Shown piece by piece: positions 1 through 64,000 of a DNA stretch of 64,000 bases. The translations under genes were made by a program, and so were the position numbers. A model generated the notes under the pieces. That model was not told the origin of the DNA. It made no database searches and saw only the letters and a list, made by a program, of their open reading frames with translations. The stretch's first letter is position 1, and each line of letters begins with the position of its first letter. Source of the DNA: Haloferax denitrificans ATCC 35960 (GTDB lineage: Archaea > Halobacteriota > Halobacteria > Halobacteriales > Haloferacaceae); NCBI RefSeq assembly GCF_000337795.1, contig NZ_AOLP01000002.1, positions 1-64,000 on the forward strand. Reading direction: 5' to 3'.

Positions 1-360
1 GTCAGCGAACTCGTTGCGCTCAACTGGCGTCCAGTCTTCAGTCGTGGTTGGTGCCCACCAGTCGACGTGGTAGTCACCAGGCGCACCAAGAATCTTAACT
101 TGCGCTTCGTCGTCGGGAAGCGGCCGGCGAAGTTTCTCGTCGACGTGGAGATTCCACGTCGTCGTCGCGTCGAATGTGATGATGACCGCCTCATCGTACC
201 CCCGCGACTCAGGCGACTCACGGCACGTCACGCTGGTATTGCACTCTGTGCAGAACACCCCCTCGAAGGGAATGTGCGTGAACGCTTCCGTGCCACACAC
301 CGGACACCACAGAAATTCGAACAGCGCCTCGTCGTGACGGAACACGCGCTCGAGACTCAT
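1..360 (-). CDS. Zinc-knuckle hypothetical protein (C-terminus outside window)
   Basis: The minus strand is open from an ATG at 358-360 to the window edge, giving at least 120 residues beginning MSLERVFRHDEALFEFLW. Two CxxC pairs (C19/C22 in CPVCG and C37/C40 in CTEC) form a probable zinc knuckle, followed by an acidic soluble domain. The sequence has the look of short cysteine-motif proteins common on haloarchaeal plasmids, but I cannot give it a function. It points the same way as the next two unknown genes (692-1468), with 330 bp between, so it may not share their transcript. The 3' end lies outside the window. Confidence 0.7.
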   Translation of the reverse strand, partial: MSLERVFRHDEALFEFLWCPVCGTEAFTHIPFEGVFCTECNTSVTCRESPESRGYDEAVIITFDATTTWNLHVDEKLRRPLPDDEAQVKILGAPGDYHVDWWAPTTTEDWTPVERNEFAD

Positions 361-691
361 CAATCATTCACCACCGTCGTAGGTATCGTGAGTGAATGGT
401 GTGGAAAACGAGACAACTCGGCTACTGACGTTGGAATCAACATCTGTTACTGCGCCTCCGCCCCTTTGGGCGGCGCAAAAACAACGCCGTAGTGGAGATC
501 TGCTGAACGCGCAATAGAGCTGAATGAGGTACCCTGTCGTAGGAGTTCGGTAATCCGTCGACTGTAAGGTTGTGAATTCACGAATACAATCGTGAAAGTG
601 AGAGGATGAGAGTACATTTCGTCTGTCTTCCTTTGGTGATTGCAGAGTAGTATCCCAATATGAGTCCGGGTGCGACACACCACAGGAAGAT
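361..691. other. Intergenic, no supported gene
   Basis: No convincing protein. A GC-rich hairpin (CCGCCCCTTTGGGCGG, 457-472) lies between minus-strand genes and could be a terminator or attenuator. A minus-strand reading of 56 residues (447-617) ends in a low-complexity tail and shows no motif I recognise. I leave it out as a gene. Confidence 0.4.
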
Positions 692-958
692 TTACTCTGT
701 GTCTACTGCTAACTCCGCGAGGACGTCATCGTGTGAGTTCGTTCGAACGCGCTCGACAAACGCACGTGCAGCAGTGTCAGTCGCAAACACCGACGCATCA
801 TAGCCAACGGAACCACCGAACACAGCCCACTCGTCGGTTACCACGCCGCCGGACAGCGGCGTGTATTCGACACGAAAGCGATAGCCGTCTGCCGCGTCGT
901 CGACGACGATTCGAACAGCAATACCACGATCAGGAAACGACTCACTCAGGAGTACCAT
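692..958 (-). CDS. Small acidic hypothetical protein
   Basis: 88 residues starting MVLLSESFPDRG, strongly acidic, with alternating beta-type segments (IAVRIVVDDAADGYRFRVEY) and no cysteines, signal peptide or membrane segment. It lies 18 nt downstream of the 163-residue gene at 977-1468 on the same strand, so the two are probably co-transcribed. Composition and codon use are typical of haloarchaeal genes, which supports reality. Function unknown. Confidence 0.6.
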   Translation of the reverse strand: MVLLSESFPDRGIAVRIVVDDAADGYRFRVEYTPLSGGVVTDEWAVFGGSVGYDASVFATDTAARAFVERVRTNSHDDVLAELAVDTE

Positions 959-976
959 TGGACACAGCCTCCAAAG

Positions 977-1468
977 TCAGTAATGGACATCAGCGGGAAC
1001 GATCCACAGATGGTCGTTCGACCCGACGAGTTGCTCAAGCCGCTCGCGATGCCGAACCCCGTCAGCAAACTCGTCGTAGAGGTACACCGCCGGTCCGCGG
1101 TAAGCCCCGAGATTGTGGCACGCATGCCTGACGAGGTCCTCATCGCGCATGATCGCCGCAGCGTCGAGGTCGTCAACGCCCTCTCGAACACGCTCGAGAT
1201 TCCGCTCGAACTCGCGTGTCGTCGCCTGCCACCCGCTCTCGAGGAGTTCCTGGCCGTCCTCCGAGCCAACGGGCTCTGCAGCCGGGAGGTCACCCCACCG
1301 GGCGCTGCCGGCGACCGTTGTTGAGTCGTCGTCGAACGTCACATAGTAGTCAAACACCGCCTCGGCGTGCGGGGCAGCACCCACCAGTTGGTCAAATACG
1401 TCAGCGGCCCGCGAGAGGGCGTCGTCTGTTGCCGATGCAGTCACGAGAGCGTAGATTACCTGGTGCAT
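977..1468 (-). CDS. Hypothetical protein, haloarchaeal plasmid type
   Basis: 163 residues beginning MHQVIYALVTASATDDALSRAADVF. The N-terminal half looks like an alpha/beta fold (YALVTAS, FDYYVTFDD). The C-terminal half is helical and ends in a hydrophobic strand (DHLWIVPADVHY). It contains scattered single H, C and D residues but no recognised catalytic motif. It is the first gene of a two-gene minus-strand unit with 692-958. I do not recognise the family. The soluble, acidic composition fits a haloarchaeal cytoplasmic protein. Confidence 0.65.
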   Translation of the reverse strand: MHQVIYALVTASATDDALSRAADVFDQLVGAAPHAEAVFDYYVTFDDDSTTVAGSARWGDLPAAEPVGSEDGQELLESGWQATTREFERNLERVREGVDDLDAAAIMRDEDLVRHACHNLGAYRGPAVYLYDEFADGVRHRERLEQLVGSNDHLWIVPADVHY

Positions 1469-1654
1469 TCGTCGTCACCTCGCCGACTCAGGAGTCGATG
1501 TCTGTCCGACCCCCTGCGCCGGCGCCTATCGCCGGCGCACACAAACACAACCCACTACGACACGCCAGAAATCACGAGTACAGTTGCACCCGAGGTGGTT
1601 GGTGAACCCCTCACAATCAGGTACCATTGGAATGACCTGCCACTCGTGTCAACG

Positions 1655-2506
1655 TCAAGCACCCGGGTCAGGTCCGTACTGCGGCGTTCGACACACGGAA
1701 CACTGCCAGACAGGCTCACCAGCCCACGCTGCGGGTGGGCTGTCGTCGCGTGAGTCGAACCGATGCGGTGTCTGCTCGCCACACGACTGACAGCGGAGCA
1801 GTTGCCGTGTTGGTGAGGCTGACGACGACTGTGACGACGAGGTATCAGCAGACGCTCGCCGAAGTGCAATCGCTGGGACAACCCACGTCTCTGAGTCCGA
1901 GAGCAACTGCTCACGACGGGAGTCCTCAGTAATCTGCGTCCCAGCAGCGTCGTACCACCGGGAGGCAGAACCCTCCGTCGAAGGAGAATTGGACCACAGC
2001 GGGACTGTCCTCGCTTTCTCCACGAATCCATCCGCACGTGACCCAGTTACTGGGACAACGTCCGGAAGGTGACCCCATCGCCTCCGGAGTGGCTCTGCGA
2101 GCGACTGTTCAAGTGCCGCGATGGGCGTGCACTCGTCAATGGGTGACGAGTGAGAACGCTGCAGTAAGCGTGCTGCGGCAGTCCCTTTTCCGACCGCCCC
2201 ACGCAAGGACTGTGAGGTGACGAGCAAACAGACGATGCCGTGGAGTGATTGCTCGCGGGGCTCTGAGGTGCGATCTAGGACCGAGACATCCTGTTCGAGG
2301 CAGAACCGACACTGGCTCTGGTTCCGAGGAATGGCCCGCTCACAGGTCTGACAGATGTCCGTGTCTATATCGTCACCAACGGGGTAGTCATGCTCTGGAA
2401 TTGCGTCACCGTGCTCGGTGTGGTCGGGTTCCAACTGCGCGTCCGGAATCTGCATCGCTTCGCCATACGGTCGAAATTCAGCGGTCCGGTCACGGTAGGG
2501 TGGCAT
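1655..2506 (-). CDS. Zinc-finger hypothetical protein
   Basis: 283 residues from an ATG at 2504-2506. A GTG further upstream (2557) is open in frame. The ATG is preferred because a TTTATATCC box lies about 27-31 nt before it, the usual spacing for a leaderless haloarchaeal transcript. An N-terminal segment (PPYRDRTAEFRPYGEA) leads to a four-cysteine finger at about residues 52-69 (CQTC and CRFC). A second set sits near the C-terminus (CQSC and CSVC). The middle is helical and poor in motifs. The two treble-clef-like fingers suggest a nucleic-acid- or protein-binding plasmid protein. Divergent to the PadR gene at 2621. Function unknown. Confidence 0.7.
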   Translation of the reverse strand: MPPYRDRTAEFRPYGEAMQIPDAQLEPDHTEHGDAIPEHDYPVGDDIDTDICQTCERAIPRNQSQCRFCLEQDVSVLDRTSEPREQSLHGIVCLLVTSQSLRGAVGKGTAAARLLQRSHSSPIDECTPIAALEQSLAEPLRRRWGHLPDVVPVTGSRADGFVEKARTVPLWSNSPSTEGSASRWYDAAGTQITEDSRREQLLSDSETWVVPAIALRRASADTSSSQSSSASPTRQLLRCQSCGEQTPHRFDSRDDSPPAAWAGEPVWQCSVCRTPQYGPDPGA

Positions 2507-2620
2507 ACCGCGTCGTGGCTGTACGTTCGGATATAAACGTTCGTCCAGTGAGGCCACTCTGAAACCCGGCCGATGGCCAACAAACGTATATGTATTCTTA
2601 AACTAGCTACGGACAGCAAA
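2507..2620. promoter_or_regulatory. Divergent promoter between zinc-finger gene and padR
   Basis: Minus-strand TATA-like TTTATATCC (about 2526-2535) serves the gene starting at 2506. On the plus strand TTCTTAAACTA (about 2594-2604) lies about 20-27 nt before the ATG at 2621. Both spacings fit leaderless transcription. PadR proteins often repress their own promoter, so autoregulation of this shared region is plausible but only inferred. Confidence 0.5.
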
Positions 2621-2905
2621 ATGCACGACTTGACCGGGTTCCAACGCGACCTGCTGTACGTCACCGCCGGTTTGGACGAGCCACACGGACTCGCAATCAA
2701 AGACCAACTCGAAGACTACTACGAAACCGAGATCCACCATGGTCGGCTGTACCCCAATCTCGATACGCTCGTTGAGAAGGGACTGCTCGACAAAGGCGAA
2801 AAGGACCGTCGAACGAACGTTTACGCGATCACAGCCAGAGGTCGCCGGGAAATCGAAGCCCGTGACGACTGGGAACAGCAGTACACCAGCGAACTTACCA
2901 CCTGA
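2621..2905 (+). CDS. PadR-family winged-helix transcriptional regulator
   Basis: 94 residues from the ATG at 2621. An upstream in-frame ATG (2573) would add an unlikely 16-residue KRICILKLATDSK leader, and the promoter box falls inside that leader. The sequence is a complete PadR winged helix: helix TGFQRDLLYVTAG, the PHGLAIKDQLEDYY turn, recognition helix region IHHGRLYPNLDTLVEKGLL, then the wing DRRTNVYAITARGRREI. The short form lacks the C-terminal dimerisation helices of bacterial PadR. It is divergent to the zinc-finger gene, which may be its target. Confidence 0.85.
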   Translation: MHDLTGFQRDLLYVTAGLDEPHGLAIKDQLEDYYETEIHHGRLYPNLDTLVEKGLLDKGEKDRRTNVYAITARGRREIEARDDWEQQYTSELTT

Positions 2906-2908
2906 CTA

Positions 2909-3310
2909 CTACGAGACGAGTGACCGTTTTCTTCGACACCCAGTACAAGTGAGGCAGGCACCTATTTGGATCCGAAATTCACGACCCGTCCTGAGGCGTT
3001 TGATTCCTAGTCTAAGTGAGCCACCGAGAGTGCCGGGTATAAGCGCAGCACTCAAACCAACCAGTCCTGCCCATGCGATGCGAAAGACTAGCCCTAGCGA
3101 AGCCCCAGTAATCCCAACCCCAGCGAGGTGAATCCCGAACCCAGCGGCAAAGGAGAATACGAACAGCCACGTTCGAACCAGTCCATCGTCTCAAGCAGCA
3201 AGGACAGCGCTGACGACCAGTAACCCAAACGCAAGATACACCCATCGAAACACCGATACGAGAATCTCGACCACGCCGCCAACGCCAATTCGGGGTAGTT
3301 TAGGAATCTA
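2909..3310 (-). pseudogene. Membrane-protein relic with in-frame stop
   Basis: On the minus strand a hydrophobic reading runs IGVGGVVEILVS, then FRWVYLAFGLLVVSAVLAA, hits a TGA (3191-3193), and continues in the same frame with LFVFSFAAGFGIHLAGV and IAWAGLVGLSAALIPG until a TAG at 2909-2911. This is three to four transmembrane segments of a single protein broken by a nonsense mutation and lacking a clear start. The first dozen codons recur in the repeat copy near 7.83 kb (IGAGGAIEVLVY), showing two paralogous remnants. Family unknown. Confidence 0.6.
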
Positions 3311-3515
3311 CGGACAGAGCTATGACTTCAGTCAAAAATCAATGACGGTCCTACTCCAGAATGAAAGAGGGAGGGGTACCCTCTGACGTGTATCAGGCCG
3401 GGCATCCTGGAACACGCCAATGCTGGTGGTTTAGAGGCACTCAGCACGATTGTAGTGATCTACGACCGTCTTCAACTTGGCGGTTACGTCTATCCTTGAG
3501 ATGTCGATTAGATGT
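3261..3515. repeat. Diverged long direct repeat, copy A
   Basis: About 250 bp similar in order and orientation to 7830-8090. The most conserved core is at 3388-3455 (GTGTATCAGGCCGGGCATCC, then ACGCCAATGCTGGTGG, TTAGAGGCACTCAGCAC). One side covers the start of the membrane-protein relic. The rest has no intact reading frame in either copy. It could be an old duplicated 5' regulatory region or an RNA-coding or peptide-coding sequence. Confidence 0.7.
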
Positions 3516-3616
3516 TTTGACAGGTCGTCGCCGGGGCATTTGCTGGACATTCGTTGGTAGCCCACCTTTTGTTAAGAACTGTGGAACTGCCGATGGCCAC
3601 TGAGAAACATTTTCAG

Positions 3617-3994
3617 CTACCCCTCTATCGCTTTGAGAGTGCTGAGGTCTGCGTAGAGGACCTCGCCGTCGCGAACGACGTATCACTTCGCCAGAACCGA
3701 ACCAACACTTTGTGTACCCCGCAGACTGGATCTCGAGTTCTTCACCGGACTCTAGATAGTTGGCCAGCTTTCGGGGGAACTCGTGAGTGACGAAACCACC
3801 TTCGTAGTCTGGAAGCCCATCTCACGAGTTTCGTAGATCTCGAAGGCGTCGTAGCCCCAGATGATGAGCTCACCTTCTTCGTCTACTTCCCAATTCAGGG
3901 TCCCGAAGCAATGTGCTTCGCAGAGTTAGCGGACTGCCTGTGCATCGGTTACGGTCGCGCCGGTCGACGTCGTGGCTGCTTGGAGTGTTGCCAT
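3617..3994 (-). pseudogene. Broken haloarchaeal plasmid gene (stop plus two frameshifts)
   Basis: Starting at the ATG at 3992-3994 the minus strand reads MATLQAATTSTGATVTDAQ, meets a TAA after about 22 codons, and continues in frame with NWEVDEEGELIIWGYDAFEI. It then shifts frame to GFVTHEFPRKLANYLESGEE, and shifts again to YVVRDGEVLYADLSTLKAI before a TAG at 3617-3619. The pieces join into one plausible acidic protein of about 120 residues. The decay fits a neglected plasmid backbone gene. Family function unknown. Confidence 0.6.
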
Positions 3995-4095
3995 TGTTAG
4001 TCCTCGAGGGCACTTTCCTACCCCCGCACCCTTTCGGGGGGAATAAAACCGACTGGAAGAGGAGCTGAACCAACGCTGTTCGACCGATCCTTTCC

Positions 4096-4287
4096 TCAGG
4101 ATTCGGCCTTGGTGTTTGCTTTCTCCGAAGCATCTGGCCGAGTGAGTAGTCCCACCTGTTCCAGAAGCGTGGTGGCGTCAACGATTCGCTCTCGGTCGGG
4201 TGAGTCCAGTTGGTCGATGTCGATGCTGTTGAGGTTGCTGAGTGCGCGATGCAGTCGGTATCCTGGTGTGTCTCGTGGGTCCATCAT
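4096..4287 (-). CDS. Small helical hypothetical protein
   Basis: 63 residues beginning MMDPRDTPGYRLHRALSNL, then an amphipathic helical stretch (IDQLDSPDRERIVDATTLLEQVG). A GGAGG sequence sits six nt before the ATG at 4287, an unusually clear ribosome-binding site for this window. No metal-binding residues or membrane segments. It lies downstream of the OB-fold gene at 4486-5385 on the same strand (198 bp gap). Function unknown. Confidence 0.55.
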   Translation of the reverse strand: MMDPRDTPGYRLHRALSNLNSIDIDQLDSPDRERIVDATTLLEQVGLLTRPDASEKANTKAES

Positions 4288-4485
4288 GTACGCCTCCGCC
4301 GACTTCTAGCGCAGAAAAACTCTCTCTGGTCGGTCTTTCGACACTGCCCTCCGCGAATCCTTGACCTACGTAATGAGGTCGTGGCTGCGCGCGCAGCTCC
4401 GAAGGAGCGAGCACGGAGCGGAGGGTGGGGCGGTGGGGTCTGGGTCGGCCCGGCCACCAACAAAAAAGAGGGCTGCCTCGCGCCG

Positions 4486-5385
4486 TTAGGCGTCCCACCA
4501 GGCGTCGCGTTCGGGGAACATCACGGTCGTCCACCCCGTCAGTGCCACCGAGACGCGCCCGTCGTACCAGTTCCGCGCCGCTCCGTGAATCCGCACACGT
4601 TCGCCCTCGCGAATCCACGGCACGTCCGAGGCCTTCCAACTCGTCAGCTTCACCTGCCCAGTTTCGTCTTCGAGGAGCCCCGCTTGCTGAATCGCCGGCG
4701 ACTCCGACTCCCACACCGTCGTCAACGTCCCTTCAACGCACACTTCGCGTCGCGACACACCCTCCAGTTTCCCGATCGGCACCATCGTCCCCGGTGCACC
4801 CTCAAGTTCCTCGAACACGCTCACAGTTGCTGACATCATGTCCTTGCCACCCAACACTGCCTCGCTCAGCCGCCGACTGATCGCCGCTCGCGACCAGCCA
4901 TCCAGCTTCTCTGCCAACCGTTTTGCCTGAGAATTCACTGCGCCCAACTGTGCTTGGGTCAACTCCGTCCGGGGATCCGCCCGGTCGGGGTCAGCCATCG
5001 GGTTCACACTCGCTGCGCGCTTCTGGAACTGCCGCCGTCGCGCAGCGCTCCGCTCGGCCGCAATCACCCGCGACCGCGCCTCACGACCCTCTTGCGACCC
5101 CAGTTCCGCACGGGCACTAATCCGTTCGAGTTCAGCTTCCCGCGCTCGAATGCGCTCTTCTTGGGCCAACGTCACGCCGTCAATCCGTTCGTCGCTCGTG
5201 TCTGCGATCCCATCTGGGTGGTTCGCATCCACCTTTGCCTGAATCTCCTGTTGCACCGTCGCCTGGAACTGCGGCGTCTCGTCGACGACCTCAAACCCGT
5301 CTTCGTCGACCGCCGTCTCGTCCGCGTGTTCGAACGCCTGTTCAGCCACCGAAACTACCTTTCGACTGGAGTTGTTACTAGACAT
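4486..5385 (-). CDS. RPA/OB-fold single-stranded-DNA-binding-like protein
   Basis: 299 residues from the ATG at 5383-5385 (MSSNNSSRK). A further upstream ATG at 5415 is possible but adds only ten atypical residues. The N-terminal third is acidic. Residues about 70-125 form a charged helical, coiled-coil-like segment rich in E, R and A. A small helical bundle (LTQAQLGAVNSQAKRLAEKL) follows. The last 85 residues are an OB fold with the usual signature strands (REVCVEGTLTTVWE, GLLEDETGQVKLTSW, GERVRIHGAARNWYDGR, VALTGWT). The OB module matches archaeal RPA-type proteins of haloarchaeal plasmids, so a role in plasmid ssDNA binding is likely. Confidence 0.75.
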   Translation of the reverse strand: MSSNNSSRKVVSVAEQAFEHADETAVDEDGFEVVDETPQFQATVQQEIQAKVDANHPDGIADTSDERIDGVTLAQEERIRAREAELERISARAELGSQEGREARSRVIAAERSAARRRQFQKRAASVNPMADPDRADPRTELTQAQLGAVNSQAKRLAEKLDGWSRAAISRRLSEAVLGGKDMMSATVSVFEELEGAPGTMVPIGKLEGVSRREVCVEGTLTTVWESESPAIQQAGLLEDETGQVKLTSWKASDVPWIREGERVRIHGAARNWYDGRVSVALTGWTTVMFPERDAWWDA

Positions 5386-5415
5386 TGGAACTGACACGTT
5401 CCTGAAGGCGCTCAC

Positions 5416-6370
5416 GCGCCGACACCCGCGATCCTATTCGCGGGATTCTCACGAACCAACCTGCTTGAGCCACGGCTCCGACGTCGACCGATGACGCCGT
5501 CACCGAGGTGCCCGCGCCGCGCCTTCACGCCGGACCCTGTCCGGCGCGGCGCGGCACCGACGGCACCCCAACAAACGAGTGCGGGGGGTGAACCTCGAGG
5601 TGAGCGCGCGGTCACCGCCATATACCCAGCCGGTCACCGCGGGTCGGCGCCTCGCCGACGCCCGTCCGTCGGCAGACGCAACGGAAGCGGCCGCGGCGCC
5701 GAGACGGCACGGCCGGGGGGTATACGGTGGTGAACGGCGTCGCATACGGCCACAGCGAGGCCGCAGAGAGCGAGGACCCGCCGGACCAGCACCGCGCCCG
5801 GACCCGCACGAGCCTGTCCCGTCCGTCGCAGACGCAACGGAAACGCCTCGTGCGGCAGCCCGGTGCGGGCTGGACGCCCGCGGACCCACAGCTCGTCGCG
5901 GCCGAGTTTGAGCGCACGCCCGGCAGGCCGCACAGCCAGCCCTGAGTGAGCCCCGGACCGTGGCATATTGGGGGTGAGCACGGCGAGCCCCCAGTAGCCA
6001 CCGCAGCCCGGGCGAACGAGGGGTGAGGGCAATCGCCCGAACGGCGAGCAGCCCGCCCGGACCGCGCAAGCGGCCACGTCTGAGCCAGCCGGCCGGCGGC
6101 GCGACCGCAGCGAGGGAGCGCCGACCCAACGGCTGGTGAAGATGCAGCCAGCCCGGTCTCGGTCACGGCCCGGTCGCGGGCCGAGCGCTCGCAGGCCCGC
6201 CCTCGGGGCTGATCGGTATCGGGTGGCTGCACGCGGCCCGACCCGGCCCCGCGACCGTGCCCCGTCCGTCGCAGACGCAACGGCAGCGCGAAACGCCCGG
6301 GCCCGGCAGGAACGGGCTGCCCGCCGGAGCGCGCACAACCCGAGCAGTCGCCCCCCAAACGTACCTACAC
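5416..6370. other. GC-rich non-coding block with repeats
   Basis: Nearly 1 kb of visibly higher GC than its neighbours, open in almost every frame because stop codons are rare, but with none of the acidic composition of real haloarchaeal proteins (readings are R/A/P/G rich). It contains three copies of a 23 bp motif, a 16 bp inverted repeat (5612-5627 with 5718-5733, 14 matches) and short hairpins such as CAGCCCGGTGCGGGCTG near 5857. The block ends sharply near 6360, where AT content rises. I see no gene in it. Confidence 0.6.
5661..6283 (+). repeat. Three dispersed copies of CCCGTCCGTCGCAGACGCAA-CGG
   Basis: Copies at 5661-5684 (one extra G), 5818-5840 and 6261-6283, all in the same orientation, spaced about 157 and 443 bp apart inside the GC-rich block. 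The motif has weak internal dyad symmetry (CCGT..GTC GCA GAC..ACGG), as expected for a protein-binding site. Not in a shared reading frame, so unlikely to be a protein repeat. Confidence 0.65.
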
Positions 6371-6568
6371 AGCTCACCTCCCAAACACGAGAGATTGCTA
6401 GTTTCTACTCGCTAGCTTGCTATCCAGATCGTTGAGGACGTGACCCTCGTCTCCATCCCAAAAGAAACACAAACAACAGAGTATCACACGCTTGCTTCGA
6501 ACATCGCAGCAGTACGAGGCCGTTAGAGATGCTCTCCAAAAACTAACTCAGCAAACGTCGTCCAACTC

Positions 6569-7594
6569 TCACCACGTGATCTCAAATCGTGCGCCGCCTT
6601 CAGAACCCGTTGTAACGGCAATATCCCAACCATGGCCCTCGACAATTTGAGAGACGATCGAGAGCCCATAGCCAGTTCCGTCAGCAGTTGTCGAATATCC
6701 ATGGGTAAATATCTCTGACCGAATCGGCTCAGCGATTCCGGGGCCATCATCTTCGATATAGAGTCCCGTATCGTCAGGGAGGCTTCCAACAGTCACAGTC
6801 GCCCCAGCACCAGCATGTTCAACGGCATTGCGAAACAAGTTCTCTAGTAGTTCCTGAAAACGACTCTTATCCGCGGTTATTACTCCAAGGTCATCTTCAA
6901 CTTGGAGCGTCGCTTGCTGTGTCTCAATACTACTCCACGATGCACGGAGACATTCACGGATGTCAACCGACTCGGTCTCACCAACGACTTCACCCTTTTT
7001 TGAGAGGGCAAGAATGTCGCTAACGAGATTATCGATCCGACTAAGTGACGCTAAAACTCGCTCCAGCTCAGGGGTCTCGGACTGTTCATGGGCGATCTCA
7101 GTATACCCGTAGGCGATAGAGAGTGGATTCCGAATATCATGTGTTAAGATGTCGGCGAACTCATTCAGCCGATCCTTCTGGTCTTGAAGCTGGGACTCCC
7201 GCTTTCGCTGCTCGGTGATGTCCCGAATAATGCCAGTAAAGTACTGTTCGCCATTGTGTTCGTGTTCACGAAGGCTGATAAGCGTCGGAACTTCGTGTCC
7301 GTCCTTGTGCAACGCCGGGAGCTCGATCCCATCCCAGTCGATATTGCGCTCTCCTGTCGCCACATACGAGGCTAATGCAGCCCCGTGGACTGCTTCTAAG
7401 CGCTCTGGGATGATTTTCATTTTCGAACTGCCAATCAATTCAGCGGGAGCATATCCGAGAATGTCTTCAACGGCCGGATTAGCATACACGATATTGCTGT
7501 CCGCATCGATTGTCAACATCCCCTCTGCCGCATTTTCCACTAGTGTTTGGTAAAAATCATCGGCAGAGGTTGGAGGGGGACGAGAACCGTTCAT
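6569..7594 (-). CDS. PAS-domain sensor histidine kinase
   Basis: 341 residues, cytoplasmic, no membrane segment. The PAS domain covers about 12-130 (YQTLVENAAEGMLTIDADSN to IIRDITEQR). A dimerisation/phosphoacceptor helix carries His152 in LTHDIRNPL. The HATPase has an N box (LLENLFRNAVEHAG, about 249-262), G1 DDGPGI (282-287) and G2 GTGYGLS (306-312). All catalytic motifs are intact. It autophosphorylates and presumably passes phosphate to an unlinked receiver, as none is adjacent. Soluble PAS kinases of this type in haloarchaea are thought to sense redox, light or internal signals; the ligand is unknown. Confidence 0.95.
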   Translation of the reverse strand: MNGSRPPPTSADDFYQTLVENAAEGMLTIDADSNIVYANPAVEDILGYAPAELIGSSKMKIIPERLEAVHGAALASYVATGERNIDWDGIELPALHKDGHEVPTLISLREHEHNGEQYFTGIIRDITEQRKRESQLQDQKDRLNEFADILTHDIRNPLSIAYGYTEIAHEQSETPELERVLASLSRIDNLVSDILALSKKGEVVGETESVDIRECLRASWSSIETQQATLQVEDDLGVITADKSRFQELLENLFRNAVEHAGAGATVTVGSLPDDTGLYIEDDGPGIAEPIRSEIFTHGYSTTADGTGYGLSIVSQIVEGHGWDIAVTTGSEGGARFEITW

Positions 7595-7829
7595 ATAATA
7601 TCACTTTTACTCTTCGGTAGTTAAACGTTCTTCAGGGTATTGCGGCGAGATCGGCTATTACCCGTCAAACTGCCTATCCAATCACTTACTGCTAACCTCA
7701 AATCAGACTCCATGAAGAACGTTCCGCCGTCAATCTGGACGATCGACGAGTAACCACGGGTTGGCGGACAACACCAACAACCACCCTCAGGCTCTGGTTT
7801 CTGGAGGGGGGGAGGGGGGTGGAATGGTA
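7595..7829. other. Intergenic upstream of kinase
   Basis: No gene supported. Contains the kinase promoter on the minus strand and a G-rich run (GGAGGGGGGGAGGGGGG-like, around 7804-7820), where similarity of the downstream repeat copy B to the membrane-protein relic stops abruptly. This is probably an old recombination junction. Confidence 0.35.
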
Positions 7830-8090
7830 CACAAGAACCTCAATCGCGCCGCCGGCTCCAATTAGGGCTGGTCGAGAAATCTGCGGACAAACTCATGATG
7901 TCAGTCAGGACACAATGACGGTTCTACTTCAGAGTGAAAGGTGAAGGGGTACCTTCGGCGTGTATCAGGCCGGGCATCCTGAGACACGCCAATGCTGGTG
8001 GCTTAGAGGCACTCAGCACTATTCTAGTCAGTTATCACCGTATTCAACTTGGCGGTTTACCTATCCTTGAGATATAGATAGGAATTTTGT
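7830..8090. repeat. Diverged long direct repeat, copy B
   Basis: Homologous and co-oriented with 3261-3515. The conserved core lies at about 7960-8025. On the minus strand its left end encodes PQISRPALIGAGGAIEVLVY, matching the start of the membrane-protein relic near 3.3 kb (IPKLPRIGVGGVVEILVS), after which the similarity is cut off. So both copies carry the same upstream region plus the first codons of a gene that is decayed in one and missing in the other. Confidence 0.7.
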
Positions 8091-8131
8091 ATTGTGAAAC
8101 AGAACAGGACTCATCAAACGAAGACCGGGGG

Positions 8132-8596
8132 TCACCAGTCGTACTCCCGGTGGATCTGGCGACCTTCCTCGTTCAACAGCGGCCCGACAACGTCACTGAC
8201 TCCAGCAAGGATCTCTGTGGACCAGACTACGGGCTCATTTCCGGTGAACGCGGCGATTTCATCACTTCCGACACTGTAGACGATTTGTCCGAACCCAGCT
8301 GTCGTCATCCCGCCAGCACACATCGGACAGGGTTCGGTGCTTGTATACATTACCATAGAAGCACGTTCATCGGGATCGAACTCCCGGCATGCACGGTAAG
8401 CGAGGTGGAGTTCGGGATGGCGCCGGATGTCGTCGTCCGTGATCTCGCGATTCGAATCGCTCATAATAACTGTATCGTCGCGGACGAGCACGGAGCCGAA
8501 CAGTTCGTCGCCACGGGCGGCAGCCTCACGCGCCAGTTCGAAAGTCTCGCGCAGATGTGCGTCGTGATCGTATTCGTCGAACGTGGGAGCAGTCAC
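8132..8596 (-). CDS. Nucleoside/cytosine deaminase-family zinc enzyme
   Basis: 154 residues from a GTG at 8594-8596 (VTAPTFDEYDHDAHLRETFELAREA). An ATG at 8713 is in frame but would add 39 residues foreign to the family. The cytidine-deaminase-like fold is clear: helix, then GDELFGSVLVRDDTVI, the zinc/proton-shuttle HPE in HPELHLAYRAC, and PCPMCAGG (CxxC), followed by IVYSVGS. It probably deaminates guanine, cytosine or a related base. Exact substrate unknown. HPE instead of the commoner HAE is a mild variation. It sits next to repeat copy B with no operon partner. Confidence 0.85.
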   Translation of the reverse strand: MTAPTFDEYDHDAHLRETFELAREAAARGDELFGSVLVRDDTVIMSDSNREITDDDIRRHPELHLAYRACREFDPDERASMVMYTSTEPCPMCAGGMTTAGFGQIVYSVGSDEIAAFTGNEPVVWSTEILAGVSDVVGPLLNEEGRQIHREYDW

Positions 8597-8855
8597 AACT
8601 GCGTAGTAGTTCGTGGATGGGATACTTGTTTGGAACGGCACTCGGGGGTTTTGTCTGGCCTCACAATGTTCAGCACTGGCCCTGTCACTGCCGCATTGGT
8701 GAACGGCCTGCACTCACGGGGTTTGTTCTTCACAAGGTACTCGGGGACGAGGGTGTTCAGAACCATTACGGTCGTGGGTTGAGTTGAGAACACGGTCGGC
8801 GCACCCATCGAAAAAGACCGGCGAGCGGCCATCAAGCGAGAGTAGGATAAATGGA

Positions 8856-9188
8856 ATGGAGACGAACTCTTCGGGACTCGTCGGCGCGGCGAGTAGTGCG
8901 ATTGTGATGCTCACGGTCACACTCCTTGGCGACCTCTTTACCGGTAACCAACGACACATGTTGATCGGAACGAACGCGACGATTCTCGCAGTTGATGCAG
9001 TTGGCTATCCGCTGCTCAGTGGGGCACTTGTAACACTGGACTGGCCGGCTCCATTCGCGTGTTTCCTTCTCGCCTTGCTCGTGGCATTCCCTTGGATAAC
9101 GTTGCTGGAAGAACCCAAGCGGGACAGAACGAGATTCACTGTCGAGCTTCGCGAATTCGACGAACGGTTGCCTCGGCAAGCTGTGTAA
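8856..9188 (+). pseudogene. Internal fragment of an MFS transporter
   Basis: From METNSSGLVGAASSAIVM the reading follows transmembrane helices 3-6 of a major facilitator: GAASSAIVMLTVTLLGDLF, a loop TGNQR, then HMLIGTNATILAVDAVG, and WPAPFACFLLALLVAF followed by the loop EEPKRDR, as in drug/metabolite MFS proteins. It lacks helices 1-2 and everything beyond helix 6, so only about 110 of about 400 residues remain. Non-functional remnant. Confidence 0.6.
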
Positions 9189-9210
9189 CTGACAACTGCG
9201 CCCGCTGTTT

Positions 9211-9547
9211 CTAGTTCTTGAACCAGTACAGTACGTCACTACCGTATACACTCAGGGGGAGTTCGACAGCGGTCGCAGTCTGATTCCCGACCGCACAAAC
9301 AGTGGTTCCCCGCTGTTCCCACCCCGCAGTCGTAATTAGGTCGACACCCGTCTCGCTCGTGAAGACACAGTAGTCCGCATGCTTTGGAACTCGATTAGTC
9401 GGGGTGATTGGCAACATCGAGTCTGGGATTGAGATACATCGAGTCTGGGATTGAGATACATCGAGTCTGGGATTGAGATACATCGAGTGACTGAAAATAC
9501 TCAACCCCCTCAATGATGCAGTTGTCGTAAGAACGAAGAACAGCCAT
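9211..9547 (-). pseudogene. Uroporphyrinogen-III synthase-like fragment, frame broken by a repeat
   Basis: Reads MAVLRSYDNCIIEGVEYFQSL, then a 22 bp triplication, then MLPITPTNRVPKHADYCVFT, SETGVDLITTAGWE and TTVCAVGNQTATAVE. This matches the N-terminal domain of HemD (VFTSxTGV and AVGxxTA motifs), truncated at about 95 residues. The three repeat units shift the frame. Removal of one unit would rejoin both halves into a single frame. HemD normally exceeds 240 residues, so even the rejoined form would be partial. Confidence 0.55.
9417..9482. repeat. Tandem 22 bp repeat, three units
   Basis: Three exact copies of TCGAGTCTGGGATTGAGATA-CA at 9417-9438, 9439-9460 and 9461-9482, followed by a partial unit (TCGAGTG). 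The unit length is not a multiple of three, so unit number sets the reading frame of the surrounding hemD-like sequence. Confidence 0.95.
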
Positions 9548-9761
9548 CGTTGGCTGAGACATGCCAGAGAGGCAGTCGATGCTGGACTTGTGTGTATCGA
9601 GGATCGGACGATCTGGCTCGAACGAATTCGGGCGTAGATGGATCAATCTCTTTCACAGAACGCGCTGTCATCGGTAGCTGACCCTGCGTCTGAGTATCAT
9701 TAATTCTCCTCTTTACTTAATATATTGCTTGTAGTTTTTGTATTATACAAATAGTTTTGTT

Positions 9762-10175
9762 TTACAGCAATATACTTGCGGCTTCAGAGAACCACGTTTG
9801 GACGGCTCCAAATGTAATTCGCATGGTAGCGGCCCCAAACCCAAACGAGATCAAACTCACCATAACGACGAAATTAGCCTTTGAATCGTTGGGACTAAGG
9901 AGAAAGGTAAGCAGTGCGAGCATCCCCGATATCGCACAGATGAAGAGACCTGTCAGGAATATCAGGCCCGTGAAAAACGGGTCAGTGAAACCCATCACGG
10001 AATACGCTGGTTCATAGACCCCAACGAACGATAAACTGAAGCCGACAACGACGTATCCGAGAAAGCAGATAGTACAAAGAATGGCTCCAGAAGTAACCAG
10101 TTGATACAGGCGAAGAAAACCTCTCTCAAACGGGGTGGTTGGCTTTCGGACCCGTCTGAATGGTTGGTAGTCCAT
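9762..10175 (-). CDS. Small membrane protein downstream of gdh
   Basis: 137 residues from the ATG at 10173-10175 (MDYQPFRRVRKPTTPFERG). Four hydrophobic segments are visible: SGAILCTICFLGYVVVGFSL, FFTGLIFLTGLFICAISGML, a loop SPNDSKAN, and FVVMVSLISFGFGAATM, with a basic N-terminus inside. It starts four nt after the glutamate dehydrogenase stop, so it is the last gene of that operon. Not a family I can name. Confidence 0.75.
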   Translation of the reverse strand: MDYQPFRRVRKPTTPFERGFLRLYQLVTSGAILCTICFLGYVVVGFSLSFVGVYEPAYSVMGFTDPFFTGLIFLTGLFICAISGMLALLTFLLSPNDSKANFVVMVSLISFGFGAATMRITFGAVQTWFSEAASILL

Positions 10176-10179
10176 CTCC

Positions 10180-11487
10180 CTACGGCCAAAGTCCCCGCGC
10201 CTCGTGGGCCTCCGCAATTCGAGACAGTGCCACGATGTAGGCTGCATCACGCCAGGTGACGTCTTGCTCCTCGAATTCTGCTCGAACTGCATCCCAGGCG
10301 GCCTGCATCTCTGTTTCGAGCTCATTGTTCACGCGTTCAAGCGACCACGACCGGCGATTGATGTCCTGGAGCCACTCGAAGTACGAGACAGTGACACCAC
10401 CAGCGTTGGCGAGAATATCAGGAATCACAGCGACGTCCCGATCAGCCAGAATCGTACTGGCTGTTGAGGTGGTAGGGCCATTCGCTCCCTCGACAACGAG
10501 GTCAGCAGCAATTTCATTGGCGTTCTCGCTGGTAATCACATTTCCGAGGGCTGCAGGGATGAGTACGTCGACATTGAGGGTAAGCAACTCGTCGTTCGAG
10601 ATCACGGTATCCGCGTATTCCGTGACTGCTTCGGGTTCCTCGTCGTGAGAAGGTACGACGGCAGTATCAATTCCGTCCAAGTCGTACATCGCACCATTCA
10701 CGTCGCTGATCGCGACGACGGTGGCTCCCCATTTGTCGAGCAAGCGGGCAGCGTTCGCACCGACACTCCCATATCCTTGGACGGCAATCGTCGTACCCTC
10801 AAGGTCATTGTCGTAGTATTCGCAGGCCTGTCTCGTAATGATCGCCACACTCCGACCGGGTGCTTCCTCGCGGCCTTCACTTCCACCGACCACCGGCGGC
10901 TTCCCAGTGACGACTCCCGGTGTTGTTTCGCCCTCCTGCATTGAGTAGGCATCCATCAACCACGCCATCGTTTGTGGGTCAGTACCCATATCTGGGGCAG
11001 GAATATCCCGATTCGGCCCGATAACATCCCTAATTTCCTGTGCGAACCGTCGGGTGAGCCGTTCCTTCTCTTTCGTGCTCAATTCCTTCGGGTTGACAGC
11101 GACGCCACCTTTGGCGCCTCCGAACGGGAGGTCCATGACCGCACATTTCCAGGTCATCCACATGCCTAGGCCGACACACTCGTCTCTGGTTACGTCGGGG
11201 TGATATCGCAGGCCACCCTTGTATGGGCCTCTGACGCTGTCGTGTTGGGCGCGGTACCCGGTGAAGACATCAACGGTACCGTCTTCACGTTCGATCGGGA
11301 GAGTAACCTCGTGGACCTTCTTTGGGTGCTTGAGACGCTCGATGATATGCTGGTCGAAATCAAGGTGGTCGGCGGCGTGGTGAAGCTGGCGGCGGGCCGT
11401 TTCAAGCGCTGATTCCGGCTCAACAGGTTCTACTGTCGAGTTCTCCATCTTATCGGAGTTCGTAGTGGATTCGGATGCCATAGTCAT
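10180..11487 (-). CDS. gdhA: Glutamate (Glu/Leu/Phe/Val) dehydrogenase
   Basis: 435 residues from the ATG at 11485-11487, which overlaps the stop of the upstream zinc-ribbon gene (ATGA). It catalyses reversible oxidative deamination of L-glutamate to 2-oxoglutarate with NAD(P). Family marks: substrate-binding KGGLRYHP, catalytic-lysine segment [15 protein letters not shown], and the Rossmann motif [14 protein letters not shown]. The length is normal. Context: a zinc ribbon is translationally coupled upstream and a small membrane protein follows, all on one transcript. Haloarchaea often carry several GDH paralogues, so cofactor preference cannot be read here. Confidence 0.95.
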
Positions 11488-11627
11488 TCGAGCGGTATTC
11501 GGCGGTTTCTCACCGGCCCGCCACAGTCGGGGCACTGGGCAGGGCGATCTTCGGCAATGATGATACTGCCACACTCGAAGCACTCGTAGGGTGTTTTCTC
11601 GTCTGGTTCAGAGTTGACATCTCTCAT
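11484..11627 (-). CDS. Rubrerythrin-like zinc-ribbon miniprotein
   Basis: 47 residues ([20 protein letters not shown], ending NRRIPLE). Two CxxC pairs, CFEC at 16-19 and CPDC at 32-35, form a rubredoxin/rubrerythrin-type ribbon. The TGA overlaps the gdhA start by four bases, so translation is coupled. Haloarchaeal genomes often annotate such peptides as rubrerythrin-like domain proteins. Role unknown; metal or redox sensing for the adjacent dehydrogenase is a guess. A TATA-like sequence (TTATTATAC, near 11675-11684) lies about 50 nt upstream. Confidence 0.85.
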
Positions 11628-11744
11628 TGTAAGTTCACGAGTGCTGCCGGGGTGGAGTGGCGCACTCTATGAGGGTATAATAAGTGTATAAGGGAATACT
11701 TGGCTGTTGACTATCAAACATTAGAGTGACCAATAGGTTTGTTA

Positions 11745-14624
11745 TTAAACCATATCAGCAGGCGCGGCGACTGGGAGATTGTTCCCTTCAAATAGTGTAG
11801 TAAACAGTTTCCGTTGGACGGTCCGGGCATGTTGGTAGAACGCGGGTGGGGAGATGCCGAGTGTCTCCGCTACCTCTTCGCCCGTGTTCTCGCGCGGCGA
11901 TTCGAAGAAGCCACTGTAGTATGCTGTTTGGAGCACTTCCAGTTGCCGCTCTGTCACCAAATCCAGGAACTCCGAATAGAGATTGTGTTCTGCAGTCTGA
12001 TCGAGTGTCTGCTTGGCGCGCAGTTCCACGCCAGCAAACGTCTCACGGACGAGCTGTGTGATCGTTCGAACATCGATGCTCTCTGGGATATCGATGATGA
12101 GTGTCGTCGTGGTCGGATTAGCAGTCGCTTCGCGGAAGACGGCACCGTGATCAGCCAGCTCCAGAGCGAGAAACGGCTGTGTGAGTCGAAGCCGCAGAAC
12201 GCCCTCCTCACCATCCGCGCTGATCTGTTGCACTTCGTCGATCCCGACCAACTGCGAGGCGGCGTCCGCTACATCGTTTACTACCCGGTCTTCGACGGTC
12301 ACGAATACGTAGCTACCTTCTGTGGATTGCTGGACACCACCCTGATATGAGAGAGTACACTCCGCGTCCTGTGCAAGCCGTGAGAGAACAAACTTCGGAT
12401 CCTCGATGGTGAATTCGACGCGGGTCATCGACGTCGAGAGCAATGCATTCTTCCGTTCGATCGCACTCAACGCGGACGCGATGGTCTCGCCGAGTTCCCC
12501 CAGAACCGCCTTCGCCGTCTCGTCGAACGCATTCTGGGTCGGTGCGTACACCGTTAACACACCGTGCATGAGGTCATTGTACACGAGTGGGATACTCAAT
12601 ACCGAAAGGTAGTCCCGAGAGATAGCGTCTTTCCGCCACGCTTCGTCACGAAGCCCAGCAGCGACGTTCGTCACCATCGTCACATCGCCGGTAGCGGCGG
12701 TCTGACCGGCTGGCTCTGTTCCTGCGGCTCGAACGGCAAAGGACTGACTATCCAAGTACCCTTGCTCGTCGCCTGCCCAAGCTCGGGGGTCGATAATGTT
12801 GGTCGTCGGATCGTTCGTCCCGATCCAGGCGAATCGGAACCGGTCGTCGGCAGTCAACAGCTCACAGACCGTGTGGTCGATTTCCTCGCGAGTCTCCGCT
12901 TGCACGAGGGCTTGGTCGATCTCCCGAATCATCTCGTTGATGCGATTCAGAGCGGAAAGCTGCTTGTTTTGCGTCTGGAGTGTTCGGTCCTGTTCCCGAA
13001 GTTGTGATTCCCGTGTGACGCGATTAAGCGCTGCCTCGGCAGTGGCCGCGAGCAGATCGGTTAACTCTCGCGTTACGTCGTCAAACGCACCGATCTGGTC
13101 CGAACCTGCAACGAATACGCCGTGGCTGCCGAGCGGGATATAGGCCACACTTCGGAGGTCAGTAGCCCGGTTTTCGAGCCGGTCTGCATCGTGAACGTCA
13201 TCGAAGAACAGCGCCTCGTCTTCGACGAAACTGTAGCTCGGGAGCGTTTCACCGTCGGCGTGTACAGTTGGGAGTGGGCCGTTCAGCTCGGTGAGTGTTG
13301 TTGAGTGGGCTGCGGGCCGAAGGGTGTTGGCCTCACCATCAAAGAGATAGACCGCACTCGCATCCAGATTGAGTACACCAGGTGTGTCATCGACGACGTG
13401 CTGGGCGATTTCCTGATGGGTTTCTGCGTAGAGGAAGTCGCGGGCCGTCTCGTGGAGCGTGGCGAGAGCTTCCTCACGCTGCTTGCGTTTCGTAATTTCC
13501 CGACAGCTGAAAAGAAGGGTGCCATCCTGGATCGAAACCTCGCGAACGTTGACGAGGAGCGTATGCTCACGTCCAGCTTTGTCTGTCGCCGTGGTTTCGA
13601 TGTTCTTGAGCACCCCGTCTTCCGTGAGTTTTTCTCGGTCGAAGAGATCCTCTCCGAGGAGGTCATTGATCGTTCCTAGCCCCCTTATTTCTTCGACTGT
13701 GTATCCAAATATAAAATGGGCGTTGGGACAGACGTAGGTGTACTCACCGTCCTCGTCCGTGATGAGGACGGTGTCGGTCATGTTGTTGAGCGTAACGCGA
13801 TGGAGTTCCTCTGATTGCCGGAGATTCCGTTCGAGGTCGACGCGCTCGGTGATGTCGACACCTTCAACAACGATTGAAACGATATCACCGCGCTCATTCT
13901 CAACCGGGCGGACAGAGAGGTCGATAACCCGCTGTTCATCGGCCTCTGGTGGTTGTGGAACAACCGCCTTGCCGAACGACCCGTTGAGTGCTTTCTCCAC
14001 GAGTTGGTGGACATCCGTATTCGTCGCACCGGCCTGTGACCACCACGGAAGCGTCCAAAACGGTTCGCCGATGATTGTGTCGATATCGTCATCGACCATC
14101 TCTCGTGCTGTTTCATTCACCCGGGCAAGTACGCCCTCTGGGTCTAGCACCCACGTCGCAGTTCGCGAATCGTTGAACATCGCATCGAATTGCCTAGCCC
14201 TCTCCCGGTTCGTGGCCGATTGCTGTGCAGCCCGAATCGCACGTCCGGTTCGTTCGGTGAGTTCATCAGTCATCTGTGCTGCCGGGTCCGAGAGAACGAT
14301 GTAATCGGTGACTCCCGCTTCAATGGCTTCACTAGCGATGGCTTCGCTCCCGGTAGTAGTCCCAAGGAGGACGGGAAGTGCACTGGTTTCCTCGCGAATT
14401 TCTCGGAGGAGGTCAAGCCCAGTCGTCTCGTCGAGTGCGTACTCGCTAATGAGACAATCCGTAGGCTGCTTCCGGACGATTCCAATGGCTTCTGTCTTGG
14501 TTCGAACGTGTTGTACATTGGCATCGGTCCGTCTCTTGAGCGTCGTGGCAAATTGCGTGAGCCAGTCGTTCATCCCGACGAGCAACACAGTCGACGAATC
14601 CAGAATGGGTGGAGAAGCGGCCAT
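11745..14624 (-). CDS. Bacterioopsin-activator-like multi-sensor transcription factor
   Basis: 959 residues from the ATG at 14622-14624. Domains in order: receiver-like (about 10-118), PAS (about 145-265), PAS (about 268-385), GAF (about 390-540), GAF (about 560-715), the GAF/HTH-associated Bat domain (about 720-875), and C-terminal HTH-10 (LVTERQLEVLQTAYYSGFFE to TVQRKLFTTLFEG). This is the Bat layout with an extra receiver. The receiver has Glu in place of the phosphoacceptor Asp (CLISEYALDETTG), so it probably cannot be phosphorylated. Likely a DNA-binding regulator responding to redox, light or small molecules. Targets unknown. Single-gene unit. Confidence 0.9.
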   Translation of the reverse strand: MAASPPILDSSTVLLVGMNDWLTQFATTLKRRTDANVQHVRTKTEAIGIVRKQPTDCLISEYALDETTGLDLLREIREETSALPVLLGTTTGSEAIASEAIEAGVTDYIVLSDPAAQMTDELTERTGRAIRAAQQSATNRERARQFDAMFNDSRTATWVLDPEGVLARVNETAREMVDDDIDTIIGEPFWTLPWWSQAGATNTDVHQLVEKALNGSFGKAVVPQPPEADEQRVIDLSVRPVENERGDIVSIVVEGVDITERVDLERNLRQSEELHRVTLNNMTDTVLITDEDGEYTYVCPNAHFIFGYTVEEIRGLGTINDLLGEDLFDREKLTEDGVLKNIETTATDKAGREHTLLVNVREVSIQDGTLLFSCREITKRKQREEALATLHETARDFLYAETHQEIAQHVVDDTPGVLNLDASAVYLFDGEANTLRPAAHSTTLTELNGPLPTVHADGETLPSYSFVEDEALFFDDVHDADRLENRATDLRSVAYIPLGSHGVFVAGSDQIGAFDDVTRELTDLLAATAEAALNRVTRESQLREQDRTLQTQNKQLSALNRINEMIREIDQALVQAETREEIDHTVCELLTADDRFRFAWIGTNDPTTNIIDPRAWAGDEQGYLDSQSFAVRAAGTEPAGQTAATGDVTMVTNVAAGLRDEAWRKDAISRDYLSVLSIPLVYNDLMHGVLTVYAPTQNAFDETAKAVLGELGETIASALSAIERKNALLSTSMTRVEFTIEDPKFVLSRLAQDAECTLSYQGGVQQSTEGSYVFVTVEDRVVNDVADAASQLVGIDEVQQISADGEEGVLRLRLTQPFLALELADHGAVFREATANPTTTTLIIDIPESIDVRTITQLVRETFAGVELRAKQTLDQTAEHNLYSEFLDLVTERQLEVLQTAYYSGFFESPRENTGEEVAETLGISPPAFYQHARTVQRKLFTTLFEGNNLPVAAPADMV

Positions 14625-14831
14625 TATTCGAACACAGGGGGACAACTACGATTCCACTTGGTGCCGATTCGAATCTGCCTCCAGCGTCGGTACTGGCCCA
14701 GATTGGAATGTAGATACATTGCTAATTAATTATCTAACCCCCTATTCGATAAAGCCATTTGTTATTTAACCGCTAGATATGACCAAGGTACCAACCGATG
14801 AGGTTGTCGAGTCAGGCGGTGCTAGTAGAGG

Positions 14832-15240
14832 TTATGCCGCCGGAGATAGTTCACCGGTACCACCAAACAGCCGAACTCGATTTTTGGCCGTCCTTCTTCG
14901 TACGGTACCCCTTTGGAACTTGAGGAGGTCATCGCTGACGTTCTTCTGCTCGCTCTTCTCGACCTCGATGGCGATGCGGGCGTCGCCGTCGTAGAGGTCG
15001 ACGCTGTAGTTGAAACCCAGATGCGACCAGGCTTGCAGTTCGGGTTGTGGCCGTCGGCGATTGCGGCATCGAATCCGACGACCTCCGTGTGTTTCGTTGA
15101 GCCGTCGAAGACGCTGGCCGGGACGGCCTCGACGGCTTCCCGAATCGACGCCAGTGCATCGTCCGGAAACGCCTTGGGTGAGGTTTGGGTGCGACGCGCG
15201 TTCAGTATAGCTACCTGATTGGAACGCAGTTCTAGCTGAC
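14832..15240 (-). pseudogene. PD-(D/E)XK nuclease-like relic
   Basis: Minus-strand fragments in shifting frames: TSPKAFPDDALASIREAVEA, VVGFDAAIADGHNPNCKP, then after a frameshift LGFNYSVDLYDGDARIAIEV with EKSEQKNVSDDLLKFQRG, then, reading from a third frame, IEFGCLVVPVNYLRRHNL. The block YDGDARIAIEVEK has the spacing of a PD-(D/E)XK active site. No start codon survives. It probably derives from a restriction-like or DNA-repair nuclease of the haloarchaea. Confidence 0.5.
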
Positions 15241-15368
15241 TGAACGTGTTCCAGTAACAGATCAGTTGTGTCTGTGGAGAGCTTTACTATCCCGAGATTT
15301 CAAATCGCTTTGAGATGGCCATAGAGAGTTTGAGTCACATTAATAGTCATTGAATCGATGGATATGGT

Positions 15369-16760
15369 ATGAAATCTTCTCCGGGAGAGGAACCGCAAGT
15401 ACTTCTTGTCGACCCAGACGGGAGACTTGAGACACATCTCTCGGACGCACTTACGTCGGCCGGTTTCGGGACCCTTACGGTGACATCGGCAGCGGAGTGT
15501 ATCGCGCTTGTCAAAGAATCTGCGGTTGATGGAGTAATTAGTCGGCACGGCCTTCCCGAGATGGACGGATCAACGCTACTCCGTTCGATCCGGGTCTCTA
15601 AGCCCTACCTCCCTGTTCTCTTGCTATCCCCTACGAACGAGTCAGTACAGGGAAGGGGACCCTCCACCGTGAGTGCTGTTTTCGATGAGACTACACCTGA
15701 GGCCATCGTCTCGGAACTGAGTGGGCTGATGGACGAGGAGGTGGAAGGACATCAACGATATAAACATCTGATCGAGATGTCTCCCGCACCAATCAACATT
15801 TTTGACCGTGACGGGCGTTCGGTCTGGTGTAACGATGCAGTTGTAGAGATGTTCGGCTTGAGTGACCGAGAGGAATTCCTCGGACGGTCAATTCTCGAGA
15901 TGATCCATCCTGACGACCGAGAACGGGCTCAAGAGGAGATACTCTCCGTTATCGAGGAGAAAGAATCCGTGGGACCGACGCGAATGAGACTCCGTCGCGA
16001 TGATGGGAGCGTCCGGTATATCCGCGTCTCTACGGCAATTGGGGAATACCTCGGAACAGATATCGGGCAGGCGATCGCCATCGACGAGACAAGCCGTATC
16101 GAACGGGAGCGCCAGCTGAAAGTGCTGGATAACTGGTTGCGGCACAATATCCGAAACAAAATGGCCATCATCAGGGGACTGGCAGAGGACATCCAGGCAG
16201 ACCGCGTAGACGATGTGGCCGAGAGTGCCCGTAAGATCCAAGAGCACACGGATACGCTGGTTCAGCAAGCGGATCACGAACGACGGATCATCCAGCTTCT
16301 CGAGACGGACCGAAAGCAGACCCACGTCACGGTGGCTGTCGACGACATCGTGGCCAAGGTGATCAACGATGCACGCGAGGACTATCCCGCCGCGAACATC
16401 ACAGTCCCCACAATGGAGTCGTTCCACGCCGATGCAATAGCAGAACTCGATATAGCGGTTCGAGAACTCGTCGAGAACGCAATCATCCATAACGACACCG
16501 AGGTTCCCGAGGTGATGGTAGAAGTCGAAGACGCCACGCCAGAAAACTGTGTCATCCGTATCACGGATAACGGACCCGGCATTCCAGAGATTGAGCAGAG
16601 CTACCTCCAGTTGGACAAGGAGATCGATGAACTGCAGCACGGTTCTGGCCTCGGCCTCGTCCTCGTGTATTGGGTTGTTCGACTTTCTGAGGGGACCATC
16701 ACAGCCACAGACAACGACCCACGGGGGAGTGTCGTGACCATTAATCTCCAGAAGGGATGA
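15369..16760 (+). CDS. Receiver-PAS-histidine kinase
   Basis: 463 residues. Receiver-like domain 9-122, PAS 128-245 (EMSPAPINIFDRDGRSVWCN), phosphoacceptor His259 in LRHNIRNKM, N box RELVENAIIHN (about 366-375), G1 DNGPGI (400-405), G2 GSGLGL (425-430). The kinase is intact. The receiver is not: Arg59 (ISRHGLPEMDG) replaces the Asp that normally precedes xxLPxMDG, so it is a pseudo-receiver. An AT-rich CATTAATAGTC box about 28 nt before the ATG fits a leaderless transcript. Haloarchaeal kinases of this layout have unknown signals. Divergent from the Bat-like regulator. Confidence 0.93.
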   Translation: MKSSPGEEPQVLLVDPDGRLETHLSDALTSAGFGTLTVTSAAECIALVKESAVDGVISRHGLPEMDGSTLLRSIRVSKPYLPVLLLSPTNESVQGRGPSTVSAVFDETTPEAIVSELSGLMDEEVEGHQRYKHLIEMSPAPINIFDRDGRSVWCNDAVVEMFGLSDREEFLGRSILEMIHPDDRERAQEEILSVIEEKESVGPTRMRLRRDDGSVRYIRVSTAIGEYLGTDIGQAIAIDETSRIERERQLKVLDNWLRHNIRNKMAIIRGLAEDIQADRVDDVAESARKIQEHTDTLVQQADHERRIIQLLETDRKQTHVTVAVDDIVAKVINDAREDYPAANITVPTMESFHADAIAELDIAVRELVENAIIHNDTEVPEVMVEVEDATPENCVIRITDNGPGIPEIEQSYLQLDKEIDELQHGSGLGLVLVYWVVRLSEGTITATDNDPRGSVVTINLQKG

Positions 16761-16785
16761 CCCGAATAACTCCACGATCGATGGT

Positions 16786-17313
16786 CTACGTGGATTTCAT
16801 TGTCAGCAAGCAGCTGTAAGAGACTGAACAGCACTGTGATGAAGAGTGCCCAGCATCAGTCTGCTCGCGGGTCGCAATAGCCGACGACAGCGACGTCGTC
16901 GCAACTAGGATGCGGGTGACGCGGTGGCCCGACTCCGTCGCGACGAGGACTGTCCTTGTCGTCGACGTCAACCACACCAACCGTGTCATCTCGCTCGCAC
17001 GGCAGGCACACCTGCTGAACACGTATCCGGTTGGAGGCCACGCCAGTTTCAACGTTGGTTTCTCGCAAGATTTTCAGTACTGCCTGGAAGAAGACGAAGA
17101 CGTCAATCCAACCCCGGCGACACGACCGTCGCTCCACTGTTTGATGGTGCTGTTCATCTCGTCGCCTCGTGTGTCGCTCTCCTCGAAGAAAACGACGAGT
17201 CATCAGGAGGCCTTCTGTTCACAGAATCGAGTTCACCGCGACTGCATCTGTTCAGACCTGGGCGTTCGAAACCGCAAGCGAACGCATATGTCTCCGGCCC
17301 CCGCAGCGTCGCT
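16786..17313 (+). other. Degenerate region, possible YbaK-like relic
   Basis: No intact gene. A plus-strand reading contains VAIADDSDVVATR and, later, NTYPVGGHASF, which recall the core and the GYPVGGVPPF motif of YbaK/prolyl-tRNA-editing proteins, but spacing and flanks do not hold together. It may be a decayed copy. Weak call. Confidence 0.25.
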
Positions 17314-18518
17314 ATGTCTCTCTCGTGGAGTTGTTACCGTTGTGGGGAGCGCTACGACGATGGCACCCGAGTCAGGTGCGCCTGCGGGGAACCGCTCTGG
17401 GTCGACACGGACCCGACGCCATTCTCGTGGGGGGACTGTCGAGATCGGGACGGGATGTGGCGCTACGAGGCGCTGTTGCCGATCGACCGGCCCGAGGGCG
17501 TCGCACGGGCTGCAGGCGGCACGCCCCTCGTCAGGAGCCCCGGACTCGACGACACAGCGGGCGCTCGGGTGTTCGTCAAAGATGAGGGCGAGAATCCAAC
17601 CGGCGCGTACAAGGACCGCGGGAGCGCGGTGGCCGTCCCTCACACGGCCGCGACCGGTGGCGACGTCGTCGGCACGTCTCGTACGGCAACATGGCGATCA
17701 GCACCGCTGCCCACGCGGCGAGCCTCGATCGAGAGTGCGTCGTGTTCGTTCCGGAGCGGACCTCGTCAGTGCGGCTGGAACTCATCGCTCAGTACGAGCC
17801 GGCCATCGTACAGGTCGCCGGCGACTACGGGAAGCTGTACGGGGACGCGCTTGAGCTGTCCGAGCGCCTCCCGATCGACGTGCTCGTGAGCGACGTGCCC
17901 ACCCGCATCAGCGGGTACAAAACGGCACTGTTCGAGATCTACGAGTCGCTCGCCCCGGCGGCGCCCGACGTGATCGCGCTACCGGCGAGCTCCGGTGGAT
18001 TCGCTTCGGGGATCTGGCTAGGAATCCGGGACCTCAAGCGCGCGGGACTGATCGCGGAGCCGCCGCGCCTGTATCTCATCCAGACCGCGACAGCCGACCC
18101 GCTAACGCGGGCGTTCGAGGCCGGGGAGACGGAGCCGACGCCGCTGTCACCCGACGAGACCGGCGACACCATCGCTCACTCGATTGGGAACCCGGACCCG
18201 CCGAGCGGCGCTCGTGCGCTCGCCGCGGTTCGCGATACTGACGGCGCCGTCGTCTCCGTTACCGACGACGAGATACGGACCGCTCAGCGCCGGTTTGCCG
18301 TCGACGGCGGGTTCTGCGTCGAGCCGGCGTCCGCGACGACGCTAGCCGGCGTGTCACGCCTCGCGGATCGCGGCGATATCGCCGCTGATGAGTCCGTTGT
18401 TCTCGTGCCGACCGGGACGGGATTCAAGGAGATGGGAACCAGCGAGGCGGAGGTCGCGACTGAGACGGTCCACAGAGACGCTCTTCAGGATCGGCTCGAG
18501 TCGCTGCTCGCCCCGTAG
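17314..18518 (+). pseudogene. thrC: Threonine synthase-like PLP enzyme, single-base frameshift
   Basis: Starts MSLSWSCYRCGERYDDG with an N-terminal zinc ribbon (CYRC and CAC), then TPLVRSPGLDD and the PLP-lysine motif GENPTGAYKDRGSA. At about 17676 one G is missing. Restoring it turns the reading into GTVSYGNMAISTAAHAAS, which continues in the next frame to a normal C-terminus ending RLESLLAP at 18518. The remainder keeps the PLP-binding and glycine-rich segments (ALPASSGGFASG, VPTGTGFKE). Codon use is intact on both sides, so the lesion is recent or a sequencing error. The product would be about 401 residues and would convert O-phosphohomoserine to threonine or act as a related beta-lyase. 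Confidence 0.85.
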
Positions 18519-18552
18519 CGCTCGCGGTTCGGGTCGAGAGATATATTTCAGT

Positions 18553-19019
18553 GGCTCTGTTGAAATCCTTGGAACCGGATAGAACCCGTGTGACACAGTC
18601 AGAGGGTGTAATCAGCGGGGAACTGGCAATCGATTCATGCTTTGATTGATGATTCAACCGTCAAATGGCACTACTTAGCGATTAGAATCGATACCCCTTC
18701 GTTTCTCACATTCCCCGCAAAAGTCTGAGGGAAGCTCTGATATGGAATCGACCTGTTTTTCTGAAGTGAACAGATTGTGTGTCGCGTAGTGGTCTGCCCA
18801 TCCGCAGCGAGTGTTTTCTGCGAAGTGCCACATCTGGTCCTCTTTTCGTTTTATTATCACTATGAGACGTGGGTAGGCAAGATGTATCAAAGTATGGTAC
18901 TGTTATTATAGTGGCCGATTCATCTCGGTCAATATCGGTGCCCCTCCTCTGACTGACTCGCGCTCTGTATTCAGCACGGCCTCAGTAACCTATCAGCGGC
19001 TGAGAATTTCAACAGAGCC
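18553..19019. mobile_element. 467 bp MITE with IS6-type ends
   Basis: Terminal inverted repeats GGCTCTGTTGAAAT (18553-18566 and complement at 19006-19019) and an exact 8 bp target duplication ATTTCAGT on both sides (18545-18552, 19020-19027). The GGCTCTGTTGAA terminus and the 8 bp duplication are those of IS6-family elements. There is no transposase inside, only a 52-residue zinc-motif gene on the minus strand. It must have been mobilised in trans by a full element elsewhere. Confidence 0.88.
18675..18833 (-). CDS. Zinc-motif miniprotein inside the MITE
   Basis: 52 residues from the ATG at 18831-18833 (MWHFAENTRCGWADHYATHN). Cys10, Cys39 and Cys42 with nearby histidines form a possible zinc site (CGW and CGEC). 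A box GATAATAAAA about 22-27 nt upstream fits a leaderless promoter, which supports a real gene. An in-frame ATG at 18890 is less likely. Function unknown. Being carried entirely within a transposable unit, it is either cargo or part of the element's biology. Confidence 0.55.
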   Translation of the reverse strand: MWHFAENTRCGWADHYATHNLFTSEKQVDSISELPSDFCGECEKRRGIDSNR

Positions 19020-19047
19020 ATTTCAGTTAAAATCGAATTATCTAGAA

Positions 19048-19560
19048 TTAGGGCTCTTCGAGCAACGAGCGAGCTCGCTGCACGTAACTGTTCGCCCCCC
19101 AGCTACGGGCGTCGCTGATTTTATTGAGGAGCAACCGTGCCTCGGCAGCTGAGAGGTGTTCAGTTCGAACGAGAACCGAGAGCAGTGTCGGCGTCGTGAC
19201 GAGTCGGGTATCAGCGAGTGAGGCGTGAATCAAACCCAGTTGGTTGAACTCGTCACAGAGGAAGAGCCCAGCATCGAGCTCGTTCGCGAGGGAGACCGCC
19301 GCGTTTTCACCGTCATCGAGCGGAAACTCGGCATCGAGGTCGACCGACTGTGTTGTGAACGACTTCGCTTGGTCGAGGACGGCGGACGCAGCGTGCCCAT
19401 GGACGTCATCGTAGGAGGCAATCTCGCGGAGTTCATCGATGACCGCCGTTGGGACGACGACCTCGTACCGAGAAAGACAAAGTGCGAGTGGATCAGGGTC
19501 GTCGCCAGTAACGATTCCGAGACTGACGAGGGCGGAGGCATCTACGATAAGCCGCGCCAT
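19048..19560 (-). CDS. VapC-type PIN-domain toxin
   Basis: 170 residues with a complete PIN fold: MARLIVDASALVSLG (Asp7), IDELREI (Glu43), GENAAVSLA (Glu85) and LFLCDEFN (Asp103) supply the four acidic metal ligands expected for a Mg2+-dependent endoribonuclease. It begins directly at the stop of the antitoxin gene (19561), so the pair is translationally coupled. It probably cleaves tRNA or rRNA when free of its partner. Plasmid stabilisation is the likely benefit. Confidence 0.88.
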   Translation of the reverse strand: MARLIVDASALVSLGIVTGDDPDPLALCLSRYEVVVPTAVIDELREIASYDDVHGHAASAVLDQAKSFTTQSVDLDAEFPLDDGENAAVSLANELDAGLFLCDEFNQLGLIHASLADTRLVTTPTLLSVLVRTEHLSAAEARLLLNKISDARSWGANSYVQRARSLLEEP

Positions 19561-19863
19561 CTATACGTCGGCGACCTCGTCGATAAAGTCCTCGTCCAAC
19601 TGCTGTTTCAACACGCGGAGGTTGGCCGCCTCTTCGGCGCCGACGAGTGCTTTGAGTTGCTCGAAGGTAATCTCATCGTCGTAATAGGCGTCGGCAATTT
19701 CCTGGACGAGCGTGTCGTCGTGAGCGGCGTCTTGGAGGTACTCCCGAAGCGCGGTCACGAGGACGTCTGTTCGGTCTTCGCCGAGGACTGCGGCCAGTGC
19801 GTCAGCCCGGTCGATGAGCCGATTGGGGGCCCGAAACTGCACGCGCTTCTTCTCGGTGCTCAT
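19561..19863 (-). CDS. VapB-like RHH antitoxin
   Basis: 100 residues from the ATG at 19861-19863 (MSTEKKRVQFRAPNRLIDRA). The N-terminus is a ribbon-helix-helix (RVQFRAPNRLIDRADALAAV, then DVLVTALREYLQD), followed by an acidic C-terminal toxin-binding tail. It is first in the pair and ends at the toxin start. RHH antitoxins repress their own promoter, and the region 19864-19944 is probably that operator. Confidence 0.85.
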   Translation of the reverse strand: MSTEKKRVQFRAPNRLIDRADALAAVLGEDRTDVLVTALREYLQDAAHDDTLVQEIADAYYDDEITFEQLKALVGAEEAANLRVLKQQLDEDFIDEVADV

Positions 19864-19944
19864 GATATGTACATTGTGAGCCAACGCACTTAGCCGTTTT
19901 CGTGTGTACGATGTGAGGCTCACTCGAGCCGGACAAGGCAGGTA

Positions 19945-20286
19945 TCAGTCAGTAATGTAGCCAATCAACTGGCCCACTACATCTTCTGTGCGGCCGTCAA
20001 CGAGCGAGGTCAGATAGTACTCGACGTCGGCAGCATTGTTGAGTGTCGCAAGCGACCACGGGAGCACGTGACTTCGTTCCCCGAGTGGGTCGCCCGCGTA
20101 GTCGTCGTCCCGGAGCGTGAGTGACTCCTCGTGGTACGTCTTCGTGGAGATCAGGACAGTGATGAGCTGCACGCCATGGTTCGGGAAATGAGGAGTCCCT
20201 ATAATGAGCAGCGGCCGACCTTTCTCCGAGAGCGGATCGGCCCCCCAGACGATGTCGCCGCGTTCCAGATCCTCGAACGCAGTCAC
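19945..20286 (-). CDS. MazF/PemK-like toxin
   Basis: 113 residues from a GTG at 20284-20286 that overlaps the stop of the upstream HTH gene by one base. The sequence has the PemK/MazF beta-barrel pattern: FEDLERGDIVWGADPLSEKG, RPLLIIGTPHF, VQLITVLISTKTYH, and HVLPWSLATLNNAADV, closing with the helix TEDVVGQLIGYI. It probably acts as an mRNA interferase. Coupled to the winged-helix protein 20286-20642, which takes the antitoxin role. Confidence 0.75.
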   Translation of the reverse strand: MTAFEDLERGDIVWGADPLSEKGRPLLIIGTPHFPNHGVQLITVLISTKTYHEESLTLRDDDYAGDPLGERSHVLPWSLATLNNAADVEYYLTSLVDGRTEDVVGQLIGYITD

Positions 20287-20642
20287 TATACCTCTTCCAT
20301 CTGGTCGGTCCGGAGATCCTCGAGACGCTCTTCGCCGTATTGTTCGGCTGCACTCTCGTGGTGTCGGTGAAGCCGGTACGCTGACTGAAGTCGTTCCTTG
20401 TTGTCCGTGATCGCCCAGTACGGGCGCTTGTGCCGGACGAGCCCGCGTTCCTTCAGTCGAGAGAGAATCGCACTAACAGCGTCCGTGTCCAAGCCCAGTC
20501 GCTCGGCGATCGTTGCGGCCTTCCACGCACGGTCGTCGTGCTCGTCGAGGAACAGCACGATTCGCTCGGTGTCGTTCCGCTCATCGAATTCGTCGGCGTC
20601 AGCGTTTTCGAACTCGTCGATATCGATAGTACCGCTCGACAT
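20286..20642 (-). CDS. Winged-helix antitoxin/regulator
   Basis: 118 residues. The acidic N-terminus (IDEFENADADEFDERNDTER) is followed by a MarR-like winged helix: IVLFLDEHDDRAWKAATIAE, RLGLDTDAVSAILSRLKERG and the wing LVRHKRPYWAITD. A basic C-terminal helix follows (LQSAYRLHRHHESAAEQYGE). As the leading gene, coupled to a PemK-like toxin, it is the probable antitoxin and autorepressor. HTH antitoxins with MazF-type toxins are seen in haloarchaea. Confidence 0.75.
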   Translation of the reverse strand: MSSGTIDIDEFENADADEFDERNDTERIVLFLDEHDDRAWKAATIAERLGLDTDAVSAILSRLKERGLVRHKRPYWAITDNKERLQSAYRLHRHHESAAEQYGEERLEDLRTDQMEEV

Positions 20643-20735
20643 GGACTAATGTTGGAGATGTTGGAACATAGGTGTTTGGTATGTTTGTTACTTGGATGAG
20701 AGGGACATTTCCGTGCCCAGAAATGCCGGAGGGGA

Positions 20736-21074
20736 TCACTCCGACGGCGTCGCGACGAGATGCTCCTCAAGATCTCGCGTCCAGTACGTCGTGAGCCCGC
20801 CCGGACTGCAGCGGGCGCACAGTTGCAACGGGCCTTCCAGATGCCCGAGCTCGATTCGGAACCGCGTCAGCGCGGCGAGCGTGTCGACGACCAGCCCACA
20901 GCCGTCACAGGCGACGTGATCGCGCTCGTCAGGATTCGGCTCCGTCTGAATCGCGCAGTCGACACAGATCGGGTGGGTAACCCGATCGTCCTGTCCCCAG
21001 GTATGAGCCTCGCCGGTCTCAGTACCGGGCGGAGCGTCGCAGAAGGAACAACCAGTGAGAGTCTGCTGCATCAC
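20736..21074 (-). CDS. Multi-zinc-ribbon hypothetical protein
   Basis: 112 residues. Cysteine pairs CSFC, CVDC, CDGC and CARC give two likely zinc sites across the whole protein, with conserved-looking HPIC and HVACDGCG surroundings. Its start overlaps the stop of 21071-21361 (ATGA), so the two genes are coupled. Small all-ribbon proteins of this kind are frequent on haloarchaeal plasmids, but their roles are not known. It could bind nucleic acid or a partner. Confidence 0.75.
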   Translation of the reverse strand: MMQQTLTGCSFCDAPPGTETGEAHTWGQDDRVTHPICVDCAIQTEPNPDERDHVACDGCGLVVDTLAALTRFRIELGHLEGPLQLCARCSPGGLTTYWTRDLEEHLVATPSE

Positions 21075-21361
21075 TCGCCCTCCCCGTCGGCGTCGCGGCC
21101 TGCCGTCCAGCCACGGTGGAAGATGGCCAGTTGTGTCGTCGAGTCGAACGTGGTGCCGCTCGGCTCGTGAACCAGAACGTGATCCTCGGGAACCGGAGTG
21201 ACGATGTCCGCGTCGATGAGGTCGTCAACTAGGCTCCGGGCCGTCGTGTCGTCGACATCCGTAGTCGCGACGCTCGCGGTGTCGCGGCCTTGGGCGAGCT
21301 GTTCCTTCTCGAACTGTTCGTAGTCGCAACTCGTGTCGTCGTGCGAATCGGGACCAGGCAT
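21071..21361 (-). CDS. Acidic hypothetical protein coupled to zinc-ribbon gene
   Basis: 96 residues, very acidic (MPGPDSHDDTSCDYEQFEKE). The middle is helical (ARSLVDDLIDADIV), followed by short strands (VPEDHVLVHEPSGTTF) and a helix ending GWTAGRDADGEGE. No motif recognised. It precedes and overlaps the zinc-ribbon gene by four bases, and they probably work together. Confidence 0.7.
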   Translation of the reverse strand: MPGPDSHDDTSCDYEQFEKEQLAQGRDTASVATTDVDDTTARSLVDDLIDADIVTPVPEDHVLVHEPSGTTFDSTTQLAIFHRGWTAGRDADGEGE

Positions 21362-21520
21362 GGTGAGTCACGCAGCACACGCTGTTGCGCGCTGCACGCC
21401 TCACGGCGTGCACGAGAAACAGCCCAGTCGGAGAGTCAGTCCAGTTGCAGGTTGCGATAGCCGACAACGGCAACGCCGTCGAGGAACAGAACAACCTTCG
21501 GAAAGTCGAGAACCGACAAA

Positions 21521-21985
21521 TTAGCTCTCATCGAGGAGTGAGATACCGTGCTCAACCACAGCGTCAGTAACGAAGAGACTCGTTTCAGTCTGGAGCGCTC
21601 GCATCAGCTCAGCCGCCGCTGATTTCTCGAGTTCTCCCCGTGTAGACGCAAGCACGAGAATCCCAATCGAGCCATGGACTTCCACATCGCGATCGTTCGC
21701 AGCGTCTCGTGCTGCAAGGTCGTCAGTCAGGAGGACGGCAGCGCGTTCAGATGCGACGGTGAGTGCAGCTGTCTCACCGGGGTCCAACTCGACGCCAAGG
21801 CCGGTTGTATCACTCTCGACCAGTTCGTACTCAATGGTTTCGAGCGCAGGTGGGACCATCCCCGCCTCGAGTTCTTGGTAGACAGTCTGTGGAATCAGCA
21901 GCTCGTCGACGACCGAGAGCAATGCAAGCGCGTCAATCTCGTCGAGATGAATAATGGGGCCCGCATCAACAACCGCGAGGATCAC
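21521..21985 (-). CDS. PIN-domain (DUF3368-type) toxin
   Basis: 154 residues from a GTG at 21983-21985 that overlaps the antitoxin stop (GTGA). An ATG at 22000 would add five residues. The fold has VVDAGPIIHLDEID, IPQTVYQELEAG, LDPGETAALTVASE and LLTDDLAARDAA, the acidic ligands of a PIN ribonuclease. HGSIGILVLAS and the C-terminal helix are typical of DUF3368 PIN toxins. Paired with the antitoxin at 21982-22233. Confidence 0.85.
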   Translation of the reverse strand: MILAVVDAGPIIHLDEIDALALLSVVDELLIPQTVYQELEAGMVPPALETIEYELVESDTTGLGVELDPGETAALTVASERAAVLLTDDLAARDAANDRDVEVHGSIGILVLASTRGELEKSAAAELMRALQTETSLFVTDAVVEHGISLLDES

Positions 21986-22233
21986 GCATTCAGTCCCCAC
22001 CGAACATCGTCTTCGACGGCCTGTACCTCCTGCTCTGCTCGCTTGACACGATCTCGACCGACGAGGTTGATTGCGGTCTCGCGGTCGATTTCGTCGTCGA
22101 TGTATCGCGAGAGGACGAGGTCAACCCAGAGATCTTCGACGCCGCGTTCCAACGCCTGTTCGAGGATCTCTGATTCGGGGATACCCCGCGCTTCGGCGAT
22201 TTCTTGCACCCGTTCAGTGAGATCCGTGGCCAT
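21982..22233 (-). CDS. Antitoxin of PIN module
   Basis: 83 residues from the ATG at 22231-22233 (MATDLTERVQEIAEARGIPE). A short helical DNA-binding-like N-terminus is followed by VEDLWVDLVLSRYIDDEIDR and ETAINLVGRDRVKRAEQE, the pattern of antitoxins that precede DUF3368 PIN toxins. It ends within the toxin start by a four-base overlap. A large inverted repeat at 22394-22436 sits about 160 bp upstream. Confidence 0.8.
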   Translation of the reverse strand: MATDLTERVQEIAEARGIPESEILEQALERGVEDLWVDLVLSRYIDDEIDRETAINLVGRDRVKRAEQEVQAVEDDVRWGLNA

Positions 22234-22393
22234 GGGTAAATAATTGCTCTGTGGTGACTTAAACATCTGTGGACCCCCTCTAGGAGTTCTCAGAAACGAC
22301 CTTGGACAACCGTTTCGTTCATGCTCACATCGACATCATCCGAACCACCACTCTTCGCGAGATGGAGGTTCCGTTGGCGCTCGCTGCCACGCC

Positions 22394-22436
22394 GTTAACC
22401 AACATCGCGGAAGTCTGCGGTTCTGTGTTGGTTAAC
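22394..22436. repeat. Long-spaced inverted repeat, copy 1
   Basis: GTTAACCAACA (22394-22404) and TGTTGGTTAAC (22426-22436): perfect 11 bp arms, 21 bp spacer. The same arms recur at 38517-38557 and 41051-41090. It lies between two minus-strand genes, downstream of 22449-22901 and upstream of the PIN module. Probably a binding site for a plasmid regulator. Confidence 0.85.
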
Positions 22437-22448
22437 AATATAGTGGGC

Positions 22449-22901
22449 TCAGAACTGATGAAGAGACATCACGCGGAACGTATCTGGCTCACCATTCGGC
22501 GGCTCGTCAATTCGGTCAAGGGATAACCGCGAGAGTCGACTGACCAGTTCGTTACGAACTGCTCCACGGCTGACTATTGTTTCGTGCCAGCCGAGACGGT
22601 CGTCGAAATACCGCTTCTGGAACCGCTGCCCGACGTCGTCAACGGCGATGAACTGCGTCCGCTTCACCCCCGTTAGGTTCGTCGAGACGAACTCGGCTCC
22701 GACATCTTCGTGGGTGAGTTCGACGAGTACACGCTCGACAACTGAGACGATGCCAGTTGGACTTCTGCCGTGGGGGAGCGACAGTTCGAGATCTGCCCAC
22801 GGTTCTTCGTTCGGTTGTTCAGTGTGCTCGCCAGAGAGTCGTGATCGCTGTTGCTCGTAGTCGGAAGACATGGATTGCATGGGGACTGCTGACTCCTCCA
22901 C
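22449..22901 (-). CDS. Hypothetical protein
   Basis: 150 residues if the GTG at 22899-22901 is used. ATGs at 22880 and 22871 are alternatives. The box TTTTTATCC lies about 22 nt before the GTG, favouring a leaderless start there. The N-terminus is polar. The core runs WADLELSLPHGRSPTGIVSV, VERVLVELTHEDVGAEFVS and TQFIAVDDVGQRFQKRYFDD, an alpha/beta pattern with no catalytic motif I can name. Single gene between inverted repeat copy 1 and the exporter. Confidence 0.65.
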   Translation of the reverse strand: MEESAVPMQSMSSDYEQQRSRLSGEHTEQPNEEPWADLELSLPHGRSPTGIVSVVERVLVELTHEDVGAEFVSTNLTGVKRTQFIAVDDVGQRFQKRYFDDRLGWHETIVSRGAVRNELVSRLSRLSLDRIDEPPNGEPDTFRVMSLHQF

Positions 22902-23120
22902 CCCTCAATGGAGGATAAAAACAGCCACAGCAATTGTTCACGTACTAACGGAGTTCATTCAGACACCCCTCCTGTGAGGAATATCTTCCAGACTAAGAAG
23001 ACGATCAGGAATGCTGATCCGCGAGTACACAGCCCAGCGCCCGTGCCAAGGTAGTTGAATCGGTCTCATTCAATGGATAGCAGAAGCTATAGACAGATTG
23101 GACAGCGAAGCAGAGACGTC

Positions 23121-23444
23121 ATGTCGTGGTATATCCTCATACTCGCAGGCCTGTTTGAGATTGGCTGGGCAATTGGACTCGAATATTCGGACGGACTCTC
23201 AAAGCCAGTGCCAACAGTCGGTACTGTTGTCGCTCTCATCATCAGTATGGTACTCCTGGCACAAGCCGTCAAAGATCTCCCTATCGGGACAGCATATGCT
23301 GTCTGGACAGGTATCGGGGCCGTTGGGACAGCCACGCTTGGAATTATTCTCTTTGATGAACCAGCCGCTCTCGCCCGAATACTCTTCATCGGCGTGATCG
23401 TCGTCGGTATCGTCGGTCTACACGCTGTCTCGGGTGGACACTAA
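23121..23444 (+). CDS. gdx: SMR exporter, Gdx/SugE type (guanidinium)
   Basis: 107 residues from the ATG at 23121 (MSWYILILAGLFEIGWAIGL). An upstream ATG (23055) gives an unlikely polar leader. Four transmembrane helices, the membrane-embedded Glu in LFEIGWAIGLEYSDG, and the Gdx/SugE-type signatures KDLPIGTAYAVWTGIGAVG and LFDEPAALARILF are all present. SugE-type members export guanidinium rather than polyaromatic cations. It acts as an antiparallel dimer in the membrane. Monocistronic and convergent with the PrimPol gene. Confidence 0.93.
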   Translation: MSWYILILAGLFEIGWAIGLEYSDGLSKPVPTVGTVVALIISMVLLAQAVKDLPIGTAYAVWTGIGAVGTATLGIILFDEPAALARILFIGVIVVGIVGLHAVSGGH

Positions 23445-23619
23445 ACCACTAGTTGTCATTTGCATCGTCTGAACCCTGCCCAGACACAATTATCGGTACA
23501 CACGCACATTGACTGGCCGGCTGTTTCGCAGGACTGCTCGTCTGAAGGAGAGAGTTTCAACAGGGCTGCGTCGTCAGCAGAAGTATCTCACTATCAACCC
23601 ATGTTGCGGTGACACGGTC

Positions 23620-24810
23620 TCACTTCAACCATGATCGTGTTCGCTCCCACATTGACGCAGATTCCGTGTCAGGATCTTCATCCTGGTCACGCGGTGCTAC
23701 TTCGACACGCTGCTCAAGCCGGTCAACAGTCGCTTCCAACTCCTCGATGTACGCCTGTTTTTCCGCGAGGGTTGCCTCGAGCGTTTCAACTCGCTCAGTC
23801 AACACCCGGTTCTTCTCGGCGAGATACGCCTTGTCCTGCGTTGATTGCGTTCCCACACTCTGTTCCGTCGTAGTTTCGTGGTCCTCACGAGGCTGCGTGT
23901 CTGGGTCGTAGAACTCCGACGTCTGCTGGACTGCTCGCTCAAGTGTCTTCTCACCATATGTCGACCCGTCTGCATAGTGGACTTCGTCCCATTTCTCGCG
24001 ATACAGCCCCGATTCCCGAAAGAGGCGGTCCATCTGTGGGTGGTCCCCGCCCGTCCAGAACGCGAGCAGACAGCAAAGTGCCATATCTGCCTCCGAGTGG
24101 CTCTCATACCCACTTGTCTGCCCTCGCCACAGTCGATCGAACTTCTCACCGTTCGCTGCTTTCCTCGCTTTTGTCAGCACAACCTCGTCGTTGAGGGCAG
24201 GCTCACTCGCGTCATCGCGTTCTGCGGATGGTGTTGAGCTCGGTGGCTCCGTTGTCGGCTCGGTGTCGGGCTGGACGTATTCACGATGGACGTCAACAAG
24301 TGCATCCTGCCGGTGTGCGATCTCTGTCGGCGTCCCCGCAACGTGAGCACCGGTTACTGTAAAGAAGCGCGCTGTATCGTAGCACTCGACTCCTCCACGG
24401 CGATTCCGCCCTGCAGGGAGTTCTCCTGTAACGAGGATGTGGAAACCCGTTCCCGATGGCGACACCTCCGTGTAGGAATCTAGCTGTGTGATTATCGCCT
24501 GTGCGTCGTCGTCAATCGTACCCGTCTCAGGGTCTCGACAGTCGTCTAAATCCACACCGACAAACGGGTCGTCATCGGTGAACACAAACCCAATCCCATC
24601 AGCGTCGTCTGACTCGACGGCCGCAACCGCAGTATTGAGATCAGCCCATGTCACGGAATCGGTTGCCGAACCGAAGCCGCCAGTCGCAGGGTTGACGGGG
24701 ACCTTCGTCGCTTTGTCATCTCGCATCTCACTCCGCCAGCAAACCCACTGCTCACGCTCGCGAAGTTCGGGTGGCAGCTGGTCTATATCGAGGTCAATTT
24801 CATCACACAT
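23620..24810 (-). CDS. PrimPol-like replication protein (NrS-1-type)
   Basis: 396 residues. The N-terminal archaeo-eukaryotic primase fold has DGIGFVFTDDDPFVGVDLDD (metal-binding DxD) and YTEVSPSGTGFHILVTG (sGxGxH). A linker rich in T, P and E follows. Residues about 225-300 match the helix-bundle domain of NrS-1-like phage polymerases (ESHSEADMALCCLLAFWTGG, then DRLFRESGLYREKWDEVHY and GEKTLERAV). A coiled coil at about 325-375 (LAEKNRVLTERVETLEATLA) and a basic tail close it. Likely primes and/or copies plasmid DNA. A 10 bp repeat array lies directly upstream. Confidence 0.85.
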   Translation of the reverse strand: MCDEIDLDIDQLPPELREREQWVCWRSEMRDDKATKVPVNPATGGFGSATDSVTWADLNTAVAAVESDDADGIGFVFTDDDPFVGVDLDDCRDPETGTIDDDAQAIITQLDSYTEVSPSGTGFHILVTGELPAGRNRRGGVECYDTARFFTVTGAHVAGTPTEIAHRQDALVDVHREYVQPDTEPTTEPPSSTPSAERDDASEPALNDEVVLTKARKAANGEKFDRLWRGQTSGYESHSEADMALCCLLAFWTGGDHPQMDRLFRESGLYREKWDEVHYADGSTYGEKTLERAVQQTSEFYDPDTQPREDHETTTEQSVGTQSTQDKAYLAEKNRVLTERVETLEATLAEKQAYIEELEATVDRLEQRVEVAPRDQDEDPDTESASMWERTRSWLK

Positions 24811-24919
24811 TCGTTGTTCCTCGCTGATTCGCAGTCATCTCAGAGTCCAAATACGTCTGCATTGTCTGGTCACTTTGACAATACCCAGTTCCGACGGGGT
24901 CCCCCCTGTCTATACTAGT

Positions 24920-25042
24920 CGGATTCTGTCGTAACCGACAATCCGAATCTGTCCAAAATACACCGTTCAATCCCGCTATTATCCGAATTCTATCGTAACG
25001 GCTGTCGTAACTCTGGATGGGACTATCGTAACCTGTCGTAAC
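24920..25042. repeat. CTRTCGTAAC repeat array upstream of PrimPol
   Basis: Five same-orientation copies of CTGTCGTAAC or CTATCGTAAC at 24926-24935, 24990-24999, 25002-25011, 25023-25032 and 25033-25042. The first lies within a nested dyad (CGGATT 24920-24925 with AATCCG 24940-24945, and GTCG-TAAC-CGAC inside). The remaining spacer 24811-25127 has no gene. The array could be an operator for the PrimPol gene or an iteron-type origin. Confidence 0.8.
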
Positions 25043-25127
25043 CATCCGTCTGAACACTCCTTTAACCGGTTTCTGGCTGAATCGGCCGTTGTTCGTCTGA
25101 CCGGGGACAAACGCTGACAGACCAGTA

Positions 25128-28100
25128 TCAGTCATTAGACAATTCCTCCTGAGTGAGGGCGAGCCCATCGTAATGACGAGTTGTGGCATTCCCGTCTTTC
25201 TTGACCGTGCTATCGAACTCGACGTGCTGTCTCAGCCGGCGTGTGAACCACCGCTTTGAATCCGGTGAAAGCCCCTGTTCAGTCACCCACGACTGATAGC
25301 AGTTGTAAACCCGTTCAGAGGAGACAGATCCGTGGGCTGTCTCACGGAGGAACTCCTCTGCGAAGCGGCCCACAACAGCATCAGGGTCGTCTGCAAGCTC
25401 CGATACGTCGACCAGAGACTCGTCCGACTCGTCTGATGTGGGGGTTGCGGCTCTTTCGGCCACTGCGGTATTGGATCGGGTTGGCTGTGCGACGAGATCC
25501 AGCTCCGAGAGGTCACTCAAGGGCCGTACTGTGCCGTCCCGATAAATTACTGCGTCACCGTCGTTCCGAAGAATGACGATAAGATACTGCTCACTACTGA
25601 ATCCTGGATACAGCAGTTCATCTTCGGGGACGAATGGCCGCTTGAGCTTAGTCCAGTCAGCAGTAAACGCCTCTTTCGAGTCGTAGACATACTGCTCGCC
25701 CTCCGCGTAGACGACGTACTCATCGGCCACCGAATCATAGCTGTAAACCGCAGGCAGTCGGCTCTTCGAGAGTTCGTCTAATGACTCAACTCGAAGCAGT
25801 TCACCCCCAGCACCGTCTTCCAAAACAAGATCCCCATCGACTCGTGACCAGATCGTCTGTGCGCTCTCAGGCGACACGGGTCGAAGTGCCGTCAGACCAC
25901 CCTCCTCGCTCGCACCACCATTGAACGAGATCGTTGTATCAGTCGTATAGAACCGCGTGTCTCCTGACTGGAGTTCACGAAGCGGTGGCGACAGCACCTG
26001 TTCGACACGTTCTGCCCAGTAGGGTTCCGGCTCACCAGCCCGAACGACAAACATCGGGATTTCCCCCGCCTCCTGTGCTTTGCGGAGGTTCGTGAGGACT
26101 TTCGCAGGCTTCCCTGGCGTTGTCGTCTCGACCTCGATGGCAAACGGAGCGTCAAACGCAGGGTGCGTCGCACGCCCATCCGGTTTCTCGCTCCCGTCTT
26201 GGCTGAGTATCGATACTGTACAGCCATGGGTCGTCAGTTCTGCTTCGATCTGTGCAAGAGCAGCGTCATGCTTCGAACTACCAGCAGATTGGACTGCCCC
26301 AGTGTCGGGGGTAGCAATCGCTTCGCCCGCTTCAGTAAGACGAATCACGAGTTCGTCTTGGTCGAGGTGAACCGTCGTTTCAAGGAAGCGAGAGCGCTGG
26401 CGAATCGTCGATAGTTCGTCGTACGTCGGTGCATCACCACCTGATTCGTCACACAGACGGCGGAGTTCATCATCAACGGTTTCGACTGAAACCCAGCCGT
26501 TTGCCTCACGTTCGGACAGCCGAAGTTGCACCGCTCGAACGACTTTCGCAAGAGCCGTGTCGAGTTCCCCATCAGTAATGTCAAGCGTGGTACTGAGTTC
26601 GTCGGGGAGTTCTGTCGCCGGTGCCTCAGTCGTGGTCACGCCGTACGTCTCGTCAACGCGGCCCTGCATCCGACTGAGCGTCTCACTAAACCGAGACTCT
26701 TCACTTTCGGTAAGAGGACGGTCGCTCTCAGGATGCCCATCCGGAATCGGCAGCGGAGCGAGACTGAACGGATACGGCCCAGTCTCACCGAAGATCGGAC
26801 TTGGAAGATTCGCAATCCACTCACCACGCGGAAGTGACCGGATTCGGTTCGCGAACGCTGTTGGGTCCATTTCCTCGTGAGCCATCGCCCTAGCGAGCTC
26901 ACGGTCAACGTTGATCTTCCCCACAATCGGACTCCCGATATTGTTGAGGACGTTGAGATAGGCGCGCCGCCCCCCTTCCGCTTTCATTTGCTCGGGGAAC
27001 TGCATCGAGAGCCCGACTGACAGCCGGAAACTCCGCCCTTGCTCGAGTAGTGTATTCATGACATCCGAAACAGCAACCGACGCTGCCTCATCAATCAGGA
27101 GATTAACCACGTAATCGTCCGGCCGCTTACCGACATCCTGGTTCTCTTCTTTCAGAGCGTCCTCGAGGTTGGTCAGAATCACACCGGTCATGACGCGAGC
27201 AGCATCCTCACGGAGATCACCCAGATCAAAGAGAATCACCGTATCGTCGTCGATGACATCGCGGAAATCAAACCGTGGCTCGGTGTTGTTGAAGATTCGA
27301 CGCAGGTGTGTGTCATCCGAAATAACTGAAAGACGATTGCCGACACCACCCAACACATTCGAGAAGGTCGTCTTGTCTGCCTGTAACTGTCGTCGGAGTG
27401 ACCGCGAGACAGCCTCGTCACTCGATTGCGGGGCAGCACTCAGATCTGGCTGGGGTGGCCCTGCCTGCCAAAGTTGATCAAGCGCATACTCTAACTGCCG
27501 ATGAGCGAAGTAGTCCGCTGACTCGCGATACTGGCCGTTTTCGCGACCATGCGTCTCATCGAACAACACTTTGATCAGCGACTTAATCAACCCAGGTGCG
27601 ACTGTCGCCCGCTCGTAGCGGTCAACCCCCATAACGAGTTTCAGAATTTCCTCGTAGTGGTCGGCCTTTCGCTGGACAGCGTCTTCCCGCCGGAGTCCGT
27701 TTTCAAGCGACGGCTCGAGATTGAAAAACGAGAAGCCGGGGAGGACGTCTGGGAGAGAGAAGTAGATAACATTCTCTCTGAGGTCGTCCAAGCCGAAACG
27801 CGCAGCATGCGCACGCATGTAGTTCTCCGCCATACCGTCGCCCTTCGGTTCGATGAGAATCGACGGCCCAGTCGTCGTCTCGTAGAGTGAGAGGAGTTCA
27901 TTGATCTGTGCCTTGGACTTACCGGCCCCAGTCGTCCCAAACCGGCCATAGTGTGTCGGTAACAGTCCGGGAGGTATTCGAGTCGGTTGCTTCTCCGCTT
28001 CACCAGTCTCATCAAGCGCGTAGCCGATTGCCATGCCCTCACGGAACTCGCTCATGAGATCCGGATTCGGACGGGCAAGCGGGTTCCGGCTCTGTTGCTC

Positions 28101-29486
28101 AGCACGCGTCCCACGAGAACCCTCCATTGTCAATCGTTCCGACGAAGGGACAACCACGAAGTTCGCAAGCTCGGCCCCACAGAGAACCAACTCCGGCCGG
28201 GTCTTACCACGTCCAGTCGTTACCTCTCGCGAAAGGAGTCGCTTGAGCGCTGCTCGCGCGTTTTGTTCTTTCTTCGATTGTCGGAAGCCACGGTCTCGAA
28301 GTCGCGTCGCTTCGATCTCGTAGAACGGGCCGTCGAGTGGGTCAAAGACCGGCGCGAGTGACGACAGGCGGTCATCAAGGGCGTCGCGACCAGCCTCACT
28401 CGTTGGTACACCAATCGCCCGGATATTCGTCGTGTACGAGCGCTTGGGATTGACCGCATCAATCGCGTCAAGTCGCTTGACGACGATGTCACTCAACTCG
28501 TCACGAGTCCGCCGCTCATACTCTAGTTCGGGGTCAAGTAGGTCGCCAAGGATTTTCTGCGAGAGCGTGTCCCGTCCATCATTCAAGTCCTCTTTGCGGA
28601 GTTCCGCATCCGCTTGCCAACTCTCCCGGCGCTGAAACACGACTTGGAACGCGAGCGGTTCGCGTGCATCATTCAGGTGGTCGATCAGCGACGCAAGCAC
28701 AGCTCCCGGCTCGTCGACCGCTGGCAGCGTGCTCTCGTCGGGCGTCGCAGTCAGCGGTGTCAACGACGACATCCAATCCTGCTTCCGAACTGCCGACCCA
28801 CACCACCGCACGCCCTGTGGTGAAACGGTGTCGACCGCGGGGCGGGCGAGAATCGTCCCGTCTGCGGCTACTGTCGGCTTCTCGACCGACGTGGGTGGAA
28901 CCTCGTCTGCTAGCGAATCAGTCGTTTCGAGTTCGACAACTGTCTCTCCAATCGACACCAGTCCGTCCGCCGTTCTGCCGCCAACCTCGTCGGCAACGTC
29001 CGTCGGTGAACCCTCAGACTCGTGTACAGCGCTTTCGCCGCCGTCGGGCGTCGCATCCGCGTCGGCGTCGCCATCTGCAGCCGAATACTGTTCGTCGTCG
29101 GTGAACTCGTACTGCAGGTCACCCTGCTGGTACCGCTCGACAAATTCCTCGTGAGACAATGCGACCGGATGAATCAACTTCGACGCGACGTCCACCTCGA
29201 CACGCTCGATGTCGAACGTCTTCGGATAGATCGACCGAAGTCTCTCTTCGAGTGTGCCGAGATAGTCGTCGGCTCCATAGTAGAACTCAACCGGCGCGTC
29301 TTGCCCCGTACTGAGTGCGAGGAACTCGAAGCACGGTGGGGTCGCGGATGTAAACGGGTTGAGTTTCGACCACAACCCCGAGCTGTCAGGAGTCAGTTTG
29401 TGGAGACTCTCGATCGTCTGCGGGATGCCGCGGGCTGTGAGTTCCTCTGAGGTGGGCGTCACGCGAAGATACGCACGCTCAGGCAT
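25128..29486 (-). CDS. Conjugative coupling-type ATPase (TraG/HerA-like) with extra C-terminal domains
   Basis: 1452 residues from the ATG at 29484-29486, chosen because GGAGGT lies seven nt upstream. It overlaps the VirB4-like gene by eight bases. The N-terminal 500 residues include an acidic linker (about 130-200). The P-loop FGTTGAGKSK lies at about 516-525, the Walker B NLLIDEAAS near 800, followed by the sensor-like GLSMQFPEQ. The region around 1050-1120 (EKPDGRATHPAFDAPFAIEV, then ETTTPGKPAKVLTNLRKA) resembles a PD-(D/E)XK fold. A winged-helix-like end (YNCYQSWVTEQGLS) closes the protein. It would pump DNA through the secretion channel encoded upstream in the operon. Confidence 0.85.
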   Translation of the reverse strand: MPERAYLRVTPTSEELTARGIPQTIESLHKLTPDSSGLWSKLNPFTSATPPCFEFLALSTGQDAPVEFYYGADDYLGTLEERLRSIYPKTFDIERVEVDVASKLIHPVALSHEEFVERYQQGDLQYEFTDDEQYSAADGDADADATPDGGESAVHESEGSPTDVADEVGGRTADGLVSIGETVVELETTDSLADEVPPTSVEKPTVAADGTILARPAVDTVSPQGVRWCGSAVRKQDWMSSLTPLTATPDESTLPAVDEPGAVLASLIDHLNDAREPLAFQVVFQRRESWQADAELRKEDLNDGRDTLSQKILGDLLDPELEYERRTRDELSDIVVKRLDAIDAVNPKRSYTTNIRAIGVPTSEAGRDALDDRLSSLAPVFDPLDGPFYEIEATRLRDRGFRQSKKEQNARAALKRLLSREVTTGRGKTRPELVLCGAELANFVVVPSSERLTMEGSRGTRAEQQSRNPLARPNPDLMSEFREGMAIGYALDETGEAEKQPTRIPPGLLPTHYGRFGTTGAGKSKAQINELLSLYETTTGPSILIEPKGDGMAENYMRAHAARFGLDDLRENVIYFSLPDVLPGFSFFNLEPSLENGLRREDAVQRKADHYEEILKLVMGVDRYERATVAPGLIKSLIKVLFDETHGRENGQYRESADYFAHRQLEYALDQLWQAGPPQPDLSAAPQSSDEAVSRSLRRQLQADKTTFSNVLGGVGNRLSVISDDTHLRRIFNNTEPRFDFRDVIDDDTVILFDLGDLREDAARVMTGVILTNLEDALKEENQDVGKRPDDYVVNLLIDEAASVAVSDVMNTLLEQGRSFRLSVGLSMQFPEQMKAEGGRRAYLNVLNNIGSPIVGKINVDRELARAMAHEEMDPTAFANRIRSLPRGEWIANLPSPIFGETGPYPFSLAPLPIPDGHPESDRPLTESEESRFSETLSRMQGRVDETYGVTTTEAPATELPDELSTTLDITDGELDTALAKVVRAVQLRLSEREANGWVSVETVDDELRRLCDESGGDAPTYDELSTIRQRSRFLETTVHLDQDELVIRLTEAGEAIATPDTGAVQSAGSSKHDAALAQIEAELTTHGCTVSILSQDGSEKPDGRATHPAFDAPFAIEVETTTPGKPAKVLTNLRKAQEAGEIPMFVVRAGEPEPYWAERVEQVLSPPLRELQSGDTRFYTTDTTISFNGGASEEGGLTALRPVSPESAQTIWSRVDGDLVLEDGAGGELLRVESLDELSKSRLPAVYSYDSVADEYVVYAEGEQYVYDSKEAFTADWTKLKRPFVPEDELLYPGFSSEQYLIVILRNDGDAVIYRDGTVRPLSDLSELDLVAQPTRSNTAVAERAATPTSDESDESLVDVSELADDPDAVVGRFAEEFLRETAHGSVSSERVYNCYQSWVTEQGLSPDSKRWFTRRLRQHVEFDSTVKKDGNATTRHYDGLALTQEELSND

Positions 29487-31683
29487 CGTCGGTACCTCCA
29501 AGTTGGTCGGTGTCAGTTGCTGTTGAATCAGTCTGCATGTCTTGTGACTCTCCGTTTGCTTGCTGCGCTAACTCCGTCCGAAAGGTCTCAATATCCTCAG
29601 AGACTGCCGTCCCACCAGCTCCGGGGAGCGACGCCCGGCGCTGCTCGGTCGGATCGAAGTCGATGACTTCCTTCTCTTTTGGCATCGCTTCGACTCTGAT
29701 ACCACGCCATTCGCCGTCGACGCCAACGAGTGCCTCAGAGAAGCCGGCGTCTTCGTTCCCGGGAACCGCATCCTGTACGTACCGCATCTGGGCGTGATTC
29801 AGGCCGAACTCGTCGGCCCACTCAGCGTCCATCCCATCCAGCCGATGGAACTGCTTGACGGCACACTGGTCGAGGATAGCCTCACTTTCAGCGTGCTCGA
29901 AGAACTCGTCGACGGTCTGGGTGACGAGTCGAATCGAGAGGTCGTGGTGGCGATGGTGTCGGAACACCGTTTCGAGGAACGCCAGACTCGCGGCGTCCTG
30001 CATGATGTACCGCGCTTCATCGATCACGAACACGACCTCTTTGTCCGTCTCTTTCGCTCGCTCGTAGACGAGCGAGATGAGGAGTTGCATCGTCAGCGCC
30101 GTACTGCTGTCGACGCTGCCTTCTTGCTGGGCGAGGTCGAGATAGATGACTTTCTCGTCACGGATGTCGAACTCCGATTCTTTCCCGAGGTTCGCGTAGC
30201 GGCCTGCGTCCTCGAAGGGCCGCAGTTGGTCGATCAACCACGTCGCATCGTCGCTAAGTTTCTCGGCTTCCGCATCCGACCGGACGACGAACGACTCGGG
30301 GTCGTCGACCATTTCTTCAAAGACGTCCAACATGTCTCGAATCGTCGGGCTCGGGTTGCCGTGTGTCGTGATATCATCAGTAATGCCATGACGCTCGTAG
30401 GCCTGTCTGAGACCGAGTTCGAGCGTCGTTCGCCGGTCGCCGAGTGAGATGCCACGGAGAGCGAAGAAATTCGTCAGGAAGCTCATCGCGTCGTCGAGTT
30501 TCTCGTTGAACGGACTCGCGTCCTCACCCATCGCCCGCTGGACGTGTTCGGGCGTCTGGCGGATTTCGAGCGGGTTTAGTCCGAGCGTCCCACCGACGGT
30601 AATGCGCTTGGCATCGAGCGCTTCGGAGACGCCCGCCCAGTTGTTGAGCGGTTCGAGAATGATCCCGATGCGGTCCTTGCTCTGTTCGATCGACCGGATG
30701 AAGTTCTCTTTCGCACCGAACGATTTGCCAGAGCCCGTGTCGCCGACAGTAAACATCGCATAGCCGTTATCGCGGGCAAACGGGTCGATGACGACCGGAC
30801 TCTGATTGTCCTTGTGAATCCCGAACTCGACGCCCCCTTCTTCGAGAATCGTCGCGTTGTGTGGCGACGCTAAGAGGGAACCAACAGCACCGCCGAGGGC
30901 AATCGACTCCCGACCAAAGACGTTGTCGCCGATTGGGGCGGCGGACTGGAGCGCGAGGTCCTGCCGGCAGATAGCCGTCTTCGGCGTGAGGTTCGCCGGT
31001 TCGTCACGGAGCGCGCTTTTGACTGCTCTGACGGCATCTCGGAGGTCGTCCGTGTCGTCGGCGCGGACGGTGACGAATAGCCCTTGGTCGAACACACTCG
31101 CACCGCTCTCGACGGCCTTGTACGTCGCCGCTGCCTCGTTGGCTCGCTCTTGGAGGTACTCACTCCGGACGCTCTGTTCTAAATCGGCGTCGACCTGCAG
31201 GTCGTCAGCGATATCCTGCAGTTCGTTTCGCGCTCGCTGTTGGTTCTTCGGCGTGATGTGCGCCGTGAGGTCGAACTCGACGTCGGTCAACTCGAAGAGG
31301 TCACTCAGGTAGCCGTCATTCGGGTAGTCGGCGTAATCAGCGATGTACAGCGTCGTCGTCCATTGCTCACCGACACGGGCAGTTCGTGTCTCCCATTCGA
31401 TTGCCGCCGGTGCTGTCGCCGTCTTGTGTGACTCCGAGATGTCGTCGAGGAGTTGACCTTCCGCGTCACCCGCTTCGAGGGTTTCCTCGTCGAGGACATC
31501 CGAAAAGTCGACTTCCGGCTCGTCGTCGGTGCGGTACCGCTGCCAGAGGACTGTCCCACCGACGCCGAGGAGCATGATGATCCCCAGATAGAGCGCTGCA
31601 CCTTCGGGGGATGTCGGCTGTTGAGCCCACTGGGTGAGCTGCGTGAGAATATCACGACTCGCCTGCAACGGGAGATTACGCAT
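29479..31683 (-). CDS. VirB4-like secretion ATPase
   Basis: 734 residues. One membrane segment near the N-terminus (ALYLGIIMLLGVGGTVLW, 30-47). Residues 100-290 resemble the VirB4/CagE N-domain. Walker A GDTGSGKS is at 314-321 and Walker B VVFVIDEARY around 550-559, then HRHHDLSIRLVTQTVDEFFE (sensor region). The family powers assembly of type IV secretion channels and pili at the membrane. Starts within the last codons of the preceding gene (8 bp overlap) and itself overlaps the coupling ATPase, so the three are translated together. Confidence 0.9.
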   Translation of the reverse strand: MRNLPLQASRDILTQLTQWAQQPTSPEGAALYLGIIMLLGVGGTVLWQRYRTDDEPEVDFSDVLDEETLEAGDAEGQLLDDISESHKTATAPAAIEWETRTARVGEQWTTTLYIADYADYPNDGYLSDLFELTDVEFDLTAHITPKNQQRARNELQDIADDLQVDADLEQSVRSEYLQERANEAAATYKAVESGASVFDQGLFVTVRADDTDDLRDAVRAVKSALRDEPANLTPKTAICRQDLALQSAAPIGDNVFGRESIALGGAVGSLLASPHNATILEEGGVEFGIHKDNQSPVVIDPFARDNGYAMFTVGDTGSGKSFGAKENFIRSIEQSKDRIGIILEPLNNWAGVSEALDAKRITVGGTLGLNPLEIRQTPEHVQRAMGEDASPFNEKLDDAMSFLTNFFALRGISLGDRRTTLELGLRQAYERHGITDDITTHGNPSPTIRDMLDVFEEMVDDPESFVVRSDAEAEKLSDDATWLIDQLRPFEDAGRYANLGKESEFDIRDEKVIYLDLAQQEGSVDSSTALTMQLLISLVYERAKETDKEVVFVIDEARYIMQDAASLAFLETVFRHHRHHDLSIRLVTQTVDEFFEHAESEAILDQCAVKQFHRLDGMDAEWADEFGLNHAQMRYVQDAVPGNEDAGFSEALVGVDGEWRGIRVEAMPKEKEVIDFDPTEQRRASLPGAGGTAVSEDIETFRTELAQQANGESQDMQTDSTATDTDQLGGTDDA

Positions 31684-32797
31684 TGAACGCCTCCTCCCGG
31701 CGTGAGCGACTGAAAATTGGCTGTTCGCGAATCACGTCTGCTTCGGCCTCGAAATCGTGTTCCTCGCCGTTCCAGAAGTCCATGTTCAGAACGAACAACT
31801 CGACCGTGCTGAGTCGGTGGGCAGACCAGCCGGAGGCCTGCTGGATGAACTCGGAACGGACGTCTGTGATCCGGTCATCGAGCTTTTCGAACATCTGGGC
31901 GCGGCGTTCGACGTCGGAGAGGTCCTCTCGTCGTGTGACGAACGGGTTGAACAGAATGCCAATCACGGGGAACTGCGTCAGCTTTTCAGCCGGCGTTCCC
32001 TCGTCACGGTATCGGTCGTAGACTTCGAGTGGCGAGACTTCCACGCCGATGTAGTACCGAACTTGCTGAATGCCGCGGTCACGCATTTCTTTGGGCCGCG
32101 TCTCCCGATACTCCTCGAGGAGTTCCCGGAAGATCGGGTTCTGTGTGACGTCCTCGTCGGTGAGTCGCTCCTCGATTGTCTCGGTGATCTGTTCGACCGG
32201 GAATGACCGGGTTGTTGCGTGGAATTTGAGCTTCGAGTCGAGTTCTTTGTTGGCGAACTCGGCGCCGGCATCCTGGAGTTGGGCCCAGTCGTCGGCCATC
32301 GCGAAGTCCATGTTCCCCGGGTCGATTTCGATGAACGCCTCCATCGCGCCGTCAGTCCGCTGAATCGCGCCGGCGCCGGGCCACGCTCGCTCGATATTCG
32401 TCAGGTCTTGGGTTCGCTCGTCCGGCGTGAATGGCGTGTAGTTCGCGAGTCCGCCCTCGTTGCGCACGGTCTCGTTCGTCTGGCTGTCTGGCTGGGCTGG
32501 CGCGCTCAACGTGATGCGGGGCCGTTTGGCGTAGCGATAGACGTCTTTCGTCCAGGTCCACGCGTTCAGATGGTCGGGGGTGACGTAGACGATGGCTGCG
32601 CCCATCCCGAGGCCGCTTGCGATAAGCGGGACGGCGAGTGATTCAATGCCCGTGAGGCCGGCGAGGAGCAACCCACAGATGGGGAGAGCGATGAGGATGC
32701 CGACGTCACCTTCTTCGATGTTGAGGTAGGGGATGCGACTCGCTTCGCCGAACTGGTCCATGATGCGCCGAGCGGCTGTGTCTTGGTCTGTCGACAT
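31676..32797 (-). CDS. VirB3/VirB4-N-like membrane protein of the conjugation system
   Basis: 373 residues. Two adjacent hydrophobic segments (VGILIALPICGLLLAGL and LAVPLIASGLGMGAAIVYV, about 32-70) are followed by a cytoplasmic domain of about 290 residues that looks like the N-domain usually fused to VirB4 (MEAFIEIDPGNMDFAMADDW, RQVRYYIGVEVSPL-like). This VirB3-plus-N-domain split from the ATPase fits its position immediately before the VirB4 gene. It starts two nt after the TrbL-like gene ends. Confidence 0.75.
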   Translation of the reverse strand: MSTDQDTAARRIMDQFGEASRIPYLNIEEGDVGILIALPICGLLLAGLTGIESLAVPLIASGLGMGAAIVYVTPDHLNAWTWTKDVYRYAKRPRITLSAPAQPDSQTNETVRNEGGLANYTPFTPDERTQDLTNIERAWPGAGAIQRTDGAMEAFIEIDPGNMDFAMADDWAQLQDAGAEFANKELDSKLKFHATTRSFPVEQITETIEERLTDEDVTQNPIFRELLEEYRETRPKEMRDRGIQQVRYYIGVEVSPLEVYDRYRDEGTPAEKLTQFPVIGILFNPFVTRREDLSDVERRAQMFEKLDDRITDVRSEFIQQASGWSAHRLSTVELFVLNMDFWNGEEHDFEAEADVIREQPIFSRSRREEAFNA

Positions 32798-32799
32798 AG

Positions 32800-33861
32800 T
32801 TAGCGGGTTCGAGGTTCGTTTTCGGTCCGCCGGTACGATGGCAGTCCGTCGCTGTCATCAGTCGAGTCACGCTGTGCGGCTGCTCGCTGGGCGAGGGCTT
32901 GACCGGCGGCGGCTTTCGGCCCCCACCGGGCGGCGGTTGTCGCGACGCCAGCACCACCGACATACGCACCGGCTGCGACGCCGCCGACGAGGGCTGCGCC
33001 TCGCGTTGCACCACCAATCACCTTCGCGGTGAGGGGTGTCGCGTACGTGAACGTCTTCCAAGTGAGATAGAGCGCGATTAGCGGAAGTGACGTTGCTACA
33101 AGATACCTCAAGAATGGACTACTTGGAGCAAGAGCATTCTGTGAGAACAGTAGGTCGTACCCTTTGAATACGACTGCTGCAGGGAGAGGAAGAACTGCAA
33201 GAGGAACAAACCGTTTGCTGAACCCAACTGCGATATCAGAGATGACCGGGAGGTTACCGTAACCGAGGGCGAACGCAATCGGCATCCCATACACGTAAAC
33301 ATAGATGAGAACTTCACGGATGTAATAGAACGCCTCGAGAGACCACATTGACAGTCCGCCAGCAACGCCGAATAAAAAGGCGAGAACTGGGTTAGTTAGC
33401 GACACCTCTAGAAGTTCGAACATCGTGTCTCCAAGTGAACTCAGACTCGGCATTAAGGCGATCGTGAAACCGTCAACGAGGTAGAGGGACAGAATACTAA
33501 CCCAGTACCAAGATACGATGAGGAGCGCACCAACCCACGCAGTTTTCTTAGTGCGTCTTGCCTCGTACGCACTCCCGATATTGAAAATTCGGAGCGCATG
33601 ACGCCCCTGAACACACATTACCAACAACAACAGCGAGATCAGCATAATCTCACCGCCAACTAAAGCGTCTTGTATCGCAGGCCACGGCCCATTAGACGCT
33701 GTTCCAAACACAATCGGCCCATCAGTACGTGGAGTCGGAGTTCCAAACATACCCTCCGTGAGAGACTGATATCCAGTTCTCAGACCCCGCATGAACAGGC
33801 CAGTCAACCAGCTAAGCGCCTCTTTGAATCCCTCAAGTACAACGTCAATTAGATCAACCAT
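32800..33861 (-). CDS. VirB6/TrbL-like polytopic membrane protein
   Basis: 353 residues with about six membrane segments: IMLISLLLLVMCVQG, TAWVGALLIVSWYWVSILSL, FLFGVAGGLSMWSLEAFYYI, VLIYVYVYGMPIAFALGYG, VPLAVLPLPAAVVF and YLVATSLPLIALYLTW. A glycine/alanine-rich C-terminal stretch follows (GATRGAALVGGVAAGAYVGG). This is the VirB6/TrbL pattern of the inner-membrane channel platform. The C-terminal coding part is GC-rich like its neighbours, while the rest is visibly AT-richer, suggesting a recombination junction near 33.06 kb. It overlaps the lipoprotein gene by eight bases. Confidence 0.78.
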   Translation of the reverse strand: MVDLIDVVLEGFKEALSWLTGLFMRGLRTGYQSLTEGMFGTPTPRTDGPIVFGTASNGPWPAIQDALVGGEIMLISLLLLVMCVQGRHALRIFNIGSAYEARRTKKTAWVGALLIVSWYWVSILSLYLVDGFTIALMPSLSSLGDTMFELLEVSLTNPVLAFLFGVAGGLSMWSLEAFYYIREVLIYVYVYGMPIAFALGYGNLPVISDIAVGFSKRFVPLAVLPLPAAVVFKGYDLLFSQNALAPSSPFLRYLVATSLPLIALYLTWKTFTYATPLTAKVIGGATRGAALVGGVAAGAYVGGAGVATTAARWGPKAAAGQALAQRAAAQRDSTDDSDGLPSYRRTENEPRTR

Positions 33862-34726
33862 CGTGCTCTCCGATGGAGATACTGCAACCCTCAGTACTAG
33901 TCGAGTCTGTATACTGAACGTTGTAGGTCTTAGACACCTCAGAAGCAGCTACACGTGTTTTGAGGATGAGGTTGAACTCACCACTCTGCTCCCCGTCTTG
34001 ACACGAGATATCTGAACCGGGAACAAAAGCGAACGGAGACCGGAAGCTGTAAATCGTGAGTTGCTTCCCGGCTGGAATAATAACTTCAGCTACTTCAGAG
34101 TCAGACTCGGGGTCATAGATCCCACTAACATCGTCATGGTTGGCGTAGTTCGTCCCCTCTTCATCGGAGGGATACGGAACGTCTCCGATGAAGAGTAATT
34201 TCGTGACTGCGTTTGGCCCCGTTCCACGGTTCTCAACAGTCACAAACGCCTCATCAGTAACTTCGTCACCCGAAGAGTTCCACATCTCCTCTGGCTGATT
34301 TCTCCCAATCCCCATCTCGACGATTCTGAGGTCCGGTTGAATCGAAAGAGAACCCTCAGCAACAGTCTCCTCACCATCTAACGCGACGATACGGTACTCA
34401 CCAGGCTCGTAGGCAGTCCCGATTTCGAACGAAACCTGTCGTGCGCCGGCGGCAAGCCCACGCTTCCCGAACAGTTCCCCATTCGGCTGAATGAGGTTCA
34501 CCTGTTCAACGGTCGCGTCAGCATCAACTTCCACAACGATGGCTTGCTCCTCAACAGCGATGCGTGAAAGCGGGCCTGCACGCTCGGTCGTTGCCGACGT
34601 CTGGTTGGGCGTCGTCGTGTCCGAGTTACGGCTACCATCAAGGCAGCCAGCGACGCTCGCGAGTGCGGCCCCGCCGAGTGTTCGGAGGACGGTACGTCTG
34701 TCAATCGGTGAATCGGTTGGAATCAT
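33854..34726 (-). CDS. Tat-exported lipoprotein of the conjugation operon
   Basis: 290 residues. Twin-arginine signal DRRTVLRTLGGAALASVAGC ends in a lipobox with Cys28, the usual export route for haloarchaeal lipoproteins. A T/S-rich linker (DTTTPNQTSATTE) leads to two beta-sandwich-like units (VEEQAIVVEVDADATVEQVN and VTDEAFVTVENRGTGPNAV), the second like CARDB-type surface domains. No enzyme motif. Coupled by ATGA to the gene before it. A surface component of the pilus or channel is likely. AT-richer than the flanking genes. Confidence 0.8.
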   Translation of the reverse strand: MIPTDSPIDRRTVLRTLGGAALASVAGCLDGSRNSDTTTPNQTSATTERAGPLSRIAVEEQAIVVEVDADATVEQVNLIQPNGELFGKRGLAAGARQVSFEIGTAYEPGEYRIVALDGEETVAEGSLSIQPDLRIVEMGIGRNQPEEMWNSSGDEVTDEAFVTVENRGTGPNAVTKLLFIGDVPYPSDEEGTNYANHDDVSGIYDPESDSEVAEVIIPAGKQLTIYSFRSPFAFVPGSDISCQDGEQSGEFNLILKTRVAASEVSKTYNVQYTDSTSTEGCSISIGEHDG

Positions 34727-36459
34727 TGGTTTCGGTAGTAGCTATCTGTCGGTCCAAACATGCGGAGGAGCCGGCGACCGGCGTAGAACGTCACGACGAA
34801 CGGAATCGCCTGCCAGCCGACTTCGAACACAAACGCAACCCAGCCGTCGAGAGTCCCGAGTGGGTGCCAGCGAACGGAGGCCGTGTCGCCCACATATGCT
34901 GGGTCGTGGCCAAGCCACGTGCCGGGGTGGTAACGGACCGTGTAGATCCCCGGCTCGTCCAGTGTGACGACTGCGACGCCACTCTCGTTGGTCTCAACGC
35001 GCTGGTCACCCACCGTGATGTAGCCGCTGTGTGACGGCCCGCCAATCGGGTACTGTCGGTCACTCCCATTCGACGCGATTGGCGCACCCGTCTGGTTATC
35101 GCGCAACTCAACTCGAAGCGTCGCGTTCGACGTCGTCTGCGAAACGAGCTCAACAGAGAGGTTACTCTCGCGAAGCTGTCGCGCCGACCCGACTTGGGGG
35201 TCGACAATCGTGGCATTCACGCCGCGAACGATCCCGCCTACCCGAAGCGCCTCCCGGTCGACGGACTCTGCACGGACGGCCAGCCCGTACGTGGGCGTGT
35301 ACGACTGGTTGACGACTTCGACAGTCACGTTCTCGCCGATCGTCTCACGGGGTGACGCCCGGTCAGCCCCCCACGTGTCGATGATATCCGGTCCATCACG
35401 AACGGGCTCTGCTCGCGGCCCGATCTGCGAGGGATACGCGTGAACCCTCACGGGAATCGCATCCGACTGTTCCGTAGTTGTCGACGTCCCGGTCGACGTA
35501 ACGAGTGTGTCCCAGTTCGTGTTGCGAGCGGTGTAGAACCGCCACACACCACGGACTCTGGAGGTCTCATCGTCGGTGAGCGTATAGCCCTGCCACGGCC
35601 GGGACTGGAAAATCGCGACGCCAGTATCCCCGTTTGGGTACTGCGCGTAGTAGGGGTACGCCGCGAGGTCGTAAATCTCGGCATCGAGTGTATCTGAGAC
35701 GGTTCGTGTCTCCGTCCGGTAGTTGACTGTTGCCTCGGATTCGCCACCAACCGTCGTCTCGACGGTCTTCTTGAGGCGGACAGAGATGGTCGCTTCGAGC
35801 GTGAGATTCGCGCTCCACGAGTGAGTGGTGTGATACTGTAATTCTGGCGTGTGAGTGCCAGCAGTCGAGGCAACGGTGATGCCATCGATTTTCAGACGGG
35901 TGTTCTCAATCTCGTGAGAGACGAGTGCCCAGTCGACGGTCTGATTGCCCGTTTCGTTCCCGGTTGGAACGCGAACACGATAATCGACGAGGCCACGAAC
36001 TGTCCCGTTAGGAGCGATATAGAGGGGTGTCTCACCTGCATCGAGATGGCCACGCGTCGATGGGGTGACTGCGAAAATCGTCGCGTGCGCATCGTCGATG
36101 AACGTCCCATCTTCGAGTGACGCATGAGGCGGGTAAGTCGACGTGTCGGGCCCGCCGGCGTCGAGATCAGCGAAGTCGTTGCGCGTCCACGTTGCGGCCG
36201 TCGCCGGCGGGCGCGTGAACGTAATGTCAGTCCCGTTGGCGAGTTGGTGGAGTGCCGTTCGGTCGTCGCCGTACTGCTGCTGGTAGGCCTGTTGGCTGAC
36301 GTAGCGGTCGCTATCGCGAGACCAGAGCGTTGCCGACTCGTTTTCCGTGAGGCCGTTTGTCTCAGTCCCTGGTCTCGGGGGCTGTGCCGTGGCGAGGCCG
36401 ATAATGGAACTCGACACGAGCAACGCGGCTACCAGTACGGAGGGTACTCGATGCTTCAT
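34723..36459 (-). CDS. Large secreted membrane-anchored protein of the conjugation operon
   Basis: 578 residues. A Sec-type signal (VLVAALLVSSSIIGLATAQP) opens it. The long exterior part is beta-rich with many N-glycosylation sites (NGT, NET, NQT, NLT) and an Ig-like end (SGYITVGDQRVETNESGVAV). One C-terminal membrane helix (GWVAFVFEVGWQAIPFVVTF) is followed by a short basic tail RRLLRMFGP. It resembles haloarchaeal surface proteins encoded in conjugation clusters. It may contact the recipient cell or support the pilus. Coupled to the lipoprotein gene. Confidence 0.75.
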   Translation of the reverse strand: MKHRVPSVLVAALLVSSSIIGLATAQPPRPGTETNGLTENESATLWSRDSDRYVSQQAYQQQYGDDRTALHQLANGTDITFTRPPATAATWTRNDFADLDAGGPDTSTYPPHASLEDGTFIDDAHATIFAVTPSTRGHLDAGETPLYIAPNGTVRGLVDYRVRVPTGNETGNQTVDWALVSHEIENTRLKIDGITVASTAGTHTPELQYHTTHSWSANLTLEATISVRLKKTVETTVGGESEATVNYRTETRTVSDTLDAEIYDLAAYPYYAQYPNGDTGVAIFQSRPWQGYTLTDDETSRVRGVWRFYTARNTNWDTLVTSTGTSTTTEQSDAIPVRVHAYPSQIGPRAEPVRDGPDIIDTWGADRASPRETIGENVTVEVVNQSYTPTYGLAVRAESVDREALRVGGIVRGVNATIVDPQVGSARQLRESNLSVELVSQTTSNATLRVELRDNQTGAPIASNGSDRQYPIGGPSHSGYITVGDQRVETNESGVAVVTLDEPGIYTVRYHPGTWLGHDPAYVGDTASVRWHPLGTLDGWVAFVFEVGWQAIPFVVTFYAGRRLLRMFGPTDSYYRNQ

Positions 36460-36488
36460 GGGAGGGCAAAGGTGGATTGGTGGGGCGC

Positions 36489-36902
36489 TTACCAGGGAGT
36501 GAGGTTCACGCAGTCCCCGAGTGGGAGCCCCATAATCGACGCTACGACGGTGTACAGCGGGCCGAGCACCGCCAAGATGAGGGCGGATTTGAGTGCTGCG
36601 CGCTTGTGGACTTTGAGTCGCTTTTTCTGTTCGGGGCTGGCGGTGAAGATCTCAGCGAGGGAGTCGGCCTGCCAGATGACTGCTAACCCAATGAAGCCGA
36701 GTGTCGTCGTAATCTGGAAGAAGCCCTCGACCATCCCCGGCAATTTCTCAGCGCTGCAGACCACGCTGTCTTGTGCGGCAACTGGCTGGACAGCAGCGAT
36801 CGTGAACAGGACGCTTCCGATTGCGACGTGTCGGAGGATGGATCGGGAGGGCCGTCGCTGGTCGGTGGAGCGAGCGTCAGTAGGGGAGTGTGAGTCAGAC
36901 AT
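36489..36902 (-). CDS. VirB2/pilin-like small membrane protein
   Basis: 137 residues. A signal-like helix (HVAIGSVLFTIAAVQPVAAQ) is followed by two membrane helices (GFFQITTTLGFIGLAVIWQA and ALKSALILAVLGPLYTVVAS) around a basic loop (SPEQKKRLKVHKR). Two cysteines after the signal (SVVCS, GDC) could form a disulfide. This is the arrangement of VirB2-type pilins. It begins four nt after the stop of 36907-37155. Confidence 0.7.
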   Translation of the reverse strand: MSDSHSPTDARSTDQRRPSRSILRHVAIGSVLFTIAAVQPVAAQDSVVCSAEKLPGMVEGFFQITTTLGFIGLAVIWQADSLAEIFTASPEQKKRLKVHKRAALKSALILAVLGPLYTVVASIMGLPLGDCVNLTPW

Positions 36903-36906
36903 GAGG

Positions 36907-37155
36907 TCACTCGGTGTGGTCGTACACGAGCGCTTGGAGGTCGGCGTAGCGACTCGTCATGGTTGCAATCTCATCGAGCGAGTAGCCCAACTCACGCGCC
37001 TCGGAGAGTTGTGCGCGGAGTTCGTGCGGCTCAACGTCGCGAAGTTGCATCTCGTCGCGGAGGGCTTGCCGATAGAGGGCCGATGCGTTGAGATGGTCGT
37101 TCCACCTGAGGAACAACTCATCGATGTCTTCGACGGTGACTGAGCGGGAGATCAT
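36907..37155 (-). CDS. Small helical protein, first gene of conjugation operon
   Basis: 82 residues from the ATG at 37153-37155 (MISRSVTVEDIDELFLRWND). A GTG at 37176 would add seven. All helical: HLNASALYRQALRDEMQLRD, PHELRAQLSEARELGYSLDE, IATMTSRYADLQALVY. No cysteines or membrane segments. It leads the eight-gene operon and could be an adaptor or regulator, as small helical proteins often are in such clusters. The AT-rich segment 37177-37300 holds its promoter. Confidence 0.65.
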   Translation of the reverse strand: MISRSVTVEDIDELFLRWNDHLNASALYRQALRDEMQLRDVEPHELRAQLSEARELGYSLDEIATMTSRYADLQALVYDHTE

Positions 37156-37398
37156 GTGTTCGGTATCGTTCCACACCGATTGTCTTGCGGTGCGTACATG
37201 TCAACCAGATTGATGGAATATTATATATTTACTGGCCGATATGAAGTGTGGTAGCATGCCAAACTAGGTGCTAGAGTACCTAAGGCAGATAGGTACCAGA
37301 CTATTGCTGTCAATCCATACTGGTTGAGATATTGTCCCGCCGAAACTGAGAACTCACTCTTCAATGCCAAACTTCGAAGGATACTGTTGGTTCCGCCA

Positions 37399-37419
37399 CC
37401 AACATATTTATTATGTTGG
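37399..37419. promoter_or_regulatory. Palindromic operator over the tumE promoter
   Basis: CCAACATATTTATTATGTTGG: arms CCAACATA/TATGTTGG around TTTAT. The centre doubles as the TATA box about 27 nt before the tumE ATG (37441), so a bound repressor would block initiation. A further half site, CCAACA, follows near 37427. The partner HTH protein TumA is the obvious candidate ligand. Confidence 0.75.
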
Positions 37420-37440
37420 CATACATACCAACACTCGTAG

Positions 37441-37728
37441 ATGCCACCCTCCGATGAAGTCGAAGTTCTGTATCAAGACACCCGCGAGTTTGATAACAAA
37501 ATTATTCATATCCGTATCCTCAGCGTTCCCAAATCGGAGAAATTCCCAGAAGGTGTCAAATACGGGCTTCACTACGGTCGGAAGGGAGGCGACGATCCTA
37601 TCGTTCGTTACGACAACCATCACGGTGTACACGAACGACACGAGGGAGATACCGTCGAAGAAATCCCATTCCCAGGGGTAGAAACACTACTTCGACGCTT
37701 CCAAGACGAAGTTGAAACACACCGATAA
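37441..37728 (+). CDS. tumE: TumE-family toxin (DUF6516)
   Basis: 95 residues (MPPSDEVEVLYQDTREFDNK). Fold pattern: IIHIRILSVPKSEKFPEGVK, YGLHYGRKGGDDPIVRYDNH and HGVHERHEGDTVEEIPFPG, matching the DUF6516/TumE group with its RYDN.HG.HERH core, the likely catalytic patch. Leaderless promoter with a palindromic operator. The antitoxin-like HTH gene starts 34 nt after it. This toxin-first order is normal for TumE/TumA. It probably acts on RNA or translation; the mechanism in archaea is unproven. Confidence 0.85.
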   Translation: MPPSDEVEVLYQDTREFDNKIIHIRILSVPKSEKFPEGVKYGLHYGRKGGDDPIVRYDNHHGVHERHEGDTVEEIPFPGVETLLRRFQDEVETHR

Positions 37729-37762
37729 ACCAGTAGGGGCCATCTACACCAACCAACAAACC

Positions 37763-38167
37763 ATGACCGAAAACACACTCACCGTCCGCGTCGAATCGAA
37801 CGACGAGTTCTTCGACCGTGCACTCGAAGCCGCAGCGAAAGCCGACGCTGGTGAACTGACTGATGACCACACTGGCGTCTCACTTCCAGACGAGGCTGCA
37901 CTTGCACGTGTTCTGAGCGAAAAAAATCTCGAACTTATCCGGACTACTGCCCGCGAAGAACCGAAGAGTCTCCGCGAGCTCGCACGACTCGTTGATCGTG
38001 ACATCAAGAACGTCTCGAACGCTATCAACGACCTCGCAGAACTCGGACTTGTCGAATTTGAGCAGGATGGCCGATCAAAGCGGCCGGTCGTCTGGTACAG
38101 CGATATCCACGTAGAGTACGACCTTGGCGTTGGGACTGACGATACCGAGGTCGCTGCACAAGGGTGA
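37763..38167 (+). CDS. tumA: TumA-like HTH antitoxin (HVO_A0114-type)
   Basis: 134 residues from the ATG at 37763 (MTENTLTVRVESNDEFFDRA). An N-terminal partner-binding segment precedes a winged helix: ARVLSEKNLELIRTTAREEP, KSLRELARLVDRDIKNVSNA, INDLAELGLVEFEQDGRSKR and PVVWYSDIHVEY. This is the family annotated as HVO_A0114-type DNA-binding proteins that accompany TumE toxins in haloarchaea. It probably neutralises the toxin and represses the 37399-37419 operator. Confidence 0.85.
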   Translation: MTENTLTVRVESNDEFFDRALEAAAKADAGELTDDHTGVSLPDEAALARVLSEKNLELIRTTAREEPKSLRELARLVDRDIKNVSNAINDLAELGLVEFEQDGRSKRPVVWYSDIHVEYDLGVGTDDTEVAAQG

Positions 38168-38257
38168 AGAACGTACTCAACTTTCTACTTCCTTCGTGAA
38201 GTGGCTTCATCTCTATCTACAACAGAACAGTATCACATGCGTCTCCACAATCCCCTA

Positions 38258-38488
38258 TGACGAGTGATTCGACGATACTTGGTCGATGTCTTGACTGTGG
38301 CGAAGAGATTGAGGCATACCTCAATCATCGAGTTTGAGGATAGCGATGGCTCAACTGGCGTGTTCGCAGAGTACTATTCATGCGACGAAGTTGTCGCCCA
38401 GAGTGACGAACTGGCGCTACTTGTCCACGAGGAGGTCTATGCTTGCGCCCGAATGTTGGACGATGCGTCGCAGCACGTTGTAACCTAG
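38258..38488 (+). pseudogene. Frameshifted zinc-motif protein
   Basis: ATG at 38258 reads MTSDSTILGRCLDCGEEI (one CxxC), then runs out at a TGA (38336-38338). The next frame carries the natural continuation IIEFEDSDGSTGVFAEYYSC and DEVVAQSDELALLVHEE to 38488. Small haloarchaeal proteins of the form CxxCGEEI...YEDSDGTTGVFAECxxC are common on plasmids. Here the reading is broken by one shift and the third cysteine (YYSC) stands alone. Confidence 0.6.
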
Positions 38489-38516
38489 CGCGAAGCAGGA
38501 AGTCGACATCATCAAT

Positions 38517-38557
38517 TTAACCAACAAAATTATTGATTAGCGTCTCTTGTTGGTTAA
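38517..38557. promoter_or_regulatory. Long-spaced inverted repeat, copy 2 (operator of 38574 gene)
   Basis: TTAACCAACA (38517-38526) and TGTTGGTTAA (38548-38557), spacer 21 bp, as in copy 1. The right arm ends 16 nt before the ATG at 38574, so the repeat covers the promoter of the DUF6788 gene. The arms contain CCAACA/TGTTGG, also the core of the tumE operator. Confidence 0.8.
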
Positions 38558-38573
38558 CACGAGGCAGCAGCCG

Positions 38574-38897
38574 ATGTCTGACGAACCACCGACACCGCCG
38601 ACGAATCTCCCCACAGAAGTCGTCACCACCCTCAATAAATCATCACCGAACTGTCTTCGAAACGTTGCCCGCTATGCCGAAGAGTTGGCCGAACACAAGG
38701 AGCGCGAGGCTCGTCTCAAGGAAGAGCCACCGGAAGGGGAACTCGAAGAACGGTCGGACGACCTTCCAGACGATGTCCCCACGAAGGCGACGATTACGAT
38801 CAAGGAGATCAACGATAATCGCTACTACTACTGGCAGTGGCGAGAAGGTGACAAAATCAAATCCAAATATAAAGGCCCAGTCAACCCCGATGAGTAG
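38574..38897 (+). CDS. DUF6788-type plasmid protein
   Basis: 107 residues from the ATG at 38574 (MSDEPPTPPTNLPTEVVTTL). A helical N-half (LNKSSPNCLRNVARYAEELA, then EHKEREARLKEE) is followed by an acidic linker and the C-terminal signature TATITIKEINDNRYYYWQWR with EGDKIKSKYKGPV. This YYYWQWREGDK..SKYKGPV ending defines DUF6788, frequent next to replication genes on haloarchaeal plasmids. Likely a plasmid maintenance or DNA-binding protein. Function unknown. Confidence 0.8.
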   Translation: MSDEPPTPPTNLPTEVVTTLNKSSPNCLRNVARYAEELAEHKEREARLKEEPPEGELEERSDDLPDDVPTKATITIKEINDNRYYYWQWREGDKIKSKYKGPVNPDE

Positions 38898-39009
38898 GAA
38901 GGACTTCCATGGCTGTAATCTGCTCACGTTTTAGACTGGTCTAAGCAGATAGTACCGCTCTCGTATTGTACATACCAGCCCGTCATGATGGTTGGTTGAG
39001 ATACCGGTG

Positions 39010-39453
39010 TTGCCAGTACTGCCAGTAACCAGTCCACTATTGCCAGTAAACCTGGCATAAGCGTGGGAACTCCCGAGACCAGAGGGGCAGATTCGTTAAA
39101 GGTTTGTTCTCGGGAGACCCCCGTTGCCAGTACTGCCAGTATTCACTTGTTTTAAATATCACACACACACCACATTTGCCAGTAAAGCCACTCGAACGAG
39201 TAGAAGACTACTCGTTACAGTACTGATTAAGCGATAGGTTTATGTCAATAGTAGTAAAACCAAACCCTTACTAGGAAATAATCAGTAAAGTACAACTGTA
39301 GATATAGTTCGGTAGCTCTGTTAATTACCTCATTTTGGACTTCGGTCCTCACCTACGAGAGAATACTGGCAATAGTGGAGAGAGTGTCTTTTATAAGCTA
39401 CCGTGATATTGGCGGTACTGGCAACGGGGGTGTGGTTATTGGTCATACTGGCA
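39010..39453. other. Candidate replication origin, upstream arm (iterons and AT-rich core)
   Basis: Forward TTGCCAGTA-type iterons at 39010-39018, 39020-39027, 39040-39048, 39124-39132, 39134-39141 and 39176-39184. Reverse TACTGGCAA at 39364-39372, 39416-39424 and 39446-39453. The two sets face each other across an AT-rich stretch (39185-39363). Two copies carry the longer 15 bp form CCACTATTGCCAGTA (39034-39048; reverse 39364-39378). The Orc1/Cdc6 gene starts directly after. Opposed initiator sites around an unwinding region are typical of archaeal origins. Confidence 0.8.
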
Positions 39454-39491
39454 CCCGTGGTTTTATCACACATAGCAACATCGTCCAATCC

Positions 39492-40748
39492 ATGGGCCGG
39501 TTCACTCGGGAGTCATTCATCATTCGAGACAACGACGTGTTGCGAGACGATTACCAGCCTGAGACTCTTGAGGAACGAGACGCTGAACTCGACGAATACG
39601 CGGCAGCCCTCCGGCCGGTAATTCAAGGATGGCAGCCGAACAACGTGTTTCTGTACGGGGTCACGGGTGTCGGGAAGACTGCGGCTACACACGATCTACT
39701 CAAAGAACTTCAGGAATCAGCTGACCAGTACGACGACGTCGACGTGAATATTATCGAATTGAACTGTACTGGCTGCAACACGTCGTACCAAGTCGCGGTG
39801 AACCTCGTGAACGAGATTCGAGAGCCGAATCACCCACTAACAAATGTGTCGTCTTCACGGATGCCGATCAGTGAGACTGGCTATCAACAAAAGCGCGTGT
39901 TTCGTGAGCTCTACGCTGACTTAGAAGATATTGGGGGGACCGTGTTGGTTGTCCTCGACGAGATTGATAACATCGGATCGGACGATGATATTCTGTACGA
40001 GCTCCCGCGGGCACGTTCACAATTGGATCTGGACGTGAAGTTGGGCGTCATCGGCATCAGTAACGACTTCAAATTCCGCGATAATCTGTCCCCGAAAGTT
40101 AAAGACACACTTTGCGAGGAGGAGATTTTGTTCCCGCCATACGATGCTGGCGAACTCCAAAACATCCTCCGCGAGCGAGCAGAGATTGCGTTGTATGATG
40201 ATGTGTTGGAAGATGATGTGATTCCGTTGTGTGCCGCGTTTTCAGCACGAGACTCTGGATCGGCTCGGCAGGCACTTCGACTGTTGCGGAAGGCAGTCGA
40301 TATTGCGGAGTCAGAAGCGCGGGCCGGTGGAGACGCGTTTGTAACAGAGGAACACGTCCGCGAGGGGGAGTTCCAGATTCAGCGCCAGCAGGTCGTTGAA
40401 GGAATGCACTCGTTGACACAACATGGGCAGCATGTGTTGTTGACGGTGTGCCAACTGGCGGCTCGAGGAGAAACGCCCGAACGGACAAAGGCGATCTATC
40501 GCCGGTACCAGAAGGTTGCGAGGAAAAATGGGCAAGAACCGTTGAAGCGTCGGCGCGTACATGACCACCTGTCGGATCTGAACCTCCATGGTGTGTTGCA
40601 GTTGGTTGACTCGAGTGGCGGCCGAGGAAACTACAACGAGTACGATTTGGACGTGTCGCTGTCGTCGGCGTTGGATGCACTAGAAAGTGAGTTTGGGAAT
40701 TTAGAAGGCATCCGTGAACTTGCGAAAAAGAACGGGACGTTAGACTAG
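39492..40748 (+). CDS. Orc1/Cdc6 replication initiator
   Basis: 418 residues from the ATG at 39492 (MGRFTRESFIIRDNDVLRDD). An upstream ATG at 39375 would translate the iterons and is rejected. AAA+ core: FLYGVTGVGKTAA (Walker A 56-63), VLVVLDEIDNI (Walker B DE at 156-157), sensor 1 GISNDFKFRDNL, and arginine-rich SGSARQALRLLRKAV (sensor 2). A C-terminal winged helix (RKNGQEPLKRRRVHDHLSDL, then NLHGVLQLVDSSGGRGN) binds origin DNA. With its own flanking iterons this is a self-contained replicon. It recruits the MCM helicase. Confidence 0.95.
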   Translation: MGRFTRESFIIRDNDVLRDDYQPETLEERDAELDEYAAALRPVIQGWQPNNVFLYGVTGVGKTAATHDLLKELQESADQYDDVDVNIIELNCTGCNTSYQVAVNLVNEIREPNHPLTNVSSSRMPISETGYQQKRVFRELYADLEDIGGTVLVVLDEIDNIGSDDDILYELPRARSQLDLDVKLGVIGISNDFKFRDNLSPKVKDTLCEEEILFPPYDAGELQNILRERAEIALYDDVLEDDVIPLCAAFSARDSGSARQALRLLRKAVDIAESEARAGGDAFVTEEHVREGEFQIQRQQVVEGMHSLTQHGQHVLLTVCQLAARGETPERTKAIYRRYQKVARKNGQEPLKRRRVHDHLSDLNLHGVLQLVDSSGGRGNYNEYDLDVSLSSALDALESEFGNLEGIRELAKKNGTLD

Positions 40749-40776
40749 CCCCCTTTTCTTGCGGGGTGACCCTCGC

Positions 40777-40930
40777 TGCCAGTATTGCCAATAACCTGTC
40801 CACTGTTGCCAGTTTCACCTGTCGATGTCGAGTTTACTATTGTATCTGATATCTGTGAGATATTGATTAAACCACTATTGCCAGTATATTTGATCCTCTC
40901 TATGTCTGCCGCTTTTACTGGCAATAGTGG
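40777..40930. other. Iterons downstream of the initiator gene
   Basis: TGCCAGTA 40777-40784, TTGCCAATA 40785-40793, TTGCCAGT 40806-40813, TTGCCAGTA 40878-40886 and reverse TACTGGCAA 40916-40924. The last two extend into a perfect 15 bp inverted repeat CCACTATTGCCAGTA (40872-40886) / TACTGGCAATAGTGG (40916-40930). Same motif as the upstream arm, so the initiator gene sits between two binding regions. Confidence 0.8.
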
Positions 40931-41050
40931 TGTGTCTGACGAATTATCTGATGACTGATTTGATTTGAATATTTTAGATCAATTGATAGGGTGATTGGAA
41001 AATCGTGACTTGTTGGAATTTTTGCTCGCTGATTGTTTTCTGTAGCCGTA

Positions 41051-41090
41051 TTAACCAACAGTAGTAATGTGACCTATCAATGTTGGTTAA
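41051..41090. repeat. Long-spaced inverted repeat, copy 3
   Basis: TTAACCAACA (41051-41060) and TGTTGGTTAA (41081-41090), spacer 20 bp. Arms identical to copies 1 and 2. No gene starts nearby, so it is not an ordinary promoter operator. A partition-type or silencing site near the origin is possible. Confidence 0.8.
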
Positions 41091-41880
41091 CTCATGACCA
41101 AGCAGTAGCAAGTGGTAATCAAGGTATCGACGAGGTTACGTTGAGGGCACATACCGGAACTGTACGTTTTCGATCTATACCCGACGCAAGACCTTTTTCG
41201 TCGTCTAGGATTCCCATTCCATTGTCGGCGATTCGAATCTTAGTGTCGTTATCTTGACTGTGTGTGTGATTCTAATGTGAGTTGAGCTTCCGTAGAATGA
41301 TATGTGTCGTGTATTTCATAAATTATACAATTATGTTGAATATTTGGCAACAAACTCTTGGAGTTTTACCCAATTCAGTAATTGAGTTTTATGTAAATAT
41401 AGTGGCTATTTAGACATTCTAGTTGCTGCATGATTGTCAATAGCCAATATAATTTCTAACTATGGCTATTCTATTAGTTGAGATTCCTAGATAGTTCTAC
41501 TGGATAATGTCTCGAATGGATCCTGATGTCCATAATCTTGTATATATAATACAGTTCTATCTGTGGGGATATCCAACCATCCTCCCACGACTCATGAGAG
41601 GGTAGAACATATTCGAACGTGTAGCCTCCTTCACAAAAAGGGTCACCACATCCGTTGTTCCATCGGCCTCGGCAGGCCACCCTGCAGCGGTTGACCTGTC
41701 GAAGCCAGTCAGGCAGACCGACCGATCGACGAACTGAGATTCACATTGTCGACCGGGGTCCACTTCAACGGACTGGGTTCCGAGCCAGAACCGATGCGTG
41801 GAGATGACACGCACCACCGATCGGAATACTGTACCCAGTGGTGTACTGCCTCTGACTCACGCTGTTACGCTGTGTTTCGA
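41091..41880. other. AT-rich gene-free stretch with a kinase relic
   Basis: On the minus strand (41126-41262) TKIRIADNGMGILDDEK recalls the G1 box (DNGxGI) of a histidine kinase and is then lost, so it is a tiny relic. From about 41.27 to 41.57 kb the sequence is AT-rich with no reading frame. From 41.57 kb short frames exist but none has family features. This separates the replication zone from the sugar island. Confidence 0.45.
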
Positions 41881-43233
41881 TTAGTCATCTGCGGGGACTG
41901 CTCTCTCCGGGTTTTGTTTACTCGGCCACTCCAGGGCCGGGATGTAATCTGCGTTTGCCTCGATGAGTTCTTCGGTCATCTCGTGTAGTTCGTCTAGTGA
42001 ACAAGCGGCGCTTGACAGAGGATCGAGCTTTACTGCTTGGTGGACTTTCTCGCGGTTACCCTCTAAGGCACCTTCCACCGCCAGTTCGTAGATTGCAGAG
42101 TGCTGGCGGTCCAGAGCGGCAAGTTGTGTCGGCAACTCTCCAACCGAGGCTGGGTGAAGGCCGGTACCGTCGACGAAGACCGGAACTTCCACACAAGCGT
42201 CTGCAGGAAGGTTTTCAATGGCGTTCGATTCGTTGGACACGTTGAGGTTGAACCGGCGTTGAGTTCCCGTTTCCAACGAATGGATGAGCCGGGACGCGTA
42301 TTCCTCGGAACGTTCGACACTAACCTCGTTGAGGTCGACGTCCAGTTCGGGATCGTCGCGCTCTTCGGACCGCGCAAGCCATCCCTCTAGGTACGTCGCG
42401 GTTGGCATCCGTTCGGCGAAGTTCGTCCCGGCCATCTCCTCGATAAGTGCATCGTCTGTTCGGATGTACGGGAGGTACTCACTCATATGATGGCTCGATT
42501 CCGTGGGGAACGCGCCGAAGTGCTTCATCATCTCGAAACGGACCGTGTCCTTGCGGTACGTCTCTTCGTCGTCGTAGGCCTCTTCGAGTGCCGGATAAAG
42601 ACTCTCTCCGTCGTGTTCGCAGGTGAGGAACCAAGCCATGTGGTTGATGCCGGCGACCCAGTACTCGAGTTCGTCCTGTGGCGTTTCCGTGTATTCTGCT
42701 ATTGCCTCGGCGGTGTGCGGGACGGAGTGACAGAGACCAACGACCTCGATGTTAGTCGCGTCAAAGACAGCCTTACAGAGGATGGCCATTGGGTTCGTAT
42801 AGTTGAGTAGAAGAGCATCGGGACACAGCTCTTCCATGTCGTCCGCGAGGTCGAGGATTGTCGGAATCGTCCGAAGGCCACGGAAGATTCCACCCGGTCC
42901 AGTCGTGTCACCGATTGCTTGCTTCACTCCGTATTTTTCCGGGATCCGGATCTCGTTTTCGAAGGGATCAGTCCCACCAACGTTGATCATGTTGAGGACG
43001 TAGTCCGCGTCTTCAAGGGCTTCACGTCTGTCAAGTGTCGCCGAGACAGTCGTTTCGAGTCCTTCGTTTTCAACCATCGCCTCAGCGACACGTTGCGTCT
43101 GTGTGAGTCGATGTTTGTCGATGTCCATCAACGCGATATGGCTGTCAGACAACTCGTCGAACGAGAGGATGTCGCCGATGAGTTTCTTTGCAAATACCAT
43201 ACTCCCAGCTCCGATCAGGGCAATCTTTGGCAT
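41881..43233 (-). CDS. GH4 glycosidase (alpha-galactosidase-like)
   Basis: 450 residues. GH4 enzymes use NAD+ and a divalent metal in a redox-elimination mechanism. Seen here: Rossmann start KIALIGAGSMVFAKKL, LMDIDKHR, YVLNMINVGG, LNYTNPMAILC, the metal-binding Cys and His in GLCHSVPHT, GINHMAWF, and the AFPTESSHHMSEYLPY loop. Closest in feel to MelA/AglA-type alpha-galactosidases or alpha-glucosidases; the galactose-related neighbours favour alpha-galactosidase. No signal peptide, so it hydrolyses imported oligosaccharides in the cytoplasm. Divergent from the IclR gene, sharing its operator region. Confidence 0.88.
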   Translation of the reverse strand: MPKIALIGAGSMVFAKKLIGDILSFDELSDSHIALMDIDKHRLTQTQRVAEAMVENEGLETTVSATLDRREALEDADYVLNMINVGGTDPFENEIRIPEKYGVKQAIGDTTGPGGIFRGLRTIPTILDLADDMEELCPDALLLNYTNPMAILCKAVFDATNIEVVGLCHSVPHTAEAIAEYTETPQDELEYWVAGINHMAWFLTCEHDGESLYPALEEAYDDEETYRKDTVRFEMMKHFGAFPTESSHHMSEYLPYIRTDDALIEEMAGTNFAERMPTATYLEGWLARSEERDDPELDVDLNEVSVERSEEYASRLIHSLETGTQRRFNLNVSNESNAIENLPADACVEVPVFVDGTGLHPASVGELPTQLAALDRQHSAIYELAVEGALEGNREKVHQAVKLDPLSSAACSLDELHEMTEELIEANADYIPALEWPSKQNPERAVPADD

Positions 43234-43413
43234 TGCTACTACGTGTCTCTGGGTTTGTTATAAGTATTTCGCCGTGCCGCCCTCAGTTCTACTACAACTT
43301 ATCGAGTCTTAGGGACGCGTGTGGTGTAAGGTAGCACACGTACTGTCTGAGTGTGTCCCGATGGGTCTTAGCGTGCGGCCCCTACCTCGATACAACGGGT
43401 TGTGGGAACATCA

Positions 43414-43542
43414 ATTTCATGAACCGTAAAATAGTTAATAAGTATAAATGGTGTAGAATGGTGCTCTCTTCGGGCTTTGTGGATTGATGGCGGTGAAATG
43501 CCCGTAACATCTTTCGTGACGCCATTTCACGTATCATGAAAA
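43414..43542. promoter_or_regulatory. Two candidate IclR operators between GH4 and iclR genes
   Basis: ATTTCATGAACCGTAAAAT (43414-43432) and ATTTCACGTATCATGAAAA (43524-43542) share the palindromic plan TTTCATG-TAT-CATGAAA. They sit in the promoters of the divergent GH4 and IclR genes. Similar sequences lie before the ABC importer operon. Confidence 0.55.
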
Positions 43543-43574
43543 CATCTATGTGTGATGATACCGTGAGTTGAACT

Positions 43575-44360
43575 ATGACAACCAACCGCTTTGACGTGGC
43601 CCAAGACGATGGATATCTAGCGACGACGACCGTTACGAGTTTCCGTATCATTGAGGCTCTAAAACGCCGCGACGGTGCTACAGTCCAGCAACTCGTCGAA
43701 GAGTTAGGGCTCGCCTCGGGGACCGTTTACAAACATCTCAACACGCTTCAGTCGATCCAGTATGTCGACAAAGATGGATCTGAGTACCGTCTCGGCCTGG
43801 GGTTTCTTGAACTAGGTATTGCTGCCCGCTCCCAGCGAAATCTCTATAACCAGACCTACGATTCACTCGAAAGCTTAGCCGAGACGACTGGAGGTGTGAC
43901 GACGCTCATGGTTCCAGAACACGGGTTTGGTGTCTACCTCACCCAGATTGTCCCCTCGGGTGCGACGACTCCACCACATCAAGAGGGTGAGCGAGCACAC
44001 CTCCACGCTACCGCTGGGGGAAAAGTCATTCTCGCCTACCAACCGACAGAAACTGTCGAGTCGTGGTTGGAAAACCGGACGCTTCCGTCGCTGACGCCGT
44101 TCACAATTTCGGACCCAGAGGAACTCCAGTCAGAGCTGCAGTCTGTGCGGGACAGACGGGCCGCCCATTCGCGTCGTGAGCAGTTCGAAGAGTGGCATGC
44201 GGTCGCCGCTCCGGTTACGGACGATGACGACGAAGCTATTTGTGCGGTAGGTATCAAAAAGCCGGTCGACCCTAATGCGGATACGACAGACATGTCCGAG
44301 TTCAAGAACTTACTCGGGAGTACGGTGAGTTCTATCGAGAGTAAACTACGGTTCAGATAG
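43575..44360 (+). CDS. IclR-family transcriptional regulator
   Basis: 261 residues. N-terminal winged helix: SFRIIEALKRRDGATVQQLV, EELGLASGTVYKHLNTLQSI, QYVDKDGSEYRLGLGFLELG. A linker helix and the IclR effector domain follow (about 85-255: YDSLESLAETTGGVTTLMVP, HLHATAGGKVILAY, RREQFEEWHAVAAPVTDDDD, AICAVGIKKPV). IclR proteins bind a metabolite and act as repressors or activators of catabolic genes. Its place in the island makes it the likely regulator, with a galactose-pathway intermediate as effector. Confidence 0.93.
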   Translation: MTTNRFDVAQDDGYLATTTVTSFRIIEALKRRDGATVQQLVEELGLASGTVYKHLNTLQSIQYVDKDGSEYRLGLGFLELGIAARSQRNLYNQTYDSLESLAETTGGVTTLMVPEHGFGVYLTQIVPSGATTPPHQEGERAHLHATAGGKVILAYQPTETVESWLENRTLPSLTPFTISDPEELQSELQSVRDRRAAHSRREQFEEWHAVAAPVTDDDDEAICAVGIKKPVDPNADTTDMSEFKNLLGSTVSSIESKLRFR

Positions 44361-44456
44361 TCTGACAAAATTACATTCATATGCTTGTAATCTCTATCCG
44401 AACACAATTCTGGCCATGCCCACACATATATAATACCAACTAACGAAAGCAGACGT

Positions 44457-45794
44457 ATGGCTGATGATTCGATTGATCGACCGAACGTCCTCATGATCGT
44501 GACCGATCAACACCGGTGGGACACAGTTGGTGCGCACGGTTCTCCGATGGATCTCACACCGAACATCGATCAACTCGCCGCCGAGGGTCTTCGATTCGAC
44601 AATGCAGTTACTCCACAGCCGGTCTGTGGTTCGTCGCAATCGGTTATTCACACTGGTCGATATGCAACTGAGACGGGCGTTTGGCGTCACTCACTTCCAC
44701 TTGCTGACGGGGAACGAACGCTCGCACACTACTTCGCTGAGAACGGGTACGAGACGGGTTTCGTCGGGTCATGGCATCTGGCGGGGACATTTGACGAACC
44801 GGTGCCAACGTCCCACCGTGGTGGCTACGAGGACTTCTGGATCGGTGCTGATGTTCCCGAGTTCATGACTCAGCCTACGGAAGGGATGCTGTTCGACGAG
44901 AACGGCGAGCCCGTGACGTTCGATAAGTACCGTGCGGACGCCTTCGCTGACTTCGCTATCGACGCAATCGAGACGCTTTCGGAACCGTTCTTCTTGATGG
45001 TCGGCTTCTTGGAGCCACACGACCAGAACGACCAGCAGACGTTCGTCGCCCCTGAGGGATACGCAGAACGCTATAGAAACAACCCGTACGTTCCGCCGGA
45101 TCTCCGTGACCGGCCAGGAAACTGGTTCAACGAACTGCCGGACTATTACGGCGCAGTCGAACGTATAGACGAGTGTATTGGCCGACTTACTGATACGCTT
45201 GTACGCACAGGTGTTCGTGACGAGACGATAGTTGCATTCACATCCGACCATGGGTGCCATTTCCGTAGTCGCCCCGGTGAGTATAAGCGCACCTGCCATG
45301 ATGCATCAGTCCATGTCCCAGCTGTCCTCCATGGACCGGGAATCGACGCTGGACGCGTCGTTGAACGGACCGTCAGCCTTGTTGACTGGGCACCGACGAT
45401 TCTCGACGCCGCTGGCAATGACGTTCCCGAGTCGATGCACGGCCACAGCTTACTCGACGACGACCACCCCAGAATGGGTGAGGCGTTCATCCAGCTCAGT
45501 GGCTCGGAAATCGGCCGAGCAATCCGAACGGACCGCTGGAAACTGGGAGTTTCCGCACCGACGTTGACCGGATGGCGCGGGGGCAAAGCAGAGAAGTCGA
45601 GCGACCACTACGTCGAGAGATACCTATACAACCTCGCGCGTGACCCCGCCGAACAGGTCAACCTCGTCGGTCGGCCTGAGTACAGAGCCGTCTTCGAACG
45701 GCTCAGAGACCGATTGCTTGAGTATATCCGTGATGTCGAAGGTGAAGACCCGACTATCGATCCGGTCTCCAACCCCGGATATCAGGACTACTGA
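44457..45794 (+). CDS. Sulfatase-superfamily enzyme with atypical active site
   Basis: 445 residues, no signal peptide. Alkaline-phosphatase/sulfatase fold: RPNVLMIVTDQHRWDTVGAH (metal Asp17), TPNIDQLAAEGLRFDNA, the active-site segment PVCGSSQSVIHTGRYATE, GFVGSWHLAG, IVAFTSDHGCHFRS (metal DH), SVHVPAVLHGPGI. The nucleophile segment is C57-G-S-S-Q where classical sulfatases have C-x-P-S/A-R, so formylglycine formation or catalysis may differ. It may remove sulfate or phosphate from sugars. It follows iclR by 96 bp. A TATA-like ATATATAAT before the ATG suggests its own promoter. Confidence 0.85.
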   Translation: MADDSIDRPNVLMIVTDQHRWDTVGAHGSPMDLTPNIDQLAAEGLRFDNAVTPQPVCGSSQSVIHTGRYATETGVWRHSLPLADGERTLAHYFAENGYETGFVGSWHLAGTFDEPVPTSHRGGYEDFWIGADVPEFMTQPTEGMLFDENGEPVTFDKYRADAFADFAIDAIETLSEPFFLMVGFLEPHDQNDQQTFVAPEGYAERYRNNPYVPPDLRDRPGNWFNELPDYYGAVERIDECIGRLTDTLVRTGVRDETIVAFTSDHGCHFRSRPGEYKRTCHDASVHVPAVLHGPGIDAGRVVERTVSLVDWAPTILDAAGNDVPESMHGHSLLDDDHPRMGEAFIQLSGSEIGRAIRTDRWKLGVSAPTLTGWRGGKAEKSSDHYVERYLYNLARDPAEQVNLVGRPEYRAVFERLRDRLLEYIRDVEGEDPTIDPVSNPGYQDY

Positions 45795-45866
45795 CCCCCT
45801 TCTGTTGGGTGTTCTTTCGCCTCGATACCTCCAATTGGCTTGTCTTCGAAACGGTCTTTGATTTAG

Positions 45867-45979
45867 TTTCATGATATATAAAAATCTCAATGCCATCGAT
45901 ATCGGCCAGAGATAGGCACAGGTGGCACATCCCGATGAGTTGACTGTTGCCAACCGCGGCTGTTTCATGTAACATAGAA
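45867..45979. promoter_or_regulatory. Candidate IclR operators upstream of the importer
   Basis: TTTCATGATATATAAAA (45867-45883) and TTTCATGTAACATAGAA (45963-45979). The second matches the palindromic plan TTTCATG-TAt-CATgAAA at most positions. They lie 165-280 bp before the ATPase gene at 46146, in otherwise gene-free sequence (45795-46145). Confidence 0.5.
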
Positions 45980-46145
45980 TATTGTGGGGGCGAGTTCTGC
46001 CGTTGAGTCCGCCTGCTACAGCTTAGGGGTCAATCTCTGAAGTCACCCGACTGCTCTGAGCTTGCCCTCTGTCTTGCCGAGAGGGCTTACCGGAGAAATT
46101 CCTACGAGAGCAAGATTTAACACGAATAACAATCTTGGACGTGGT

Positions 46146-47327
46146 ATGGGTAAGCTAGACGTTCAGCACCTCAAGAAGGTGTTCCACGACAATAGCGGAG
46201 ATATCGTTGCTGTCGACGACTTCGACGTGGAGATCGAAGACGGCGAGTTCATCGTTCTCGTCGGTCCCTCTGGTTGTGGGAAATCCACGACACTACGATG
46301 TATCGCAGGTCTCGAGACACCAACATCTGGTGAGTTAGTACTTGACGGCGAGGCAGTTACTGACAACAAGCCTAAGGCGCGGAATATGGCGATGGTGTTC
46401 CAGAACTACGCGTTGTACCCGCACATGACTGCAGAAGAAAACATGTCTTTCGGGCTAAAGATGACGACTGACCTCCCGAAGGACGAGATTCGAAAACGGG
46501 TTCACGAGGCGGCCGAGATGATGGGTATCGATGATCTGCTCGGTAAGAAGCCGGGTGACCTTTCCGGGGGGCAGCAACAGCGCGTTGCGCTTGGTCGTGC
46601 TATCGTCCGTGAACCCGAAGTGTTTCTGATGGACGAGCCGCTATCGAACCTCGACGCGAAACTCCGGACGACGATGCGGACGGAACTCCAGAAAATTCAG
46701 CAGAAGTTCGACGTGACGACTATCTACGTCACGCACGACCAGACTGAAGCAATGACCATGTCTGACCGAATCGCCGTGCTCAACGACGGTGAACTGCAGC
46801 AGATTGGGACTCCGCTGGAATGCTACCACCAGCCGGAGAATCAGTTCGTCGCCGGCTTCATTGGCTCACCGTCGATGAATTTCTTCGATGTCGAACTCGA
46901 CACGAGCGGCGAGACGCCAACGCTCGTTCACGACGCCTTTAGCTACGAATTGGACGATGACGTCTACGCAGATATCGAAAGCTCGGGACAACAGTTCACC
47001 CTAGGTATCCGTCCTGAAGATATCAAAGCGGTTCCAGCAGGCACACACAACGCGTTGTCGCCGGAAGTGGAGGTAACTGAACCACTGGGCGATGTCACCT
47101 ACGTCTACCTTCAAATCGGTGGCAAGCAGTATACTGCAACGCTCGAAGGAGACATCGTCATCGAACCGGGGAGGCAGCTAACCGTTCAGTTCCCGCAGGA
47201 CCGGATTCATCTCTTCGACGGGAAGACGGGCGAGACACTTCGGAACCGCGAGCCACCCGAGTCTAGTGATATCGACGCACTCGTTGGTCTCGACAACGTC
47301 GGCAGCGTTGAGGTCGGAGCCGAGTGA
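46146..47327 (+). CDS. Sugar ABC transporter ATP-binding protein (MalK/UgpC type)
   Basis: 393 residues from the ATG at 46146 (MGKLDVQHLKKVFHDNSGDI). Walker A GPSGCGKSTT, Q-loop FQNYALYPHMTA, signature LSGGQQQRVALGRA, Walker B VFLMDEPLSNLDAKLR, and switch His in YVTHDQTEAM. The C-terminal third is the TOBE/regulatory domain typical of CUT1 ATPases (LGIRPEDI, VTEPLGDVTYVYLQIGGKQY). It energises the importer formed by the next three genes at the inner face of the membrane. Confidence 0.95.
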   Translation: MGKLDVQHLKKVFHDNSGDIVAVDDFDVEIEDGEFIVLVGPSGCGKSTTLRCIAGLETPTSGELVLDGEAVTDNKPKARNMAMVFQNYALYPHMTAEENMSFGLKMTTDLPKDEIRKRVHEAAEMMGIDDLLGKKPGDLSGGQQQRVALGRAIVREPEVFLMDEPLSNLDAKLRTTMRTELQKIQQKFDVTTIYVTHDQTEAMTMSDRIAVLNDGELQQIGTPLECYHQPENQFVAGFIGSPSMNFFDVELDTSGETPTLVHDAFSYELDDDVYADIESSGQQFTLGIRPEDIKAVPAGTHNALSPEVEVTEPLGDVTYVYLQIGGKQYTATLEGDIVIEPGRQLTVQFPQDRIHLFDGKTGETLRNREPPESSDIDALVGLDNVGSVEVGAE

Positions 47328-47500
47328 TGCTGCGGGACAGTCACTAGTAGATCACTCTGCTAGCGAAGCGTCGTCGCTTGGAGCGAACTTTCTCTTCCCG
47401 ATAGTGTAGTTAACACCGCCGTTGCCGATGTCTGTGGAATATGTGCCCATTAGTAAATTATAAATAATGGTGGTCTAATGTGTGCTGTAGGGTTCATCCC

Positions 47501-48898
47501 ATGACAGAGAGTAACTCATCTAGTTTGAGCAGGCGTTCACTCGTGAAGGGCCTCGGTGTTGGCGCAGGCGTCGCACTCGCGGGGTGTACGGGTGGCGGTA
47601 ATAGTGGAGGCGACAGGCAACTCGGCGGAGGCGATGGGGACACCGCTACCGACCAGAGTAACAGTAGCGGTGATGCAAGCGGGGATGAGGTGCTCTTCTG
47701 GGAGTACACCTTCCCCAACGACGACTCACCTCCCATCTGGAAGGACACGTTCAAAGAGAACTACAACGCTCGGGGCGACGCACCGTTGACTATCGGGCGG
47801 TTCTCATACGAGGATCTCCGACAAAAGTTTCTCACGGGTGCTCGGACCGGCGATCCCGATGTCATCGAGGGTGTCCTTGCTCACCTGACGGAGTATATCA
47901 AGGCGGGACATCTCGAACCACTTGACGATCGTGTCGAAGAACTCGATTACTTCGACGGCTTCGTCGACTCTGCGCTCGACGCGATGCGGTACCAAGGGAA
48001 GCTCTACGGGCTTCCGTACACGGGCAACGGCCGTGCACTCATCTACCGGATGGACGTTCTCGAAGAGTTGGGCCAGGAGCCGCCGGAGACCGCTCAGGAG
48101 TTTCAGGAAATCGGTCGGCTCATCAACAAGGAAGTCGACGGCATCCAGGCCTACCACAACTGTACGAAAGACGGCAGCGTCCGAGCGTTCCAAGAGTGGA
48201 TGTCGCACGTCTATCAACATACGGACCAGCTCTACGTTCCCGAGGGGGACGCGTGGGCGTTGAATATCGACGCCGACACGCTCGGCCAAATTTTCGACAA
48301 CTGGTACTACCAAGTGTGGGCGGCCGACGAACCACTCGGTAACCCGGACCAACTTGGGACCGGGTGGCAGGTCAACGACCCCGGGTACCTCAACGGGCAG
48401 TTCGCCTTTATCGAGTGTGGGACGTGGCTCCGTGGCTGGACGACTGGGACCAACATCAACGATACCGATGCGACGGCCACGCTCCTCAACGAGAACACCG
48501 GCGTCGGCCACCTCCCCTACGGTGACGGTGGTTCGAAGGGGACGTTCCTCGAAGTCAAACCGATAATGATGAACTCACACAGCGACCAGAAGGACGCCGC
48601 GTGGGATGCAATCGCCACGTTCGCCAGTCCAGACACGATGAACGCGATGGGTGAGGACTCTCCCGGAAACGCGATGACACCCGTCCACGACGAGGTGGAA
48701 TCAACCATCGACAACGAGAACTGGGAACCGTTCGTCGACGTGTTCAAGACTGGTCGCGCACTCGCGAAAGTTGGATGGGGCCCCGTCCGAGAGCCGTTCT
48801 ACCGCCTTATGCAGGAGGTTTCCTACGGCAAGACTGACCCGTACAAGGCCGGTACGAAACTCCACGAGGAACTGACCGCACTCGAAAGCGAACTGTAG
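47501..48898 (+). CDS. Sugar-binding lipoprotein of ABC importer
   Basis: 465 residues from the ATG at 47501. Tat signal SRRSLVKGLGVGAGVALAGC with lipobox cysteine, then a G/S/D-rich linker, then a periplasmic-binding fold of CUT1 type (VLFWEYTFPND, GDPDVIEGVLAHLTEYIKAG, GKLYGLPYTGNGRALIYRM, GQFAFIECGTWLRGW, GKTDPYKAGTKLHEELTAL). It captures oligosaccharide outside the membrane for the two permeases that follow. A TATA-like AATTATAAATAAT (about 47456-47468) precedes it, so it can be expressed above the rest, as usual for binding proteins. Confidence 0.94.
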   Translation: MTESNSSSLSRRSLVKGLGVGAGVALAGCTGGGNSGGDRQLGGGDGDTATDQSNSSGDASGDEVLFWEYTFPNDDSPPIWKDTFKENYNARGDAPLTIGRFSYEDLRQKFLTGARTGDPDVIEGVLAHLTEYIKAGHLEPLDDRVEELDYFDGFVDSALDAMRYQGKLYGLPYTGNGRALIYRMDVLEELGQEPPETAQEFQEIGRLINKEVDGIQAYHNCTKDGSVRAFQEWMSHVYQHTDQLYVPEGDAWALNIDADTLGQIFDNWYYQVWAADEPLGNPDQLGTGWQVNDPGYLNGQFAFIECGTWLRGWTTGTNINDTDATATLLNENTGVGHLPYGDGGSKGTFLEVKPIMMNSHSDQKDAAWDAIATFASPDTMNAMGEDSPGNAMTPVHDEVESTIDNENWEPFVDVFKTGRALAKVGWGPVREPFYRLMQEVSYGKTDPYKAGTKLHEELTALESEL

Positions 48899-48904
48899 AA
48901 CACC

Positions 48905-49825
48905 ATGGCCACACAAGACATCTCGTCTAGTCCACTCTCGCCGTACGTAGCGGAGTTCAAGCGGTTCGTCTCGGACACCTGGTTGGGCTATGCGATGGTA
49001 CTCCCGGCTGTGATTATGCTCGGCGCCATCATCGTCTACCCGACGCTTCGAGGAATCCAACTGGCGTTCTTCGAAGTGTCACTTTTGAACCCCGAGCAGA
49101 TGACGTTCGTCGGACTCAGCAACTTCGGTCAGATGCTGTCGGACGCGACGTTCAAGTCGGCGCTCTGGCACACGGTTCTGCTGACGGCCGTCGCCGTCTC
49201 GCTACAGTACCTCCTCGGGTTGGGATTAGCGCTGGCACTCAAAGAGAAAGTGCCTGGAGCTGGCTTCTTCCGTAGCGCATCGATGATTACCTGGGTGCTT
49301 CCCGGCATCGTGATGGTTATCATCTTCCGATTTCTCGTCCAACCCGATTTCGGCCCGGCCAACATCGTCCTCGCGAAGTTGGGGTTGGAGACGACGTACT
49401 GGTTCGGCCGTCCCGGTGTCGCATTCCCGCTTATCGTCGTGATGCACGTGTGGCGTAACGTTCCGTTCTACGCCATTGCACTCATGGCCGCGATGAAGTC
49501 GATTCCGGAGACCCAGTACGAGGCTGCCCGACTTGACGGTGCAGGACCGTTGCAGGCCTTCCGATACATCACCCTCCCACAGATATCGTACGTGTCGATG
49601 ATTATGATCGTGCTGCACGTCATCTTCACGTTCAACAACTTCGACATCGTCTATCTCTCGACCGGCGGCGGGCCGCTCGGGAACACAGAGGTGATGTCGA
49701 CGTACATCTACAAGCAGGCGTTCGAACAGTACGCCCTCGGATACGGGGCGAGCATGGCACTCGTGATGCTCATCATCATGATGGCCTTCACCGTCGTGTA
49801 CGTGAGACTGGAGGCTCGCGACTAA
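48905..49825 (+). CDS. ABC sugar permease, MalF-like
   Basis: 306 residues, six membrane helices (VLPAVIMLGAIIVYPTLRGI, TVLLTAVAVSLQYLLGLGLA, ASMITWVLPGIVMVIIFRFL, AFPLIVVMHVWRNVPFYAIA, VSMIMIVLHVIFTFNNFDIV, GASMALVMLIIMMAFTVVYV). The EAA loop EAARLDGAGPLQAFRYITLP docks the ATPase. Starts six nt after the binding protein, so in one operon with it. Pairs with the next permease to form the channel. Confidence 0.94.
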   Translation: MATQDISSSPLSPYVAEFKRFVSDTWLGYAMVLPAVIMLGAIIVYPTLRGIQLAFFEVSLLNPEQMTFVGLSNFGQMLSDATFKSALWHTVLLTAVAVSLQYLLGLGLALALKEKVPGAGFFRSASMITWVLPGIVMVIIFRFLVQPDFGPANIVLAKLGLETTYWFGRPGVAFPLIVVMHVWRNVPFYAIALMAAMKSIPETQYEAARLDGAGPLQAFRYITLPQISYVSMIMIVLHVIFTFNNFDIVYLSTGGGPLGNTEVMSTYIYKQAFEQYALGYGASMALVMLIIMMAFTVVYVRLEARD

Positions 49826-49837
49826 CCGAACAGACCA

Positions 49838-50743
49838 ATGGCAACTGACTCATCCACACACTCGTCTTCGGACCGTTCGCTGATTCAGCGCTTCGACGCG
49901 TGGCTATCCGACGACATGTCGCCGCGTCGTCTCGTCGGAGTGTACGCTGTCCTCAGCCTGTACTTCGCCTTCCTCCTGCTTCCGGTGGGGTACATGCTGC
50001 TCGTGACGTTCACATCCCAGGAGTTCCTCTACTCGCCACAACTCATCCCGTCGCTCGGTGACCTCACCGTCGAGAACTACCTCACTGTTCTGCAGACGGG
50101 GGCGTTCCAGGGGTACTTCGTCAACTCAGTCGTCATCGCGGTTTCGACGACTACCCTCACGCTCGTTGTCGGGACACTAGCGGCATACTCACTGAGTAGA
50201 TTTGAGTTCCCCGGCCGGCAGTCGATTCTGCTGTCGTTCCTCGCGACGCAGATGCTCCCGCTCGTGCTCATCCTCATCCCGTTTTTCCTGTTGATGTTCT
50301 CGCTGAATCTCATCGACTCGTATCTCGGCATCGTTATCGCGCATTCTGTCGGTGGGATTCCGCTAGGCACGTGGCTGTTGAAAGGGTACTTCGATGATAT
50401 CCCGACATCGCTCGACGAGGCAGCGAAGATGGACGGCTGTTCGCGCTTGGACATTCTCTGGCGTATCATCGTCCCGCTGTCGTTGCCCGGCATCGCTGTT
50501 GCGGGGTTCTACACGTTTATTCTCTCGTGGAACGACTACCTACTCGTCTCGATCCTGTCGCAGACAGCCGCGACGCGAACGCTTCCGTTCGGTCTCCAAC
50601 TGTTCCAGTCGCAGAACACGGTCGCGTGGGAACTACTGTTGACGGCAGCGACGATTACTATCGTCCCTGTAGTCGTCCTGTTCGCCTTCGTCCAGAGCTA
50701 CATCGTCGAGGGGCTTGCCAGCGGTGGGATGAAAGGGATGTAA
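49838..50743 (+). CDS. ABC sugar permease, MalG-like
   Basis: 301 residues, six membrane helices (LVGVYAVLSLYFAFLLLPVG, GYFVNSVVIAVSTTTLTLVV, ILLSFLATQMLPLVLILIPF, YLGIVIAHSVGGIPLGTWLL, GIAVAGFYTFILSWNDYLLV, LLLTAATITIVPVVVLFAFV). EAA loop DEAAKMDGCSRLDILWRIIV. The C-terminus GLASGGMKGM is the classic CUT1 MalG ending. Twelve nt after the MalF-like gene. Confidence 0.94.
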   Translation: MATDSSTHSSSDRSLIQRFDAWLSDDMSPRRLVGVYAVLSLYFAFLLLPVGYMLLVTFTSQEFLYSPQLIPSLGDLTVENYLTVLQTGAFQGYFVNSVVIAVSTTTLTLVVGTLAAYSLSRFEFPGRQSILLSFLATQMLPLVLILIPFFLLMFSLNLIDSYLGIVIAHSVGGIPLGTWLLKGYFDDIPTSLDEAAKMDGCSRLDILWRIIVPLSLPGIAVAGFYTFILSWNDYLLVSILSQTAATRTLPFGLQLFQSQNTVAWELLLTAATITIVPVVVLFAFVQSYIVEGLASGGMKGM

Positions 50744-50808
50744 TCCCGTTTTCACCACCCCTTTCGAGGAACGAGGCACAGACATACTGATATTCTAAGA
50801 TACACACC

Positions 50809-51963
50809 ATGACACGAATCACTAACTACGAGCTGTTCGAGGTACCGCCACGGTGGTTATTCCTCCGTATTGAGACGAGCGATGGCATCGTCGGCTGGGG
50901 AGAACCAGTCGTCGAAGGCCGGTCACACTCCGTTCGGGCCGCCGTTGAGGAGCTCATGGAAACGTACCTCCTCGGCGAAGATCCGAGTCGAATCGAAGAC
51001 CACTGGCAAACGATGTACCGCGGTGGCTTCTATCGCGGTGGTCCAATCTTGATGTCCGCAATCGCCGGTATCGACCAGGCGTTATGGGACATCAAGGGTA
51101 AACAGTTCGATGCACCAGTTTACGAGCTCCTTGGTGGCCCGGTTCGGGACCGCGTTCGTGTCTACCAATGGGTCGGTGGCGACCGCCCCGCTGCCGTCGG
51201 CGAAGCTGCCGCAGAGAAGGTTGACGCTGGGTTCACGGCGCTCAAGATGAACGCGACGCCGGAGATTCGACGAGTGGACAACCCAAGCGCTGTCGCGGAC
51301 GCTGTCGACCGTCTCCGAACCGTCCGAGAGGCGGTCGGTCCCGAGGTCGACATTGGCGTCGACTTCCACGGGCGAGTCACGAAGCCGATGGCCAAGCGAC
51401 TGGCGAAGGCGCTCGAACCGCACGAGCCATTCTTCATCGAGGAACCAGTTCTCCCTGAGCACAACGACGCACTCCCGGATATTGCGGCGCAGACATCGAC
51501 ACCCATCGCAACCGGCGAACGAATGTATTCACGGTGGGACTACAAACATGTCTTCGAAGACCAGTCGGTCGATGTCATCCAGCCAGACCTCTCACACGCT
51601 GGCGGCATCACCGAAGTGAAGAAGATCGCAGCAATGGCTGAGGCGTACGATGTGGCGATGGCACCACACTGCCCACTCGGTCCGCTTGCGCTCGCCTCAT
51701 GTCTCCAAGTAGACGCCGTCGCACCAAACGCGCTCATTCAAGAGCAGAGCCTCGACATCCACTACAACGAGAGCAACGACGTACTAGACTACCTCGAAGA
51801 TCCCTCGGTCTTCGACTACGATGATGGCTACGTTGACCTCCCAGACGGTCCAGGTCTCGGCGTCGACATCGACATCGACTACGTTCGTGAGCGCGCCGAA
51901 ATTGACGTCGATTGGCACAATCCGGTCTGGCGACACGACGATGGGAGTGTTGCCGAATGGTAG
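50809..51963 (+). CDS. dgoD: D-galactonate dehydratase (enolase superfamily)
   Basis: 384 residues. Converts D-galactonate to 2-keto-3-deoxygalactonate. The metal and catalytic set sits where DgoD has it: D185 and H187 in VDFHGR, E211 in FIEEPVLPEHN, E237 in GERMYSRW, H287 in APHCPLGP, each two residues after the E. coli positions (D183, H185, E209, E235, H285). The N-terminal lid has WLFLRIETSDGIVGWGEPVV. It starts 65 bp after the permease. A second gene, the SDR, overlaps its stop. Confidence 0.92.
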   Translation: MTRITNYELFEVPPRWLFLRIETSDGIVGWGEPVVEGRSHSVRAAVEELMETYLLGEDPSRIEDHWQTMYRGGFYRGGPILMSAIAGIDQALWDIKGKQFDAPVYELLGGPVRDRVRVYQWVGGDRPAAVGEAAAEKVDAGFTALKMNATPEIRRVDNPSAVADAVDRLRTVREAVGPEVDIGVDFHGRVTKPMAKRLAKALEPHEPFFIEEPVLPEHNDALPDIAAQTSTPIATGERMYSRWDYKHVFEDQSVDVIQPDLSHAGGITEVKKIAAMAEAYDVAMAPHCPLGPLALASCLQVDAVAPNALIQEQSLDIHYNESNDVLDYLEDPSVFDYDDGYVDLPDGPGLGVDIDIDYVRERAEIDVDWHNPVWRHDDGSVAEW

Positions 51964-52748
51964 ACTCACAACGACACGAGGGGCGGGTCGCCATCGTAAC
52001 GGGGTCGACGAAAGGTATCGGTGCGGGCGTCGCAAAGCGCCTCGCCCGCGAGGGTGCAACCGTCGTCGTCAACGGCCGTTCGGCCACCGATGGCCAAGAG
52101 ACAGTCAATACTATCCGAGAGGTCGGTGGCGAAGCGACGTTCATTGAGGCCGACATGCGAGACCCCGCGGCCATCGAGGCGCTGGTCGAAGAGACTGTGG
52201 ACCGCTACGGACGTCTCGACGTGCTTGTTAACAACGCCGGCGTCCAGACGGAGACGACTGCGTCCGAGGCGACGATGGACGACTGGGAGTTCGTCGTCGA
52301 GACTGATTTCCGTTCGTTCTGGCTGTGCGCCAAACACGCGGCCGAACACATGCCTTCCGGGGGTTCTATCGTCAACATGTCCTCGAACCATGCCTTCTTG
52401 ACGATGCCTGGGCTGTTCCCCTACAATGCTGTCAAGGCGGGTATCAACGGGATGACGCGTGCACTTGCGCTCGAACTCGGTCCTCTCGGAATCACCGTCA
52501 ACACCGTCAATCCGGGATGGGTCGAGGTCGAACGCACGCAAGCGGAGTTGAGCGCAGACGACCGTGAGCGTGTTGAGGCAATCCACCCAGTCGGTCGAAT
52601 CGGCGTCCCCGAGGACGTTGCCGCGACAGTGGCCTTTCTGACCAGCGATGAGGCGTCGTTTGTGACTGGGACCAGTCTACTCGTTGACGGCGGTCGGACT
52701 GCAGTCATGCAGGATCACACCTACCTCGAATACAAAGAGCGTTACTAG
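51957..52748 (+). CDS. SDR-family NAD(P) dehydrogenase
   Basis: 263 residues from the ATG at 51957, overlapping the dgoD stop by seven bases. Classical SDR: GRVAIVTGSTKGIGAGVAKR (cofactor motif TGxxxGxG), NNAG in VLVNNAGVQTE, catalytic Ser in IVNMSSNHAF, YNAVK (Tyr and Lys of YxxxK), then LGPLGITVNTVNPGWVEVER. Coupling to galactonate dehydratase suggests it oxidises D-galactose (or another aldose) to the lactone, the first step of the pathway. This substrate is inferred from position only. Confidence 0.9.
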   Translation: MVDSQRHEGRVAIVTGSTKGIGAGVAKRLAREGATVVVNGRSATDGQETVNTIREVGGEATFIEADMRDPAAIEALVEETVDRYGRLDVLVNNAGVQTETTASEATMDDWEFVVETDFRSFWLCAKHAAEHMPSGGSIVNMSSNHAFLTMPGLFPYNAVKAGINGMTRALALELGPLGITVNTVNPGWVEVERTQAELSADDRERVEAIHPVGRIGVPEDVAATVAFLTSDEASFVTGTSLLVDGGRTAVMQDHTYLEYKERY

Positions 52749-52770
52749 CGGTCACTGCGCCCCAACTGAC

Positions 52771-53727
52771 CTACCGCGCGATACCGCCTCCTCTGTTTTC
52801 TACCACCCGTTCGACTTCTGCCGGCGTCACGACTGCGAGGTCGCCTTCGATGGTTCGTTTGAGTGCGGCAGTCGCCGCGGCGTAGCAGAGCGCGTCGCCG
52901 ACGGTGTCGCCGGCAATGTGTCGTGAGAGGTATGCGCCGACGAACGCATCACCGGTGCCAATCGCGTCCACCGTCTCCGTCTCGAACGCCGGTTGGTCGT
53001 ACACCGTTCCGTCGTTGAGGGCAAGCGCACCCTCATCACCACGAGTGACGATTACTGTCTCGAAATCGAAGTCGTCTACTAGCCCTCCGGCGAGTGCTCG
53101 AGCGTCGCCTTCGCGGTCGAGGACGTGGCGGATGTCGCGCTCGGCCGCGACAAGAATATCGACGTCAGAAAAGAATGACTCACACGTTGCCTTCGCTTCA
53201 GCCGGCGACCAGAGCTTTCCCCGGTAGTTGAGGTCGAACGCGGTCGTCGTTCCCGCCGACTGTGCGTCAGCGAGTAGTTCGGCCGTCGTCGCTTCGAGCG
53301 TCTCCGAGAGTGCGGGAGTGATACCGCTCGTGTAGAACACGTTGGCGTTACGAATCGCGTCCCGATCGAGTTCGTCCGACTCGGCGGTGGTGACGGCTGC
53401 GTCGGCCCGGTCGTAGATGACCGTTGTCGGTCGAGGTGCTGCTCCCTGCTCGATATAGTATGTTCCTTGGCGTGACGACGTACTCCACGCAACTCGGGGG
53501 TCAACACCGTGGGTTTGGATTTCGTTCGTCACGCGGCGGCCAAGCGCCGAGTCCGGGAGCTTTGAGAGCCAGCAGGCGTCGGTGCCGAGTCGTGCCGCCG
53601 CAATGGCAACGTTGCTCTCTGCCCCCGCCGTTCGGAAGTCGAGTTCCGTCGCAGTTTCCAACCGTTCGCCCGCAGGTGGACTCAGCCGAAGCATCGTCTC
53701 GCCGAAGGTGACGAGGTCGGGTGTCAT
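52771..53727 (-). CDS. kdgK: 2-keto-3-deoxy-sugar-acid kinase (PfkB)
   Basis: 318 residues. PfkB fold: [20 protein letters not shown], then [49 protein letters not shown], and the nucleotide-binding/catalytic [20 protein letters not shown] (catalytic Asp in GTGD). Phosphorylates KDG or KDGal at the 6-position. Overlaps the aldolase gene by ATGA, so both are made together. It matches the step after DgoD. Confidence 0.92.
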
Positions 53728-54362
53728 CGGTACTCCTCGGCGATTGCGACGAACTCGCTGGCTGCGTCGGTCAGCGTACTAAAGTCGCCCGCGGCGATGG
53801 CCTCACCGTCGACGATGGAACTGCCGACGCCGAGGGCAACCGCGCCGGCTTCGAAGAACGCTGCCGCGTTGTCGGTCGAGACGCCACCCGTCGGTATCAG
53901 CGGGACTTGCGGGAGTGGCCCGTTTATCGCACTTATTTGTTTGGGGCCGACAGCTGACGCAGGGAATAGTTTACAGAAGTCTGCGCCGGCCTCAGTCGCG
54001 GTGAGCGCCTCGGTTGGCGTCATCACGCCCGTCGCAATAGGCGTGTCGTACCGGTTGCAGGTCTCGATGACGTCCGTGTTCACCGTCGGGGTGACGACGA
54101 ACTCAGCACCGGCGAGTTGGACGGCCCGTGCAGTCTCCGGGTCGAGAACCGTCCCCGCACCGATGGCAACATCCTCGACGCTGTTGGAGACCTCTCGAAT
54201 CATGTCCACCGCGCCCGGTGTATTGGCTGTAATCTCGATCGCGTTGACGCCACCGGCTGCGATAGCACGAACGATGTCGGGTGCGACAGCTGAATCGATG
54301 CCACGCACGATCGCGATGATTCCAGGATCGATGATACGCTGGTGAACCGAGACTTCACTCAT
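53724..54362 (-). CDS. eda: KDPG/KDPGal aldolase (Eda type)
   Basis: 212 residues from the ATG at 54360-54362 ([20 protein letters not shown]). An open reading continues upstream but gives a promoter-like non-family leader. Class I aldolase: [16 protein letters not shown], the Glu in [30 protein letters not shown], Schiff-base Lys in [12 protein letters not shown], and [15 protein letters not shown]. Splits the phosphorylated keto-deoxy acid into pyruvate and glyceraldehyde 3-phosphate. A TTATAC box lies about 29 nt upstream. First gene of the eda-kdgK pair. Confidence 0.92.
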
Positions 54363-54936
54363 AGGTACATCTACGACTCCGGGTGGACCAGTATAACTTC
54401 TTGTGATGGTGGCACCACTTGGACTCAAGAAAGAAATCCAGTCGTACAAATGGTTGATGCTGACCAAGCGTTCGCATCCTCTGAGTGTTGTAGTGGACTC
54501 CCAGCGGAACTGCAACGCTTGGCCGGCGGCAGTGCTTCCCTGAGGAAGCAACAAATCATACTGTGCTGTTACACACAGCACTACCTCTCTCAACAATACT
54601 TGCGACTATCGACCAGTCTTGCGTGTAGAGATTCCCGGTTGACTGACGTGCTCAGTCCACCGAACTCTCTCCGTAGGCCGGTCTAGTGTTGCGGTCTGCG
54701 CAATCACTCAAACCACTAGTATTCAATTCTATCGGACAGTAGTGATGGATCCGTTGGGTGCCCACGTACAGCGACACTTGCCGAGATCGTGCTTCAGGGG
54801 TGAAGCATGAGAGAAGCTGAATAATACAGAATAGCGGGGATTAGATAGGCCGTATCTCCACACCTCGGGCCGGCAACGAGCGAGGTCTAGCCGACCGAGG
54901 ATTTTTATTGTGGTGCGATATCTCTTATCATAGACA
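54363..54936. promoter_or_regulatory. Divergent promoter region, eda-kdgK and bga
   Basis: 574 bp without a supported gene. Minus strand: AAGTTATACT about 29 nt before eda. Plus strand: TTTTTATTG (about 54901-54909) 28-36 nt before the GH42 ATG. Both fit leaderless promoters. Short plus-strand frames (54342-54686) have no family features. Confidence 0.5.
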
Positions 54937-56940
54937 ATGTCAATTGGTGTTTGCTACTTTCCAGAACATTGGCCACGCGAACAGTGGGAATCTGACGCAC
55001 GGCAAATGGCCGAGGCGGGCATCGAATACGTCCGTCTGGCTGAGTTTTCGTGGGGCGTCATCGAGCCGACACTTGGGGGCCTCGATTTCTCGTGGCTTGA
55101 CGAGGCGGTCGATATACTAGCTGATCACGGCCTGAACGTCGTCCTCTGTACACCAACGGCAACGCCGCCGAAGTGGCTCGTCGACGAACACCCGGAGATT
55201 CTGCAGGCCGACCCCGACGGGACGCCTCGGCACTTCGGCTCGCGTCGCCACTACTGTTTCAACTCGCCCCGATACCGAGAGGAGACGCGCCGCATCGTTT
55301 CGGAGATGGCAGCCCACTACGCAGACCATCCGGCCGTCGTCGGCTGGCAGACCGACAACGAGTTCGGCTGTCACGGGACCGTTCGCTGTTACTGCGAGGA
55401 CTGTTCGGCCGCCTTTTCCGAGTGGCTCGCAGCGAAGTACGACGACGTCGGCGACCTGAACGAGCAGTGGGGGACGACGTTCTGGAGCCAACAGTACGCC
55501 TCTTTCGAAGCTGTCGACCCCCCGCGGCCGACACCGGCAGACCACCACCCCTCTCGCCTCTTGGATTACTACCGCTTTGCGACCGATAGCGTCATCGAAT
55601 ACAACCGTATCCATGCCGATCTCATTCGCGAGCATGGTGACTGGTTCGTGACGCACAACTTCATGGGGGATTTCGAGACGCTCGACATGCACAAGGTCAG
55701 TAACGATTTGGATTTGGTTTCGTGGGACTCGTATCCGACAGGCTTCGTTCAGGACCGCCGGGCCGCCGACCCATCGATGGATGAACTCCGAGCGGGCGAC
55801 CCAGATCAAGTTGGCCTGAACCACGACCTCTGCCGGGCGACGAATGATGCTCCGTTCTGGGTGATGGAGCAACAACCCGGTGACGTCAACTGGCCACCCT
55901 CCTGCCCACAACCGGGTGACGGTGCGATGCGACTCTGGGCACACCATGCAGTCGGCCACGGTGCCGACGCCGTTCTGTACTTCCGCTGGCGCCGATGTCT
56001 AGAGGGTCAAGAACAGTACCACGCTGGGCTCATGAAGCAAGATGGATCGCCGGACCGCGGCTACAACGAGGCGAAGGCTGCAGCCGAAGAACTCACCACA
56101 GTTGATGTTGACCACGTTGACGCTTCTGTTGCGCTTCTCCATGACTACGACAATTGGTGGGCTATCGGTGTACAACCTCACGCTCCCGAATTCGACTATT
56201 GGGAGCATCTCCGATGTTACTACCGTGTACTCAGAGCCCGTGGCGTGCAGGTTGACGTCGTTCACCCGGACGCCCCACTAGACGACTACGAGGCCGTCGT
56301 CGCACCGGGGCTTCACCTCGTCGATACCGAACTTGCGGACCACCTTACTCAATTCGTCGAGCAGGGTGGTCAGTTACTCGTGGGGGCGCGCTCTGGCGTG
56401 AAGACGCCGGCCAATCAGCTACACGAGACGCTTGCACCGGGGCCACTCGCGGACCTCACCGGTCTCGTCGTCGACCAACACGAGAGTTACCCGGAAGATG
56501 TCCCACTCGCCGTGGAAGTTGATGGCGATGAGTACGCTGCCACAATCTGGGCGGAGTGGCTCGACCCCGATCCACAGACGACCGTCGTAGCGACGCACAC
56601 TTCCGGTCCGGGAGCTGGACGTCCGGCAGTCACCCGGAGGAACCGTGGCGACGGCTCAGTAACGTACTGTGGTGTCTGGCCGGGGTCAGAACTGCTTGAC
56701 GAACTCGTTGCTGAGCTGCTGTCTCGCGGCGGAATCAAGCACACTTCCCGACTTCCGGACGGAGTTCGATTCAACGAACGAGACGGCCTGACATGGGTGA
56801 CGAACTTCACCAGTCGTCAGTTCGAACTAGATGTGCCAATGGGGGCTGTTGTATCCGGCGGGCAGACGCTGGGTGCGTTTGATGTGGCCGTCGTATCCAC
56901 CGCTCCACACTTGATCAGCATCTCGAACGAAGCCTCGTAG
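54937..56940 (+). CDS. bgaH: Beta-galactosidase, GH42 (BgaH-like)
   Basis: 667 residues, close to the length of the characterised Haloferax BgaH. Domain A barrel: SIGVCYFPEHWPREQWESDA, LAEFSWGVIEP, TATPPKWLVDEHPEILQ. Acid/base Glu142 in WQTDNEFG and nucleophile Glu311 in WVMEQQPG. A zinc cluster is formed by Cys145, 151, 153 and 156 (CHGTVRCYCEDC). Domain B trimerisation region and a short beta-rich domain C follow. No signal peptide, so it works in the salty cytoplasm on imported galactosides. Its product, galactose, feeds the dehydrogenase/DgoD/KdgK/Eda route nearby. Confidence 0.95.
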   Translation: MSIGVCYFPEHWPREQWESDARQMAEAGIEYVRLAEFSWGVIEPTLGGLDFSWLDEAVDILADHGLNVVLCTPTATPPKWLVDEHPEILQADPDGTPRHFGSRRHYCFNSPRYREETRRIVSEMAAHYADHPAVVGWQTDNEFGCHGTVRCYCEDCSAAFSEWLAAKYDDVGDLNEQWGTTFWSQQYASFEAVDPPRPTPADHHPSRLLDYYRFATDSVIEYNRIHADLIREHGDWFVTHNFMGDFETLDMHKVSNDLDLVSWDSYPTGFVQDRRAADPSMDELRAGDPDQVGLNHDLCRATNDAPFWVMEQQPGDVNWPPSCPQPGDGAMRLWAHHAVGHGADAVLYFRWRRCLEGQEQYHAGLMKQDGSPDRGYNEAKAAAEELTTVDVDHVDASVALLHDYDNWWAIGVQPHAPEFDYWEHLRCYYRVLRARGVQVDVVHPDAPLDDYEAVVAPGLHLVDTELADHLTQFVEQGGQLLVGARSGVKTPANQLHETLAPGPLADLTGLVVDQHESYPEDVPLAVEVDGDEYAATIWAEWLDPDPQTTVVATHTSGPGAGRPAVTRRNRGDGSVTYCGVWPGSELLDELVAELLSRGGIKHTSRLPDGVRFNERDGLTWVTNFTSRQFELDVPMGAVVSGGQTLGAFDVAVVSTAPHLISISNEAS

Positions 56941-57605
56941 TGGCCGAAGACGCTCACGATTGTACTCTTGAGTTGAATCGGGAGCATACAACACTTCACC
57001 TTCTGAAACTTGCCCGCCCGACCAATAGATTGGATATAGCGGAATATGGTTTATTACTTGCTCTCCGTTTGGGCCGACAAATTGCTAATCCTCGTTGTCT
57101 ATGTGCGACAATGAGCTAATTAAAATTCGTCATTCTCTATCATATCGACGCCAACTCCGAAAACCTCGGTTCTTAGAACGGGCTACCGGTCGAGCGAGGC
57201 CCATCCTTTTGGTCGAGAAACACCCTCTCGAACCACGTCCGGACATGATTAACTCAGTTGTTTTCGTTACCACATCGGCGAGCGCCGCGGTTGCGTTTGC
57301 CGACGTAACACGGAACAGATCTGATAGTCGGCACTCGCGTCGTCGTGGGATGAGTCGTCCATCGTAAGTCGCGCCCACGCGCTGCTGCACGTCTTCTGGA
57401 TAATAAACGACCCCCGACGTACAGGTTCGGTCCGTCCTCGAACCACCGGTCGTCAGATTGAACAGCGTCGTTCAATTCCCGTCATCCATACCCCGTGGTT
57501 GTTTGGCGGGCTCGTGGCCACCTGATGAGGATTCGATAAACTATATGCCGCTCTATCTTGTGCCAGCCGCGTCGCATGCTCCCTTCTCCGAAGTTGTGCA
57601 CGCAT
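56941..57605. other. Gene-free spacer between sugar island and molybdoenzyme operon
   Basis: 665 bp. The frames that are open (for instance minus 57130-57390 and plus 57095-57367) are arginine-rich and lack the acidic haloarchaeal composition or any motif. The AT-rich stretch at 57030-57130 may contain a terminator for bgaH. Probably an old junction. Confidence 0.4.
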
Positions 57606-58241
57606 TCAATCCTCAGGCCGCTGGCGGAGCGCATCCAGTCTTTCTCGTGTGTTCACGTTCGTCATCGACGCCTCAAGTGAGAGACAGTCGGGAACTGACG
57701 ACGGTTCGACGCACCTGACCGAGAGACCCGAAACGAATGCGTGGAGGCTGTTCGAACCGTGCTGTCGGTCACACTGCGCCGCCAGCGTCGACCTTCGATA
57801 GACTCCGTGAAGGGGCTGTCGACACCCCGTCGAATCGACCGGTATCGTCGCATCGACGTCTGAGTCGGAGTGCAAACTGAGGAGCCACGAGACGGCTGCG
57901 GGCGACAACAGAGGCATATCGCAGCCGCAGACGAAGACGTGGTCGGTCGATATCACGTCGACCGCGGCGCAGAGGCCGGCGACGGGTCCGCTGCACCAGT
58001 CCGCATCCGTGACGAATCGCACTGGCCCCGCACTAACGAGTGCGTTTTCCACAACTGTGCGCTTATCGTGCGGTCCCGCGGCAACGACGGGTCGGTTCCC
58101 TGTCGACGCTCGAACGCTGCGGACAACACGTTCGATGAGTGAATGCCCGTCAAGAGTGGCTCCCGCCTTGAACTCCTCGCCGAATCGCTCGCTTCGCCCG
58201 CCGGCGAGTACGATGCCGGTCACCGATGGCTGTCCTTCCAT
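57606..58241 (-). CDS. mobA: Molybdenum cofactor guanylyltransferase MobA
   Basis: 211 residues from the ATG at 58239-58241 (MEGQPSVTGIVLAGG). A GTG six codons later is an alternative. Nucleotidyltransferase marks: GIVLAGGRSERFGEEFKAGA (GTP loop), and the metal-binding Asp in VFVCGCDMPLLSPAAV, then RQPLHGVYRRSTL. Adds GMP to molybdopterin to make the bis-MGD form needed by DMSO-reductase-family enzymes, which the upstream part of this operon encodes. Last gene of the operon, 11 bp after the Mrp ATPase. Confidence 0.9.
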   Translation of the reverse strand: MEGQPSVTGIVLAGGRSERFGEEFKAGATLDGHSLIERVVRSVRASTGNRPVVAAGPHDKRTVVENALVSAGPVRFVTDADWCSGPVAGLCAAVDVISTDHVFVCGCDMPLLSPAAVSWLLSLHSDSDVDATIPVDSTGCRQPLHGVYRRSTLAAQCDRQHGSNSLHAFVSGLSVRCVEPSSVPDCLSLEASMTNVNTRERLDALRQRPED

Positions 58242-58252
58242 CCGACCGTCGG

Positions 58253-59551
58253 CTACGGCTTCTTCGCTGTCAGGACCCAGTCGTTCGGTGTTCGGCGTTC
58301 GACGCTGAACCCGTCGATTTCGGCGGGGTCGCGGTCGGTCAGTCCGCCGAGGAACCGCCGGACTGGCGTCGGGTCGCGGTCGCTGATAAGCGTGAACATC
58401 TCGTCGCTTGCGAGCGCGGTGAACCGTTCTGCGACTCGCTCCTTCCGTCGTTCCGGGGGGTCGCCGCGAATGTCGAGCGCGTCGTCGGGAGCGTCGACAT
58501 CCCACGCGGTGGCGGCCGCCTCGGAAACCGACTGGGCGAGCCGCCCAAACGCCGGCGGTGTGTCGCCGGGCGTGGGGGTTTCCTGAAATCGCGGCGCGAA
58601 CGGGAGCTCGGCGAGTACTGGCGCATCGAGGTGTTTGCTGGCGGTTTCGCCGGGAAAGAGTTCGTGGGTGTCGCCGCAGGAGGGGCAAGCGAACTCGCCC
58701 ATGTTGACTACCGCTCCGAGAACCGGAACCCCGTTGTCGCGGAAGAGCTCGATGCTTCGCGCCGTGTCGTCCAGGCTCGACTCGAAGGGCGTCGTCACCA
58801 CGACGACGCCGTCGACGGAAATCTCTTGAAGCGTCGTCAGAACCACGTCGCCGGTCCCCGGCGGAAGGTCCAAGACGAGCGTGTCGTCGGCGCTCCAAGC
58901 GGTGTCCGCGAACAGTTCGGTCAGCGCGTCGTGCGCCATCGCGCCCCGCCACGCCAGCGGCGCGCCCGACTCCATCAATCCGACGCTCATCACGTCGAGC
59001 GAGGCGTCGGGCCCCGCCACCGAGACGGGAAGCGGGTGGCCCTCGTCGTCCGAGTGGACGGGACCTTCGACGTCGAGCAATGACGGGACGTTCGGGCCGT
59101 GGATGTCCGCGTCGAACAGCCCGGCTGAGTGCTCGCCGGCGAGTGCGCACGCCAAGCCGGTCGAGACGGTCGACTTCCCGACGCCGCCCTTGGCACTGGC
59201 GACGGCGATGACGGTATCGAACGCGTCCACGCCCGTCGCACCGCCGCCGGACGACGGCGAGACGGGTTCGACGTGCGCACTCTCGACCGCGGGTACGTCG
59301 CGGACCGCCTGCGCCATCGCGCGCATGACCTGCGTCGCGTTCGCGTCGTCGAACTCCGTCACGGCCGCGCGGACGGTCACGCTCGCCCCGTCGACGGTTA
59401 TCGATTCGACCAGTCCGGCCTCGAAAACGTCGAGGTCGGCATCGGGGTCTCGGACGGCTCGGAGCGCGGATTCGACGCGGTCTCGAAGCTCGGACTCGGT
59501 GGTTGGCTCGCTATTCGTCGGGTCGTGGGTCGTCGGTTCGTGTTCGCTCAT
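58253..59551 (-). CDS. Mrp/NBP35-family iron-sulfur carrier ATPase
   Basis: 432 residues from the ATG at 59549-59551 (MSEHEPTTHDPTNSEPTTES). An N-terminal MIP18-like domain (VESALRAVRDPDADLDVFEA) is followed by the P-loop ATPase: IAVASAKGGVGKSTVSTGLA, LFDADIHGPNVPSLL, VLDLPPGTGDVVLT, and a Cys pair in FACPSCGDTHELFPGE for a bridging cluster. A small C-terminal domain follows. It likely supplies Fe-S clusters to the NarH-like subunit encoded in the same operon. Confidence 0.92.
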   Translation of the reverse strand: MSEHEPTTHDPTNSEPTTESELRDRVESALRAVRDPDADLDVFEAGLVESITVDGASVTVRAAVTEFDDANATQVMRAMAQAVRDVPAVESAHVEPVSPSSGGGATGVDAFDTVIAVASAKGGVGKSTVSTGLACALAGEHSAGLFDADIHGPNVPSLLDVEGPVHSDDEGHPLPVSVAGPDASLDVMSVGLMESGAPLAWRGAMAHDALTELFADTAWSADDTLVLDLPPGTGDVVLTTLQEISVDGVVVVTTPFESSLDDTARSIELFRDNGVPVLGAVVNMGEFACPSCGDTHELFPGETASKHLDAPVLAELPFAPRFQETPTPGDTPPAFGRLAQSVSEAAATAWDVDAPDDALDIRGDPPERRKERVAERFTALASDEMFTLISDRDPTPVRRFLGGLTDRDPAEIDGFSVERRTPNDWVLTAKKP

Positions 59552-59553
59552 GG

Positions 59554-60384
59554 TCAGAGGTTCGGGGTTCGGTTGAGGTCGTCTTCGCCGGGGAGGGTGC
59601 GGTCGGTCTCGTCGAGGACGCCCGTGAACTGGCGACGGAAACTCCCCGAATCGACTTCTCGGGCCCGGACCGCCGTCTCTCGGACGACACTTCGTTCGTC
59701 GTCGGCCAGTCTGTCGAGCGCCTCGGCCGCCCGGTCGTTTTCGACCCCGCCGAGCAGGTGTGCCGCCCACTCTCGCACCCGCTCGCTCGGGTCGTCGGCA
59801 GCAGCGACGAGCGCGTCACACGCGTCCTCCCCGCGGAGTTTGAAAAGCGAGACGAGCGCGTTTCGGCGCGCGGCGTGGTGCTCGTCAGTGAGCGCGGCTT
59901 CGATGACCGCTTCGTGTTCAGCTCGGTCCAAGCGGTCGAGTGCGACGACGGCTTCCGCTCGAACCCACGGCTCGGGGTCGTCGGTCAGCGCCCGTGCGGT
60001 CTCGGCCGCGAGGTCGCCGCCGTGTTTCGCCAGTGCTTCCACGGCGAACTGCCGTACTTCGGCGTCTTCGTCTGTCGTTGCCGCGCGGGACAGCGCCTCG
60101 ACGACGACCGTGTCGCCCTCCCGTTCGGCGAGTGCGAGTGCGGCCCGTCGGCGCTCGACCGGGTCGTCGCCGGCGAGCGACGCAAGCAGGTCGGAGACCG
60201 GGTGGTCCTCGACGGGCTCCGTGTCGCTTGCACCGAGGTCGGCGAGTGTCGCCTCGCCGATGGTCACGTCGCGGTCGACTTCGATGTCTTCGAGGCCCGT
60301 GGGGTCGACACCGAATCCGGGGCTCTGTTCGGGGTGTAGTTGTGGGTCCGGCGGTCCGTCGGTCGCCTCTTCTTCGTCTCTCAC
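59554..60384 (-). CDS. HEAT-repeat protein of the molybdoenzyme operon
   Basis: 276 residues. An acidic N-terminus of about 60 residues is followed by five to six HEAT/PBS-lyase-like helical repeats (PVERRRAALALAEREGDTVV, EVRQFAVEALAKHGGDLAAE, WVRAEAVVALDRLDRAEHEA, AARRNALVSLFKLRGEDACD, RVREWAAHLLGGVENDRAAE). Such solenoids mediate protein contacts. Its place next to the TorD chaperone and Mrp ATPase points to assembly or stability of the reductase. It overlaps the membrane gene by ATGA. Confidence 0.88.
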   Translation of the reverse strand: MRDEEEATDGPPDPQLHPEQSPGFGVDPTGLEDIEVDRDVTIGEATLADLGASDTEPVEDHPVSDLLASLAGDDPVERRRAALALAEREGDTVVVEALSRAATTDEDAEVRQFAVEALAKHGGDLAAETARALTDDPEPWVRAEAVVALDRLDRAEHEAVIEAALTDEHHAARRNALVSLFKLRGEDACDALVAAADDPSERVREWAAHLLGGVENDRAAEALDRLADDERSVVRETAVRAREVDSGSFRRQFTGVLDETDRTLPGEDDLNRTPNL

Positions 60385-61280
60385 GCTCGCTCACCCCCGT
60401 CGTGGGCGACCAACGCAGCCGCGACGAGGACTCCGGCCGCTTGGAGTACTGTCGCGGGCACACCGGCCACGCAGAACAACGCGGCTCCGAGTGCGACGGC
60501 GGGTCGCCCGTCCAGGACTGCATGGACGACCCCGGTCGTTCCACCGGCCACAGCGAAGGCAACGAGACTCGCCGGGACGCCGACGACGCCGCCGCCGACG
60601 AGCAGGACCGCACCTGCGACGTACGGTGCGCTTGCGACGGCTGCAAACGTCAGAACCCCCGCGGCGATGCCGGCGAACGTGCTGGTTCGGCCCCAACCGG
60701 TAGCGAGGGGGATGAGACTGACTGCGGCGAGCGCGGCCCCCGACCCGAGCGGTCGGAGCGTCGCCGGCATCACGTTGGCGGCCGCCGCAAGCGAAGTCAT
60801 CACACCGACTGCAGCGAGGCCGACCGGTGCGGCTCGTCGGACTCCATTCCAATCGTACTGCTGTCGAAGGCCGACGAACCGGTCTGCCGCGACGAGCGCG
60901 CTGCCCACCGCGACGCCGGCGACGGCTGGGTGCCACGCTGCGGCGGTCGCCCCGAGCGCCAGTACTCCGAACCCGCCGACGAAGGCGAGCCCCACGCGTT
61001 CGGCTCCATAGTCGGCGGTCGCCGCGAGAAGCAGCGCCGCGAGCGCAGGACCGACGACTGCGAGAGCCGACCAGTCTGCTGCGAGTGTCACGACCTTCGA
61101 CGGGAGACCACCGGGAACGTTGTGGCCGACGCGATATGCCGTCATCGCGGCGACGGGGCCCAGCGCCAGTACCCCGGCCAGTACTCGAAGCGTTCGACCG
61201 GGCGTTCGAGACCGAAGTGCAGCGACGTCGGCCAACAGAGAGGTCGAGCCGACCGCATCTTCGACTCCGCGACCGCTCAT
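60381..61280 (-). CDS. Polytopic membrane protein of the molybdoenzyme operon
   Basis: 299 residues, seven or more hydrophobic helices (TLRVLAGVLALGPVAAMTAY, LAVVGPALAALLLAATADYG, VGLAFVGGFGVLALGATAAA, PVGLAAVGVMTSLAAAANVM, TSTFAGIAAGVLTFAAVASA, VAGAVLLVGGGVVGVPASLV, ALGAALFCVAGVPATVLQAA). There are few charged residues within helices and no heme-binding histidine pattern that I can identify. It may anchor the reductase or transport a substrate. Overlaps its neighbours by four bases on both sides. Confidence 0.8.
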   Translation of the reverse strand: MSGRGVEDAVGSTSLLADVAALRSRTPGRTLRVLAGVLALGPVAAMTAYRVGHNVPGGLPSKVVTLAADWSALAVVGPALAALLLAATADYGAERVGLAFVGGFGVLALGATAAAWHPAVAGVAVGSALVAADRFVGLRQQYDWNGVRRAAPVGLAAVGVMTSLAAAANVMPATLRPLGSGAALAAVSLIPLATGWGRTSTFAGIAAGVLTFAAVASAPYVAGAVLLVGGGVVGVPASLVAFAVAGGTTGVVHAVLDGRPAVALGAALFCVAGVPATVLQAAGVLVAAALVAHDGGERA

Positions 61281-62026
61281 ACCTCGTCACCTCCTTCGAA
61301 CCGCGCGGCGAGTGCGCGTTGGTCGGCTGCGACGAACCGGTCGAGGAAGTCTGCAACTTCGCCGTACAGACCCGAACCGGGTGTGTCGGCCGCTCGCTCT
61401 GCGAGCCCACCGGCGGCGACGTGGAGGTGGCGGTCGTGGAAGTCGAGACGTGCTCTCGCGACGTCGTCGGCCTGCGTTCCGTCAGGGCCGGCCGCGGCTT
61501 CCAGCCGCGCGAGGTAGCCCGCGAACTCGAGTTCGTACGGAAGGTAGTCGTGGTTGTCGCGGGTCCCCTGGTCGATTTCGAGCCCGAAGTAGTCGTACGC
61601 GCGTGCGAGGTCGAGGTTCACGTCGTTCCACGCCGCGTCGGGGCGGTACGACGACTCGTACAGCGAGATTCGCGGCCCCTCGCTGTCGAGCGAGCCATCA
61701 GTCCGGTCTGTGTACTCGGCGTAGCCGACCGTGAACAGGTCGTTGAAACGGGCACACGCCGTCTCGTAGTCGTCGTCGACGGTCAGTTCCGGCGGGTCGA
61801 CTGACAGCCCGGTCCCACCGAGTAGTCCCCGGACGGTCTCGTCCACGTCGCCGTTGGCGAGTCGCTCGTGGAGTCGCTCGTCGGGCTCGTCGAGCAGCGT
61901 TGCGAGCGCCGTATAGATTCCCGCCCGGGCCGCTGCGGGCCGGTCGACCGTCTTCGGGTCGAGTCGGTCGGTTTCGCGGTTCGTGTCGGCGGTTCGCGTC
62001 TCTCCGTTCGTAGTGTTCGCGTCCAT
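61277..62026 (-). CDS. TorD/DmsD-family assembly chaperone
   Basis: 249 residues. An acidic leader is followed by a helical TorD-like domain: RAGIYTALATLLDEPDERLH, DYETACARFNDLFTVGYAEY, ISLYESSYRPDAAWNDVNLD, ARAYDYFGLEIDQGTRDNHD, YLPYELEFAGYLARLEAAAG and VADFLDRFVAADQRALAARF. The Y.PYELEF...FL segments match the TorD/NarJ group. It binds the catalytic subunit's Tat signal and helps molybdenum cofactor insertion. Ten bp after the gamma subunit gene. Confidence 0.88.
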   Translation of the reverse strand: MDANTTNGETRTADTNRETDRLDPKTVDRPAAARAGIYTALATLLDEPDERLHERLANGDVDETVRGLLGGTGLSVDPPELTVDDDYETACARFNDLFTVGYAEYTDRTDGSLDSEGPRISLYESSYRPDAAWNDVNLDLARAYDYFGLEIDQGTRDNHDYLPYELEFAGYLARLEAAAGPDGTQADDVARARLDFHDRHLHVAAGGLAERAADTPGSGLYGEVADFLDRFVAADQRALAARFEGGDEV

Positions 62027-62036
62027 CGTTGTGTCC

Positions 62037-62852
62037 TCAGTTCTTCCGCACCGCTTCGATAGTCACGAGCGCGACGCCGACGATGGCGAGGCCGGCGACA
62101 GCCCACAGTATCGACTCGTACGGCGGCCCCTGCGGTCCGGGGCCGAACGGGAAGTAATACCACTCGCTGACCGACTTCCGGCCGGAACGCTCCATCTCAG
62201 AGCCGTTCCACACCGCGAACGCCACGTCCACGTTGTTGTCGACGGCGAACGAGGTCCGGTTCGCGGCGTCCGAGTCGAGCGGCCGCGACATGACGACCGT
62301 CCAGCGTCCGTCATCGTATCTCGCCGTCGTCTCGACGGCCGCCTGGTCGAACTCGGTCGTCGACCCCGGTCCGCCGGCGAGCAGTTCCTCTGTCTCGCCG
62401 TCGGCGCTCCAGTACCAGACGTTCACCAGATTCCGCGTGCTCCCCATCGAAATCGGGGGGCGAACGGAGGTGTTGACCGGCACCTGCACCGCGGCCGCAT
62501 CGAGGAACGCTCGCGGGCTTGAAGCGTTGCGGTCGGCGGTTCCGTCGGCCCACGAGAGCCGGAGGTACAGCCGCTCGTCCGTTTGCGCCGATTGGACCCG
62601 AACGGATTCAACCGACGTATCGCTCGCGTTCGGGACACCGCTGGGTGCGCTCGTCAGCGGAACGCTTACTGACGGCACGGTGTCCCAAGTCTCGCTCGTC
62701 GGTCGCTGGGGCTGTTCGTCCGCAGCGACCGATTGGACGGGAATCTCGTTCGCGGGTCGCGCGGACACCGCCGTGGGGCCGGCGACTGCGGCGGCCAAGA
62801 GCAGGGCAACGACGACGACCGCGCCGACGGCGGCCGCTCGACGCTCACTCAT
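62037..62852 (-). CDS. Heme-binding gamma subunit (ethylbenzene-dehydrogenase-like)
   Basis: 271 residues. Sec signal (VGAVVVVALLLAAAVAGPTA), exterior domain, one C-terminal membrane helix (SILWAVAGLAIVGVALVTIE) with a basic end. The exterior domain carries the DOMON/EBDH-gamma pattern: SVPLTSAPSGVPNASDTSVE, ERLYLRLSWADGTADRN, AAAVQVPVNTSVRPPISMGS (Met as possible axial ligand), LVNVWYWSADG, GRWTVVMSRPLDSDAANRTS, FAVWNGSEMERSGRKS. In type II DMSO reductases it holds one heme b and passes electrons to the beta subunit. The membrane tether is typical of haloarchaea. Overlaps the beta gene by eight bases. Confidence 0.9.
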   Translation of the reverse strand: MSERRAAAVGAVVVVALLLAAAVAGPTAVSARPANEIPVQSVAADEQPQRPTSETWDTVPSVSVPLTSAPSGVPNASDTSVESVRVQSAQTDERLYLRLSWADGTADRNASSPRAFLDAAAVQVPVNTSVRPPISMGSTRNLVNVWYWSADGETEELLAGGPGSTTEFDQAAVETTARYDDGRWTVVMSRPLDSDAANRTSFAVDNNVDVAFAVWNGSEMERSGRKSVSEWYYFPFGPGPQGPPYESILWAVAGLAIVGVALVTIEAVRKN

Positions 62853-63921
62853 CGTCGAACACCTCCAACCGGTACTTCCGGGCCGGGTTGGTGTCGGTCA
62901 GCATGTCGAGGAGTTCGCTGTCCCCGCCGCGGTTGACCTTGTCGCGTTCCTTCTCGATGGTATCGAGCGCGTCGTGGACGCGCTCGCCGAACAGCTCTTC
63001 GAGGTAGTTCCGCGGGATGCGGTCCACGTCCACTGTCTCGCCGTCCTCGGAGTGCTGTGGCGGCGCGAACGGTGGGATGTAGTAGACGTTCGGTTGGGTC
63101 TGGTACTCCGGATGCAATGGGAGCGCGACTTCGTACTCCTCGACGAGCTTGTGAATCGGTCCCTGTTCGTCGTCGAGGAACCCGACGAGTCGCAACTGAG
63201 GCGGACAGTCCTCCGCGCAGGCTGGGGCGAACGTCTCACCGTCGGGTCCCTCACCTTCGATGCGCGGGTAACAGAAGATGCACTTCTCGGACGTCTTCTG
63301 GGTCGCGTTGTAGTACACCTTCTTGTACGGACAGCCCTCGACGCAGTAGCGGTAGCCGCGGCAGCGCTCCTGGTCGATGAGGACGATACCGTCTTCCTCG
63401 CGCTTGTAGATGGCCTTCCGCGGGCACGCTTCCACGCAGGACGGATGCGTGCAGTGATTGCAGATGCGCGGGAGGTAGAAGTAATACGAGTTCGGATACT
63501 CGCCCGCGCCTTGGTCTTCGTCCCAGTTCGGCCCCCACTCGGGGTCGCTGTCGGGACGCAGCGGCTGGTCGCCGCCGTTGTACATGACTTCCTCGTGGTT
63601 GAACGACCACGCGTCGCCGTAGTCCGCTTGCTCGGGGATGTCGCCGGGCTTTCGCTCGGTGTGTTCGGCGTCCTTCCAGCCGCCACCGGAGTCCTCCCAG
63701 TCGCGCGGGTAGCCCTTCCCGGGCTTCGTCTCGACGTTGTTCCAGTACATGTAGTCGCGGCCACCGCCTTCCGTCCAGAGCGATTTGCACGCGACCGTAC
63801 AGGTCTGGCAGCCGATGCACTTGTTCAGGTCCATCACCATGGCGACCTGATGGTCGACGCCGTCGGCGAGGTCGACCCCGTCACCGTCGGCCTGTGCCGC
63901 TGGCCCGTCGTCGGTGCTCAT
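62845..63921 (-). CDS. Iron-sulfur beta subunit, NarH-like, of type II DMSO-reductase-family enzyme
   Basis: 358 residues. Cysteine groups for four clusters: C35/38/41/45 (CIGCQTCTVAC), C154/157/162/166 (CNHCTHPSCVEAC), C187/193/197 with Tyr190 where a cysteine would be (CRGYRYCVEGCP, the [3Fe-4S] pattern of NarH), and C214/217/235/239 (CIFC...CAEDC). The size is near the beta subunits of selenate, chlorate and DMS enzymes (about 330-360) and shorter than bacterial NarH. Transfers electrons to or from the catalytic subunit. Its start overlaps the preceding gene (ATGA). Confidence 0.93.
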   Translation of the reverse strand: MSTDDGPAAQADGDGVDLADGVDHQVAMVMDLNKCIGCQTCTVACKSLWTEGGGRDYMYWNNVETKPGKGYPRDWEDSGGGWKDAEHTERKPGDIPEQADYGDAWSFNHEEVMYNGGDQPLRPDSDPEWGPNWDEDQGAGEYPNSYYFYLPRICNHCTHPSCVEACPRKAIYKREEDGIVLIDQERCRGYRYCVEGCPYKKVYYNATQKTSEKCIFCYPRIEGEGPDGETFAPACAEDCPPQLRLVGFLDDEQGPIHKLVEEYEVALPLHPEYQTQPNVYYIPPFAPPQHSEDGETVDVDRIPRNYLEELFGERVHDALDTIEKERDKVNRGGDSELLDMLTDTNPARKYRLEVFDDE

Positions 63922-64000
63922 TCGGACTCACCCCCGCCTTTCCGCACGTCGACACGGACGTCGCTGTTGACCCCCGTCGGCCCCCAGTAGTTGGGGAAGA
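63918..64000 (-). CDS. C-terminus of the molybdoenzyme catalytic subunit (partial)
   Basis: The last 26 codons, FPNYWGPTGVNSDVRVDVRK then GGGESE, end in a TGA at 63918-63920 that overlaps the beta subunit start. FPNYWGPTGVN resembles the tail of type II molybdopterin alpha subunits (NarG/SerA/DdhA group). The gene continues beyond the window. Confidence 0.75.
   Translation of the reverse strand, partial: FPNYWGPTGVNSDVRVDVRKGGGESE

Follow-up and report, generated by a model that had tools for sequence, protein, structure and literature searches.

Sequence comparison across haloarchaeal genomes revealed, in the intergenic gap upstream of a primase-polymerase (PrimPol) gene of Haloferax denitrificans ATCC 35960, an array of short repeats (iterons) followed by a conserved 32-nt core, and this region is probably an oriT/clt-like transfer origin of a putative haloarchaeal conjugation module. 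The window, by which we mean the whole 64-kb stretch of DNA analyzed here, lies on a contig of 159.6 kb (G000:C2); at this locus the genome is closest to Haloferax gibbonsii, H. prahovense, and H. marisrubri. The gap (24811-25127, 317 bp) lies between the PrimPol gene (23620-24810, minus strand) and the upstream gene (25128-29501, minus strand); a first-pass annotation had described it as gene-free and directly upstream of PrimPol, which the ORF coordinates bear out. On the minus strand the order runs from VirB6-like and VirB4-like genes through a VirD4-like coupling protein (CP), the iterons, and the core to PrimPol. The first-pass annotation had correctly recorded the repeats, a dyad, and PrimPol, and had overlooked the core and the neighboring CP. 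The features of the locus are as follows:

23620..24810, minus strand: NrS-1-type PrimPol, with a helix-bundle domain (HBD) at about 23902-24099, a coiled coil, and a conserved C-terminal tail
24891..24922, minus strand: conserved 32-nt core CCGACTAGTATAGACAGGGGGGACCCCGTCGG, consisting of a motif and a hairpin; proposed strand-initiation or nick site
24919..24946, strand not assigned: Haloferax-type nested dyad TCGGATTCTGTCGTAACCGACAATCCGA, around the core-proximal iteron
24926..24935, minus strand: core-proximal iteron, GTTACGACAG in gene sense
24990..24999, minus strand: iteron 2, GTTACGATAG
25002..25011, minus strand: iteron 3, GTTACGACAG
25023..25032, minus strand: iteron 4, GTTACGATAG
25033..25042, minus strand: iteron 5, GTTACGACAG
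25128..29501, minus strand: VirD4/TraG-like CP, 1457 aa, with a C-terminal D5/P4-type winged helix
25146..25385, minus strand: CP winged helix, which is proposed to read the iterons; its fold resembles the RFX DNA-binding domain and the P4 origin-binding domain
29479..31683, minus strand: VirB4-like ATPase
31676..32797, minus strand: conserved transfer-cluster gene without a family match
32800..33861, minus strand: TrbL/VirB6-like membrane protein (PF19590, 3.1e-129)
33854..34726, minus strand: transfer-cluster gene without a significant family match
34723..36459, minus strand: transfer-cluster gene without a family match

In the mechanism that we propose, a CP hexamer would dock on the iterons of its own plasmid via the winged helix and start pumping DNA into the secretion channel. 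The core next to the array has a TAGTATAG motif and a hairpin that recur across plasmids; a strand would be started there, most likely by PrimPol acting as a site-specific primase and possibly after a nick by a nuclease. DNA carrying the array and the core alone could then ride along with a helper.

The arrangement of CP, iterons, core, and PrimPol is kept in over 100 haloarchaeal loci. A search with the pattern AACCRACTARNATA returned 109 matches in 83 of 392 Halobacteriales genomes, compared with about 21 for the reversed control, and most of the matches examined had a CP upstream and a PrimPol downstream. Among the 181 PrimPol loci that lie away from contig edges, the core was present at 69 of the 84 with a CP and at 2 of the 97 without one (Fisher p ~3e-32); the latter group includes the 74 PrimPols on viral contigs, none of which has a core. 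The 15 CP-linked PrimPols without a strict core mostly carry a near variant with 1-3 mismatches, in some cases with a compensated stem (e.g. ACGAC/GTCGT). A 419-kb Halarchaeum plasmid possesses two secretion modules with one core in each. With two cores on this two-module plasmid and standalone copies on islands and on a chromosome, the site goes with the conjugation module and not with the replicon; the counts above tie it to the CP and not to PrimPol in general.

The core is laid out as CCRAC-TAGTATAG-GGG...CCC-GTYGG, and relatives display a nearly invariant version, AAAACCRACTAGTATAG..GGG..CCCGTYGG, after their arrays. Across 62 distinct 32-nt cores, positions C2, A4, C5, A7, and A10-T11-A12 are unchanged, which is partly forced by the search pattern, and all five pairs of the outer stem form in 48. 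Stem pairing in this set amounts to 0.87 and falls to at most 0.51 when the partners are slid by 1-3 positions, while stem pair 3-30 changes jointly from A-T to G-C in nine of the cores. A Natrinema-type subgroup lacks the outer stem and has other hairpins downstream, as identified by eye. The core was not matched in the phage records searched, and a scan of viral contigs with a 14-mer core motif returned 112 unclassified stretches. In the window specifically, TGTCTATA resembles the R388 nic region, a likeness given no weight as evidence.

All five copies of CTRTCGTAAC reported by the first-pass annotation are exact and clustered in the gap, and they make up half of the ten exact copies in the genome (3.83 Mb searched), falling inside 117 bp. 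The nested dyad of the same annotation is likewise present in the window, but none was seen in other lineages. Its sequence, TCGGATTCTGTCGTAACCGACAATCCGA, was computed to fold as a hairpin; since the dyad overlaps the core by 4 nt, the two hairpins would be mutually exclusive. We rejected the dyad as the key feature, as it was not seen in other lineages and the conserved hairpin is that of the core. As to the earlier suggestion to look for the same repeats before PrimPol homologs, arrays do occur in the gaps of relatives, but their sequence is lineage-specific (GTTACGGCA, TTCCACCCA, TGTTCAGGG, TGTCCAGG, and others). Arrays stood above all six shuffles at 110 of 121 cores, and the core-proximal 9-mer recurred upstream 1.6 times on average, compared with 0.07 in shuffled sequence and 0.10 across loci, with the recurrences occupying slots common to loci.

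The last part of the CP matches the Pox_D5/P4-type primase C-terminus (Pfam/NCBIfam) and was predicted to adopt a winged-helix fold (pLDDT 79). Structural comparison of the predicted tail revealed similarity to the RFX DNA-binding domain (Z 11), with the P4 origin-binding domain (1KA8, Z 9.0) as the third-best fold match. In loci with different iterons the CP tails (last 110 aa) are 30-33% identical, although these loci share the same core class, a PrimPol that is ~89% identical in the catalytic domain and 94% in the HBD, and a CP body at 76-84%; with matching iterons, the tails are 78-97% identical. The DNA identity profile delimits a swapped cassette of ~700 bp that begins inside the CP tail and stops at the core; identity is ~95% before it, roughly 40-65% within it, 85-98% at the core, and 83-98% from there on. 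These alignments show the iterons and the C-terminal winged helix of the CP to have been exchanged together as a cassette ending at the core. Because CP tail and iterons are neighbors, linkage alone is an alternative explanation for their joint exchange. The recognition-helix residue at the bracketed position of WFxR[x]L further varies with the iteron: it is R with TTACR (16/16), K with TTCCACCC (24/25), TCCANG (14/14), and TTCAGGG (17/17), and S with GGTCAGGG (4/4), a rule with one exception (locus L215) among loci that are phylogenetically non-independent. TTACR iterons go with RR across several CP backgrounds. From the joint exchange and this co-variation we infer that the iterons are recognized by the winged helix of the CP.

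The primase assigned to the NrS-1 type in the first-pass annotation was indeed found to be of that type. It combines an AEP domain bearing DxD and SPSGxGxH motifs with an HBD; its family profile matches NrS-1 primase structures at E ~1e-52, and Pfam matches the NrS-1 HBD at 5.8e-32. Priming by NrSPol requires S108-P109-S110, R249, K251, and Y261 (PMC8718748), and alignment revealed that these residues are kept in the window PrimPol as S117-P118-S119, R271, K273, and Y285. The architecture and priming residues of the phage primase-polymerase are thus shared, but the window PrimPol has a C-terminal coiled coil and tail in place of a helicase domain. Most cores carry, on their bottom strand, a loose echo (TTGGTT) of the NrSPol recognition site, TTTGGTTA (PMC8718748), but the window does not. 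The PrimPol C-terminus (window 23620-23850), comprising the coiled coil and a terminal SMWERTRSWL-like motif, is kept in most relatives, and the terminal tail is possibly a docking or membrane-binding element. Further PrimPol-like genes, 52-54% identical, occur in the same genome (G000:C1:172772-173713 and G000:C17:262068-263015).

PrimPol is missing downstream of the CP, iterons, and core on the Halococcus dombrowskii plasmid NZ_CP095006.1 (G101; L345/L458, L459) and in one further genome; the priming step is therefore the least certain part of the mechanism. In both cases a different primase-HBD-coiled-coil protein is encoded away from the site, and the Halococcus plasmid carries other large primase-like genes of this makeup. 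In a relative (L030), PrimPol and HBD belong to a single protein of 758 aa, whose long C-terminal region reads as a D5-type helicase with a winged helix. This protein would be the fused form of what is split in the window, which suggests that the coupling ATPase may have replaced the helicase here.

Seven copies of the array and core were found without a CP or PrimPol in the flanks fetched, although in one of these (L209/L348) the array is weak; a further locus, L461, is followed by a PrimPol fragment and was left out of the set. The neighbors of the standalone copies are ordinary genes, among them an oxidoreductase, a TFIIB-like factor, and a subtilase. When six standalone copies, two of them related, were compared with their nearest T4SS-associated copies, the iterons and the core were each 94.8% identical and the spacers 69.3%, with core conservation partly selected by the search pattern. 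In two species (L432 and L434), only ~377 bp (93% identical) around the standalone site is common and the flanks mostly differ, as if the site had moved alone.

Retention on a degraded locus is displayed most clearly by pHG4 (H. gibbonsii ARA6), a 35,465-bp plasmid with its own Orc1 and ParA on which no secretion genes were annotated or found. It keeps decayed remnants of the CP (68.5%) and PrimPol (65.3%) next to a site in which the five iterons match at 49 of 50 positions, the core at 32 of 32, and the spacer at 176 of 235 (74.9%; p ~6e-8), and a second Haloferax contig repeats the pattern. As read from sequence conservation, this shows the array and core to have been held by selection on DNA that lost both flanking genes. 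The site on pHG4 has therefore persisted although neither PrimPol nor the CP is functional in cis, as a helper-dependent mobilization site would.

The same observations bear on the proposal of the first-pass annotation that PrimPol starts replication nearby and that the array is a second vegetative origin, at which PrimPol would initiate plasmid copying. The iterons, hairpin, and primase do resemble the origins of P4 and RSF1010 (PMC4234260), and PrimPol is NrS-1-like. However, the element tracks the CP and not PrimPol, occurs twice on the two-module plasmid and once on a chromosome, and remains intact on pHG4 where PrimPol has decayed; moreover, pHG4 and the window each have their own Orc1. 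In the window, many ORB-like TACTGGCAATAGTGG repeats lie on either side of the orc1 gene (39375-40748, TIGR02928; whole region 39000-40934). This is a clear Orc1-type origin, and with it as the vegetative origin the locus at 39-41 kb explains plasmid copying well. We therefore consider a second vegetative origin unlikely. A PrimPol-tied cis site of the initiation type survives from the earlier proposal, as do two separate systems, but probably not as two vegetative origins, and what it had envisaged as a fused replicon or an integrated conjugative element comes down to a conjugation module carried on a plasmid.

We find it very unlikely that the region serves as a PrimPol promoter with operators, at which the winged helix of the CP, or some different factor, would act as repressor and the core as BRE/TATA plus a structured leader. 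The core lies 104-143 bp (up to 152) before the PrimPol start in most loci, and TAGTATAG could pass as a TATA box, but array and core occur without an intact downstream PrimPol in nine loci, pHG4 included, and two CP loci keep both without a PrimPol. A role of the repeats as promoter operators only, which the first-pass annotation had named as grounds for abandoning its origin, is likewise disfavored by the standalone copies. Least probable of all is a partition, incompatibility (centromere-like), or dimer-resolution site lying in the transfer cluster by chance: iteron arrays are typical of such sites and standalone copies do sit on DNA without transfer genes, but no partition or recombinase gene was recognized beside the site in the window, the iterons change along with the coupling ATPase tail, and the ParA gene of pHG4 is ~9 kb away from the site.

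The transfer origin proposed here combines traits of several known systems. Streptomyces TraB reads its TRS through a C-terminal winged helix, and here, too, a coupling ATPase with a C-terminal winged helix is encoded beside short plasmid repeats. TraB docks on the 8-bp TRS at clt and moves double-stranded plasmid DNA by itself (PMC4170104, PMC12857230). Unlike TraB/clt, the present locus includes VirB4 and VirB6-like genes, PrimPol, and an invariant hairpin core, and its winged helix is of the D5/P4 type; with these genes present and a CP motor that matches T4SS coupling proteins, it does not resemble a lone motor of the FtsK/SpoIIIE type. In the P4 alpha and RSF1010 systems, repeats are bound, a motor opens the DNA, and the primase begins synthesis at a site or stem-loop close by, the P4 protein binding its origin repeats by a winged helix (PMC4234260). 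Iterons, a hairpin, a primase, and a CP tail folded like the P4 origin-binding domain are common to our locus, but here the motor that bears the winged helix is a coupling ATPase for secretion, and the element goes with transfer genes instead of a vegetative replicon. As in relaxase-type oriTs, a conserved core with an inverted repeat and lineage-specific repeats lies beside transfer genes and also occurs standalone. In contrast to those sites, no relaxase was found: PF03432 had no match in the genome, and relaxase families none among 20 window proteins. MOB-suite called 132 of 134 related plasmids non-mobilizable, and no relaxase has been recognized in archaeal conjugative plasmids (PMC9905601, PMC12857230). 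It is conceivable, though doubtful, that conjugation here is relaxase-free and primase-driven, a replication-initiation module having been rewired for transfer with the winged helix on the coupling ATPase replacing the D5 helicase; PrimPol would then prime a new strand de novo at the core to replace the displaced one, which the ATPase would meanwhile export.

A word search of the literature, covering few subscription journals, returned no description of this element, and no description of an archaeal oriT was found in the literature searched. Our comparison thus adds a conserved cis element, accompanied by a protein-DNA specificity rule suggested by co-variation, at more than 100 haloarchaeal loci. 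With this element, the way in which conjugative plasmids of archaea select and process their DNA becomes directly testable in Haloferax. The core and array may also help to flag archaeal DNA that is possibly mobilizable despite a non-mobilizable call in MOB typing, and they are a possible tool for DNA transfer between haloarchaea.
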